DNA of 46,526 bases. Origin: Sideroxydans sp. (GTDB taxonomy: Bacteria > Pseudomonadota > Gammaproteobacteria > Burkholderiales > Gallionellaceae). Positions 1 through 46,526 of this stretch are shown here, one piece after another. The position numbers and the translations under genes were made by a program. The notes below the pieces were generated by a model. The model had not been told where the DNA came from, made no database searches, and saw only the letters and a list, made by a program, of their open reading frames with translations. Positions within the stretch are counted from its first letter, which is position 1. Each line of letters begins with the position of its first letter. The stretch is taken from the NCBI GenBank assembly GCA_011620315.1, contig WOZO01000119.1:1-46526 (forward strand), in the 5' to 3' direction.

Positions 1-1
1 G

Positions 2-109
2 TGCGAGATCTACTGGCGTGCATTGTCGGTGGGAGAACCGAACATACTCACCGCGCAACAGATGCACGAAGTCAAAGCGAAGTTCGTCGAGTACAAGAAA
101 CGCAGTTAA
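2..109 (+). CDS. C-terminal end of an unidentified protein (cut by window edge)
   Basis: The reading frame is open from the window edge to a TAA at 107-109 and encodes 35 residues ending in the basic tail VKAKFVEYKKRS. Codon choice resembles the neighbouring housekeeping genes, so it is probably the true end of a gene. I do not recognise the family from this fragment. It is separated from apt by about 70 bp that include a REP-like hairpin. Confidence 0.5.
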   Translation, partial: CEIYWRALSVGEPNILTAQQMHEVKAKFVEYKKRS

Positions 110-121
110 GAAAGAATTCCG

Positions 122-158
122 TTCGTCCTGAGTAGGCGCAGCCGTATCGAAGGATGAA
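122..158. repeat. REP-like imperfect inverted repeat
   Basis: The arms TTCGTCCT (122-129) and AGGATGAA (151-158) pair with one G-T wobble across a loop of about 21 bases. The core resembles the TTCGTCCTGAG...CGAAGGA intergenic palindromes scattered through many beta- and gammaproteobacterial genomes. It lies between the upstream gene and apt. No T-run follows, so I call it a repeat rather than a terminator. Confidence 0.55.
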
Positions 159-180
159 TGGACAATAAAAAGGAAACGAA

Positions 181-708
181 ATGCCCATCAAGTCACGTGT
201 CAGAACCGTCCCCCATTACCCCAAGCAGGGCATCATGTTCCGCGACATCACCACGGTGCTCAAAGACCCGGTCGGCCTGCGCGCCACCATCGACGAACTG
301 GTGCGCAGATATAAGGATGTGAAGATCGACAAGATCGCCGGTATCGAATCGCGCGGCTTCATCCTTGGTGCACCGCTGGCCTATGCGCTTGGCGTCGGCT
401 TCGTGCCCATCCGCAAGAAAGGCAAACTGCCTGCCGAGACCATAGGTCACGACTACGAACTCGAATACGGCACTGACCGTATCGAGATCCACACCGACGC
501 CATCTCCAAGGGAGAAAAAGTGCTGCTGGTGGACGATCTCATCGCCACCGGCGGCACCGCCGAAGCCGCCGTCATCCTCATCGAGAAGATGGGCGGGCAT
601 GTCATCGAATGCAGCTTTATGATCGACCTGCCGGACATCGGCGGACGCGCGCGGCTGGAGAAGCGCGGGCATAAGGTGTTTGCGTTGTGCGAGTTCGAGG
701 GAGATTAG
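181..708 (+). CDS. apt: Adenine phosphoribosyltransferase
   Basis: Converts adenine plus PRPP to AMP and pyrophosphate in the cytoplasm (purine salvage). The 175-residue length is normal for the family. The PRPP-binding signature VLLVDDLIATGGT lies at residues 114-126, and the GIESRGF segment near residue 54 is typical of APT. An AGGAAA SD at 171-176 supports the ATG at 181. The next genes are a HEPN-like ORFan and mtnA. Pairing apt with mtnA makes sense because methylthioadenosine breakdown releases adenine (for Apt) and methylthioribose (whose 1-phosphate is the MtnA substrate). The family call is secure. Confidence 0.96.
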   Translation: MPIKSRVRTVPHYPKQGIMFRDITTVLKDPVGLRATIDELVRRYKDVKIDKIAGIESRGFILGAPLAYALGVGFVPIRKKGKLPAETIGHDYELEYGTDRIEIHTDAISKGEKVLLVDDLIATGGTAEAAVILIEKMGGHVIECSFMIDLPDIGGRARLEKRGHKVFALCEFEGD

Positions 709-709
709 T

Positions 710-1402
710 TTGGATCTGCAAGTCATTTCAATTGCGGGTAGTGAATTTAAATACCCGATTGCTGATTATGTATCTCAGCTTGTTCGTGGCAAGCGGAACG
801 AAACTTATCCCGATATTCCTTTGAGTTCGGAGACTAGATATTCAGCGCTATTGATATTGCTGATAGTCATAATGCTTGAATCATATTTGGCTCGAATACG
901 TCATTTCGATAAGAGTACCGACGCGAGAAAAAAGAAGCATGCTTCGACATATCTTGCTTCATTAAAAGGCTGTAAGCGCTTGGCTAGGAGATTTAACGAA
1001 GTGTATTTGCTTCGTAATGCGATTGCTCATAACCATGTTTTTGAATATGGAAAATCGCTGCAATTGAATGGGGATTTGAATTTTAGAAATTTCAAAGTTG
1101 ATACGTCATGGCAAGGCGAGCGCGATCCTTTGGTGTATTCAAAGTATGTAAAGGCAGGAAAGCGTTTAGAGCCAAGAACCACTATTCTCGGGCTTCGAGT
1201 GGTGCCTGGAAGAATGGGTAGGGAGGATGTGTTGGTGGTTTTTGAGTTGGTCTATCAAATTCTTCTGCAACTCCGCAAAAAGAAATATCTTGATTTGACA
1301 ATTGACTGGTCTGTTCCGTATCAACCAATTGGGCAAAAGCGGAAACTCTTGAGTTTCCCTTTTTGGGATTTGATAAACGAAATTCGTAAGGTGACAAAAT
1401 GA
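710..1402 (+). CDS. HEPN-like protein of unknown function (possible RNase/toxin)
   Basis: About 230 residues, not matched to a named family. The best start is TTG 710, two bases after the apt stop, with AGGGAG at 698-703 six bases upstream; an upstream TTG at 680 would overlap apt. The protein has a hydrophobic helix at about residues 46-57, a basic stretch at 73-93, and the segment LLRNAIAHNHVFEY. This contains R102-N-x3-H107, which fits the RNxxxH active-site pattern of HEPN-domain RNases in toxin, abortive-infection and CRISPR-associated proteins. Its DNA is much more AT-rich than apt and mtnA on either side (one 60-base line counted at 37% GC), pointing to recent acquisition. Its stop overlaps the mtnA start as ATGA, so mtnA translation may be coupled to it. 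No antitoxin gene is visible beside it. The HEPN assignment is inference from one motif and the helical character. Confidence 0.7.
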   Translation: MDLQVISIAGSEFKYPIADYVSQLVRGKRNETYPDIPLSSETRYSALLILLIVIMLESYLARIRHFDKSTDARKKKHASTYLASLKGCKRLARRFNEVYLLRNAIAHNHVFEYGKSLQLNGDLNFRNFKVDTSWQGERDPLVYSKYVKAGKRLEPRTTILGLRVVPGRMGREDVLVVFELVYQILLQLRKKKYLDLTIDWSVPYQPIGQKRKLLSFPFWDLINEIRKVTK

Positions 1403-2436
1403 AAATCGAAACCCTGCGCTGGTTCAACAACCGGCTGGAGATGATAGACCAGCGCATCCTGCCCGCTGCGTTCGAATACCTGAGTTACTACACAGCCTCT
1501 TCGGTGGCGGAGGGGATACGCAATATGGTGGTGCGCGGTGCACCGGCTATCGGTGTGGCGGCGGCTTATGGTGTAGCGCTGGAGGCATTGAAGCTTCAGG
1601 ACAGCTCGGCGACTGAATTCGAGTCTGGTATGGAAACCGGCTTTGCCGTGTTGGCAGGCAGTCGTCCGACGGCGGTGAATCTGTTCTGGGCTTTGCAGCG
1701 TATGCGCAAGGTTTGGGGCGGTGTGGCGGAGCAAACGCCGAAGCAGATCGCGCAGCGTTTGCTGGCTGAGGCGCATGAGGTGCTGGCCGAGGATATCCGT
1801 ATCAACAAGGCGATGGGTGCGAACGGTGCGGCTTTGCTGAAGGACGGCGCGCGGGTGCTGACGCATTGCAACGCTGGCGCGCTGGCGACGGCGGGGTGGG
1901 GCACGGCGCTGGGGGTGTTTCGTTCCGCCATCGAGGCGGGCAAGAAGATCTCGGTGATCGCCGACGAGACGCGGCCTTTCCTGCAGGGTGCACGGCTGAC
2001 GGCGTGGGAGATGGTGCAGGAGAACATCCCGGTGACGCTGATCACCGACAATATGGCGGGCCATTTGATGGCGCAGGGCGAGATCGATGCGGTGGTGGTG
2101 GGGACGGACCGTGTGGCGGCCAACGGCGATGTGGCGAACAAGATCGGCACTTATATGGTGGCTGTGCTGGCCAAGCGGCACAACATTCCGTTCTATGTGG
2201 CGTGCCCGCTTTCGACCATTGACCTTAACATTGCAAGCGGTAAGGACATCCCCATCGAGGAGCGATCGGTGGATGAGGTAAAGGGTTTTCGAGACTATCA
2301 CTGGGCGGCGGAGGGGGTGAAGATACGCAATCCGGCCTTCGATGTGACCCCGGCGGAGCTGGTGACGGGGCTGATCACCGAGAAGGGCGTGGTACTTAAC
2401 CCTGACGTGCAGAGCATCCGCAAGCTGTTCGAGTAA
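1399..2436 (+). CDS. mtnA: S-methyl-5-thioribose-1-phosphate isomerase
   Basis: Isomerises 5-methylthioribose-1-phosphate to methylthioribulose-1-phosphate in the methionine salvage pathway. It belongs to the eIF2B-alpha-like fold and its 345 residues are full length. Conserved segments include RGAPAIGVAAAYG near residue 47, THCNAGALAT with the probable catalytic Cys157, TRPFLQGARLTAWE near 191, and GTDRVAANGD with the probable catalytic Asp237. The ATG overlaps the stop of the HEPN-like gene by four bases. No other methionine-salvage genes lie in the window. Confidence 0.95.
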   Translation: MKIETLRWFNNRLEMIDQRILPAAFEYLSYYTASSVAEGIRNMVVRGAPAIGVAAAYGVALEALKLQDSSATEFESGMETGFAVLAGSRPTAVNLFWALQRMRKVWGGVAEQTPKQIAQRLLAEAHEVLAEDIRINKAMGANGAALLKDGARVLTHCNAGALATAGWGTALGVFRSAIEAGKKISVIADETRPFLQGARLTAWEMVQENIPVTLITDNMAGHLMAQGEIDAVVVGTDRVAANGDVANKIGTYMVAVLAKRHNIPFYVACPLSTIDLNIASGKDIPIEERSVDEVKGFRDYHWAAEGVKIRNPAFDVTPAELVTGLITEKGVVLNPDVQSIRKLFE

Positions 2437-2543
2437 GTCTTATTTGAGCAGCCGCGTCCCTGTTTAGCCCATGAGACACATCACTTTGTCTCATCCTTGG
2501 GGCGAGCGGCGGTGAGTATTGTTCGATATTCCATAAATACCTG

Positions 2544-2572
2544 TTTCCCATAAGCAAACCTTTTGGTACAAT
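2544..2572 (+). promoter_or_regulatory. Probable sigma70 promoter of the rimP-nusA-infB operon
   Basis: The -10 hexamer TACAAT at 2567-2572 lies 17 bp from a weak -35 hexamer TTTCCC at 2544-2549. It sits about 55 bp before rimP in the 190-bp gap after mtnA, where an operon promoter is expected. Confidence 0.5.
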
Positions 2573-2590
2573 CCGCGCCGTTTTCTAGAT

Positions 2591-2610
2591 GGGCTTCGAG
2601 CCCGTTTTTT
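2591..2610 (+). terminator. Terminator-like hairpin in the rimP leader (possible attenuator)
   Basis: The stem GGGCT/AGCCC (2591-2595 and 2599-2603) closes a 3-base loop and is followed by G and six T. It lies between the promoter at 2567 and the rimP start, so it would stop transcripts before the operon unless read through. NusA, encoded in this operon, acts on pausing and termination, so a feedback role is possible but unproven. Confidence 0.5.
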
Positions 2611-2626
2611 ATTTGTGGGATCGAAT

Positions 2627-3052
2627 ATGGACGTTGCAAACCTGGTTGAAACGACGCTGACTGGCATGGGTTACGAGCTGGTCGATCTGGAATTGTCCGG
2701 TCGCGGCATGATGCGCGTGTTCATGGACAAGCCGGAAGGTATCGCGGTCGAGGACTGCGAACGGGTGAGCAACCAGTTGGTGCGCCTGTTCACGGTGGAA
2801 GGTGTGGAGTATGAGCGCCTTGAGATTTCTTCACCGGGGCTGGACAGAGTAGTTAAGAAAGAAGCGGACTTCGTTCGCTTCAAAGGGCAGAAGGCGAAAT
2901 TCAAGTTGCGTCTGCCTGTGAACGGTAGCAAGCAGTTGGTGGGCATCATCGGTGAGTTGAAGGATGGTGTGCTGCAACTGGATATGGCTGGCGGTTCGGT
3001 CGAGATCGAACTGTCCAATGTGGATAAGGCACGTTTGGTGCCCGTATTTTGA
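2627..3052 (+). CDS. rimP: Ribosome maturation factor RimP
   Basis: Assists maturation of the 30S ribosomal subunit. 141 residues from ATG 2627, with GGGA at 2617-2620 as SD; an in-frame GTG at 2615 would overlap that SD and is less likely. Typical RimP segments are ETTLTGMGYELVDLEL at the start, the central VEYERLEISSPGLDR, and a C-terminal SH3-like part. First gene of the conserved rimP-nusA-infB block. Confidence 0.93.
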   Translation: MDVANLVETTLTGMGYELVDLELSGRGMMRVFMDKPEGIAVEDCERVSNQLVRLFTVEGVEYERLEISSPGLDRVVKKEADFVRFKGQKAKFKLRLPVNGSKQLVGIIGELKDGVLQLDMAGGSVEIELSNVDKARLVPVF

Positions 3053-3075
3053 TTTGATGCAGTCGGAGAAAAACG

Positions 3076-4551
3076 ATGAGTCGTGAAGTTCTATTGTTGG
3101 TGGATGCCTTGGCACGTGAAAAGAACGTGGACAAGGAAATCGTGTTCGGCGCACTGGAGTCTGCTTTGGCCTCTGCGACAAAGAAGCGTTTCGTGGAAGA
3201 AGAGGCCGATGTGCGTGTCAGCATCGACCGTGAATCCGGCGAATACGAGTCTTTCCGTCGCTGGGAAGTGATGGACGACGAGACTTTCGAGACGCCCGAA
3301 CTCCATATCAAGCTTGAAGAAGCGCAGAAGCGCGATGCCGAGATAGAGATGGGTGAGTTCATCGAAGAGCCGCTGGAGAACATTGACTTCGGTCGTATCG
3401 GTGCGCAGGCTGCCAAGCAAGTCATCTTCCAGAAGATCCGCGATGCAGAACGCGAGCAGATCCTGGCTGACTTCATGGAGCGTAACGAACATCTGGTGTC
3501 CGGCACGATCAAGCGTATCGAGCGCGGCAACGCCATCATCGAATTCGGCAAGATCGAGGCTTTGCTGCCACGCGATCAGATGATCCCGAAAGAGAATCTT
3601 CGCGTCGGCGACCGTGTGCGTGCTTATCTGTTGCGCGTCGATCGCACCGTGCGCGGCCCGCAGATCATTCTGTCGCGTATCACTACCGAGTTCCTGAAGA
3701 AGTTGTTCGAACTGGAAGTGCCCGAGATCGAAGAAGGCATTCTGGAGATCGTCAGTGCATCGCGTGATCCCGGCTCTCGCGCCAAGATCGCGGTACGCAC
3801 CAACGACCAGCGTCTGGACCCCATCGGTACTTGCGTCGGTATGCGCGGTTCGCGCGTGCAGGCTGTGACCACCGAGCTGGCTGGCGAGCGCGTGGACATC
3901 ATCCTGTGGTCTGATGATCCTGCGACTTTCGTCATCAATGCACTGGCACCGGCTGAAGTCACTTCCATCATGGTGGACGAAGACAAGCACAGCATGGATG
4001 TGGTGGTTGAAGAAGAGAACTTGGCGCAAGCCATCGGTCGTGGCGGTCAGAACGTACGTCTGGCGACTGAGTTGGCAGGTTGGGAGATCAACCTGATGAC
4101 TGTTGAGCAATCTGCCGAGAAGAATGAGCAGGAATTCGCAGTGATCCGCGACTTGTTCGTGGCCAAATTGGATGTGGATGAAGAAGTCGCCGACATCTTG
4201 GTGCAGGAAGGTTTCAATACGCTGGAAGAAGTCGCGTATGTGCCACTGGATGAGATGTTGGAGATCGAGTCATTTGACGAAGCGACCGTGGAAGAGCTGC
4301 GCAGCCGTGCACGCAATTCATTGTTGACTGCCGCTATCGCCAATGAAGAACAGGTCGAACACAACATCGAAGACCTGCTGAAGATCGAAGGTATGGATGC
4401 TGACACAGCGCGTACGCTGGCTGGTAAAGGAGTGGGCACGCAGGATGATTTGGCCGACCTCGATACCGACGAGTTGATGGAAATGACGGGCATGGACGGT
4501 GAGCGTGCCAACCAGTTGATCATGACGGCGCGTGCGCCATGGTTCGAATAA
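3076..4551 (+). CDS. nusA: Transcription termination/antitermination factor NusA
   Basis: RNA polymerase-associated elongation factor that modulates pausing, Rho-dependent and intrinsic termination, and rRNA antitermination. 491 residues in the usual order: RNAP-binding N-terminal domain (about 1-125), S1 domain (about 135-200), KH1 with [12 protein letters not shown]2 with [12 protein letters not shown], and two acidic C-terminal repeats (about 365-490) as in E. coli NusA. A GGAG-type SD (3065-3068) precedes ATG 3076. It lies 23 bp after rimP and 29 bp before infB, the standard operon order. Confidence 0.97.
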
Positions 4552-4580
4552 GTAATTAGCCCTGGGGCTGAAGGAAAGTA

Positions 4581-7163
4581 ATGGGAAAAATCAATGTCGC
4601 TCAATTCGCCGGGGAACTGGGTCTCCCGGTCGAACTGTTACTGGAACAGTTGCAGTCGGCCGGTGTAGCCAAGCAAAAGGACTCCGATCCGATATCCGAG
4701 CAAGATAAAGCGAAGTTGCTTGAGCACCTGCGCAGCGCGCACGGTGGCGGCAAGAGCAAGATTACGGTGACACGCCGCGAGACGACTGCGATCAAGAAAG
4801 CGGACAGCAGCGGCAAGTCGCGCACCATCCAGGTCGAAGTGCGCAAGAAGCGCACCATTGCGCCGTTGGTCGAAAAGCCCGAAGCGGCAGCGCCATTGGC
4901 TGCGCCGGAAGCGGTTGAAGCGCCAGCCAAGCCCAAGCAAGTTCTGGATGATGCCGAGAAGCTGGCGCGCGAAGAAGAAGCGCGTCAGTTGGCCGAGTTA
5001 GCCGCGCGCCAGGCTGCCGATGTGGAAGCCAAGCAGGCACGCAAGCGCAAGGCGATCACTGCCGAGGCAAAGCCAGAGCCCGAGCAGGTTGCCGAAGAAA
5101 AACCAGTCGTTGCCGCCGCACCGGTAGTCGCGCCAGCCGCTGCTGCGGCTGGCGCACCGGAAGGCACCTTGCACAAGCCTGCATTGCGTCCGGGTGACAA
5201 GGTTTCCCGACCTTCTAGAAAAGCCGAGAAGGCACCGGCGAAAGACAGTCCGTGGGATGAAGCCGGCCACAAGAAGCGTCCGGCATCGCGCACTGCGGAT
5301 ACACGTAGCGGCGTGACTGCCCGACCGGGTTCGTTGCGCACCGGCCGCCACGACAAACACAGCAAGACCGAGGCCGCACATGCGTTCTCGCTGCCGACCG
5401 AACCGATCGTGCAGGAAGTCACCATCCCAGAGACCATTTCTGTCGCGGAATTGGCGCAGAAGATGTCCATCAAGGCCGCCGAGATCATCAAGGCGCTGAT
5501 GAAGATGGGTTCCATGGTGACCATCAACCAGGTGCTGGATCAGGAGACCGCGATGATCGTGGTCGAAGAGATGGGCCACAAGGCCGTTGCGGCCAAGCCG
5601 GACGATCCCGATGCATTCCTGATGGAAGATGCGCAACACGAGGATGCGGTGCTAGAACCGCGCGCGCCGGTGGTGACCGTGATGGGTCACGTCGACCACG
5701 GTAAGACCTCGCTGCTGGATTACATCCGCCGCACCCGCGTCGCCAGCGGCGAGGCGGGTGGCATCACGCAGCATATCGGTGCTTATCACGTCGATACGCC
5801 GCGCGGCATGGTCACTTTCCTCGATACCCCGGGGCACGAGGCCTTTACGGCGATGCGCGCGCGCGGTGCGCAGGCAACCGATATCGTGATTCTGGTGGTG
5901 GCTGCCGATGACGGCGTGATGCCGCAGACCAAGGAAGCGATCCACCACGCCAAGGCGGCAAATGTGCCTCTGGTTGTGGCTGTTACCAAGATCGACAAGC
6001 CGGATGCGAATTCCGAACGCGTGCGCCAGGAACTGGTGACCGAAGGCGTGGTGCCGGAAGATTGGGGCGGCGACTGTATGTTCGTTGAGGTTTCGGCCAA
6101 GACCGGGCAAGGCATTGACCAATTGCTGGAAGGCATTCTGCTGCAAGCCGAGGTGCTGGAATTGAAAGCGGCAAAAAACACCAGCGCCAAGGGGGTGGTA
6201 GTCGAAGCGCGCCTGGACAAGGGTAAGGGCGCTGTGGCGACCATGCTGGTGCAATCCGGCACGCTGAAACGCGGCGACGCGGTGCTGGTCGGTTCGGTTT
6301 CCGGGCGTGTGCGCGCCATGCTGGACGAGAACGGCAAGCCTGTGGCCGAGGCCGGTCCGTCGATCCCGGTCGAGATCCAAGGCTTGTCCGAAGTGCCGGT
6401 TGCCGGTGCGGATTTCCTGGTGCTGGCCGACGAAAAGAAGGCGCGCGAGATCGCGCTGTTCCGTCAAGGCAAGTATCGCGATGTGAAACTTGCCAAGCAG
6501 CAGGCAGCCAAGCTGGAGAATATGTTCGAGCAGATGGGCGAAGGCGAAGTGCGCACCCTGCCGCTGATCGTGAAGGCGGATGTGCAAGGTTCTATCGAGG
6601 CGATCGCCGGTTCATTGCAGAAGCTGTCCACCAGCGAAGTGAAGGTCAGCATCATTCACAGCGGCGTGGGCGGCATCACCGAGTCCGATGTCAACCTGGC
6701 GCTGGCCTCCAAGGCGGTCATCATCGGCTTCAACTCGCGTGCCGATGCTTCCGCACGCAAGCTGGCCGAAGCTTCCGGCGTTGACATCCGCTACTACAAC
6801 ATCATCTATGCGATGGTGGACGAGATCAAAGCGGCATTGTCCGGCATGCTGGCACCGGAGAAGAAAGAAAGCATCATCGGTATGGTCGAGATCCGTCAGG
6901 TCTACCACATCTCCAAGGTGGGTACGGTGGCCGGCTGTTACGTCACCGAAGGTATGGTCAAACGCGGCTCCAGCGTGCGTGTGTTGCGCAACAACGTGGT
7001 GATCCATTCCGGCGAGCTGGATTCGCTGAAGCGCTTCAAGGATGACGCGAAGGAAGTCAGATCCAACTTCGAGTGCGGTCTGTCGCTGAAAGGCTTCAAC
7101 GATCTGGAAGTGGGCGATTTCCTGGAAGTGTTCGAGATCGTCGAAGTGGCGCGAGCCCTTTAA
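4581..7163 (+). CDS. infB: Translation initiation factor IF-2
   Basis: GTPase that brings fMet-tRNA to the 30S subunit and promotes 50S joining. 860 residues: an N-terminal IF2 helical domain, a long Ala/Pro/Lys/Glu-rich linker (about 60-270), then the G domain with G1 GHVDHGKT at 369-376, switch segment [12 protein letters not shown] and G3 DTPGHEAF, followed by domains II-IV. The G4 motif reads TKID (Thr469) instead of the usual NKID. Thr at this place occurs in some GTPases and the gene is otherwise intact, so it is probably active. AAGGAAAG precedes the ATG. The TAA abuts the rbfA ATG. Confidence 0.97.
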
Positions 7164-7520
7164 ATGGCGAAGGATTTCTCCCGTACTGACCGTATCTCCG
7201 AGCAGATCCTGCGCGAACTGGCGGAATTCATCCGCCTTGAAGTGAAGGATCCGCGCGTGAGCAAAGTGACCTTGACCGGCGTCAGCGTCACCAACGACCA
7301 TGCGCATGCCAAGGTGTTCTACACCTCGCTGGAAGGCGGGACCGAACAACTGCAAACGGGTTTGGAGCGGGCTGCCGGTTTCCTGCGCAGCCAACTCGCA
7401 AAATCCATGAAGCTGCGCATCACGCCCCAGCTGCATTTTGTCTACGATGCTTCCATCGAGCGCGGTGCGCATTTGTCCCAATTGATCGAACAAGCGGTAG
7501 CCAGTGACAAGAAAGATTGA
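7164..7520 (+). CDS. rbfA: 30S ribosome-binding factor RbfA
   Basis: Cold-shock 30S maturation factor with a KH-like fold. 118 residues, standard length. Typical segments are [14 protein letters not shown] near the start, the [24 protein letters not shown] region, and [18 protein letters not shown] near the end. Its ATG directly follows the infB TAA, and its last 17 bases overlap truB, so the three are probably translationally coupled. Confidence 0.95.
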
Positions 7521-8445
7521 GCAGGTCCGTCGCGCCAAACGCCAGCTCGACGGCGTGCTGTTGTTCGACAAACCGCTGGAACTGAGCTCCAACACCGCAA
7601 TGCAAAAGGTGCGCTGGCTTTTTCGCGCGGAAAAGGCCGGCCATACCGGCACGCTGGACCCGCTCGCCACCGGCCTGTTGCCGATCTGCTTCGGCGAGGC
7701 GACCAAATTCACCCATGCTTTGCTGGATGCCGACAAACGTTATCGCGCCACGATCCGGCTCGGTCAGCGCACGACGACCGGCGATGCAGAAGGCGAGATC
7801 ATCGAGGAACGTCCGGTTACGGCAGATGAAGCGCAGATCAGGCAGGTGCTGCTTCGTTTCACCGGCGAGATTTCGCAACTGCCTCCCATGCACAGCGCCC
7901 TGAAGCATCAGGGCAAACCGCTGTACGAATATATCCGCAAAGGCGAAGTGATCGAACGCGAGACGCGGCAGGTATTCATCCGCGAACTGAATCTGGAGCG
8001 ATTTTCGGCAACCGGGCCGGATATCGACGTGTTATGCAGCAAGGGCACTTATATCCGCACCTTGGGAGAGGATATCGGCGAAGCACTGGGTTGCGGCGGG
8101 CATCTGATCGCTTTGCGCCGTACCGGCATCGGCGACTTCGATCTGCATGCGGCGCACACTTTGCCTGAACTGGAAGGTCTGGATGAAGCGGCGCGCGACA
8201 GCTTGCTATTGCCCGTGGATAGCCTCATTCAGAACTTTCCGGCCATGACGCTGGATGCCGTGCAAGCAGCTCGTTTGGCGCAAGGGCAGCGTTTTGGATT
8301 GCGGGATGGCTATCCGGATGGCAAGCGACGTCTGTATGCCGAAGGAAGTTTCATAGGGTTGGGAGAATTGGTCGCCGGACGCCTGTCACCCAACCGGCTT
8401 TTGTCCGGCATCGCCCGTATGGCGGCAGTACCGAAATCAGCTTGA
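7504..8445 (+). CDS. truB: tRNA pseudouridine-55 synthase TruB
   Basis: Makes pseudouridine 55 in the T-loop of tRNAs. 313 residues from GTG 7504, which overlaps the end of rbfA. The catalytic motif [16 protein letters not shown] near residues 45-60 carries the nucleophile Asp52. The [20 protein letters not shown] and [19 protein letters not shown] segments are also characteristic. Few other start codons keep the conserved GVLLFDKP segment, so the GTG is the best choice. Confidence 0.94.
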
Positions 8446-8471
8446 GTGACAAGCCTATTCAAGTGTAGAAT
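8442..8471 (+). promoter_or_regulatory. Probable sigma70 promoter of rpsO
   Basis: TTGAGT (8442-8447) and TAGAAT (8466-8471) are separated by 18 bp. The site begins at the truB stop and lies about 48 bp before rpsO, giving rpsO and pnp a promoter separate from the rimP operon. Confidence 0.55.
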
Positions 8472-8518
8472 GCCGCACTTTTTTTAATACCGCACCTTTT
8501 TAACTGGAGAAGAAGTCA

Positions 8519-8788
8519 ATGTCTATTACCGCCGCTCAAAAATCGCAGATCGTGACTGACTATCAGCGCGCCAAAGGCGATACAGGCTCCCCCGAAGTGC
8601 AAGTAGCCCTGATGACGGCACGTATCAACTACCTGACCGATCACTTCAAGGAGCACAACAAGGATCACCACTCACGTCGCGGTCTGCTGCGTCTGGTGAG
8701 CCGCCGCCGCAAGCTGCTCGACTACCTGAAGAGCAAGAACGAAGAAGGTTACAAGGCACTGATCCAGCGCCTCGAACTGCGCAAGTAA
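8519..8788 (+). CDS. rpsO: 30S ribosomal protein S15
   Basis: Primary 16S rRNA-binding protein of the 30S platform. 89 residues, normal length. [20 protein letters not shown] and the conserved [20 protein letters not shown] helix identify S15. The SD CTGGAGAAG lies just before ATG 8519. rpsO followed by pnp is the usual arrangement in proteobacteria. Confidence 0.97.
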
Positions 8789-8798
8789 TTCTGCAAAA

Positions 8799-8830
8799 AA
8801 GCGGGTCGCAAATGCGGCCCGCTTCGTTTT
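8799..8830 (+). terminator. Rho-independent terminator after rpsO
   Basis: An 11-bp stem (8799-8809 with 8814-8824, one T-G pair) with a 4-base loop is followed by CGTTTT. In E. coli the rpsO terminator is leaky and pnp is partly read through; the short T-run suggests the same here. Confidence 0.65.
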
Positions 8831-8877
8831 GGCGTGCCGATCCGCCGTATCCGTACAAACTTCAAGAGAGGTCTACT

Positions 8878-10992
8878 TTGAGCCACTATAAAAAAACACT
8901 TCGCTACGGTAATCATCAACTGACATTGGAGACCGGCGAAATCGCACGCCAAGCCAGTGGCGCAGTCATGGTCAGCCTGGGCGACACCTCGGTGCTGGTT
9001 ACCGTGGTCGGACGCAAGGACGCAAAGCCGGATCAGGACTTCTTCCCCCTGACCGTCGATTATCAGGAACGCACTTACGCCGCAGGCAAGATCCCCGGCA
9101 GCTTCTTCAAGCGTGAAGGCCGTCCCAGCGAAAAAGAGATCCTGACCTCGCGTCTGATCGACCGCCCGCTGCGTCCGCTCTTCCCCGAGAGTTTCTACAA
9201 CGAAGTGCAGATCGTGGCCACCGTGATGTCTTCCGATCCGCAGATCGATGCGGATATTCCCGCCATGATTGGCGCCTCCGCCGCACTGGCGATCTCCGGC
9301 ATCCCGTTCGACGGCCCCATCGGTGCGGCGCGCGTCGGCTATGCCAACGGTCAGTATCTGCTGAACCCGTCCAAGGATGAGCTGGTGACTTCGCAGATGG
9401 ATCTGGTCGTCGCCGGTACCGCGCAAGCCGTATTGATGGTCGAATCCGAAGCACAACAACTGTCCGAAGAAGTGATGCTGGGCGCAGTGGTGTTCGGTCA
9501 CGAGCAAATGCAGACCGTGATCAATGCCATCATCGAAATGGCGAACGAAGTCGGCCAGGACGATTGGGACTGGACGCCGGCTGCCAAGAACGAAGCGCTG
9601 ATCGCCCGTATCAACGAATTGGCAGAGAACGAACTCAAAGCGGCTTATGCCGTGCGCGAGAAACAGGCGCGCACCCAGCAAGTAGATGCGATCCACGCCA
9701 AGGTTGCTGCCGCACTGGCAGTGCCCGAGTTCGAGAACGTCTCCAAGAACGAGATCAACGAACTGTTTAGCGCACTGGAAGCCAAGATCGTGCGCGGCCA
9801 GATCCTCAGCGGTGAGCCGCGTATCGACGGTCGCGACACTCGCACCGTGCGTCCGATCACCATCCGCACCGGCGTATTGCCGCGTGCCCACGGTTCCGTG
9901 CTGTTCACCCGTGGTGAGACACAGGCTTTGGTCATCGCAACGCTCGGTTCCATGCGCGATGCGCAAAAGATCGATGCGCTGGAAGGCGAGTACACAGACC
10001 GCTTCATGCTGCACTACAACTTCCCGCCGTACTCCACCGGCGAGACCGGTCGTGTCGGCACACCGAAGCGTCGCGAGATCGGCCACGGCCGTCTGGCCAA
10101 ACGCGCACTGGTTGCCGTGCTGCCGAGCGAAGAGGAATGCGGCTACGCGATTCGCGTGGTATCCGAGATCACCGAATCCAACGGTTCCAGCTCCATGGCT
10201 TCCGTGTGCGGCGGCTGCCTGTCGCTGATGGACGCGGGCGTGCCGGTGCGGGACCATGTGGCGGGTATCGCCATGGGGCTGATCAAGGACGGCGGCCGTT
10301 TTGCGGTGCTGACCGACATTCTGGGTGATGAAGATCACCTGGGCGACATGGACTTCAAGGTGGCAGGTACCGAGAACGGTATCACCGCGCTGCAGATGGA
10401 CATCAAGATCAACGGCATCACCAAGGAGATTATGCAGGTCGCACTGAGCCAGGCTCAGGCGGGCCGCAAGCACATCCTCGGCATCATGAAACAGGCGATG
10501 CCTACCGTGCGTCCTGAAGTCTCCGACTTCGCGCCGCGCATGATCAAGATGAAGATCAATCCGGACAAGATCCGCGACGTGATCGGCAAGGGCGGTGCGG
10601 TGATTCGTGCTCTGACCGAAGAGACCGGCACCACCATCGACATCGACGATGACGGCAACATCACCATCGCCTGCGTGAGCGGCGAGGCCGGTGAGTTGGC
10701 CAAGAAGCGTATCGAAGACATCGTGGCCGAGGTCGAAGTCGGCAAGGTGTACGAAGGTCCCGTGGTCAAGCTGCTGGACTTCGGCGCACTGGTCAACATT
10801 CTGCCGGGCAAAGACGGTCTGCTGCACATCTCGCAGATCTCGCACGAGCGTATCGCAGCCGTGGCGGATCACCTGAAGGAAGGCCAGATCGTGAAGGTCA
10901 AGGTTCTGGAAGTGGACGACAAGGGCCGCATGCGTTTGAGCATGAAGGCATTGCAGGAGCAACCTGCAGCTGCCGCACCGGCTGCTGAATAA
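8878..10992 (+). CDS. pnp: Polyribonucleotide nucleotidyltransferase (PNPase)
   Basis: Phosphorolytic 3'-to-5' exoribonuclease of the RNA degradosome. 704 residues from TTG 8878, which has GAGAGG at 8866-8871 six bases upstream and gives the typical N-terminus [20 protein letters not shown]; a longer in-frame start at 8812 lies inside the rpsO terminator and is rejected. Two RNase PH domains (about 5-230 and 310-545) with [20 protein letters not shown] and [20 protein letters not shown], then a KH domain with [17 protein letters not shown], then S1 with [13 protein letters not shown] terminator follows. Confidence 0.97.
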
Positions 10993-11012
10993 GTCAGCCT
11001 GCTGTCTGAACG

Positions 11013-11037
11013 AGCCCCGCCCCGTGCGGGGCTTTTC
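11013..11037 (+). terminator. Rho-independent terminator after pnp
   Basis: A perfect 8-bp stem AGCCCCGC/GCGGGGCT (11013-11020 and 11026-11033) with a 5-base loop is followed by TTT, 21 bp after the pnp stop. Confidence 0.75.
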
Positions 11038-11060
11038 ATTGCTGAAACGGAATCCGATAC

Positions 11061-11699
11061 ATGAACCCATCCAGACTTTCACTGGCACGCAAATTGGTGG
11101 GCACCTTGCCCGCCGGAAGACCGGGATTGTTCAATCCCTGGGCCGATCATTGCCCGCATGATGCGGAAGGGAACGGCCCGACAGCGAAGCTGGAGCGCTT
11201 GGCAGCACATCTGGATTGCGATCCGGAAATCATTCTTGCCGGCGAGGCACCAGGGTATCAGGGCTGTCGTTATAGCGGCATCGCCTTCACCAGTGAACGT
11301 TTGCTGGGCGAGGGGGCTATCCCCCGCATCGCAGCGCTGCCGCCGCGTTTGTCGACGCGGCGATTGCCTTTCTCCGAGCCGTCAGCCACCATCGTTTGGA
11401 GGACGCTGTACCGTCTGGGGATCGCCGAGCGTACGATCTTGTGGAATGCGCTGCAGTTACACCCGCACCGCGCGGATGAATTGTGGTCCAACAGGACCCC
11501 CTCGGCGGAGGAGATCGCGCTGGGGGAACCGGCGCTACGCATATTGATCGAAGCATTCCCGCAGGCAAAGGTCGTCGCGGTAGGCAAGAAGGCGGAAGGA
11601 CTGCTGAGCGAGATGGGCGTGAAGGTCTCCGGAGCAGTCCGGCATCCCGCGAACGGTGGCGCAAGCGAATTTTCAAGAGGTCTTCAGGCGCTGATCTAA
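11061..11699 (+). CDS. Uracil-DNA glycosylase superfamily protein
   Basis: 212 residues with the two superfamily signatures: GEAPGYQGCRYSGIAF at about residues 58-73 (motif 1, closest to the GEAPG form of family 4 enzymes) and VRHPANGG near residue 193 (motif 2, the H-P loop that enters the DNA minor groove). Between them lies TILWNALQLHPH. It lacks the cysteine pattern expected of the iron-sulfur family 4 enzymes, so the exact subfamily and whether uracil is the true substrate are uncertain. It lies 3 bp before uvrC and is probably cotranscribed, which fits a base-excision repair role. Confidence 0.8.
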   Translation: MNPSRLSLARKLVGTLPAGRPGLFNPWADHCPHDAEGNGPTAKLERLAAHLDCDPEIILAGEAPGYQGCRYSGIAFTSERLLGEGAIPRIAALPPRLSTRRLPFSEPSATIVWRTLYRLGIAERTILWNALQLHPHRADELWSNRTPSAEEIALGEPALRILIEAFPQAKVVAVGKKAEGLLSEMGVKVSGAVRHPANGGASEFSRGLQALI

Positions 11700-11702
11700 A
11701 AC

Positions 11703-13511
11703 ATGACAGACGAAGTTTTCGATTCGAAGTCCTTTCTCGCCAGTCTGCCGCTGCAGCCTGGCGTGTACCGCATGCTGGATAAGGACGGACAAGTGCTGTA
11801 TGTGGGCAAGGCCAACCGGCTCAGGAAGCGCGTCAGCTCGTATTTTCAGAAGAGCAACCTGTCGCCGCGCATCCAGTTGATGGTGTCGCATATCGCGCGC
11901 ATCGAAACCACGGTCACGCGCTCGGAAGCAGAGGCGCTGCTGCTCGAAAACAACCTCATCAAATCACTCAAGCCGCGTTACAACATTCTGTTCCGCGACG
12001 ACAAGTCCTATCCCTACATCGTATTTACCGGCAGTCCGTCGCCGCGCCTTACCTACTATCGCGGCGTGACCGACAAGCGCCATCAATACTTCGGTCCCTA
12101 TCCCAATGCGCAAGCGGCGAAAGAGAGCATCAACCTGCTGCAGAAGGTCTTCAAATTGCGCACCTGCGAGGAGGGCGTGTTCAACAATCGCACGCGGCCT
12201 TGCTTGCTGCACCAGATCCACCGCTGCAGCGCACCGTGCGCGGGATTGATCGGCGCAGAGGATTACGCCACCGATGTGCGCAATGCCGGTTTGCTGCTGA
12301 ACGGCAAGTTCGACGAGGTCGAGAAACGTTTGCGCGCCGCGATGGAGCAAGCTGCCGAGGCGCTGGAATACGAACACGCCGCAGCCCTGCGCGACCAGTT
12401 GCAGGCCTTGCACACCGTGCAGCAAAAACAGTTCGTGGAAAGCGGACGCGATACCGATGCCGATATCGTGGCCGTAGTGGAGGCGGAAGGGGCGTTATGT
12501 CTGAATCTGGCGGTGGTGCGCGGCGGGCGACATCTGGGCGACAAGCCCTTCTATCCAGAAAATGTGCAGGGGCAGGATGCCGGCGAGGTGTTGGAGGCGT
12601 TCCTCGCCCAGCATTATCTGGATCGCAGTGTGCCGCCGCTGATCATCACCAGCATGGCGGTGCAGGATGAAGCGCTGGAAGCGCTGCTTAGCGAGCAGGC
12701 GGGGCACAAGGTGCAGATACGGCATGCGGTGACGGGAGAGCGGCGCCAGTGGCTGGAGATGGCGCAGGCCAATGCTTTGCTGGGATTGAAACAACAGGCT
12801 GGCATGCAAGCCGGGCAGACGCTGCGGCTGGAGGCATTGCGCAATGAACTGTCGCTGCCCGACCTGAAGCGCATCGAGTGTTTCGATATCAGCCACACCA
12901 TGGGCGAGGCGACGGTCGCATCCTGCGTGGTGTATGACGATCTGGCGATCCGCCCGCAGGAATACCGCCGCTACAACATCACCGGCATCACGCCCGGTGA
13001 CGATTACGCTGCCATGAAGCAGGCTTTGCAGAAGCGCTATCAAAAATTGCAGGCCGGCGAAGGGAAGCGGCCCGACCTTGTTTTGATCGACGGCGGTGCG
13101 GGGCAACTGGCGATGGCGATAGAAGTGATGGCCGAATTCGGCCTGTCCGGCATCGCGCTGGTCGGTGTGGCAAAAGGCGTGGAACGCAAAGCCGGGCTGG
13201 AGCAATTGCTGCGACCCGGTGTAGAAAAGCCGCTACAATTGCCGCCAGCCCATCCAGCCCTGCATTTGATCCAGCAAGTACGAGATGAAGCGCACCGTTT
13301 TGCCATCAGCGGACACCGCGCCAAGCGCGGTAAGGCGCGCACCACATCGTCACTGGAAGAGATCGAAGGGGTGGGGGAGAAACGTCGCCGCAACCTGCTG
13401 ACCCACTTCGGCGGATTGAAAGGCGTCCAGCAAGCCAGTGTCGAAGAGCTGGCGCGAGTGGAGGGCGTAAGCCCCGCACTCGCCGAGAAGATCTATAACC
13501 ATTTGCACTGA
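11703..13511 (+). CDS. uvrC: Excinuclease ABC subunit C
   Basis: Makes the dual incisions of nucleotide excision repair after UvrA/UvrB mark the lesion. 602 residues. The GIY-YIG nuclease is at the N-terminus (GVY 20-22, YVGK 33-36, R41). Four cysteines (155, 167, 175, 179) match the conserved set proposed to bind an iron-sulfur cluster in UvrC. A UVR helical hairpin (about 203-236) contacts UvrB. The RNase H-like 5' nuclease region includes [20 protein letters not shown] and [10 protein letters not shown]. Two helix-hairpin-helix motifs end the protein. pgsA follows after 1 bp. Confidence 0.97.
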
Positions 13512-13512
13512 C

Positions 13513-14094
13513 ATGCCACTCAATATTCCGAACATTCTGACCTGGTTCCGCATCATCCTGATCCCGGTCTTTATCGCTGTCTTTTACGTCTCCGATGAGA
13601 CATTGTCGCTGCATCACAAGCATGTGCTGGGCACCTTCATCTTCTGGCTGGCGGCCATCACCGACTGGCTGGACGGCTATCTGGCGCGCATGCTGAATCA
13701 GGGCTCTGCCTTCGGCGCATTTCTGGACCCGGTCGCGGATAAATTGATGGTGGTCGCGGCACTGGTGATCCTGCTCAAGCTGGGTTATGTGGATGCCATC
13801 ATCGCTTTCATCATCATCGGTCGCGAGCTGACCATCTCCGCATTGCGCGAATGGATGGCGCAACTCGGCAGCAGCAAGAGCGTCGCAGTCTCCATGCTGG
13901 GCAAACTCAAGACCACCTTCCAGATGCTGGCCATCATGTTCCTGTTGTATCAGGAATCGCTGTTCGGAATTCCATGCGACACCGTCGGTACTGCGCTGAT
14001 TTATCTGGCCGCCATCCTCACTTTGTGGTCGATGGTGTATTACCTGATGTTGGCGATGCCGCAAATTTCCGAAAAAACCCGCAATCAAAATTGA
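13513..14094 (+). CDS. pgsA: CDP-diacylglycerol-glycerol-3-phosphate 3-phosphatidyltransferase
   Basis: Inner-membrane enzyme for the first committed step of phosphatidylglycerol synthesis. 193 residues, with several membrane helices. The CDP-alcohol phosphatidyltransferase motif is complete: D54-G55-x2-A58-R59-x8-G68-x3-D72-x3-D76. The ATG lies one base after the uvrC stop, and uvrC-pgsA adjacency is widespread in proteobacteria. The tRNA cluster promoter begins at its 3' end. Confidence 0.95.
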   Translation: MPLNIPNILTWFRIILIPVFIAVFYVSDETLSLHHKHVLGTFIFWLAAITDWLDGYLARMLNQGSAFGAFLDPVADKLMVVAALVILLKLGYVDAIIAFIIIGRELTISALREWMAQLGSSKSVAVSMLGKLKTTFQMLAIMFLLYQESLFGIPCDTVGTALIYLAAILTLWSMVYYLMLAMPQISEKTRNQN

Positions 14095-14118
14095 TTTTTC
14101 GGATTCGCTCTGTATAAT
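14091..14118 (+). promoter_or_regulatory. Promoter of the tRNA-Pro/Arg/His cluster
   Basis: TTGATT (14091-14096, overlapping the pgsA stop) and a perfect TATAAT (14113-14118) are spaced 16 bp apart. The -10 ends 10 bp before tRNA-Pro. A GC-rich stretch after the -10 fits a stringently controlled discriminator. Confidence 0.7.
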
Positions 14119-14128
14119 GCCGCGCTCT

Positions 14129-14205
14129 CGGGGTGTAGCGTAGCCTGGTAGCGCGCCTGGTTTGGGACCAGGATGTCGGGAGTTCGAATCTCTCCACCCC
14201 GACCA
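14129..14205 (+). tRNA. tRNA-Pro (anticodon TGG)
   Basis: 77 bases fold into a full cloverleaf: acceptor CGGGGTG/CACCCCG, anticodon stem CCTGG/CCAGG around a loop with TGG, T-arm GGGAG TTCGAAT CTCTC, discriminator A and encoded CCA. The C1-G72 pair is typical of bacterial tRNA-Pro. Confidence 0.95.
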
Positions 14206-14246
14206 GGTTAAAGTAGTAGAAGTTTGTTGTGGATACCGAAAGAAGG

Positions 14247-14323
14247 GTGCCCGTAGCTCAACCGGATAGAGCACCAGCCTTCTAAGCTGGGGGTTAGGGG
14301 TTCGATTCCCTTCGGGCACGCCA
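14247..14323 (+). tRNA. tRNA-Arg (anticodon TCT)
   Basis: 77 bases: acceptor GTGCCCG/CGGGCAC, D-arm AGCTCAACCGGATAGAGC, anticodon stem CCAGC/GCTGG with loop CTTCTAA, T-arm AGGGG TTCGATT CCCTT, discriminator G and encoded CCA. It reads AGA (and AGG) codons. Confidence 0.95.
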
Positions 14324-14343
14324 AACAAACATAAAAGTTCAAC

Positions 14344-14420
14344 GGTGGCTGTAGCTCAGTTGGTAGAGCCCTGGATTGTGATTCCAGTTGTCGTGGGTTC
14401 GAGCCCCATCAGCCACCCCA
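14344..14420 (+). tRNA. tRNA-His (anticodon GTG)
   Basis: Acceptor GTGGCTG/CAGCCAC, anticodon stem CTGGA/TCCAG with loop TTGTGAT, T-arm with GGTTCGAGC, and encoded CCA. A G at 14344 pairs with discriminator C 14417, the extra G-1:C73 pair that is the identity element of bacterial tRNA-His. Confidence 0.95.
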
Positions 14421-14429
14421 TATATCGAG

Positions 14430-14461
14430 AGACCCGCCCTCCGTGGCGGGTCTTTTGTTTT
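14430..14461 (+). terminator. Terminator of the tRNA cluster
   Basis: A perfect 9-bp stem AGACCCGCC/GGCGGGTCT (14430-14438 and 14445-14453) is followed by a T-rich run, 10 bp after tRNA-His. Confidence 0.85.
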
Positions 14462-14506
14462 GTCACGGTGTAGAATCGTGCCCATTCAAACAGGGAGGGA
14501 CATCGA

Positions 14507-15622
14507 TTGGACAAGATCAAAGGCATGATCCTAGCCGCAGGACAGGGGACGCGCGTCAGGCCGCTGACGCAAGACCTGCCCAAGCCGATGATCCCCATCC
14601 TCGGCAAACCCGTGATGGAATACCTGATCGATCATCTGGCGCGCTACGGCGTGAACGAGATCATGGTCAACGTCGCCTACAAGCACTGGAAGATCGAGAA
14701 CTACTTCGGTAACGGCAGCACCTGGGGCGTCGACATCGGCTATTCCTTCGAAGGCGTTTACGAATTCGGCGAGATCACACCCAAGTCGCTGGGCTCTGCC
14801 GGCGGCATGCGTCGTATCCAGGACTTCGGCGGTTTCTTCGATACCACCACGATAGTCTTGTGCGGCGATGCGCTGATCGATCTCGATATCGGTGCCGCCG
14901 TGTGGGAACACAAGACCAAGAAGGCGATGGCCAGCGTGGTCACGCTGGAAGTGCCGAATTCGGAGGTCAGCAACTACGGAGTGGTCGAGACTGACGACGA
15001 AGGCCGTATCCTTTCCTTCCAGGAAAAACCCAAGCCAGAAGATGCGCGCTCCAACTTCGCCAGCACCGGTATCTACATCTTCGAACCGGAAGTCATCGAC
15101 CTGATCCCATCGGGACAAGTGTTCGATATCGGCAGTCAGTTGTTTCCCATGCTGGCCGAAAAAGGCATGCCGTTCTATGCGCAGAAGCGCCATTTCAACT
15201 GGATCGACATCGGGCATATCGCCGACTACTGGAGCGTGCTTCAGCGCGTGCTGCGAGGCGAGGTCGCCCATATGCAGATGCCGGGCAAGGAGATCAAGCC
15301 GGGCGTATGGGTGGGCATCAACACCTGTATCAACTGGGACAAGGTCAAGATCGAAGGCCCGGTCTATATCGATTCCGGCGTGTGTATCGAGGACGGTGCC
15401 GAAGTGATCGGGCCGACCTGGATCACGCGCGGTTCGCACATCTGCGGCAATGCCAAGGTCATCCGCAGCATCCTGCTGGAGTACACGCGTATCACGCATG
15501 ACATGGTGTTCGAAGAGACCATTGTCTCTCCCAAATACTGTGTCGAGCACAAAACCGGCGCGACCTGGTACATCGGCGACGACCGCACGCCCCTGCGCTG
15601 GGGTGATGCGCGCGGACGCTAG
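14507..15622 (+). CDS. NDP-sugar pyrophosphorylase-like nucleotidyltransferase with beta-helix tail
   Basis: 371 residues. The N-terminal nucleotidyltransferase domain begins ILAAGQGTRVRPLTQDLPKP, the NTP-binding G-x-G-T-R-x-R-P-L signature with its K-P-M segment; LCGDALIDLDIG is the metal-binding region. Residues about 265-350 look like hexapeptide left-handed beta-helix turns (GVWVGINTCI, VYIDSGVCIEDGAEVIGP). The family activates sugars as NDP-sugars; the sugar cannot be read from the sequence, and mannose-1-P or glucose-1-P are likeliest. The TTG at 14507 has AGGGAGGG at 14492-14499; ATG 14525 is too far from that SD. xseA follows after 6 bp. No glycan genes adjoin it directly. Confidence 0.82.
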   Translation: MDKIKGMILAAGQGTRVRPLTQDLPKPMIPILGKPVMEYLIDHLARYGVNEIMVNVAYKHWKIENYFGNGSTWGVDIGYSFEGVYEFGEITPKSLGSAGGMRRIQDFGGFFDTTTIVLCGDALIDLDIGAAVWEHKTKKAMASVVTLEVPNSEVSNYGVVETDDEGRILSFQEKPKPEDARSNFASTGIYIFEPEVIDLIPSGQVFDIGSQLFPMLAEKGMPFYAQKRHFNWIDIGHIADYWSVLQRVLRGEVAHMQMPGKEIKPGVWVGINTCINWDKVKIEGPVYIDSGVCIEDGAEVIGPTWITRGSHICGNAKVIRSILLEYTRITHDMVFEETIVSPKYCVEHKTGATWYIGDDRTPLRWGDARGR

Positions 15623-15628
15623 TTCGCG

Positions 15629-16972
15629 ATGTTTCCCGGCGACAGCGTACTGTCAGTACGAGAACTCAATCTCGCCACCAAACGACTGATTGAAGACGGC
15701 CTGCCGCTGGTGTGGGTGCGCGGTGAAATATCCAATTTTGTCGCGGCCTCTTCCGGCCACTGGTACTTCTCGCTCAAGGACGATCAGGCGCAGGTGCGTT
15801 GTGTGATGTTCCGTCACAAACAGCAATATCTGGATTTTCGTCCGGGCAACGGCATGCTGGTCGAGGTGCATGCCCTGGCCACGCTGTACGAAGCGCGCGG
15901 CGAGTTCCAACTGACGCTGGAGCGCATGCGTCCGGCCGGGCAGGGCGCACTGTACGAAGCATTCGAACGACTGAAAGCGAAACTGTCGGACGAAGGGCTG
16001 TTCGACGCCGCGCGCAAGCGTGAATTGCCGTCATTCCCGCGCCGGATCGGCATCGTCACCTCGCCGCAGGCGGCAGCCTTGCGCGATGCATTGCGCACCT
16101 TGTCCGACCGTATGCCCGGTGTGCCGGTCGTGCTGTATCCGACCCCGGTGCAGGGCGAGGGTGCCGGGCGCAAGATCGCGCAGGCGATCCACGCCGCCAA
16201 CGAGCGCGCAGAATGCGATGTGCTCATCGTCTGTCGCGGTGGCGGCAGCATCGAAGACTTGTGGTCGTTCAACGAGGAAGTGGTGGCGCGCGCCATCGCG
16301 GGCAGCGAGATCCCGGTTATCAGCGGTGTCGGCCACGAGACCGATTTCACCATCGCAGATTTTGTGGCCGACCTGCGCGCCGCGACGCCGACTGCAGCCG
16401 CGCAAGCCGCAGTTCCAGACAGGAAAGCCTTGCTTCACTACCTGGCCAAGCAGGGGCGGCAGCTCACCCAGGCACTGATGCGGCAGATCGAGCGCCGCAT
16501 GCAACAGCTGGACTATCTGCAACGCAGACTGGTGCATCCGGCTCAGCGCATACAGCAGCAAACGGATCTGTTGGGCACCATGCGTCGCCGCCTTGATCTG
16601 TCGCAAGGCAGCTTGATGCGGCAGAGAGAATGGCAGTTGCAATCATTGATGCAACGCCTTGGCGTTCTCGCGCCGGATGTCGGGGCGTCGAAAAATCTGC
16701 TGTCTACTTACGCTCGGCGCATGGGGGCGGTCCTGGCGCGTCAACTCGAGCGCCACGCGGACAGATTGTTTGCACTCCAACAACATCTCCATCTGCTCGA
16801 CCCGAATCAAGTACTGGCGCGCGGCTATAGCCTGGTGCGCAATTCAAAAGGTAACATCGTGATTGATGGTCGGCAGATCAAAACCGGCGAATCGCTTGAT
16901 ATTAAATTCGCGCAAGGTGGCGCACGCGTTCAGGTGCGGGAAACCTTGGGGCCGAAAGCGGCAGAGAACTAA
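15629..16972 (+). CDS. xseA: Exodeoxyribonuclease VII large subunit
   Basis: Catalytic subunit of ExoVII, which degrades single-stranded DNA to oligonucleotides. 447 residues, usual length. The N-terminal OB fold includes [13 protein letters not shown] and [10 protein letters not shown]; the catalytic core includes [18 protein letters not shown] and [16 protein letters not shown]; a long coiled coil (about 265-390) follows, then a C-terminal ARGYSLVRN segment. The small subunit gene xseB is not in the window. Confidence 0.95.
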
Positions 16973-17065
16973 AATCCGCGTAGCGTCTGCCTGTCCTCCG
17001 CGCCCTCAGGGAGAGTGGGGCTGAAACAGACATTCTTCAAACCGGTACTTTGATCGTAGGATAAA

Positions 17066-18748
17066 ATGCGCGCCAGACTCTTTTCTCCATTACCAAAGAT
17101 GAACCTTCCTTTCTCGCGACGCACATTGTGGCTGATGCTACTGGCGCTTGTCGTTATCTGGTTCGGCAATCTGGAATATCGCAAACTGATCAAGCCGGAT
17201 GAGGGGCGATACGCCGAGATCGCGCGCGAGATGGTGGCAAGCGGAGATTGGGTCACGCCGCATCTGAACGACTTTAAGTATTTCGAAAAACCGCCGTTGC
17301 AATACTGGGCAACGGCCGTGGCCTTTGAGGTCTTCGGCGAGCACCAATGGACTGCGCGTCTGTGGACGGCACTGACAGGTTTTCTGGGTGTTTTGCTCGC
17401 CGGATTCGTCGGTTTGCGTTTGTTCGGGCGTGAAGCAGGCTTGTATGCCGCGTTGATATTGGGCAGCAGCATGCTCTATGCGCTGATGGCGCATGTGAAC
17501 ACGCTGGACATGGGCGTCACCTTCTTTATATCGCTCGGGATATTTTCGCTGTTGCTTGCGCAGCAGGAATCTGCCATCCCCTTGCGGCGAAACTGGATGG
17601 TCCTGGCTTGGGCGGCCATGGCGCTGGCGGTGCTGAGCAAAGGGTTGATGGGAGTGATTCTGCCCGGTGCGGCTTTGTTCCTGTATTCGCTACTCAACCG
17701 CGACAGCGCTGTCTGGCTGCGCATGCACTGGATCATCGGCTTGCTGGCTTTCTTTGCTGTCGCCGCCCCCTGGTTCGTGCTGGTGATGCAGGCAAATCCA
17801 GAGTTCTTCCAGTTCTTCTTTATCCACGAGCACTTCGAACGTTTTCTGACCAAGGTGCATGCCCGTTACCAGCCTTGGTATTATTTCGTACCCATATTGC
17901 TGTTCGGCATGTTGCCTTGGACAGTGCTGATGTTCGATACCGTGTTGCGTACCTGGCGTGACAGCGCATCACAGGCGAGACACTTCAGTCCCGAGCGTTT
18001 CCTGCTGGTGTGGGTGGTGTTCGTGTACCTGTTTTTCTCCGTTTCCAGTTCCAAGCTACCGTCTTACCTGCTGCCGATGTTCCCCGCGCTGGCGCTGCTG
18101 ATGGGCAAGCAGGTTGCAGCGATGCCCGCTCGCCGCCTGTTCTGGCTGATCGTGCCGGTGCTGCCGCTACTGCTCGTATTTTTGTTTGCAATGGGGCCGC
18201 TGGTGAACCAGCAGTCCGAAAATCCGGTGCAATTCGAGATGTATTCCGCCTATGCCAATTGGATAATGGTCGCCGTCATGATTTGGCTGCTGGGCGTGGC
18301 GGGGGCGTTGTACGGCATCCGGCGTGACAGGAAGATGTCTGCCATCGGCATACTTGCTTTGTCTACCTTGCTGGCCGCGCAGATTGGCGCCTCCGGTTAC
18401 GACACCATCGCCCGCGAGCGTTCTGGCTTCCTGATCGCAGAAGCAATCGCATCGCAGATCAAACCGGATACCCCGTTCTATTCGATAGAGAACTACGAGC
18501 AGACGCTGCCGTTCTATCTCAAGCGCACCTTGATACTGGTCGATTTCAAGGATGAGATGGCATTCGGCATCCAGCAGGAACCGCACAAGTGGATACCCGA
18601 CATCGCCACGTTCGCGCAACGCTGGAATAGCGACAAGGAAGCCTATGCGATCATGCCGCTGCGCGTGTTCCCGGAATTGGAAAAGAAAGGCCTGGCAATG
18701 AAAGAGATGTATAGAGACCACCAGATCGTCGTGGTGAGCAAACCGTGA
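17066..18748 (+). CDS. arnT: Lipid A L-Ara4N transferase (ArnT-like PMT-family glycosyltransferase)
   Basis: Inner-membrane enzyme that transfers 4-amino-4-deoxy-L-arabinose from undecaprenyl phosphate to lipid A phosphates in the periplasm, giving resistance to cationic peptides and polymyxin. 560 residues with about a dozen hydrophobic helices. The first periplasmic loop has KPDEGRYAEIAREM and YFEKPPLQYW, the acidic and aromatic signature of ArnT/PMT enzymes. ATG 17066 has AGGAT just upstream; ATG 17099 is an alternative. Its last bases overlap the flippase subunit (GTGA). The Arn genes around it make this function much more likely than a generic PMT. Confidence 0.88.
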   Translation: MRARLFSPLPKMNLPFSRRTLWLMLLALVVIWFGNLEYRKLIKPDEGRYAEIAREMVASGDWVTPHLNDFKYFEKPPLQYWATAVAFEVFGEHQWTARLWTALTGFLGVLLAGFVGLRLFGREAGLYAALILGSSMLYALMAHVNTLDMGVTFFISLGIFSLLLAQQESAIPLRRNWMVLAWAAMALAVLSKGLMGVILPGAALFLYSLLNRDSAVWLRMHWIIGLLAFFAVAAPWFVLVMQANPEFFQFFFIHEHFERFLTKVHARYQPWYYFVPILLFGMLPWTVLMFDTVLRTWRDSASQARHFSPERFLLVWVVFVYLFFSVSSSKLPSYLLPMFPALALLMGKQVAAMPARRLFWLIVPVLPLLLVFLFAMGPLVNQQSENPVQFEMYSAYANWIMVAVMIWLLGVAGALYGIRRDRKMSAIGILALSTLLAAQIGASGYDTIARERSGFLIAEAIASQIKPDTPFYSIENYEQTLPFYLKRTLILVDFKDEMAFGIQQEPHKWIPDIATFAQRWNSDKEAYAIMPLRVFPELEKKGLAMKEMYRDHQIVVVSKP

Positions 18749-19116
18749 ACCTGCTTAACTTTTCACTCATCTTCACCGGTGTGATGCTGAACGCTGCCGC
18801 GCAGATCCTGATGAAGGCCGGCACCAATGCCATCGGGCACTTTGAATTCAGCATGGCCAATGTGATGCCCATAGGCTGGAAGCTGGCAACCGAGTGGCAC
18901 ATCGTCACTGCACTGTTCTGCTACGGCGTCAGCGTTGTCGTCTGGATTCTGGCGCTGTCGCGCGTGCCGGTCAGCATCGCATTTCCCATGTTGTCCATGG
19001 CCTATGTGGTGAATGCGGTCGCCGCCAAGTATCTGCTGGGCGAGGACTTCAGTGCCACCAAACTGCTCGGCATGGGCGTCATCATCCTCGGCGTCATCAT
19101 CATTTCGAGAGCGTAA
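18745..19116 (+). CDS. Small EamA/SMR-type membrane protein, probable L-Ara4N-lipid flippase subunit (ArnE/ArnF-like)
   Basis: 123 residues with four predicted membrane helices, the size and layout of small multidrug-resistance proteins and of ArnE and ArnF. Helix 1 carries LNAAAQILMKAGT and helix 3 carries ALSRVPVSIAFPMLSMAYV, both typical of the family. It starts at GTG 18745 overlapping the arnT stop and ends just before arnB, so it probably flips undecaprenyl-phosphate-L-Ara4N to the periplasm. In E. coli two subunits form this flippase; only one is here, so it may act as a homodimer or the partner lies elsewhere. Confidence 0.8.
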   Translation: MNLLNFSLIFTGVMLNAAAQILMKAGTNAIGHFEFSMANVMPIGWKLATEWHIVTALFCYGVSVVVWILALSRVPVSIAFPMLSMAYVVNAVAAKYLLGEDFSATKLLGMGVIILGVIIISRA

Positions 19117-19118
19117 GC

Positions 19119-20252
19119 ATGTCCGAGTTCCTACCCTTTACCAAACCCTACATCGACGAAGCGGCCATCGCCGCCGTCGGCGAAGTGCTGCGTTCCGGCT
19201 GGATCACCTCAGGCCCCAAGGTGCAGGCGTTCGAGAAAGCACTCTCCGAATATTTCGGCGGACGCCCGGTGCGCACCTTCAACTCGGGCACCTGCACCAT
19301 GGAGATCGCCCTGCGCATCGCCGGCATCGGGGCGGGGGACGAGGTCATCACCACGCCCATCTCATGGGTGGCCACCTCAAACGTCATCATCGAAGTCGGC
19401 GCAACCCCGGTATTTGCGGACATTGATCCGGTCACGCGCAACATCGATCTGGATAAAGTCGAAGCGGCGATCACGCCGCGTACCAAGGCCATCATTCCTG
19501 TCGATCTTTCCGGCTTGCCCGTGGATCGTGATCGCCTGTATGCCATTGCCGCGAAACATAAGTTGCGCGTGGTGGAAGACGCGGCGCAGGCACTCGGTTC
19601 GCTATGGCATGGCAAGCGCATCGGCAGCTTCGGCGATTTCGTCTCGTTCAGCTTCCAGGCCAACAAGAACCTGACCACCACCGAAGGCGGCTGCCTGGTG
19701 CTGAATAACGAGGATGAGGCGCGTTTGGCCGAGAAGTACCGCTTGCAAGGCGTCACGCGCACAGGCTTCGACGGCATGGATGTGGACGTGCTGGGCGGAA
19801 AATTCAATATGACGGATGTGGCCGCTGTGATCGGTCTGCATCAGTTACTGCAGTTGGATGCCATCACTGCGAGACGCCATGAACTGGCCAGGCACTATTT
19901 CGGCAGTTTCGGCGCGGCATTCGAACAACTGGGCGGTGTTCAGTTGCCGCTGCATGATTTCGAGAACACCAACTGGCACATGTTCGAGATCGTATTGCCA
20001 GAAGGTGTAAAGCGTGCCGACTTCATGGCCAAGATGAAAGAGCGGCATCACATCGGTTGCGGCGTGCATTACCCGCCTATCCATCTGTTCAAGATGTACC
20101 GTGAGCGCGGTTTTAAGGAAGGCATGTTCCCGGTGGCAGAGGAAGTGGGGCGGCGCATCGTTACGCTGCCCCTGTTCCCGAAGATGAGCGAGGCGGATGT
20201 GGAGCGCGTGGTGGAGGCGGTGAAATCGTTATGCCCGGCTAGTGCCGGGTAG
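19119..20252 (+). CDS. arnB: UDP-4-amino-4-deoxy-L-arabinose aminotransferase
   Basis: PLP-dependent DegT/DnrJ/EryC1-family aminotransferase that converts UDP-4-keto-pentose to UDP-L-Ara4N with glutamate as donor. 377 residues from ATG 19119; the frame is open further upstream but there it overlaps the preceding gene. Markers: SGWITSGPKVQAFE near residue 28, FNSGTCTMEIALR, EDAAQALGS, and the PLP lysine K183 in ANKNLTTTEGG, followed by HYPPIHLFKMY. It lies 2 bp after the flippase gene. A small opposite-strand ORF overlaps its last 14 bases. Confidence 0.9.
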   Translation: MSEFLPFTKPYIDEAAIAAVGEVLRSGWITSGPKVQAFEKALSEYFGGRPVRTFNSGTCTMEIALRIAGIGAGDEVITTPISWVATSNVIIEVGATPVFADIDPVTRNIDLDKVEAAITPRTKAIIPVDLSGLPVDRDRLYAIAAKHKLRVVEDAAQALGSLWHGKRIGSFGDFVSFSFQANKNLTTTEGGCLVLNNEDEARLAEKYRLQGVTRTGFDGMDVDVLGGKFNMTDVAAVIGLHQLLQLDAITARRHELARHYFGSFGAAFEQLGGVQLPLHDFENTNWHMFEIVLPEGVKRADFMAKMKERHHIGCGVHYPPIHLFKMYRERGFKEGMFPVAEEVGRRIVTLPLFPKMSEADVERVVEAVKSLCPASAG

Positions 20253-20460
20253 TACAGACAATTTCCGAGCAATTCGGGTATTCGGGAGTGCCGAAGTACT
20301 CTTTGCCGCCAGCAGCGCTGGTTTCCTGCGCTGCCACCCCCCCCGTGCTGGCTTTCTCCATTTCCGCGATGGAATGCAGTCCCGCCTTGTATTCCCCGTC
20401 ATGGAATTGTTTCAAGGCGTTGACGTCGTACCTGTGCACGCGCTGGCGAGGTTCTTCCAT
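20239..20460 (-). CDS. Small ORFan, possibly 5'-truncated
   Basis: A 73-residue frame from ATG 20460 on the minus strand, convergent with arnB and overlapping its end by 14 bp. Third codon positions are mostly G or C, as in neighbouring genes, which argues for real coding. The same frame stays open upstream to about 20531 (peptide includes YGVGYFITQGKESEIFNNGY), so the ATG may not be the true start; an AAGGAG in that stretch lies six bases before an in-frame ATT, a rare start codon. The C-terminus has CSEIVC. I recognise no family. It could be the remnant of a longer gene cut off when the arnC promoter region formed. Confidence 0.4.
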   Translation of the reverse strand: MEEPRQRVHRYDVNALKQFHDGEYKAGLHSIAEMEKASTGGVAAQETSAAGGKEYFGTPEYPNCSEIVCTTRH

Positions 20461-20587
20461 CTTCTTGTAGCCATTGTTGAAAATTTCCGACTCCTTTCCT
20501 TGAGTGATGAAATACCCGACACCATACAGTCATTACTTGCACGATAAATTCTTGGGCTGGGGATTTCGCGAAGCGATGGGGGTGGGG

Positions 20588-20593
20588 TAGAAT
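20588..20593 (+). promoter_or_regulatory. Possible -10 element of arnC (short or leaderless transcript)
   Basis: TAGAAT lies only 9 bp before the arnC ATG and no SD is visible between them. If used, transcription would start within a few bases of the ATG. No good -35 hexamer is seen at the expected spacing, so this is tentative. Confidence 0.35.
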
Positions 20594-20602
20594 GCCGCCC
20601 CT

Positions 20603-21679
20603 ATGAGCGCTACCCAACTTTCGGTCGTCATTCCCGTCTACAACGAAGAGCAGGGGCTGCAAGCCTTGTTTGACCGGCTCTATCCGGCGCTGGACAAACT
20701 GGCGATCCCGTATGAAATCATCTTTGTCAACGATGGCAGCCGCGACCGCTCTGCCGCCATTCTGCGCGAGCAGTTCCAGCAACGCCCGGAAGTGACGCGC
20801 GTGGTGCTGTTCAACGGCAACTTCGGCCAGCACGTGGCCATCATGGCCGGCTTCGAGCAGTGTCGCGGGCAGCGCGTGGTGACGCTGGATGCCGACCTGC
20901 AGAATCCGCCGGAAGACACACATCTGCTGCTGGCCAAGATGGACGAGGGCCACGACTACGTCGGCTCCATCCGCCGCCAGCGCAGCGACAGCTGGTGGCG
21001 CCATGTCGCCTCGCGCGCCATGAACGGCCTGCGCGAAAAGATCACGCGCATCAAGATGACCGACCAGGGCTGCATGTTCCGCGCCTACGACCGCCACATC
21101 ATCGACGCGGTGAACTCGTGCCGCGAAGTCAGCACCTTCATCCCGGCGCTGGCCTACAGCTTCGCGCGCAATCCGACAGAGGTGGTGGTGGGGCACGAAG
21201 AACGCGCGGCGGGCGAGTCCAAATATTCGATGTACAGCCTGATCCGCCTCAATTTCGACCTGATGACCGGCTTCTCGCTGGTGCCGTTGCAGATGTTCTC
21301 CATGCTGGGCATGCTGATCTCGGTGCTCTCCGCGCTGTTCTTCGTGCTGCTGGTCGTCCGCCGCCTGATTGTCGGCCCCGAAGCGGAAGGCCTGTTCACC
21401 CTGTTCGCGCTGATGTTCTTCCTGATCGGTATCGCGCTGTTCGGCATCGGCTTGCTGGGTGAATACATCGGCCGTATCTACCAGCAGGTGCGCCATAGGC
21501 CGCGCTATCTGATCGAGGCGGTGCTGGAACAGCAGGAAAAGGGCAAGGCGACAAGGGAGAAAAACAGGACGAGCGCGGTTGCCGGAGAGCCGGATCCGTT
21601 TGTCGCGGAGCCGAAAAAGAAAAGGGCCAGGCCAGCCGAGCCTGAGCATCCATTGATGTTCTCGGATAGCCAGGAATGA
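20603..21679 (+). CDS. arnC: Undecaprenyl-phosphate 4-deoxy-4-formamido-L-arabinose transferase
   Basis: GT2-family membrane glycosyltransferase that loads formyl-L-Ara4N onto undecaprenyl phosphate. 358 residues. The GT-A domain has VVIPVYNEEQGL, EIIFVNDGSRD and TLDADLQNPPED (DxD-type), then two C-terminal membrane helices (about 228-252 and 262-290) with LLGEYIGRIYQQVRHRPRY. A charged tail of about 60 residues after them is longer than in E. coli ArnC. The ATG has no SD; see the -10-like site just upstream. Its stop overlaps the next gene as ATGA. Confidence 0.9.
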   Translation: MSATQLSVVIPVYNEEQGLQALFDRLYPALDKLAIPYEIIFVNDGSRDRSAAILREQFQQRPEVTRVVLFNGNFGQHVAIMAGFEQCRGQRVVTLDADLQNPPEDTHLLLAKMDEGHDYVGSIRRQRSDSWWRHVASRAMNGLREKITRIKMTDQGCMFRAYDRHIIDAVNSCREVSTFIPALAYSFARNPTEVVVGHEERAAGESKYSMYSLIRLNFDLMTGFSLVPLQMFSMLGMLISVLSALFFVLLVVRRLIVGPEAEGLFTLFALMFFLIGIALFGIGLLGEYIGRIYQQVRHRPRYLIEAVLEQQEKGKATREKNRTSAVAGEPDPFVAEPKKKRARPAEPEHPLMFSDSQE

Positions 21680-22596
21680 GCCGGGCGGTCGTGTTCGCCT
21701 ACCACAACGTGGGCTACCGTTGTCTGAACGTGCTGTTGGCGCACGGCGTGGACGTGGCGCTGGTGGTGACGCATCGCGACAATCCCAAAGAAATTATCTG
21801 GTTCGACAGCGTGCAGGAGCTGGCGGAACTGCATGGCATTCCGGTGATCACGCCGGACAACCCGAATACGCCGGAAGTGGTCGATCAGATTGCGGCATTG
21901 CAGCCGGATTTCTTCTTCTCCTTCTACTACCGCGAGATGCTGAAAGCGCCGTTGCTGGCTATCCAGAAGCAAGGCGCACTGAACATGCACGGCTCGCTGC
22001 TGCCGAAATACCGCGGCCGCGTGCCGGTGAATTGGGCGATAATCCGCGGCGAAACCGAGACGGGCGCGACGCTGCACTACATGACCGAGAAGCCGGACAA
22101 CGGCGACATCGTGGCGCAGCAGGCCGTGCCCATCCTGCCGAACGACACCGCGCATGAGGTGTTCCAGAAGGTGACGGTGGCGGCGGAGGTCGCGCTGAAC
22201 GACGTTCTGCCCGCGCTGCTGGCGGGAATCTCGCCGCGTGTAAAACAGGATTTGAGCCAAGGCGCGTATTTCGGCGGACGCAAGGCGGAGGACGGTGTCA
22301 TCAATTGGTCGCGGTCGGCGCTGGAGATACACAACCTGGTGCGCGCGGTCGCACCGCCGTATCCGGGGGCGATGACGACGCTGATGGGCAAACCGATGCG
22401 CATCCTGCAGACACTGGTGACCGGATGCACCGTGACGGGTGAGCAGCCGGCCTTCTACGTGAAGGAAGGCAAGGCCTATGCGATCTGCGGCAGCGGCGTG
22501 CTGCGCGTGGTGCGTTTCGAGCTGGACGGTGTGGAGACGAGCGCGGCGGAATTTGCCGCCAAGCACGGCTCGGAAAAATTTGAATTCAATTGTTAA
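21676..22596 (+). CDS. arnA: UDP-L-Ara4N formyltransferase (stand-alone ArnA N-terminal domain)
   Basis: Formylates UDP-L-Ara4N using 10-formyltetrahydrofolate. 306 residues correspond to the N-terminal half of E. coli ArnA. The catalytic triad of the formyltransferase fold is in place: N103 and H105 in ALNMHGSLLPKYRG, and D141 in KPDNGD. Starts by ATGA overlap with arnC and ends 9 bp before the decarboxylase half, so the bifunctional E. coli ArnA is split into two adjacent genes here. The AYHNVGYRCL start is typical of ArnA rather than methionyl-tRNA formyltransferase. Confidence 0.9.
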   Translation: MSRAVVFAYHNVGYRCLNVLLAHGVDVALVVTHRDNPKEIIWFDSVQELAELHGIPVITPDNPNTPEVVDQIAALQPDFFFSFYYREMLKAPLLAIQKQGALNMHGSLLPKYRGRVPVNWAIIRGETETGATLHYMTEKPDNGDIVAQQAVPILPNDTAHEVFQKVTVAAEVALNDVLPALLAGISPRVKQDLSQGAYFGGRKAEDGVINWSRSALEIHNLVRAVAPPYPGAMTTLMGKPMRILQTLVTGCTVTGEQPAFYVKEGKAYAICGSGVLRVVRFELDGVETSAAEFAAKHGSEKFEFNC

Positions 22597-22605
22597 GGAA
22601 GTGAA

Positions 22606-23646
22606 ATGAAAAAAGTACTGATCCTCGGCGTGAACGGCTTCATCGGTCACCACCTGTCCAACCGCATCCTGGCCACCACCGACTGGGAAGTCTACGGCAT
22701 GGACATGAGCACCGACCGCATCTCCGACCTGATCGGCAAGCCGCGCTTCCATTTCTTCGAGGGCGACATCACCATCAACAAGGAATGGGTCGAGTACCAC
22801 GTCAAGAAGTGCGACGTGATCCTGCCGCTGGTCGCCATTGCCACACCGGCCACCTACGTGAAGCAACCGCTGCGCGTGTTCGAGCTGGACTTCGAAGCCA
22901 ACCTGCCCATCGTGCGCGCCGCGGTGAAGTACAACAAGCATCTGGTGTTCCCGTCCACTTCCGAAGTCTACGGCATGTGCCACGACGAGGAATTCGACCC
23001 GGAGAACTCTGAACTGGTGTGCGGCCCGATCAACAAGCCGCGCTGGATCTATTCCAACTCCAAGCAGCTGATGGACCGCGTGATCTGGGGCTACGGCATG
23101 GAAGGCCTGAACTTCACGCTGTTCCGCCCGTTCAACTGGATCGGCGCCGGACTGGATTCGATCAACACGCCGAAGGAAGGCAGCTCGCGCGTGGTGACCC
23201 AGTTCCTCGGCCACATCATCCGCGGCAACAACATCAGCCTGGTCGACGGCGGCCACCAGAAACGCGCTTTCACCTACATCGACGACGGCATCGACGCGCT
23301 GATGAAGATCATCGGCAACAAGAACGGTATCGCCACCGGCAAGATCTACAACATCGGCAACCCGACCAACAACTATGCCATCCGCGACCTGGCCGACATG
23401 ATGCTCAAGCTGGCTGCGGAATATCCCGAGTACAGCGAATCCGCCAAGAAGGTGAAGATCGTCGAAACGACTTCCGACGCCTACTACGGCAAGGGCTACC
23501 AGGACGTGCAGAACCGCGTGCCGAAGATCACCAACACCTGCGAAGAGCTAGGTTGGCAGCCGACCACCACCATGGCCGACACCCTGCGCAAGATCTTCGA
23601 CGCCTACCGCACCCAGATCGCCGAAGCGAAGGGTTTGGTCGACTGA
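22606..23646 (+). CDS. arnA: UDP-glucuronic acid oxidative decarboxylase (stand-alone ArnA C-terminal domain)
   Basis: NAD-dependent SDR enzyme that converts UDP-glucuronate to UDP-4-keto-pentose, the ArnB substrate. 346 residues correspond to the C-terminal half of E. coli ArnA. The Rossmann motif GVNGFIG is at residues 8-14. The active-site residues align with E. coli ArnA: T118-S119-E120, Y149 and K153, and R304 in QDVQNRVPK. An AAGGAAGTG SD precedes ATG 22606. UDP-glucuronate must come from a Ugd enzyme encoded outside the window. Confidence 0.92.
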   Translation: MKKVLILGVNGFIGHHLSNRILATTDWEVYGMDMSTDRISDLIGKPRFHFFEGDITINKEWVEYHVKKCDVILPLVAIATPATYVKQPLRVFELDFEANLPIVRAAVKYNKHLVFPSTSEVYGMCHDEEFDPENSELVCGPINKPRWIYSNSKQLMDRVIWGYGMEGLNFTLFRPFNWIGAGLDSINTPKEGSSRVVTQFLGHIIRGNNISLVDGGHQKRAFTYIDDGIDALMKIIGNKNGIATGKIYNIGNPTNNYAIRDLADMMLKLAAEYPEYSESAKKVKIVETTSDAYYGKGYQDVQNRVPKITNTCEELGWQPTTTMADTLRKIFDAYRTQIAEAKGLVD

Positions 23647-23651
23647 CGCAG

Positions 23652-23719
23652 TACTGAGTTCTGGGTGCTGTGTGCCGAGTCGGCTCCGGTATTCAGAACT
23701 CAGCACTCGGTACTCAGCA
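23652..23719. repeat. Inverted array of 7-bp repeats upstream of arnD
   Basis: Four head-to-tail heptamers of the form TNCTGAG lie at 23652-23679 (TACTGAG, TTCTGGG, TGCTGTG, TGCCGAG). Four more in the opposite orientation lie at 23692-23719 (complements TTCTGAA, TGCTGAG, TACCGAG, TGCTGAG). The 12-bp spacer makes the whole a large imperfect palindrome. It fills the gap between arnA and arnD and ends 9 bp before the arnD ATG. A second array with a different 7-bp unit is in mutL. Confidence 0.8.
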
Positions 23720-23728
23720 CTCGCATTT

Positions 23729-24625
23729 ATGAAAAAGATCGCCCTCAAGATCGACGTCGACACCTATCGCGGTACGCGTGAAGGCGTGCCGCGACTGGTC
23801 GAAGTTCTGCAACGCTACCAGGCACAAGCGAGCTTTTATTTCTCATTGGGGCCCGACCACACCGGTCGAGCCATCAAACGCGTGTTCCGTCCCGGTTTCA
23901 TGCAGAAAGTCTCGCGCACTTCGGTCCTGGAGCATTACGGCTTCAAGACCCTGCTGTACGGCACCTTGCTGCCCGGCCCGGACATCGGCAAGAAATGTGC
24001 GGACATCATGCGCTCGGTACGCGATGCCGGCTTCGAGGTCGGTATCCATTGCTACGACCACATCCGCTGGCAGGACCATGTGGCCGGGAAAGATGCCGCG
24101 TGGACGGAGCGCGAGGTGCTGCGTGCCGTGGATCGTTTCACGGCCATCTTCGGCGAAGCGCCCAGATCGCATGCCGCCGCCGGCTGGCAGACCAACCGCT
24201 ATGCCTTGCGCCAGACCCAGCGCCTGGGCTTCGACTACAGCTCGGATACGCGCGGCACCCATCCCTTCATCCCGACCTGGGATGCCGAGATCATCGCCTG
24301 CCCGCAGTTGCCGACCACCTTGCCGACGCTGGATGAATTGATCGGGCGCGACGGCATCACGCTCGATAACGTCGCCGATCACTTGCTGGAACTGACCCGG
24401 ACGCCGTCTGCAACCGGGCATGTCTACACGCTGCACGCCGAACTGGAAGGGCAGAAGTGGATGCCGGTATTCGAAAAACTGCTGCAGGGCTGGCAACAGC
24501 AAGGCTATGAACTGGTTTCCATGCGGCAATATCTGCAGGGGCTGAATCCGGCCGACCTGCCGCGTCACGAGGTGAGCATGGGCGGCATCGAAGGACGCAG
24601 CGGCACGCTGGCGATACAAAGCTAA
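23729..24625 (+). CDS. arnD: 4-deoxy-4-formamido-L-arabinose-phosphoundecaprenol deformylase
   Basis: NodB/polysaccharide-deacetylase family enzyme that removes the formyl group from the undecaprenyl-linked sugar before ArnT transfer. 298 residues from ATG 23729. The N-terminal KIALKIDVDTYRG carries the metal/catalytic aspartates, ASFYFSLGPDH and VGIHCYDHIRWQDH are typical ArnD segments, and RSHAAAGWQTN follows. The repeat array just upstream leaves no recognisable SD; an in-frame GTG at 23672 would add 19 residues encoded by the repeat and is unlikely. Last gene of the Arn locus. Confidence 0.9.
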   Translation: MKKIALKIDVDTYRGTREGVPRLVEVLQRYQAQASFYFSLGPDHTGRAIKRVFRPGFMQKVSRTSVLEHYGFKTLLYGTLLPGPDIGKKCADIMRSVRDAGFEVGIHCYDHIRWQDHVAGKDAAWTEREVLRAVDRFTAIFGEAPRSHAAAGWQTNRYALRQTQRLGFDYSSDTRGTHPFIPTWDAEIIACPQLPTTLPTLDELIGRDGITLDNVADHLLELTRTPSATGHVYTLHAELEGQKWMPVFEKLLQGWQQQGYELVSMRQYLQGLNPADLPRHEVSMGGIEGRSGTLAIQS

Positions 24626-24680
24626 AGAAACGCCTCGAATTGTCGTAAACTTCACTGCAAGCGTACCCAGGGGAGGGAAC

Positions 24681-25529
24681 ATGCCGGAGCAGAATAACGA
24701 CAAACTAAAAGCCCGAGTCGCATTCCTGACTCAGGCCGACATTCCGGTACTCAAACAGACCGCGCGCGAGCTTGATGCGCTGCGCGATGACGGCAACAGG
24801 CTCAGCGCACGCAATGTGGCCAACGCCATCTCCGGCGATCCAATGCTGACCGTCAAGTTGCTGCGCTACCTGCAGCAGCACAAGCACCGCAGCCAGACCA
24901 GCGAGGTCATGCAGATCGAGCAGGCGCTGCTGATGCTGGGCGTCGAAGCTTTCTACAACAAAGTGCCACCCGCCCCACTGGTGCAGGACGCGCTCAAAGG
25001 CCAGACGGAAGCGCTGGTGCAGTTGCTGCATGTCGTGCATCGCTCGCATCGGGCCGCCGGATACGCGTTCGACTGGGCGGTGCGATTGAACGATCTGCAT
25101 TATGAAGAGGTGCGCATCGCCGCCTTGCTGCACGATCTGTCCGAGATGTTGATGTGGATCTACGCGCCGACCGAGATGCTGCTGATACACGCCATGCAAA
25201 AACAGGACAAAACCCTGCGCAGCAAGGCCGTGCAAGAACAGGTGCTGGGGTTCAACCTGCTCGACCTGCAGAAGGAACTGGTAAAAGCCTGGGAACTGCC
25301 GCAGTTGCTGTTGATGCTGATGGATGACGAAAACTCCAGCAAGTCGCGTGTTCGCAATGTGGTGCTGGCCGTCAATCTCGCGCGCCATTCCGCCCACGGC
25401 TGGGATGATGCCGCCTTGCCGGACGACTACGAAGCACTTGGCGCATTGCTGCGCATCCCGGCCACCGATGCGATGGTGCTGGTCAGTCCGGATGAAGGCA
25501 ATTCCTGCGATCTGTCCAAACCACACTGA
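24681..25529 (+). CDS. HDOD-domain signalling protein
   Basis: 282 residues. The HDOD domain is recognised by NAISGDPMLTVKLLRYLQ near residue 48, the following VMQIEQALLMLGVEAF, and a degenerate HD-type helix IAALLHDLSEMLMWIY. HDOD proteins are non-enzymatic output or scaffold modules often linked to c-di-GMP signalling and motility; the exact role cannot be read. A GGGAGGG SD precedes ATG 24681. The next genes encode an HD-GYP phosphodiesterase and a hemerythrin, so a signalling context is plausible. Confidence 0.85.
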   Translation: MPEQNNDKLKARVAFLTQADIPVLKQTARELDALRDDGNRLSARNVANAISGDPMLTVKLLRYLQQHKHRSQTSEVMQIEQALLMLGVEAFYNKVPPAPLVQDALKGQTEALVQLLHVVHRSHRAAGYAFDWAVRLNDLHYEEVRIAALLHDLSEMLMWIYAPTEMLLIHAMQKQDKTLRSKAVQEQVLGFNLLDLQKELVKAWELPQLLLMLMDDENSSKSRVRNVVLAVNLARHSAHGWDDAALPDDYEALGALLRIPATDAMVLVSPDEGNSCDLSKPH

Positions 25530-25607
25530 CGACGCCATAAGATTTAGCCGGCCCCCCGCCTCCGGCAAAAGACAATTTGGCGGCGATGTTGCAGGAGATT
25601 GGATGCT

Positions 25608-25721
25608 ATGGGTTTCGATCTTGGCATGCTGATTCAGCCACTCAACTCCACGCTGCTTTCAATCGCGGTGCCGCTGTCTTTGCGTCCTGATTCCGACCAC
25701 CGGTATGAGTGTGCATCGTGA
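25608..25721 (+). CDS. Possible 37-residue leader ORF upstream of the HD-GYP gene
   Basis: ATG 25608 opens a frame of 37 codons (MGFDLGMLIQPLNSTLLS...) whose TGA (25719-25721) overlaps GTG 25718 of the next gene as GTGA. AGGAG at 25593-25597 is 10 bp upstream, or 5 bp before another ATG at 25603 in a frame that stops quickly. The HD-GYP gene has no SD of its own, so translation of this ORF may deliver ribosomes to it. The peptide has a hydrophobic middle and no recognised family. Confidence 0.4.
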   Translation: MGFDLGMLIQPLNSTLLSIAVPLSLRPDSDHRYECAS

Positions 25722-27706
25722 GCGATAACCCCCAAACACTCGATGCCGCACAACGCACCATCGCCGAATTGCAGAAGCAGCTCGCGGCGCTGAGTGCGCA
25801 GCACAAAGCGGATACCGTTCCGCAGACAGACCTGGATAGCGCACTCAAACAGATCGAGCAAGTGCGTCAGGAATGGATGGCTGCACTGGATGCCATCGAA
25901 GACCCCGTATTCGTGCACGACAAGGAATTCCGCATCCTGCGGGCGAACCGTGCCTACCAGCAACGCGCCGCGCTGCCGTTCAAGGAATTGATCGGGCGTC
26001 CCTATTACGAAGTATTCCCCAAAGTGGCAGGTCCCCTGCCCTGTTGCCTGCACGCGCTGGAGGCAGGTGAGGATGGCGAGGAAGAGGAGGTCGTCGCAGA
26101 AGGACGCAGCTACCGTTCGCGCGCTTATCCGGTACATGACCGGCAGGGCGATTACCAGTACAGCGTGCACGCCATGGAAGATGTCACCGAACGCAAGCAC
26201 ATGGAAAACCGCTTGCGCGAGAACTGGGAATTGCTGCTTGCGTTCATCGCGAATTCGCCGATCTACACATTCATCAAGGAAGTCAGCCCTGCCGAAAGTA
26301 AAGTACTTGCGGCCAGTGATAACTATATCGACATGATAGGTATCACTGGCAAAGAGATGGCCGGCAAGACCATGCAGGAACTTTTCCCGGCCGAGTTCGC
26401 AGAGAAGATGACTGCTGACGATTGGAGCACGGTCAGCAGCGATCAGGTACTGCATCTGGATGAGGAGTTGAACGGTCGCAATTATCTGACCATCAAATTT
26501 CCGATACCGATGGGGGAAAAAACCTATCTGGCGGGCTATACCATGGACGTCACAGAAGGCAAGCAGCATGAGCTCGCCATGCTGCGCGCCAATCGCGCCT
26601 TGCGTACCATCAGCGCGGGCAATCAGGTGCTGATCCATGCAAGCGAAGAAAACGCGCTGCTGCAGGAAATGTGCGATGTCGCCGTGCAAGTCGGGGGTTA
26701 TCGCTTCGCATGGATAGGTTATGCCCGTGACGATACGAATCAGACGATAGAGCAGACAGCTCGGGCCGGTTTTGAGCAGGGCTGGCCGAATCCTTCACCG
26801 ATGACATGGAACAAAGTGCGGCATGAATCCTGTCCTGCCGGTGCCGCCATCATCAGCGGCGCAACCCGGGTGGTGCAGGATATTCTGGGCGCTCGGGAAT
26901 TGCAGTCATGGCACGAGAATGCCCGGCAGTATGGTTACGCCTCATGCATCGCATTACCGCTGATGGACGGTGCACGCGCCTTCGGCGTGCTGGTGCTGTT
27001 CGACGAGAAGGTCAATGTGTTCGATGCGGACGAGACCGAACTCTTGGAAGAGATGGCGGGTGACCTGGCCTTTGGCATCCTCACACTGCGCCTCAAACAA
27101 GCGCACCGCGAGCATGCGCAGCGCCTGCAGACGAACATGCTGCAAACCGTCGAGGCCATCGCCGGCATCGTCGAGATGCGCGATCCCTACACCTCCGGCC
27201 ACCAGCGGCGGGTGGCGGAGCTGGCGCAAGCCATCGCAAAGAAAATGGGCCGCTCAGACGAGGAACGGCAGGTGATCCATCTGGCCGGGATCGTGCATGA
27301 TCTGGGCAAGATCAGCATCCCGGCCGAGATATTGAGCAAGCCGATGCGACTGAACGACATCGAATACAGCCTGATCAAAATGCATCCGCAAGCCGGTTAC
27401 GACATCCTGAAAGGCATCGACTTCTCATGGCCGATCGCGCAGATGGTGTTACAGCATCACGAGCGCATGGATGGTTCCGGCTATCCGCAGGGATTGAAGG
27501 GGGATGAAATTCTGCCGGGGGCGCGCATCCTGTGCGTCGCCGATGTGATGGAAGCCATGTCGTCGCATCGCCCCTACCGGCCGGGACTGGGTATCAATTC
27601 AGCACTTGCCGAACTGGCACGTGGCCGCGGCTCACTCTATGACACTCAGGTGGTGGATGCCTGCACCGCATTATTCAAGGAGGAAAGTTATGAACTCCCC
27701 CAATAA
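25718..27706 (+). CDS. PAS-PAS-GAF-HD-GYP cyclic-di-GMP phosphodiesterase
   Basis: 662 residues from GTG 25718; another GTG at 25709 is possible. Order: N-terminal coiled coil (about 5-45), PAS domain (about 50-150), a second PAS-like domain (about 160-280), GAF domain (about 290-455), then HD-GYP. The HD-GYP signatures are complete: H527-D528 in GIVHDLGKISIP and the GYP region H580-H581-x3-DGSGYP. HD-GYP enzymes hydrolyse c-di-GMP; two PAS and one GAF suggest redox, light or small-molecule sensing. No membrane segment is evident, so it is probably cytoplasmic. Its end overlaps the hemerythrin gene by 17 bp. Confidence 0.9.
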   Translation: MSDNPQTLDAAQRTIAELQKQLAALSAQHKADTVPQTDLDSALKQIEQVRQEWMAALDAIEDPVFVHDKEFRILRANRAYQQRAALPFKELIGRPYYEVFPKVAGPLPCCLHALEAGEDGEEEEVVAEGRSYRSRAYPVHDRQGDYQYSVHAMEDVTERKHMENRLRENWELLLAFIANSPIYTFIKEVSPAESKVLAASDNYIDMIGITGKEMAGKTMQELFPAEFAEKMTADDWSTVSSDQVLHLDEELNGRNYLTIKFPIPMGEKTYLAGYTMDVTEGKQHELAMLRANRALRTISAGNQVLIHASEENALLQEMCDVAVQVGGYRFAWIGYARDDTNQTIEQTARAGFEQGWPNPSPMTWNKVRHESCPAGAAIISGATRVVQDILGARELQSWHENARQYGYASCIALPLMDGARAFGVLVLFDEKVNVFDADETELLEEMAGDLAFGILTLRLKQAHREHAQRLQTNMLQTVEAIAGIVEMRDPYTSGHQRRVAELAQAIAKKMGRSDEERQVIHLAGIVHDLGKISIPAEILSKPMRLNDIEYSLIKMHPQAGYDILKGIDFSWPIAQMVLQHHERMDGSGYPQGLKGDEILPGARILCVADVMEAMSSHRPYRPGLGINSALAELARGRGSLYDTQVVDACTALFKEESYELPQ

Positions 27707-28121
27707 TCCCATGCCGTGGCGGCTGGAATGGTGTCAGGAACTCAGTGTGCACATCCCCGAGATCGATGCCGAACACAAACACTTCATCGAACTTATCAAT
27801 GCCCTGAACGAAGCCATCGCCGAACACATGTCGCTGAGCGAAGTACGCAAGCGTATGCAGGATGTGATCGATGATGCCGTGGCGCATTTTGAGCACGAAG
27901 AAGCCTTGTTTTTCGAATGGGGCTATCCGGATATCGAACAACATGCTCGTGAACATGCCGCAGCTTCGCAAGCGTTTGCCGAGATCATGCGGCGTATCGA
28001 GCGCAGAGAGATGGAACACGAGTGGGCAGAAGCCGGACTGCACGTCAAACAACTTCTGGCGGATCACCTGCTCAACGAAGACATGAAATACCGGGACTTC
28101 TGGCTGGCGCAGAACAACTAG
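27690..28121 (+). CDS. Bacteriohemerythrin
   Basis: 143-residue single-domain hemerythrin that binds O2 at a di-iron site. The ligand set follows the family spacing: H29 in DAEHK, H66 and E70 in HFEHEE, H85 and H89 in HAREH, H126 and D131 in DHLLNED. A perfect AGGAGG SD (27678-27683) lies inside the end of the HD-GYP gene and fixes the start at ATG 27690. The overlap with the phosphodiesterase suggests joint control and possibly O2-dependent signalling. Its 3' end overlaps the convergent miaA by 50 bp. Confidence 0.92.
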
Positions 28122-29067
28122 CGGACTGCTGAGAATTCAGCCGTGCTTCAACCGTTCCAAGGATGCGCGCGTAATAGTCCGGCTGCAGACTATCCACCTC
28201 GGCACTCTCCGGCATGCTGCGCAGCCAGGTAAGCTGGCGTTTGGCGAGTTGGCGGGTGGCGGCAATGCCTTTCTCCCTCAGTCCTGTTTCATCGATCTCA
28301 CCTTCCAGGAATTCCCAAGCCTGCCGGTAACCCACGCAGCGCATCGAAGTCATGTCGCGATGCAATGCATATTTCCGGCGCAGTCCGCGCAGTTCATCCA
28401 GCAGGCCATCCTTCAGCATTTGGTCGAAACGCGCGGCGATGCGCTGGTGCAGCACGGCGCGCTCGGAGGGGACGAGGGCGATGGACAGGACGTCGTAGGG
28501 CAACGGGTTCTGCTCCTGCTGCTTGATCAGTTCCGACATCGGCTTGCCGGAAGCGTGATAGATCTCCATCGCGCGCTGCACGCGCTGCGTATCGGTGCTG
28601 TGCAAACGTGCAGCCGTCTCGGCATCGACTGCGGCCAGTTTGGCATGCAGCGCTTCGATGCCGTGCTGCGCGATCTCGGCATCCAGCTCGGCGCGCAATG
28701 TCGCATCCGCCTGCGGCAGCGGACTCAATCCCTCGCGCAGCGCCTTGTAGTACAACATGGTGCCGCCCACCAGCAACGGCACCTTGCCGCGCGCGGTGAT
28801 GTCCGCCATCAGGCGCAGCGCATCGCGGCGGAAGGCGGCGGCGGAGTAGGTCTCGGTCGGGTCGATGATGTCGATCAGATGGTGCGGCGCGCGGGCGAGG
28901 GTGGCGGCATCCGGTTTGGCCGTGCCGATGTCCATGTCGCGATAGACCAGCGCGGAATCGACGCTGATGAGTTCAATCGGCAGATGCTGTGCCAGTTCCA
29001 CCGCCACGCCGGTCTTGCCGCTGGCGGTGGGCCCCATCAGGAAGATGGCGGGCGGGCGGATAGTCAT
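28072..29067 (-). CDS. miaA: tRNA dimethylallyltransferase
   Basis: Adds a dimethylallyl group to A37 of tRNAs reading UNN codons. 331 residues from ATG 29067. The P-loop GPTASGKT is near residue 12, followed by [21 protein letters not shown] and [19 protein letters not shown]. The C-terminal tail runs past the usual end and overlaps the hemerythrin gene on the other strand. It lies 19 bp downstream of aroG. In many proteobacteria miaA follows mutL directly and precedes hfq; here a GNAT gene and aroG intervene and no hfq follows. Confidence 0.95.
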
Positions 29068-29086
29068 TGCAGGCGGAAGGAAGCGA

Positions 29087-30154
29087 TCAACAATCTTCCA
29101 GTTTGAGGCGGCGCTGGCGCACGCCTTCTGCGAGGATGTCCAGCACACGCACCGTGTCGTCCCAGCCGATGCAGGCATCGGTGATGGATACGCCTTTGGC
29201 CAGCGGCGTGCCGGGCAGCAGATCCTGTCTGCCCGCATTGAGGTTGGATTCGATCATCACGCCGCAGATGCGCTCCTCGCCGTTCGCCAGTTGCGCGGCG
29301 CAATCCTGTGCCACTTCGATCTGGCGCAGATATTCCTTGCGGCTGTTGGCGTGCGAGAAGTCGACCATCATGCGTGCTGCCAAACCGGCATTGGCCAGTT
29401 CCTTGCCGGCGGCATCCACGGAAGCCGCATCATAGTTCGGCTGCTTGCCGCCACGCAGGATGACGTGACAATCCTCGTTGCCGTTGGTGGAGAAGATGGC
29501 CGTGTGGCCGGCCTTGGTGACCGACAGGAAATGGTGCGGGCTTGCAGCGGCCTTGATCGCATCCACTGCGATGCGCAGATTGCCGTCGGTGCCGTTCTTG
29601 AAACCGATGGGACAGGAGATGCCAGAAGCCAGTTCACGATGCACCTGCGATTCGGTGGTGCGTGCGCCGATGGCACCCCAAGAGATGAGGTCGGCCGTGT
29701 ATTGCGGCGTGACCACATCGAGGAACTCGGTGGCGCAAGGCAAGCCCAGTTCATTCAGCTCCCACAACAGCTTGCGCGCCATGTGCAGACCTTCGTTGAT
29801 CTTGAAACTGCCATCCAGATGCGGATCGTTGATCAAACCTTTCCAACCCACCGTGGTACGCGGCTTCTCGAAATACACGCGCATCAGGATCACCAGATCG
29901 GCCTCGTGGCGCTTGGCCTCTTCTTTCAGCTTGGCGGCATACTCCAGCGCCGACTCGGTATCGTGGATCGAACACGGGCCGACCACCACCAACAAGCGAT
30001 CTTCTGCGCCATGCAGGATGCGATGGATCGCAGCGCGCGCGGTATAAGTGGTTTCAGCAGCAGTATCGGTGACCGGGAATTCGCGCACCAGATGGCTGGG
30101 CGGAGTGAGTTCTTTGATCTCTTTGATGCGGACGTCGTCGACGATATGTTTCAT
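29087..30154 (-). CDS. aroG: 3-deoxy-7-phosphoheptulonate synthase (class I)
   Basis: First enzyme of the shikimate pathway: condenses phosphoenolpyruvate and erythrose-4-phosphate to DAHP. 355 residues, the AroF/AroG/AroH type. Key segments are [52 protein letters not shown] (PEP and metal region) and [11 protein letters not shown]. Which aromatic amino acid inhibits it cannot be decided by eye, so aroG is used in the general sense. About 90 bp separate it from the GNAT gene upstream, enough for its own promoter. Confidence 0.94.
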
Positions 30155-30243
30155 GGCAATAGACTGCAGTTGTGGCAGGAAAGGTGCGTATTATGCCTGT
30201 TCTTGCGGCTTTACGGGCAGATGCACAGTCTAAGTAATGATGA

Positions 30244-30993
30244 TTATTGGCCCCGCATGAACATCTCATCCCGCTTGACGAGAATAGGGGCAGTGAGCTT
30301 TGACAGAGCTTGAAGCTGTTTTCCTTCAGAATCAAAATTCGCTGGAGACAGCCAGCGTTGGAAGGCTTCATCCAGTGCGGGCCATTCCATGTCTATCGTC
30401 GCGAACCAGGCCGTATCGCGGTTGCGCCCTTTGATCACGGCTGCTTGGCGAAAGACGCCTTCGAACGATAACCCTAAGCGTTGGGCAGCTCTTCGTGACG
30501 GCATGTTGAGCGCGTTACACTTCCACTCGTAACGCCTGAAACCAAGCGCGAAAGCTTCTTTCATCATGAGCCACATCGCCTCAGTCGCGATGGGCGTTCT
30601 TTGCATGACAGGAGAGAAATTCAGGTGGCCGACCTCGATGACGCCATTCTTGGGATCGATGCGCAAATAACTGGCGACACCCACGGCTTTACCTGTTCGC
30701 TGATCGATGATCGCAAAGAACAACGGGTCTGAGCCTACACAGAACTGTTCTAGCCAACTTGTATAAGCAGCAAGTGAATCGAAAGGGCCGTAGGGCAGGT
30801 ACGTCCAGTTCCGGCCTTCAGTATCTGATGTGTTCGCGGCGAACAATGCTGCAGCATGCAGTTTCGGATCGAGTGCTTCAAGGCGGCAGAAGCGGCCTGT
30901 CAACGTGGTGTGGACAGGGCGGGTGGCAGGCTGCCAATCAGGAACCGTGGATCCGATGGGCTGGCCGAGCGAGTCGGTGTCGTTCGTGCTCAA
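30244..30993 (-). CDS. GNAT-family N-acetyltransferase (RimJ/RimL-like)
   Basis: 249 residues. The GNAT core includes GKAVGVASYLRIDPKNGVIEVGHLNFSP and ATEAMWLMMKEAF, the acetyl-CoA-binding region, with RRYEWKCNALNMPSRRAAQRLGL as the RimJ/RimL-type C-terminal strand. Substrate unknown. The start is probably TTG 30993, since an in-frame stop lies just upstream. Base composition looks less GC-rich than mutL and aroG. Oddly, its last codons (30250-30271) match the mutL 3' end (31027-31048) at 21 of 22 bases, giving similar tails MFMRGQ and MFMRGK. It sits inside the otherwise common mutL-miaA neighbourhood, which suggests insertion. Confidence 0.85.
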   Translation of the reverse strand: MSTNDTDSLGQPIGSTVPDWQPATRPVHTTLTGRFCRLEALDPKLHAAALFAANTSDTEGRNWTYLPYGPFDSLAAYTSWLEQFCVGSDPLFFAIIDQRTGKAVGVASYLRIDPKNGVIEVGHLNFSPVMQRTPIATEAMWLMMKEAFALGFRRYEWKCNALNMPSRRAAQRLGLSFEGVFRQAAVIKGRNRDTAWFATIDMEWPALDEAFQRWLSPANFDSEGKQLQALSKLTAPILVKRDEMFMRGQ

Positions 30994-31020
30994 TTCGATA
31001 TGCCTTCAGAAATCCTCAAA

Positions 31021-32820
31021 CTACTTGCCCCGCATGAACATCGCATCCAGTTCCGCCAAGGTCACTTGGAACCAGGTCGGGCGGCCGTGGTTGCACTGGT
31101 CGGCGCGTTCGGTCTGCTCCATCTCACGCAGGATGGCGTTCATCTCCGGCAGGCTCAGTTTCTGGTTGGCACGCACGGCGGAATGGCAGGCGAGGGTGGC
31201 GAGCAGTTCGTTGCGGCGCTCGGTCAGCGCGCGAGACGCGCCGAACTCATGCAGTTCGTGCAGCACTTCGCGGGCGGCGGCTTCGGCGTGGGATTGTTTG
31301 AGCATGGCGGGCATGGCGCGCACGGCAAGGGTGTGTGTGGAGATCGGTGCGATGTCGAAGCCCAGCTTGTTCAGTGCGTCCTGTTCTTCTTCCACAGTGG
31401 CGATGGCGAGCGGATCGGCGCCGAAGGTGACCGGGATCAGCAATGGCTGGGTGGGCATCTGCTGCGCATCGAAGGCGTTCTTCAGACGTTCGTAGACGAT
31501 GCGCTCATGCGCGGCATGCATGTCCACCACGATCAGGCCTTGCTGGTTCTGGGCGAGGATGTAGATGCCGGCAAGCTGGCCTAAGGCGTAGCCGAGCGGG
31601 TGTTCAGGTGAGGATTGAGGATTGGGGATTGAGGATTGAGTAGCGCTGTGAGATTCGCGGCTGTTGCTTACTCGATCCTCAATCCTAGGGCCTAACGCCT
31701 GACTCTGCGATTCCCAAACACGATACGTCGCTTGCTGTTCGGCTGCGCCAAAACGCATGGGTTGTTGCTGTGTCGGCGCGAACGTTGCCACTTCTTCGCG
31801 TGGTGCTACGGTGGGGGCTTCCGCCGATTCTTTCATCGTCTTGCTCAACGCATCCTGCAAGCCATGGAACACGAACTGGTGGATGCCCTGACTCTCGCGG
31901 AAGCGCACCTCGCTCTTGGCCGGGTGCACGTTCACGTCCACCTGTTCCGGCGGCATGTCGAGGAACAAGACAAAAGCCGGATGACGCTGGTGGTGCAGGA
32001 TGTCCTGATAGGCCTGACGCACGGCATGCATCAGCACCTTGTCGCGCACGAAGCGGCCGTTGACGAAGAAGTATTGCTCGTCGCGCGTGGAGCGCGAATA
32101 GGCGGGCAGGGCGGCGATGCCGTACAGATGCAGCGGGCCGATCTCGCGTTCTACAGTCACGGCATATTGGCCGAATTCGCTGCCGAGGATGGCGTTGATG
32201 CGCTGCGGCAGATCCTGACTTGCCAACTGCCATTTCGATTTGCCGTTGTTCTGCAAAGAGAACGCCACGTCCGGCCTGGATAGTGCGATGCGCTTGAACG
32301 TCTCTTCGCACCAGGCGTATTCGGTGCTCTCGCTCTTGAGGAATTTGCGCCGCGCGGGCGTATTGAAATACAACTCGCGCATCTCGAAGCTGGTGCCGGG
32401 TGCATGCGCTGAAGGTGCGGCTTCGCTCAGCGCGCCGTTGATCGCCTCGACTTGCCAGGCATGTGCCGCATCCGCCGTGCGGCTGCTCAAGGTGACTTGG
32501 GCCACCGCCGCCATGCTCGCCAATGCCTCGCCGCGGAAACCCATGCTGGCCACGCGTTGCAGATCATCCAAGAAGGCGATTTTGCTGGTGGCATGGCGCA
32601 TCAGCGCCAGCGGCAATTGTTCCTTGGCGATACCGCAGCCGTTGTCGCGCACCACCAGACGCTTGATACCGCCGCCTTCCAACTGCACCGCGATCTCGGT
32701 CGCACCCGCATCCAGACTGTTCTCCAGCAGCTCTTTCAGCGCCGAAGCGGGACGTTCGATCACCTCGCCGGCGGCGATCTGGTTGATGAGCAGGTCGGGG
32801 AGTAACTGGATGGAAGGCAT
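31021..32820 (-). CDS. mutL: DNA mismatch repair protein MutL
   Basis: Couples MutS mismatch recognition to strand incision. 599 residues from ATG 32820; the longer in-frame start would run into the promoter region of the divergent receptor. The N-terminal GHKL ATPase has LLENSLDAGATEI, VRDNGCGI and GFRGEAL. The C-terminal domain has DMHAAHERIVYE, which matches the DQHA-x2-E-x4-E endonuclease motif except for Met at the second position (Neisseria MutL is similar), plus ACHSAVRAN and CNHGRPT metal-site segments. It is therefore probably a nicking MutL, as expected without MutH. The linker contains a stretch encoded by a 7-bp repeat array (31611-31686). Confidence 0.95.
   Translation of the reverse strand: MPSIQLLPDLLINQIAAGEVIERPASALKELLENSLDAGATEIAVQLEGGGIKRLVVRDNGCGIAKEQLPLALMRHATSKIAFLDDLQRVASMGFRGEALASMAAVAQVTLSSRTADAAHAWQVEAINGALSEAAPSAHAPGTSFEMRELYFNTPARRKFLKSESTEYAWCEETFKRIALSRPDVAFSLQNNGKSKWQLASQDLPQRINAILGSEFGQYAVTVEREIGPLHLYGIAALPAYSRSTRDEQYFFVNGRFVRDKVLMHAVRQAYQDILHHQRHPAFVLFLDMPPEQVDVNVHPAKSEVRFRESQGIHQFVFHGLQDALSKTMKESAEAPTVAPREEVATFAPTQQQPMRFGAAEQQATYRVWESQSQALGPRIEDRVSNSRESHSATQSSIPNPQSSPEHPLGYALGQLAGIYILAQNQQGLIVVDMHAAHERIVYERLKNAFDAQQMPTQPLLIPVTFGADPLAIATVEEEQDALNKLGFDIAPISTHTLAVRAMPAMLKQSHAEAAAREVLHELHEFGASRALTERRNELLATLACHSAVRANQKLSLPEMNAILREMEQTERADQCNHGRPTWFQVTLAELDAMFMRGK
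31611..31686. repeat. Inverted array of 7-bp repeats inside mutL
   Basis: Four heptamers AGGATTG, AGGATTG, GGGATTG, AGGATTG run from 31611 to 31638. Two more in opposite orientation lie at 31673-31686 (complements AGGATCG and AGGATTG), with about 34 bp between. It is the same architecture as the array before arnD but with another unit. Read in the mutL frame it encodes a Ser/Pro/Asn/Gln-rich linker segment (TQSSIPNPQSSPEH) between the ATPase and C-terminal domains, keeping the frame open. Confidence 0.75.
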
Positions 32821-32876
32821 CGGTGGATTATAGCGGAACAGGGGTGCGACATTCCGCCGCGCGACATCATGACGCA

Positions 32877-32905
32877 TTCCCGCCTTTATCTTCGCTTCCT
32901 ACAAT
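32877..32905 (+). promoter_or_regulatory. Possible promoter of the metal-uptake gene cluster
   Basis: TACAAT at 32900-32905 lies 17 bp from TTCCCG at 32877-32882, about 40 bp before the first receptor gene and divergent from mutL. The -35 is weak, and no clear Fur box or other metal-regulator palindrome is recognised. Confidence 0.4.
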
Positions 32906-32944
32906 CCGCCCCGGTTTTCATCAGGGACATTCAGGGAGAAAGCA

Positions 32945-35227
32945 GTGAAGATACGCAGCAAACAGATCGCAGCCTGTGTGGCATGGGCACTTGTCGCACC
33001 GCAGGCATCCTGGGCCGAGATCGGCGCATTGCCGGAAGTGACCGTCTCATCCACCACCATCGACGACCGCTTCGATTCCAAGCGCGGCGAACCCTCCAAC
33101 GTCAATAACATCAGCGGCAAGAAGGTCGATGCGCGCCACGGGCAGAACATCGTCGAAGTGCTGGAATCCATCCCTGGGGTGAGCGCCGAAGTGCAGAGCG
33201 GCGATTCGGTGAAGATCATGCTGCGCGGTGTCGAGGCGCAGCGCTACATGGGCGAGAAGCCGGGCGTGGCCATCGTCATCGACGGCGTGCCGGTAGTGGA
33301 GCGTACCGGGCGCGTGAACATCGATCTGGACAACATCGAGTCGATCAAGGTCATCAAAGGCGGTGCCTCTTACCTGTTCGGCGAGGACGCTTTGTCCGGC
33401 GCGGTGATCATCACCACCAAGCGCGGGGCGAAGATGGCAGGCTATACCGCCAGCGCCGAAGTCGGCAGCTACAGTTATTACAAAGGCATCCTGCGCGCAG
33501 GGTTCGCCGACGGCAAATGGGTTGGCCATATCCAGAAATCCAAACTGCAATCCAGGACCTTTCATGATCAGGGCGACTGGGGCCGCGATTATGTGGACGG
33601 CAAGCTGCAATACATGATCGATGACAGCAGCGACATGATTTTCGGTTTCGAGCATGCCCTCCGCAACAAGGACAGCCATGGCACAGTCAAGGGCGTGACC
33701 GCCGCCTTGCTCGATCCGACCAGCGTGGACGGCGGCAAAGACTATGCACGCAAATACGATGTGACGCTGGACAAGGTCAATCTTTCCTATGCCAAGGATA
33801 CCGGTGCGGGCGGCAATCTGATGGTGAACACATATCTGTTCAAGGACCACACCTTCGGCTGGCAGAATCCGAACGGCTTCTTGCGCGACAGCACGGGCGC
33901 TTTCCTGAATGGCACATCCGCCGCCAGCGACATGAGCACCATGCGTGACGCCTATGTCAGCGGACGGGATACGCAGCAGCAGCAAACTGGCGCAAAAGCA
34001 GAATGGCGTCAGGGCGGCGCACAGATCGCCTGGATGGGCGGTCTGGATCTGCAGCAGTTCGAGGACAGATCGCTGTCCACCAATCTGGTCACCTATACCA
34101 GCCGCAGCACCCCGGTCGGCATCAGCAACCCGCTCAATCTGGCCGGCACGGTCACCGAGGACAGCCTGTCCACCTCCGACACCCGTGCCATCTATGGCGA
34201 ACTGAAATGGCAATTGAGCGCGCCGCTCACCGCCACATTCAATGCGCGTTACGACAACATCGCCCAGAGATACGTCAGCAACCTGCCGCTCACCGCGACG
34301 CAGATATCTGAAGGACGTACCACCACGGGTGAGAAGACGTTCAACGTATTGTCCGAACGCATCGGTTTCAACTATGCCTTCAATGAAGCGCGCGAGTTGT
34401 ATACCAACCTGTCCACCGGCTTCCGCGTGCCGACCGTGTCGCAACTGTACGGCGGCACCATCACGCCGACCGGTTCGGTGGCGGCCAATCCCGACCTGAA
34501 GCCGGAACATTCCTACAACGCTGAAGTCGGCCTGCGCGCCAAGACCGAGCTGCTGGGCATCCCGCTGGATACCGATGTGGCGATCTTCCAGATCGACCGC
34601 AAGGATTTCATCCTCAACACCGGCGGCCAGTACCAGAGCACGAGCGGCGCGACGCTGGCCAACGCGCTGGAGCAGTACCAGAATATCGGCGGCGTGCGCA
34701 ATCGCGGTCTGGAAGCGAGCGTCAAGACCGATGCGCGCGAAGTCTGGTCGGGCGACATGGCCTACACCTACCTGGATGCCGTGTTCACCCGCAACGATGT
34801 GTACTGGATGTCCATGGGCTCGCGCAGCCTGCCGCTGCCTTCGGTGCTATACAACAACACCGGCAACGTGGTGCCGCGCACGCCCAAGCACAAACTGAAT
34901 CTGACTTCGCGTTATCGCCCCATGGACGGCTGGACCTTCACCGGCGAGATGAATGCGCAATCCGGCATCTATGCCGACGAGGTGAACATCGTCTGGGTCG
35001 GCGGCCGCACCACCTATAACCTGATGGCGAACTACGAGTTCAAGGGCAACGGCAGGATGAAATGGTCCGCCTTTGCACGCATCGACAACCTGTTCGACCG
35101 TTTTTACTACTCCACTATCCGTGGCGGTTCCGACAGCAACGGCGACGGTGTGTACAACGCGGAAGACGTGTCCATCACCGTCAACCCCGGTCGCGTGTGG
35201 ATGGTCGGCGCGTCACTCAGCTTTTAA
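32945..35227 (+). CDS. TonB-dependent outer-membrane receptor (first of two)
   Basis: 760 residues from GTG 32945 with AGGGAG at 32936-32941. A signal peptide of about 24 residues ends ...APQASWA. The plug domain follows (VEVLESIPGVSAEV, then IDNIESIKVIKGGASYLFGEDALSGAVIITTKRG, the usual plug-to-barrel transition), then a 22-strand-type barrel ending in the C-terminal Phe of outer-membrane proteins (GASLSF). The substrate is unknown; context suggests a metal or metal chelate. It begins a nine-gene same-strand cluster that includes its own TonB motor. Confidence 0.9.
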   Translation: MKIRSKQIAACVAWALVAPQASWAEIGALPEVTVSSTTIDDRFDSKRGEPSNVNNISGKKVDARHGQNIVEVLESIPGVSAEVQSGDSVKIMLRGVEAQRYMGEKPGVAIVIDGVPVVERTGRVNIDLDNIESIKVIKGGASYLFGEDALSGAVIITTKRGAKMAGYTASAEVGSYSYYKGILRAGFADGKWVGHIQKSKLQSRTFHDQGDWGRDYVDGKLQYMIDDSSDMIFGFEHALRNKDSHGTVKGVTAALLDPTSVDGGKDYARKYDVTLDKVNLSYAKDTGAGGNLMVNTYLFKDHTFGWQNPNGFLRDSTGAFLNGTSAASDMSTMRDAYVSGRDTQQQQTGAKAEWRQGGAQIAWMGGLDLQQFEDRSLSTNLVTYTSRSTPVGISNPLNLAGTVTEDSLSTSDTRAIYGELKWQLSAPLTATFNARYDNIAQRYVSNLPLTATQISEGRTTTGEKTFNVLSERIGFNYAFNEARELYTNLSTGFRVPTVSQLYGGTITPTGSVAANPDLKPEHSYNAEVGLRAKTELLGIPLDTDVAIFQIDRKDFILNTGGQYQSTSGATLANALEQYQNIGGVRNRGLEASVKTDAREVWSGDMAYTYLDAVFTRNDVYWMSMGSRSLPLPSVLYNNTGNVVPRTPKHKLNLTSRYRPMDGWTFTGEMNAQSGIYADEVNIVWVGGRTTYNLMANYEFKGNGRMKWSAFARIDNLFDRFYYSTIRGGSDSNGDGVYNAEDVSITVNPGRVWMVGASLSF

Positions 35228-35236
35228 AGGATGGTC

Positions 35237-36124
35237 ATGAGAATCCTCTATTTCGCCTGTCTGTTTGCAACCTGCACCGCGACAGCATTCGCTGCAGAAC
35301 CGCCAGCGATGGCAGGACATGACCACGGTGCCATGATGCGCAGCCAGGCTGAGCACTGGACACAACTGCCTTTGCTCAAGGCCCGCATGAAAGGGCAAGA
35401 CATGTCATCGCGCAGCTATATCATGCAGCCGCAGAACATCGCGGCGGATGTCGTTGAAGCCTGGTCCAATAACTTGGATGATGCGAATGGGCATCGCCAA
35501 CTGGCCATAGAGATGGGCGGCGCGCCGCTGGACAAACCCGCCACGGGCGGCTTCCAGATGCTGACTGCGCGTGAAGTGCAAGGGGATGCAGTACGCGTCG
35601 CGTCCACCGTGCATTACTTCGGCGAGCGCGGCGGCAAGAACCCGAGCGCCATGTTCGAGCAAATCAAACATGAACTGGAGATCGTGCCGCAACCCTATCC
35701 GCGCGAACATTCACGCTACCGCGCCAATGAGGACTGGCAGTTCGCCGTGCGTTTCAAAGGTCAGCCACTGCCAGAACAAAAGGTCGTGCTGGAGACCTCG
35801 AACAGCAGCCGCGCCGAATTCATGACCGATGCGGCAGGCGTGGTGAAAGTGCATGTGCCGCAGGATTTCAAGGCTGAAGAAGAGCAAAGCAAGGGGGAAA
35901 GCCATGGCATGCGACGCGGGGCCGATTTCGTGTTGGCGGTGTCGCATGCCGATGGCAGCCTGCAATATCTGACCGCCTTCAACAGCAGCTACGGCGAAGA
36001 TGCCTACACCAACCGCAGTCTGGCGATGGGGCTGGGTTTCATGCTGGCCGGCATGCTGGGCGCGGCACCGTTGCTGCGCAAGCGCAAGGCTGCCGCCAAG
36101 AATGAGGAGCCAAGCAATGCTTAA
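35237..36124 (+). CDS. Exported His/Met-bearing protein with C-terminal membrane anchor (DUF4198-like)
   Basis: About 295 residues. ATG 35237 has AAGG (35227-35230) at good distance; ATG 35231 is also in frame but touches it. A signal peptide ends ...TATAFAAEP and is followed by GHDHGAMM, a His/Met cluster that could bind metal. The body has a beta-sandwich look (VRFKGQPLPEQKVVLETS, then TDAAGVVKVHVP), resembling DUF4198/CbiK-like proteins next to metal receptors. A C-terminal helix (about 258-276) and a basic tail look like a GlyGly-CTERM-style anchor. It directly follows the receptor, so it is probably a periplasmic metal-handling partner. The function is inferred from context. Confidence 0.65.
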   Translation: MRILYFACLFATCTATAFAAEPPAMAGHDHGAMMRSQAEHWTQLPLLKARMKGQDMSSRSYIMQPQNIAADVVEAWSNNLDDANGHRQLAIEMGGAPLDKPATGGFQMLTAREVQGDAVRVASTVHYFGERGGKNPSAMFEQIKHELEIVPQPYPREHSRYRANEDWQFAVRFKGQPLPEQKVVLETSNSSRAEFMTDAAGVVKVHVPQDFKAEEEQSKGESHGMRRGADFVLAVSHADGSLQYLTAFNSSYGEDAYTNRSLAMGLGFMLAGMLGAAPLLRKRKAAAKNEEPSNA

Positions 36125-37166
36125 GAATCTATTCCCCACGCTGGCGCGTTTCCGCTTCACCGTGCAGATTGTCATGCTGTTCGTCACCGTGTACGGCGGC
36201 GCACTGCTGGGCAGTTACACCGTGGACCGTATCTCGCAGGCGCTGCCGTCGCTGGCTTGCGCCTACGACAAGGTGACCGGCGACCACTGCATCCTGATCA
36301 GCGCGCAACACCAGTTGCATCACCGCGTCGGGGTGGCCTTGGCCAAGGCGGGCGATGTTGCGCTCAATGTGTTCCTGCCCACGCTGATCACGGTGGGCGT
36401 GTTCTTCCTGTTCTTCTTCTTTTTGAACAAGGCGTTCTGCGGCTGGATCTGTCCGCTGGGCACGGTGCAGGAGGTGCTCTACAAGATCGGTCGCCGTCTC
36501 GGTCGTCCGCTCAATCGTTTCAAGCAAGGGAATGTGGGCCGTGTGCGTCCGGTCAAGTGGTTCATGCTGCTGGTGCTGGTGTTGGGCCTGCCGACACTGG
36601 CGGGCATGGGCACTGTCGCCAATGAGCTGGGCGACCCGTTTTGCCAGGTCTGTCCGTCGCGCATCGCCACCACCTTGCTGACGGCGGATACCGAACAGCT
36701 TGCCGTGCGTACCGGCACGGGCATCAACTTTTTCTTGGGCGCATTGGGCAATGCCCTGTTCGGCTTCATGATCATCGCCGCACTGGCGGTGCGCCAGCCG
36801 TTCTGCCGCATCTGCCCGCTGCTGTCGTGGAATGCGCTGTTCCAGAAGCTGTCGCCGATGCGGCTGGTGAAGAAGGAGGCGCACGACAAATGCGCCAAGT
36901 GCGGCGTGTGCGAGAAAGCCTGCCCGATGGACATCCACGAGATCGGCACGGCATTCGGCAGCAAAGCCTTCCACGAGGACTGCACGCTGTGCGGCCGCTG
37001 TGCCGAATATTGTCCGGACGACGATGTGATCCAGCTCAAGTTCTTCGGCTTCAAGCTGTTCGGTTCTTCGCGTGACTACTACAAGGCACGCGTGAAGTTC
37101 GAAACACCCGAAGGCCAACCGAAGAAACGCGTGATCCCCATCCTGCGCGCCAAAGAGAATGGATGA
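36117..37166 (+). CDS. Membrane polyferredoxin (NapH/NosR/CcoG-like 4Fe-4S protein)
   Basis: 349 residues from ATG 36117, with GAGGAG at 36104-36109 and an 8-bp overlap with the previous gene. About five membrane helices. Cysteine pairs C108/C112 (CGWICPLG), C176/C179 (CQVCP) and C230/C233 (CRICP) sit at membrane boundaries. Two classical 4Fe-4S motifs follow: C259-x2-C262-x2-C265-x3-C269 and C289-x2-C292-x2-C295-x3-C299. This is the layout of NapH, NosR C-terminal and CcoG/RdxA proteins, which pass electrons across or along the inner membrane; CcoG has been linked to Cu(II) reduction. No nap, nos or cco genes are nearby, so here it probably reduces a metal or thiol partner of the receptor cluster. 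Confidence 0.85.
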   Translation: MLKNLFPTLARFRFTVQIVMLFVTVYGGALLGSYTVDRISQALPSLACAYDKVTGDHCILISAQHQLHHRVGVALAKAGDVALNVFLPTLITVGVFFLFFFFLNKAFCGWICPLGTVQEVLYKIGRRLGRPLNRFKQGNVGRVRPVKWFMLLVLVLGLPTLAGMGTVANELGDPFCQVCPSRIATTLLTADTEQLAVRTGTGINFFLGALGNALFGFMIIAALAVRQPFCRICPLLSWNALFQKLSPMRLVKKEAHDKCAKCGVCEKACPMDIHEIGTAFGSKAFHEDCTLCGRCAEYCPDDDVIQLKFFGFKLFGSSRDYYKARVKFETPEGQPKKRVIPILRAKENG

Positions 37167-37803
37167 GTGGCAGCTGTCGCAGCAGACTACGCTGTTCACC
37201 GTGTGGCTGCTCGGCGCCTCGCTGGGCCTGACGGCCTGCACCGCCACCTGTCTGCCGTTCATGGGCACCTGGATACTCGGGCGCGGCGGCAGCCAGCTGC
37301 AGGCGCTGCGCGATACCAGCCTGTTCGTCAGCGGACGCATCCTGGCTTACACGATGCTGGGCGCGCTGGCGGCTGCGGCGGGCACCTGGCTGTCGCGGGC
37401 GCTGCAAGGCGGCAGCGGCAATCTGTTCATCGGTGCCGCATCCATCGCCGCCGGGCTGTGGCTGTTGCGCAAGCAGACGCATGCGCCTTGCGGCGTGTCG
37501 AAGCGGGCCGGCAGTGCGCCGCCTTTGTTGCTCGGGTTTTCACTCAGTCTCACACCCTGCGCACCGCTGGCATCCCTGCTTGCCGTGTGCGCGGCGGCGG
37601 GCAGCGTGCAACTGGGCATGGCCAACGGCGTGATGTTCGGATTGGGCGCGGCGCTGACACCGCTGCTGATACTATTGCCGCTGATCAGCCTGCTGGGTAA
37701 ACAGTTGCGCGAGAACCGCGACTGGCTGACGCGCTGGATACGCCGGGGCGCGGCTGCGGTACTGGTCGTGCTGGGACTGCGCCGCGTCTTTTTATTCCTT
37801 TGA
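37159..37803 (+). CDS. Small CcdA/DsbD-like (DsbD_2/UreH-type) membrane protein
   Basis: 214 residues with about six membrane helices. Helix 1 carries the cysteine pair C27/C31 in TACTATCLPF and a later helix has SLTPCAPLASL, the paired-cysteine-in-helix pattern of CcdA/DsbD transmembrane domains and of the 'sulfite exporter TauE/SafE'-annotated UreH-like family. Such proteins move reducing equivalents or metal ions across the inner membrane. Its ATG overlaps the polyferredoxin end by 8 bp, so the two are probably coupled and may form one electron route to the periplasm. Confidence 0.75.
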   Translation: MDEWQLSQQTTLFTVWLLGASLGLTACTATCLPFMGTWILGRGGSQLQALRDTSLFVSGRILAYTMLGALAAAAGTWLSRALQGGSGNLFIGAASIAAGLWLLRKQTHAPCGVSKRAGSAPPLLLGFSLSLTPCAPLASLLAVCAAAGSVQLGMANGVMFGLGAALTPLLILLPLISLLGKQLRENRDWLTRWIRRGAAAVLVVLGLRRVFLFL

Positions 37804-37825
37804 ACCGAACGAACAAGTCTGTCTG

Positions 37826-39913
37826 ATGAAACGTAGCTGTCTGTTATTCGCCTTCCTTCCGCTTCTTGCATTCGCCGAAGACCGACCCGCCCTGCAAGAG
37901 ATCACCGTGACCGGCAAGCAGGAAGACATCGCCGCGCGGCGCGATGCGAGCACGCAAAAAGTGATCATCGGCCGCAAGGACATCGACAACCTTGGCGCGA
38001 TGACCATCGGCGAGGTGCTGGGCAAGTTGCCCGGCGTGGAAGTGAAGGGCGACGGACACCGCGCGCGCGGCATGTCGCGCGACAGCGTGCAGATATTGGT
38101 GGACGGTGAACGTCCGGCGGGCGGATCACGCATCGTGGCGGGGGTGGTCGGTCGTCTGCCAGCGGGGGAACTGGAGCGCGTCGAGATATTGCGCGGTGCG
38201 TCCGCGGAATACGGCGGCGCGGCGTCCATCACCGTCAATCTGGTGATGAAGAAGCCGGTCAGCAAGCGTTCCACTGCCATGAAAGTGGCAGTCGGTATGC
38301 GCGGCAACGAACCGACCGGCCAGCTCACTTGGACGGAGAACGGCGGCGAGGGCGGTTTTGCCTGGACCTTGCCGATCACGCTCAATATGCATCGCAGTCA
38401 AGCCGGCAGTGTGCTCGAACGACGTAACGAAAGCGCAGGCGTCACCGTATTGAACGAGCAGGACAAGGATGAGGGGCTATCGACCTTCCGCGAATTCGTG
38501 ATGTCGCCGCGCATGACCTGGAAGCAGGGGCGTGACAGCCTGACCGTCGCCCCCCTGCTGTTCGACGGACTGGGCAAACGCAACAGCGACATGACGCAGA
38601 CCGCGGCCAGTCCGGCGAGTAGCAGCAATATGGTGGGCAATGGCGACCGTAGCAGTCGCGAGGAGAATCGTCGCTGCCTGCAACGTCTGCGTGTGGAGGG
38701 CGAAAAACATCTGGGCGACAGCAAACTCACCGGACGTGTCTCGCTCAACCATGGCACGCGGGATGTGAATATCGTGCGCCTGTCGCATGACGCGGCGGGC
38801 ACAGCCAGCACCCGCACGGATGACACCGCCAGCAACGAGAACGAATCCAGCTTGGCGTTCCGGCTGGACAGGCCGCTGGGCGAACAGCATCTGCTGGCGG
38901 TCGGGCTGGAACACGCCTTGCTGAAACGCAGCGATACGCAGACCTTTTCCGGCGTGACGTCCAGCTACGCCGATCAGGAACGGCAAAGCATCCTGTGGCT
39001 GCAGGACGACTGGATGTTCACCGACAAGACCACGTTCACCTACGGTCTGCGCGGCGAACGCGTCGATCTGGTTGCCGATAGCAGCGCCCGGCAGCATGGA
39101 CAATTGATGCCCTCGCTGGCGATCCGCTGGGCACCGCAGGAACAATGGCTGGTTCGCTCCTCGCTGGGTGCAGGGTTGAAGATGCCGAGGCTGAACGAGA
39201 TCAGCGATGCGGCGACGCTGAGCGTCGCGGCGAACACGCCGACGGAAGCAGACACACGCGGCAATCCGAACCTGCGGCCCGAACGCAGTGTGAATTTCGA
39301 GGCGGTGCTGGAACGTTATCTGCCGAACAACACCGGCGTACTCGGACTCAATTTCTACGCACGCAACACACAGGATTTCACCGAACGCCGTGTGCAACGG
39401 GAAGGCGCGCGCTGGGTAGACAGGCCGCAGAACGAGGGCAGCGCCCGTCACTGGGGTTGGGAGCTGGACGGCAAGGTACAGACCGATGTCTGGGGTTGGA
39501 AAGGCGCGACCGTCAAAGCGCATCTGACCTTGCCGCATGCCTCGGTGAACGACGAGCGTCTTGGTATCTCGCGTCTGGCGCGCGACACACCCAAATACAT
39601 TTTTTCAGCCGGACTGGACGAGAACCTGCCCAAGTTGAATTCCAGCTACGGCGTGTCGCTGCAACTGTCGGGACGCAGCGTGACCGACATCCCGGACGAG
39701 ATGTATGCCGTGTCCGACGCGCGCGCCACACTGGACGGCTATTGGCTGTACAAGCTGTCGCCCGTGTTCAATCTGCGCGCCACCGCCAACAATCTGCTGG
39801 CAACGGACTCGGTGCAGCACACGCGCTTCACGAACGGCGGCGATACCTATGCATTGACCAGCCGCAGCATCGGCTATCGTTCCTTGCTGGTGACACTGGA
39901 GGGGCGCTGGTAG
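37826..39913 (+). CDS. TonB-dependent outer-membrane receptor (second of two)
   Basis: 695 residues. A signal peptide of about 17 residues ends ...LPLLAFA. The plug includes LQEITVTGKQED (TonB box region), IGEVLGKLPGVEV, RGMSRDSVQILVDG and ELERVEILRGASAEYGGAASITVNLVMKKP. The barrel ends in a C-terminal Trp (LEGRW). It differs clearly from the first receptor, so the locus probably handles two ligands or two forms of one. tonB starts one base after its stop. Confidence 0.9.
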   Translation: MKRSCLLFAFLPLLAFAEDRPALQEITVTGKQEDIAARRDASTQKVIIGRKDIDNLGAMTIGEVLGKLPGVEVKGDGHRARGMSRDSVQILVDGERPAGGSRIVAGVVGRLPAGELERVEILRGASAEYGGAASITVNLVMKKPVSKRSTAMKVAVGMRGNEPTGQLTWTENGGEGGFAWTLPITLNMHRSQAGSVLERRNESAGVTVLNEQDKDEGLSTFREFVMSPRMTWKQGRDSLTVAPLLFDGLGKRNSDMTQTAASPASSSNMVGNGDRSSREENRRCLQRLRVEGEKHLGDSKLTGRVSLNHGTRDVNIVRLSHDAAGTASTRTDDTASNENESSLAFRLDRPLGEQHLLAVGLEHALLKRSDTQTFSGVTSSYADQERQSILWLQDDWMFTDKTTFTYGLRGERVDLVADSSARQHGQLMPSLAIRWAPQEQWLVRSSLGAGLKMPRLNEISDAATLSVAANTPTEADTRGNPNLRPERSVNFEAVLERYLPNNTGVLGLNFYARNTQDFTERRVQREGARWVDRPQNEGSARHWGWELDGKVQTDVWGWKGATVKAHLTLPHASVNDERLGISRLARDTPKYIFSAGLDENLPKLNSSYGVSLQLSGRSVTDIPDEMYAVSDARATLDGYWLYKLSPVFNLRATANNLLATDSVQHTRFTNGGDTYALTSRSIGYRSLLVTLEGRW

Positions 39914-39914
39914 C

Positions 39915-40565
39915 ATGTCGGCCCTTGTTTTCAATCTGCCTCTGATGCATATGGCTGCGTTTCGCAATGCCGATCTGGAATCGCCCTGGTACGAACGGCT
40001 GACTGCGGTCGGCATCGTGGTGCTTGCGCATCTGCTGCTGTTCGTGTTCTGGCTGGCACAGCCGGAACCGCCGCAGGCAGCGATCAACGAGATGTCCATC
40101 TCCTTCGCCAACATCCAGATGCAGCAGGCCGACATCGCGCCGCAGCCGGAGATCAAGCCCGAGCCGAAACCGGAACCCAAGCCGCGCGTGATCGAACCCG
40201 AAGCACCAGCCGCGCCGGAACCCGTGGTGCAGGAACAGACGCCGCCCGCGATGGAGACACCGCCGTCGCCCGTGCAACTGGATGCCGAGCCTGATTACCG
40301 TGCCGACTACCTGAACAATCCGCGTCCGCCGTATCCGCTGGTGGCGCGGCGCATGGGCTATCAGGGCAAGGTGGTGCTGAACGTTGAAGTACTGGCCGAG
40401 GGCAGGGCGGGCGAGGTGAGGTTGCAGACCAGCAGCGGTTTCGACATCCTCGACAAGGCCGCGCTGCAGACCGTGAAGACCTGGAAATTCTCGCCCGCCA
40501 AGCGTTTCGGGCAGCCGATCACACAGTGGTTCTTGGTACCGATCAAATTTTCTTTAGAGGAATAA
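39915..40565 (+). CDS. tonB: TonB energy transducer
   Basis: Transmits proton-motive force from ExbB/ExbD to outer-membrane receptors. 216 residues: N-terminal membrane helix (about 31-48) with the His of the TonB helix in LAHLLLF, a proline/glutamate-rich periplasmic linker (EIKPEPKPEPKPRV), and the C-terminal TonB domain (PPYPLVARRMGYQGKVVL, then VKTWKFSPAKRFGQP). GAGGGG about 10 bp upstream supports ATG 39915; ATGs at 39945 and 39951 are alternatives. First gene of tonB-exbB-exbD. Confidence 0.92.
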   Translation: MSALVFNLPLMHMAAFRNADLESPWYERLTAVGIVVLAHLLLFVFWLAQPEPPQAAINEMSISFANIQMQQADIAPQPEIKPEPKPEPKPRVIEPEAPAAPEPVVQEQTPPAMETPPSPVQLDAEPDYRADYLNNPRPPYPLVARRMGYQGKVVLNVEVLAEGRAGEVRLQTSSGFDILDKAALQTVKTWKFSPAKRFGQPITQWFLVPIKFSLEE

Positions 40566-40570
40566 TCCGT

Positions 40571-41227
40571 ATGAACGATCTTTTTTCCGTTGATTCAACC
40601 GTCGTTTGGGCGACCTTGCTGCTACTGATCGTGCTGTCCATTGCAACCTGGTCCATCGCGCTGTTCAAAGTATGGAAGCAATATGAATCGCGCCAGAACG
40701 ACCAGCGCTTCAACCGCGAGTTCTGGGCGGTGCATGAATGGAGCGAGGCGGGCAAAGTCGCCGAAGCCAGCAAGGGTGACATCGCGCGACTGGCGCAGGC
40801 CGGCTTCGCCGAACTGAAGACGATCAACAATGCGCAACCCGACCTGAAGCATTCCGGCGCGCCGCAGGATGTGCTGGAGCGCCAGTTGCGGCAGAACCTG
40901 CAGAATATCCAGCGCTATCACGAACGCGGCCTGGCCGAGCTGGCGACCATCGGCTCCACCGCGCCGTTCGTGGGCCTGTTCGGCACGGTGTGGGGCATCA
41001 TGCATGCCTTGCAGAACATCGGCCAGACGGGCTCCGCTTCGCTGGATGTGGTGGCCGGCCCCATCGGCGAAGCGCTGGTCGCCACGGCCATCGGCATCGC
41101 CACCGCCTTGCCTGCGGTACTGGCTTACAACTTCTTCCTGCGTCGTCTCAAGGTGCATCTGACCGATCTGGAGAACTTCGCGCATGACTTCATGCGTCTG
41201 GCGCAAAAGCATGATTTCAAACTGTAA
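40571..41227 (+). CDS. exbB: ExbB/MotA-TolQ-family proton channel protein
   Basis: 218 residues from ATG 40571 (GAGGAA upstream). Three membrane helices; the conserved region STAPFVGLFGTVWGIMHALQ and ATAIGIATALPAVLAYNFF identify ExbB/TolQ. With ExbD it forms the inner-membrane motor that drives TonB. The close tonB and exbD neighbours and the two receptors favour ExbB over TolQ. Confidence 0.93.
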   Translation: MNDLFSVDSTVVWATLLLLIVLSIATWSIALFKVWKQYESRQNDQRFNREFWAVHEWSEAGKVAEASKGDIARLAQAGFAELKTINNAQPDLKHSGAPQDVLERQLRQNLQNIQRYHERGLAELATIGSTAPFVGLFGTVWGIMHALQNIGQTGSASLDVVAGPIGEALVATAIGIATALPAVLAYNFFLRRLKVHLTDLENFAHDFMRLAQKHDFKL

Positions 41228-41236
41228 GGAGGCGTG

Positions 41237-41650
41237 ATGGCTTTCGGAAATTCTTCCCAGCAGGATGAAGGCAACATGATGAGCGAGATCAACGTCACGC
41301 CGCTGGTCGACGTGATGCTGGTACTGCTGGTGGTGTTCATCATCACCGCGCCCTTGCTGGCCCCGCAGTCGCTCAAGATCAACCTGCCCAAGACCGACGC
41401 CGTGCAGCAGCAGGACAAGCCGCAGCAGGTCAGTCTGGTGGTGGACGCGCAGGGCAATGTCGAGATGGACAAGCAGCCGGTGAACGATGCGGAACTGGCC
41501 GCGATGCTGACCACACGATCCGCCGATCCACAATTCCAGTTGCAGATCGAGGCCGACAGTGCCGTACCTTACGGCCGCGTGGCGGGGCTGATGGCGCTGG
41601 CGCAGAAGGCGGGCGTGGCCAAACTGTCGTTCATCACACTTTCAAAATAA
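41237..41650 (+). CDS. exbD: ExbD/TolR-family biopolymer transport protein
   Basis: 137 residues from ATG 41237, with AAGGAGG at 41226-41232 overlapping the exbB stop. EINVTPLVDVMLVLLVVFII contains the essential membrane Asp25. A periplasmic domain follows (VSLVVDAQGNVEMDKQPV). Completes the TonB motor. Confidence 0.93.
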   Translation: MAFGNSSQQDEGNMMSEINVTPLVDVMLVLLVVFIITAPLLAPQSLKINLPKTDAVQQQDKPQQVSLVVDAQGNVEMDKQPVNDAELAAMLTTRSADPQFQLQIEADSAVPYGRVAGLMALAQKAGVAKLSFITLSK

Positions 41651-41709
41651 GGTCGCCATGGATAGACTGCCGCCTGCTTGGCAGTCCCATCAATTCAAGG
41701 AGAGATAAA

Positions 41710-42150
41710 ATGAATCGCAGAGAACTTTTGCTTGGCGCAGTCGCGATGGCCGCTGCCGGTACGGCATTCGGTGCCAGCCACGAACATATGGATATGGGGC
41801 ATGCGCACCATGTCATGGGGTCGGTGAACGACAAACTCATCGCAGCCGCCGCAGATTGCGTGACCAAGGCGAACCTGTGTTTGCAGCATTGCATCGTGCT
41901 GCTGGGGCAGGGCGACACCAGCATGGCGGAATGCGCCAAGACTTCCAGCCAAGTGATCTCCATGTGCGGCGCATTGCAACAGATGGCTGCTGCGAACTCC
42001 AAATATCTGCCGCAACTCGCCAAGGTCTGCATGGACGTGTGCAAAGCCTGCGAAGAAGAATGCAAAAAGACCGAAAAACACTCGGAGTGCAAGGCTTGCA
42101 AGGAGTCCTGTGCTGCCTGCTATGCGGAATGCAAGAAGATCGCAGCCTGA
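41710..42150 (+). CDS. Tat-exported four-helix, cysteine-rich copper-storage-like protein (Csp family)
   Basis: 146 residues. A twin-arginine signal (RRELLLGAVAMAAAGTAFGA from residue 3) is followed by a His/Met-rich segment (HEHMDMGHAHH, 24-34) and a helical body with 14 cysteines at 50, 57, 61, 75, 86, 107, 111, 114, 118, 127, 130, 134, 137 and 141. Many are three or four residues apart, so they line one face of helices as in Csp1 of Methylosinus, which stores many Cu(I) ions inside a four-helix bundle. AAGGAGAG lies before the ATG. The start is 59 bp after exbD and the gene is probably part of the same cluster. The signal predicts a periplasmic store. Confidence 0.88.
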   Translation: MNRRELLLGAVAMAAAGTAFGASHEHMDMGHAHHVMGSVNDKLIAAAADCVTKANLCLQHCIVLLGQGDTSMAECAKTSSQVISMCGALQQMAAANSKYLPQLAKVCMDVCKACEEECKKTEKHSECKACKESCAACYAECKKIAA

Positions 42151-42176
42151 TCATTATTTCGTAGTTGCGAGACACA

Positions 42177-42205
42177 AAGGCACGCCTCGGCGTGCCTTGT
42201 CGTTT
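42177..42205. terminator. Terminator after the copper-storage-like gene
   Basis: A 9-bp perfect stem AAGGCACGC/GCGTGCCTT (42177-42185 and 42190-42198) with loop CTCG, followed by GTCGTTTT. It lies 26 bp after the gene and separates the metal cluster from pntA. Confidence 0.75.
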
Positions 42206-42239
42206 TATCAATGGGCTGGGGCGGGGCGCAAAGCTCGTA

Positions 42240-42245
42240 TATAAT
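42240..42245 (+). promoter_or_regulatory. Probable -10 element of pntAB
   Basis: A perfect TATAAT within GTATATAATCCCGCGCC lies 67 bp before pntA. The expected -35 position (42217-42222) reads TGGGGC, a poor match, so an activator or extended -10 may be involved. Confidence 0.45.
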
Positions 42246-42263
42246 CCCGCGCCAATTCAAGTG

Positions 42264-42285
42264 CGCCCGGAACAACCGGGCGTTT
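42264..42285 (+). promoter_or_regulatory. Leader hairpin of pntA (possible attenuator)
   Basis: CGCCCGG/CCGGGCG (42264-42270 and 42276-42282) with loop AACAA and a short TTT lies between the -10 site and the SD. It resembles a weak terminator in the 5' leader, comparable in position to the one before rimP. Confidence 0.4.
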
Positions 42286-42311
42286 CAGTATGCGGTTTAC
42301 AGGAGGGTTAC

Positions 42312-43880
42312 ATGCGTATTGGGATTCCTGCGGAGACGAATGCAGGCGAGAAGCGTGTTGCGACAGTACCGGAAGTCGTAGAGAAGCTCATCAAGCTGGG
42401 TTTCGCAGTCGCTGTTGAATCAGGTGCCGGAGATGCGGCAAATTGTAATGACGATGCTTATCGTGCTGCGGGTGCCGAGATCATTGATGGTGCGGCTAAG
42501 CTGTGGGCTGAATCCGACATCGTATTCAAAGTAGCTGTCCCGACGCGTGCCGAAGTCGAATTGATGCGCGAAGGCGGCGTCCTGATCGGCTTCATCTGGC
42601 CCGCGCAAAACCCCGAATTGATGCAACAACTGGCCGCCAAGAAGGCCACAGTGCTGGCCATCGATGCCTTGCCGCGCCAGCTTTCCCGCGCCCAGAAGAT
42701 GGACGCGCTGACTTCCCAGGCCGGTGTCGCCGGTTACCGCGCCGTCATCGAGGCCGCCAACGCCTTCGGCCGTTTCTTCAATGGACAGATCACCGCTGCA
42801 GGCAAGGTTCCACCCGCCAAGGTATTCATCGCCGGTGCCGGTGTGGCCGGTCTGGCCGCCATCGGTACGGCTGCCGGTCTGGGTGCCATCGTGCGCGCCA
42901 ACGACACCCGCGCCGAAGTGGCCGACCAGGTCAAGTCGCTGGGCGGCGAGTTCGTCAAAGTCGAATATGAGGAAGAAGGTAGCGGCGGCGGCGGTTACGC
43001 CAAGGTGATGAGCGAAGGCTTCCAGCAGGCGCAGCGCGAGATGTATGCCAAGCAAGCCCGCGAAGTGGACATTATCATCACCACCGCGCTCATCCCGGGC
43101 AAACCCGCACCACGTCTGATCACCGCCGGGATGGTGCAGAGCATGAAGCCCGGCAGCGTCATCGTCGATATGGCGGCCGAGCGCGGCGGCAACTGCGAAT
43201 TGACCGTTCCCGGCGAAGCCGTGGTGAAGCATGGCGTGACCATCGTCGGTTACACCGATCTGAACAGCCGTCTGGCCAAGCAGTCTTCCACCTTGTACGG
43301 CACCAACCTGTTCCGTCTGGCCGAAGAGTTGTGCAAGACCAAGGATGGCGTCATCAACGTCAACATGGAAGACGACGCGATCCGCGGCCTGACCGTGATC
43401 AAGGATGGCGAGATCACCTGGCCTGCGCCGCCGCTGCAGATGCCTGCGCCTGTGGCCAAACCCGCTGCCAAGCCGGCCGCACCTGCCGGGCATGGCGCTG
43501 CCGCTGCGCCTGCATCGGCAGGCAAGATCGCGCTGCTGTTCATCGCCGCTGCATTGCTGTTCCTGCTCATCGGTGCCTACGCGCCGGCCGCCTTCCTCGG
43601 ACACTTCACCGTGTTCGTGCTGGCCTGCTTCGTCGGCTATATGGTGGTGTGGAACGTCACGCCGGCCTTGCATACGCCGCTGATGAGCGTCACCAATGCG
43701 ATCAGCAGCATCATCGCCATCGGCGCGCTGGTGCAGATCGCACCGCCGACGTTGCTCGGACTGGATAGACCGGACGGCTGGATACTCGGGCTGGCCGTGG
43801 CGGGTATCGCACTCACTGCGGTGAATATGTTCGGCGGCTTTGCGGTGACCAAACGCATGCTGTCGATGTTCCGCAAATAA
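42312..43880 (+). CDS. pntA: NAD(P) transhydrogenase alpha subunit
   Basis: Part of the inner-membrane, proton-translocating transhydrogenase that transfers hydride between NADH and NADP+. 522 residues from ATG 42312 with AGGAGGG upstream; the frame is open further upstream but includes the leader. The N-terminal dehydrogenase-like domain I has [20 protein letters not shown] and the NAD-binding fold [21 protein letters not shown]. An Ala/Pro linker (about 380-405) leads to four membrane helices. It is the fused E. coli-type alpha subunit rather than split PntAA/PntAB. pntB follows after 11 bp. Confidence 0.96.
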
Positions 43881-43891
43881 GGATCACGATC

Positions 43892-45313
43892 ATGATGTCT
43901 TCAAGTTTGACCAGTGTCGCTTATCTCGGTGCGACGATTCTATTCATCCTCAGCCTCGGCGGTCTTTCCAACCCTGAGACCTCGCGCCGCGGCAACCTGT
44001 ACGGCATGATCGGCATGACCATCGCCGTGCTGGCCACGGTGTTCGGCCCGCGCGTCACGATGGACGGTCTGCCCTGGATCATCGGTGCGATGGTGGTGGG
44101 CGGCAGCATCGGTCTGTTCGCCGCACGCAAGGTGCAGATGACGCAGATGCCGGAACTGGTTGCGCTGATGCACAGTCTGGTCGGCCTGGCCGCCTGCCTG
44201 GTCGGCTTCGCCAATTACATCGACCCCATCGCGGCACTGAACCTGTCCAGCGCCGAGAAGGCGATCCACGAGATCGAGATATATGTCGGCATCCTGATCG
44301 GTGCGGTGACCTTCGCCGGATCGCTGATCGCCTTCGGCAAACTGTCCGGCAAGATCGGCGGCAAACCGCTGTTGCTGCCGGGACGTCACTTCCTGAATCT
44401 GATCGGCCTGCTGGTCGTCATCGCATTCGGCTACCAGTTCCTGCATGCGGAAACGATTGACGCGGGCATGTTCGCCCTGACCGTGATGACCGTGATCGCG
44501 CTGCTGTTCGGCATCCACATGGTGATGGCCATCGGCGGTGCCGACATGCCGGTGGTGGTGTCCATGCTAAATAGCTACTCCGGTTGGGCAGCGGCAGCGA
44601 CCGGCTTCATGCTGAATAACGACCTGCTCATCGTCACCGGCGCGCTGGTCGGTTCTAGCGGCGCGATCCTGTCCTACATCATGTGCCGCGCGATGAACCG
44701 CAACTTCATCAGCGTCATCGCGGGCGGCTTCGGTACCGGCGGCGGCAGCCCAGCCAAGGCGGGTGGAGAAGCACAACCGGCGGGAGAAGTGGTTGCCATC
44801 AGTGCTGCCGAGACGGCGGAACTTCTGCGCGACGCCAAGAATGTGATCATCGTGCCGGGTTACGGTATGGCCGTGGCGCAGGCGCAGCATGCGGTCAACG
44901 AGATCACCCAGGTGCTGCGCGAGAAGGGCGTCAATGTGCGCTTCGGCATCCACCCCGTGGCAGGCCGCATGCCCGGCCACATGAACGTGTTGCTGGCCGA
45001 AGCCAAAGTGCCTTACGACATCGTGATGGAGATGGACGAGATCAACGCGGACTTCCCGGACACCGATGTCTCCATCGTGATCGGCGCCAATGACATCGTT
45101 AATCCCGCTGCGCAGGAAGATCCGACTAGCCCCATCGCCGGAATGCCGGTACTGGAAGTATGGAAAGCCAAAACCTCCATCGTGATGAAGCGCAGCATGG
45201 CTTCGGGATATGCGGGTATTGAAAATCCACTGTTCTACAAAGAGAACAACCGCATGCTGTTCGGCGATGCCAAGAAGATGCTGGACGAAGTGCTGGTCGC
45301 GCTGAAGGCGTAA
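43892..45313 (+). CDS. pntB: NAD(P) transhydrogenase beta subunit
   Basis: 473 residues: about nine membrane helices (1-270) forming the proton channel half, then the NADP(H)-binding domain III with [38 protein letters not shown] and [20 protein letters not shown] lies upstream; ATG 43892 and ATG 43895 are both possible starts. A terminator follows. Supplies NADPH from NADH and proton-motive force. Confidence 0.96.
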
Positions 45314-45339
45314 AGCCTTCGCTGATGTGACTGAGAAAG

Positions 45340-45362
45340 GAGCCGCACAAGCGGCTCTTTTT
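45340..45362 (+). terminator. Rho-independent terminator after pntB
   Basis: A 7-bp perfect stem GAGCCGC/GCGGCTC (45340-45346 and 45351-45357) with loop ACAA is followed by five T, 27 bp after the pntB stop. Confidence 0.85.
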
Positions 45363-45443
45363 GTTTGTAGTTGAGATTGGAGGGCGAATTCTCGGCCTGT
45401 GTGGTCATGAGGATTTAAGGTCGCCACTTCCGCTTTGGTTAAG

Positions 45444-45517
45444 GGTTGTCGGATGTCAGCCCCCACGCGCCGCACGAACGAGTGCAGCAGCCCGTTCCGG
45501 GCTGACGTCGGACAACC
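45444..45517. mobile_element. IS91-family terminal palindrome (probable oriIS end)
   Basis: Left arm 45444-45462 and right arm 45499-45517 (GGTTGTC...CAGCCC and its complement) pair over 19 positions with one mismatch and one wobble. The region between them contains a smaller hairpin GCAC...GTGC around 45472-45485. It lies on the 3' side of the minus-strand IS91-family transposase, where such elements carry the hairpin that starts rolling-circle transposition. Flanking bases 45363-45443 show no gene. Confidence 0.65.
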
Positions 45518-45553
45518 GCTCCAAGGAGGAAACCGCGTGGGGTGCCGCTGCAC

Positions 45554-45790
45554 TCAGATCAGCGCGCAGGCTATGGGGATTTGATGGGGTATCTTTCGAC
45601 CTGCCGGGTCGATATGGTTTATCGGCGAGCGTAAGATTTCAATCAAGTCGTCGATTCCGTCATCGTTTGGACACACGTCTGCATCGTGTGCGGCCATCAA
45701 TGCAGCAATATGTGCCCGCCAGGCAAAGCCGCAGCCTGCCGGCCCAGACCGGCAACACGTTGCAGGGTCGTAAAACGCCATTATGTTCAT
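45554..45790 (-). CDS. Small ORF coupled to the IS91-family transposase
   Basis: 78 residues from ATG 45790, whose ATGA overlaps the transposase stop. The peptide has three cysteines near the start (TCCRSGPAGC) and an acidic middle (CPNDDGIDDLIEIL). It lies between transposase and terminal palindrome, so it would be an accessory gene of the element if real. No function recognised. Confidence 0.45.
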   Translation of the reverse strand: MNIMAFYDPATCCRSGPAGCGFAWRAHIAALMAAHDADVCPNDDGIDDLIEILRSPINHIDPAGRKIPHQIPIACALI

Positions 45791-46470
45791 GGCGGCCCCC
45801 GCAATCTAGGAGGTGCGCGTATCGGCAGGATGCGCGGCAGTGTCTCGATGATGTGCATCGGCGCACCGCAGTGCGGACAGACGAAGGTCGGTTGTGCCGC
45901 TTCGTTCGGCGCATCGATCACTTCGGACTCCACCGGCACGACCTGCAACAGCTCGCGTGCCCGCGCCAGATTCTCCCGCCGCCCGCCATTTGCGATCAAC
46001 CCATAGTGTCTGATGCGATGGAAGCCGGTGGGCAGCACATGCAGCAGGAAGCGACGCATGAACTCGCCGCTGCCGAGCGTCATCGTCTTGTGTTTCGTGT
46101 TCCCCTTGGCACGGTAGTCCTTCCACTTGAAGCTCACGCCGCGCTCGTCCAGCGCGAGGAGTCGGCTGTTCGAGATCGCCACCCGGTGCGTGTGGCGCGA
46201 CAGGTAGGCCAGTACCGCCGCAGGCCCCGCAAAGGGACGTTTGGCATACACCACCCATTCGCATCTTCGTAACGGAGCGAGCCAGTCGGAGAATGCCGTC
46301 GCATCACTCAAAGCGGTCGCGTCACCGAAGAACTGCAACTGCCCCATGCGACGGGACCTCGCCAGCTCCTCAAGGAAGCGCCGTCTGAACAACCGCGACA
46401 GCACGCGCACCGGCAGGAAGAACCCCGGCTTGCACGCGACCCAGCGTTCACCGTCCAATGACAGCCCGCC
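45787..46470 (-). pseudogene. IS91-family transposase, C-terminal fragment
   Basis: About 228 residues match the C-terminal half of IS91-type rolling-circle transposases: GGLSLDGERWVACKPGFFLP at the truncated start, then VYAKRPFAGPAAVLAYLSRHTHR, VSFKWKDYRAKG, GEFMRRFLLHVLPTGFHRIR, HYGLIANGGR and a C-terminal CPHCGAPM zinc-ribbon half. The N-terminal half with the HUH histidines is missing. The usual Y-x3-Y pair appears as YLSRH, with His in place of the second tyrosine. The frame upstream is cut at about 46470 by a fragment of a different transposase, so this copy cannot be active. Confidence 0.85.
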
Positions 46471-46471
46471 A

Positions 46472-46526
46472 CTTCGCCAATCCGCGATAGCGTGTCTTGC
46501 GGTGGCGGAACAGGTTCTTCACCACG
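46472..46526 (-). pseudogene. IS5-type transposase, C-terminal fragment (window edge)
   Basis: On the minus strand the window end encodes VVKNLFRHRKTRYRGLAK, closely resembling the near-C-terminal segment of IS5-family DDE transposases (which normally continues N-x-A-Q-L). After the last Lys the match stops and the sequence becomes IS91 transposase in another frame. The rest of this gene lies beyond the window. Confidence 0.65.

Follow-up and report, generated by a model that had tools for sequence, protein, structure and literature searches.

Nine adjacent genes on one strand, at positions 32945-42150 of the window (the whole 46,526-nucleotide stretch of DNA that was analysed, from an assembly that probably belongs to the Gallionellaceae), make up an operon-like unit that appears to combine familiar kinds of parts in a new way, with copper as its most likely, still to be proved, metal. 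We give about an even chance to the reading that this operon, switched by a redox regulator of the RegA/PrrA class, takes up copper, reduces it, and stores it to supply low-oxygen respiration. Its conserved core comprises a TonB-dependent receptor, a DUF4198-like anchored protein, a membrane polyferredoxin, and a DsbD_2 protein, mostly accompanied by TonB motor genes, while the copper-storage protein Csp1 and the second receptor are lineage add-ons on this wider redox/TonB module. A full-text literature search, with most subscription papers outside its scope, returned no description of the nine-gene set.

Components of the nine-gene unit

The positions, common strand, and tight packing of the nine genes are as first read, neighbours overlapping by up to 8 bp or standing up to 22 bp apart, with a single exception of 59 bp ahead of Csp1. 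Ahead of the unit stands an operator-like double palindrome (32845-32876) and behind it, at 42177-42198, a terminator-like hairpin, which give it plausible ends. The earlier reading of one operon-like unit is supported. The hairpin lies on the forward strand, as do all features below; it consists of 9 pairs followed by GTCGTTTTAT, begins 26 bp past Csp1, and has the longest stem listed in a terminator scan whose overall yield was near chance (11 found versus 7.4 ± 2.8 in shuffles). Plasmid origin was rejected, as a tblastn search with the DUF4198-like protein against 72,556 plasmid records gave zero matches.

The first receptor, R1 (32945-35227; 760 aa from a GTG start), matches PF00593 at 167.8 bits and PF07715 at 66.8 bits, and the second, R2 (37826-39913; 695 aa), matches PF00593 at 118 bits. 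R2 is optional, several relatives being without it. Neither receptor matched the NosA/OprC copper receptor model TIGR01778 at E ≤ 0.001; their best-scoring models are haemin and siderophore receptors, all under cut-off (haemin model: R1 147.7 bits, R2 82 bits, cut-off 316.85). Among solved structures, those of haem, colicin, siderophore, and B12 receptors matched only weakly, and no copper receptor reached E ≤ 0.001. In relatives, three related receptors score a weak 110-113 bits with TIGR01778, whose cut-off is 472.

The predicted motor was upheld by TonB C-terminal, MotA/ExbB, and ExbD domains within the one unit: TonB (39915-40565; 216 aa; PF03544, 83.1 bits), an ExbB-type proton channel (about 40571-41227, the start inferred from 218-aa relatives; PF01618, 122.9 bits), and an ExbD-type protein (41234-41650; 138 aa; PF02472, 103.3 bits). 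Pfam thresholds were passed by the TonB receptor, TonB_C, MotA_ExbB, ExbD, DsbD_2, and Fer4_5 families. By score, the ExbB/ExbD pair is nearer TolQ/TolR than the curated ExbB/ExbD models, reaching the cut-off of none of these (TIGR02796, 177.4 bits for the ExbB-type protein, cut-off 221). The operon ExbD is one of three ExbD/TolR matches in the assembly.

The second gene (35231-36124; 297 aa) encodes a DUF4198-like exported protein with an N-terminal His/Met stretch, whose PF10670 score of 32.6 bits falls just under the gathering score of 34 and so misses the family threshold. The original description as an exported protein needs a correction: hydropathy points to a C-terminal helix at residues 264-282 that probably anchors the protein in the membrane. 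Its mature start looks like Ala-Glu, cleavage being judged by eye, and H160 is present in 56 of 56 clusters. The profile's single match among solved structures was insignificant.

Beginning within that gene is a NapH-like membrane polyferredoxin (36117-37166; 349 aa; PF12801, 50 bits) with two 4Fe-4S motifs and four membrane helices predicted from hydropathy. It scores 63.5 bits to the NapH/MauN model TIGR02163, below the curated 213.05; the CcoG model TIGR02745 is absent among the 25 of 28 NCBIfam matches listed, and its Pfam matches include no C-terminal Ig-like domain. Residues C48, C58, H65, H69, C176, and C179, in loops predicted to be periplasmic, are kept in all 56 clusters. The next gene encodes a DsbD_2 (CcdA-like) membrane protein (37159-37803; 214 aa; PF13386, 64.9 bits) with a CxxxC motif, whose C27 and C31 are found in 55 of 55 sequences compared, no DsbD_2 having been found in L116. 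Residues were counted in one protein per cluster (32 + 24 clusters), and an earlier count on mixed loci gave identical invariant residues. The transmembrane redox module of the original prediction is supported.

CcoG/RdxA/FixG (Rhodobacter, ccoGHIS) is, like the operon polyferredoxin, a membrane protein with two 4Fe-4S clusters. The operon protein differs in being NapH-like and sitting with TonB receptors, and it is not CcoG, for the genome has a separate ccoG (454.3 bits). The periplasmic Cys/His loop seems to be missing in CcoG. A role of CcoG in copper supply to cbb3 oxidase is described in a review (PMC7558416), which also gives CcoG as reducing Cu(II) and not Fe(III) in vitro.

The last gene (41710-42150; 146 aa), called Csp-like at first, encodes a genuine Csp1-family four-helix-bundle copper-storage protein (NCBIfam TIGR04401, 148.6 bits, cut-off 100; no Pfam match), with a twin-arginine start, MNRREL, and 14 Cys recognised by sequence only. 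The family profile matches the solved Csp1 5fjd (E 2.5e-30). Csp1 of Methylosinus trichosporium is likewise a Tat-exported, Cys-rich member of the four-helix Cu(I) storage family, thought to serve pMMO (PMC7558416), whereas Csp1 here closes a TonB uptake operon. At least two of TonB, ExbB, and ExbD lie within 8 kb on the same strand in 44 of the 63 Gallionellaceae genomes with Csp1 (counted where an ORF scored 60 bits or more with our own Csp1 profile). All 12 genomes tested have just three ExbD/TolR matches each, so that chance would give about 1% Csp1-motor proximity, by our own arithmetic and with the genomes being related.

Conservation among relatives

A further 31 Gallionellaceae genomes, and 24 from other families, carry the DUF4198-like gene together with the polyferredoxin gene, accompanied by a DsbD_2 gene in 31/31 and 23/24, respectively; the association is not due to chance. 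One locus, from the contig scan, belongs to a MAG labelled Sideroxydans lithotrophicus, a genus in Gallionellaceae. A receptor lies directly upstream of the core in every assessable cluster (30/30 in Gallionellaceae; 22/22 outside), and at least two motor genes fall within 12 kb of it in 27/32 Gallionellaceae and 16/24 outside clusters, with fewer than two in the remaining 8/24. Import and redox parts therefore travel together. Score limits and distances were set by us, and 60 of 188 neighbour proteins were hand-picked for one comparison.

The original prediction's view of the nine genes as one fixed system is not supported, since homologous clusters regularly lack the Csp-like gene, the very finding it had named as refuting. 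Csp1 accompanies the core within 12 kb in 18 of the 32 Gallionellaceae clusters and was not found within that distance in the other 14, four of which have less than 5 kb downstream; where at least 5 kb of contig follows, it is missing in 10/28. Outside the family it was found within 12 kb in none of the 24 clusters (four with less than 5 kb downstream). Searches of the whole genomes of G031, G060, G050, and G062 gave no Csp1 match. Outside Gallionellaceae, the core adjoins a nosZ-like gene in one genome (G183) and a PCuAC copper chaperone gene in another (G163), each a single case among the 24 outside clusters.

The operator-like palindrome and candidate redox control

The double palindrome at 32845-32876 (TGYGRCA-N3-TGYCGC abutting GCGRCA-N3-TGYCRCA; matrix from these loci) consists of two abutting 15-bp boxes, 32846-32860 and 32861-32875, and overlaps the 5' end of the longest mutL ORF. 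It is the sole match in the window at up to 3 mismatches (0.01 expected) and the sole one in the assembly at up to 2. Of the 30 Gallionellaceae core clusters that could be assessed, 28 have a comparable site near the start of the first receptor gene, a figure that measures conservation and is not an independent test, because we set the matrix and built it from the loci later counted. The double operator recurs in 2/22 assessable outside clusters, with a single box in one further (L177); among 25 clusters without the double box, single RegA-type boxes were found in L089 and L177 only.

With a matrix from 33 RegA ChIP sites (Table 2 of PMC5359404), the two boxes rank first and within the top five of all window 15-mers on both strands. 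The operator resembles, in sequence, two abutting RegA/PrrA boxes, and RegA would be its putative activator or repressor. Single boxes at up to 1 mismatch number 8 in the window against 3.9 expected, about twice chance, and a lone box is therefore weak evidence. The best RegA-like protein of the genome scores 202.7 bits, under a cut-off of 250 that none of the 150 family genomes passed; 12 of 14 control genomes also match the model, because any response regulator matches it somewhat.

Other operator copies precede genes for cd1 nitrite reductase, cytochrome bd, a short gene plus a cytochrome c/COX1-family pair, cytochrome c', cytochrome b561, a flavohaemoglobin-like gene, and RegBA-like genes. 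In G029, the same operator precedes a receptor gene and PCuAC, which stand opposite RegBA-like genes, and at L167 RegBA-like genes are divergent to the core cluster with the operator in between. The L248 cytochrome c was dropped as a target, because the operator there follows the stop codon of the cytochrome gene and precedes two genes that include a RegA-like regulator. Among known targets, ccoNOPQ is repressed by RegA (PMC5359404).

Control by a metal sensor was rejected. The window contains no Fur box at up to 3 mismatches (0 expected by chance) and no riboswitch at the Rfam gathering threshold, and the closest upstream counterpart of a NikR site departs from it at 5 of the 12 fixed bases. 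These are weak negatives, as the consensus strings come from other bacteria.

Copper and rival readings

Under the copper reading, the operon's own TonB-ExbB-ExbD motor would power the two receptors to bring copper, free or chelated, into the periplasm, and the anchored DUF4198-like protein would take it over at the inner membrane. The Fe-S clusters of the polyferredoxin would carry cytoplasmic electrons to the periplasmic Cys/His site, the DsbD_2 protein would keep the cysteines of this site reduced or add electrons, and Cu(II) would be converted to Cu(I), which Csp1 would hold as a periplasmic store for cbb3 oxidase and enzymes like it. Of the candidate metals, copper is the best supported: the nosZ-like and PCuAC neighbours, the PCuAC gene and receptor behind an operator copy, and the tie between Csp1 and the motor all point to it, though we still infer the metal. 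Evidence against copper comes from the receptors, which have no match to the copper-receptor model, from the many clusters missing Csp1, and from the characterised DUF4198 protein, which prefers nickel. NosA/OprC offers a parallel in TonB-driven outer-membrane copper import linked to NosZ (PMC7558416), matched here by the nosZ-like gene adjoining one core, but R1 and R2 differ in lacking a TIGR01778 match.

Such an operon would have import, reduction, and storage transcribed as a single unit and bears on copper passage across the outer membrane, periplasmic copper reduction, and Csp1 loading; how Csps are loaded is not completely known, according to the review PMC7558416. The reducing site is predicted down to named residues (C48, C58, H65, H69, C176, C179), and a redox operator of the RegA type would govern metal supply in microaerophilic iron oxidisers, a family of which some members are in culture.

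Iron is the leading rival, although we judge it unlikely: the receptors would import a ferric chelate, the polyferredoxin and DsbD_2 protein would release the iron by reduction, as proposed for FtrABCD-type systems, and Csp1 would be a neighbour with a separate task. The haemin and siderophore models that score best for R1 and R2, all below cut-off, and the Csp1-free core outside Gallionellaceae fit this view, and a membrane polyferredoxin reportedly takes part in FtrABCD iron transport. FtrABCD is said to pair a periplasmic protein with a NapH-like polyferredoxin in metal uptake, but reportedly includes a permease in the inner membrane and lacks a dedicated TonB receptor, the reverse of the operon here. 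The Csp1, nosZ-like, and PCuAC context argues against iron, as does the operator, which places the operon among respiration genes; the missing Fur box, a weak test, points the same way, and iron is abundant for Fe(II) oxidisers.

In an improbable alternative, a complex of nickel or cobalt is imported and then bound in the periplasm by the DUF4198-like protein. According to PMC12537917, IsDUF4198 binds Ni(II) with a Kd of 18 nM, nickel being bound best and copper not stabilising the protein, and DUF4198 genes adjoin TonB receptors and NikR regulators. The operon protein shares the adjoining TonB receptors and a weak DUF4198 match, but it has, by eye, no N-terminal His, its apparent Ala-Glu start contrasting with the His that most nickel-binding members retain, and it further differs in its membrane anchor and the copper-storage gene in its operon. 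The poor NikR match and the lack of a riboswitch also count against nickel or cobalt; nickel needs no reduction step, and Csp1 proteins bind Cu(I).

We find it quite improbable that the polyferredoxin and DsbD_2 protein serve envelope redox maintenance, feeding the maturation of periplasmic enzymes (NosZ, cytochrome c) beside separate TonB genes. DsbD_2 proteins do occur in cytochrome c and oxidase assembly, the polyferredoxin is NapH-like, one core adjoins a nosZ-like gene, and a third of the outside clusters have fewer than two motor genes nearby; the receptor upstream of every assessable core and the motor genes near most cores speak against it. Least probable is TonB-driven uptake of haem or another organic cofactor for cytochrome-rich respiration, which the haemin-model scores and the many haem proteins behind other operator copies favour, but which leaves the redox module and Csp1 unexplained, none of the nine proteins matching a haem-binding or haem-degrading family.

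Beyond the copper reading, and only tentatively when all its steps are taken jointly, the operon could represent a single branch within a superfamily of 'reductive TonB import' systems that has yet to be described. Receptor and motor would feed a periplasmic site reduced via the polyferredoxin's conserved C-C-H-H loop, where a metal complex or organic ligand would be reductively broken open, and a respiratory redox regulator, not a metal sensor, would switch the whole system. In the type found in the window, electrons would come from ordinary cytoplasmic donors; in a paralogous type, they would come from an ATP-driven HgdB-like (double-cubane type) protein with a BadF/BcrA-type ATPase, and potentials so low suggest a tightly bound metal complex or organic ligand as the target, not bare Cu(II). 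This ATP-driven variant would place one group of HgdB-like proteins in a physiological setting; the paralogous cluster does carry an additional ATP-driven HgdB-like reductase pair.

Gene content and conservation of the core cluster

The operon reads as a TonB-dependent metal acquisition system, of which the set of parts rather than the category is new. All nine genes that the original prediction had placed at 32945-42150, running from the first receptor (R1) through a DUF4198-like protein, a membrane polyferredoxin, a DsbD_2 protein, the second receptor (R2), TonB, ExbB and ExbD to Csp1, were confirmed by ORFs, Pfam and NCBIfam in an assembly of 2.95 Mb and 233 contigs, where the window is contig C107. 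The first gene begins with GTG at 32945 and the last ends at 42150. A terminator-like hairpin at 42177-42198 (9 pairs, then GTCGTTTTAT) lies 5' of the putative pntA start, taken as the ATG at 42312; because it follows the Csp1 gene and precedes pntA, Csp1 seems to belong to the transcription unit of the operon, with the caveat that such hairpins turn up at near-chance numbers overall in our terminator scan.

We compared 150 genomes of a family group that we infer to be Gallionellaceae, reading the sequence stretches that surround the DUF4198-like protein there and, for other families, the polyferredoxin. The DUF4198-like protein was recovered in 32/150 Gallionellaceae genomes, including the window's own, and in all 32 clusters its gene stands together with those for the polyferredoxin and DsbD_2 protein, in one case (genome G093) with a 2-kb insert ahead of the DsbD_2 gene. 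A receptor lies directly upstream of this core in 30/30 clusters with a contig reaching far enough, and 27/32 clusters carry two or more of TonB, ExbB and ExbD on the core strand within 12 kb. R2 and Csp1 are variably present. Among the 15 clusters of the window's genus, some of them cut by contig ends, 14 have mutL upstream and 12 have pntA on the downstream side. Of the 24 clusters from other families, 23 contain a DsbD_2 gene and 16 have two or more motor genes. At E<=1e-40, the polyferredoxin occurs in 19/300 genomes of the order and 16/369 of the class, family members included; its scores are bimodal, with those above 350 bits representing the window type and those of about 200 bits or less a second cluster type and a fragment. 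At the mutL site of genome G069 (stretch L284), the upstream double palindrome described below, a DsbD_2 fragment, TonB and ExbB remain, and the receptor and polyferredoxin are absent, an apparent decay of the cluster.

By hydropathy only, the polyferredoxin has four predicted helices, with its positively charged loops and Fe-S domains on one side, taken as cytoplasmic. The opposite loops carry C48, C58, H65, H68, H69, C176 and C179, all invariant in 56/56 clusters (24 outside the family) except H68, which is kept in 46/56. The DsbD_2 protein, which was not found in stretch L116, retains C27 and C31 in 55/55. H160 of the DUF4198-like protein is conserved in 56/56 and is its sole Cys, His or Met conserved above 80%; its N-terminal HDH..M stretch is common among Gallionellaceae, not universal. 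The redox module looks like a conduit that carries electrons, in the direction we infer, out of the cytoplasm to a metal site in the periplasm.

Csp1 and the TonB motor

Csp1 scores 148.6 bits vs a family cut-off of 100, contains 14 Cys and has a twin-arginine pattern (MNRREL) at its start; a profile built from 21 Gallionellaceae Csp proteins matched the solved Csp1 structure 5fjd at E 2.5e-30. Csp matches were recovered in 67/150 Gallionellaceae genomes, 61 of them above cut-off. Csp1 stands on the same strand within 12 kb in 18/32 core clusters of the family. In four of the 14 Csp1-less clusters (G087, G099, G145 and G097) the contig ends within 5 kb on the downstream side, and for G087 and G099 the R2-TonB-ExbB-ExbD-Csp1-pntA half was found on a separate contig (L098 and L100). 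For the other ten, Csp1 lies elsewhere in the genome in five (G035, G115, G044, G131 and G004), a mere 34-bit fragment is left in G001, and the genomes G031, G060, G050 and G062 gave no Csp1 match. Outside the family, Csp1 was within reach in 0/24 clusters, four of which have less than 5 kb downstream.

Viewed from its own side, Csp1 is tied to the TonB motor across Gallionellaceae. In 63 genomes a Csp1 ORF reached 60 bits or more in our profile; 44 of these genomes carry two or more of TonB, ExbB and ExbD on the Csp1 strand no further than 8 kb away, and 7 of the remaining 19 have Csp1 within 2.2 kb of an end of the stretch read. Nearby genes include a TonB receptor in 39 genomes, the window-type polyferredoxin in 17 and second-type parts in 5. 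Since three ExbD/TolR matches per genome were found in 12/12 genomes tested, such proximity would arise by chance in roughly 1%; as the genomes are kin, the 44 cases do not equal 44 independent events.

For the window ExbB and ExbD (40571-41650), TolQ/TolR models outscore the curated ExbB/ExbD models, all below cut-off; judged from these scores, the pair is perhaps a divergent motor subfamily.

A double palindrome shared with respiration genes

Sequences upstream of the first receptors share a double palindrome of two abutting 15-bp boxes (32845-32876 in the window), present in 28/30 assessable Gallionellaceae clusters vs 2/22 outside. This putative operator is rare in whole genomes: with up to two mismatches, it occurs in 76/150 Gallionellaceae genomes at 1 to 7 copies each, and the reversed control pattern in 0 of the 150; the operon copy is the only one in the window's genome. 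Both 15-bp halves resemble the RegA sites of Rhodobacter capsulatus given in Table 2 of PMC5359404. Under a matrix of the 33 RegA sites from that table, one window box takes first place among all window 15-mers and the other is in the top five; against this, single boxes with at most one mismatch number 8 in the window vs 3.9 expected.

The best RegA/PrrA-like regulator of the window's genome (contig C123) scores 202.7 bits vs a cut-off of 250. RegA-like matches occur in 150/150 Gallionellaceae genomes (best E <=1.6e-50 in 137, by hand count), with 0/150 passing 250 bits, and also in 12/14 control genomes, because response regulators share a domain. By coordinates read by hand, at least 17 of the 53 genomes with recorded operator positions have a RegA-like gene no more than 4 kb from an operator copy. 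In stretch L251, RegB/RegA-like genes (235/206 bits; cut-offs 350/250) face a receptor and PCuAC pair with the operator between; in L167, such genes (271/198 bits) oppose the core cluster itself, and L171 has a similar layout judging from sequence.

Other operator copies precede respiration genes, namely cytochrome bd subunit I (copy at L249:6329), cytochrome cd1 nitrite reductase (copies at L252:6436 and 6898; L255 has a gene with a similar N-terminus), a short gene ahead of a cytochrome c and COX1-family pair that resembles NO reductase (copies at L253:5806 and 9545), and cytochrome c' and cytochrome b561 (copies at L256:6112 and 7454; L257). In L272 a flavohaemoglobin-like gene lies 0.6 kb off, and RegBA-like genes and several receptors also follow operator copies. 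RegA targets listed in PMC5359404 include ccoN (repressed) and cydA (activated). The operon thus seems to be controlled together with respiration genes rather than as part of a metal-starvation regulon, and across Gallionellaceae the double palindrome has the look of a respiratory operator.

Metal substrate and the second cluster type

Copper is the best single candidate metal for the operon. It is favoured because Csp1 is in the operon and tied to the motor family-wide, because a nosZ-like gene or PCuAC adjoins the core elsewhere, and because PCuAC and a receptor stand behind the same operator. The adjoining genes, single cases outside the family, are a nitrous oxide reductase propeller gene 1.2 kb past the polyferredoxin (G183) and a PCuAC gene 3' of the ExbB/ExbD genes (G163). 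Among 60 neighbour proteins of outside clusters, hand-picked out of 188 candidates, nos_propeller was the sole copper-linked family in the best 25 of 42; PCuAC was present in one scanned protein, yet fell outside those 25. Copper also fits because Sideroxydans ES-1 and Gallionella ES-2, according to PMC3770913, encode oxidases of the cbb3 and bd types and have neither aa3 nor bo3 types; ccoG is present in the window's assembly. Against copper, R1 and R2 have no match to copper receptors, and the characterised DUF4198 protein is a nickel binder (PMC12537917).

A second, paralogous cluster type occurs in G142 (L085:9600-17240; L120), G037 (L101:15054-19501; L121), G003 (L127) and G108 (L260), as parts only in G086 (L256) and G095 (L129), and in other families (L182-L186). 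In L085, a Pfam run identified a receptor, a related polyferredoxin, an HGD-D protein (PF06050, 332 bits), a BcrAD/BadFG ATPase (PF01869, 198 bits) and a DsbD_2 protein, the place of DUF4198 being taken by a larger protein without Pfam match. The HgdB-like (PF06050) and BadF/BcrA-type ATPase genes sit between those for the polyferredoxin and DsbD_2. R2, TonB, ExbB, ExbD and Csp1 come after the cluster in G037, G003 and G095, and the operator precedes it in 2/5 assessable cases and, by map, in L256. HGD-D/ATPase pairs, as in double-cubane proteins, are known from ATP-driven low-potential electron transfer; by analogy, the second type may place such a pair inside a TonB uptake cluster. Cu(II) reduction needs no such power, so the substrate may be a complex that is hard to reduce, or each type may have a substrate of its own. 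In the full-text library searched, no paper combined three terms for this gene combination.

Two further features recur around these loci. Receptors at L126:6988-9186, L251:3663-5897 and L171:16518-18746 form a group with weak similarity to the copper receptor model TIGR01778 (110-113 bits vs a cut-off of 472) and adjoin Csp1, PCuAC or the core cluster. An exported BNR-repeat protein and a thioredoxin-fold protein (AhpC/TSA-like in L276) form a recurrent pair (L171:13019-14742, L265:8848-10571 and L276:1940-3030) that adjoins receptors or TonB genes.
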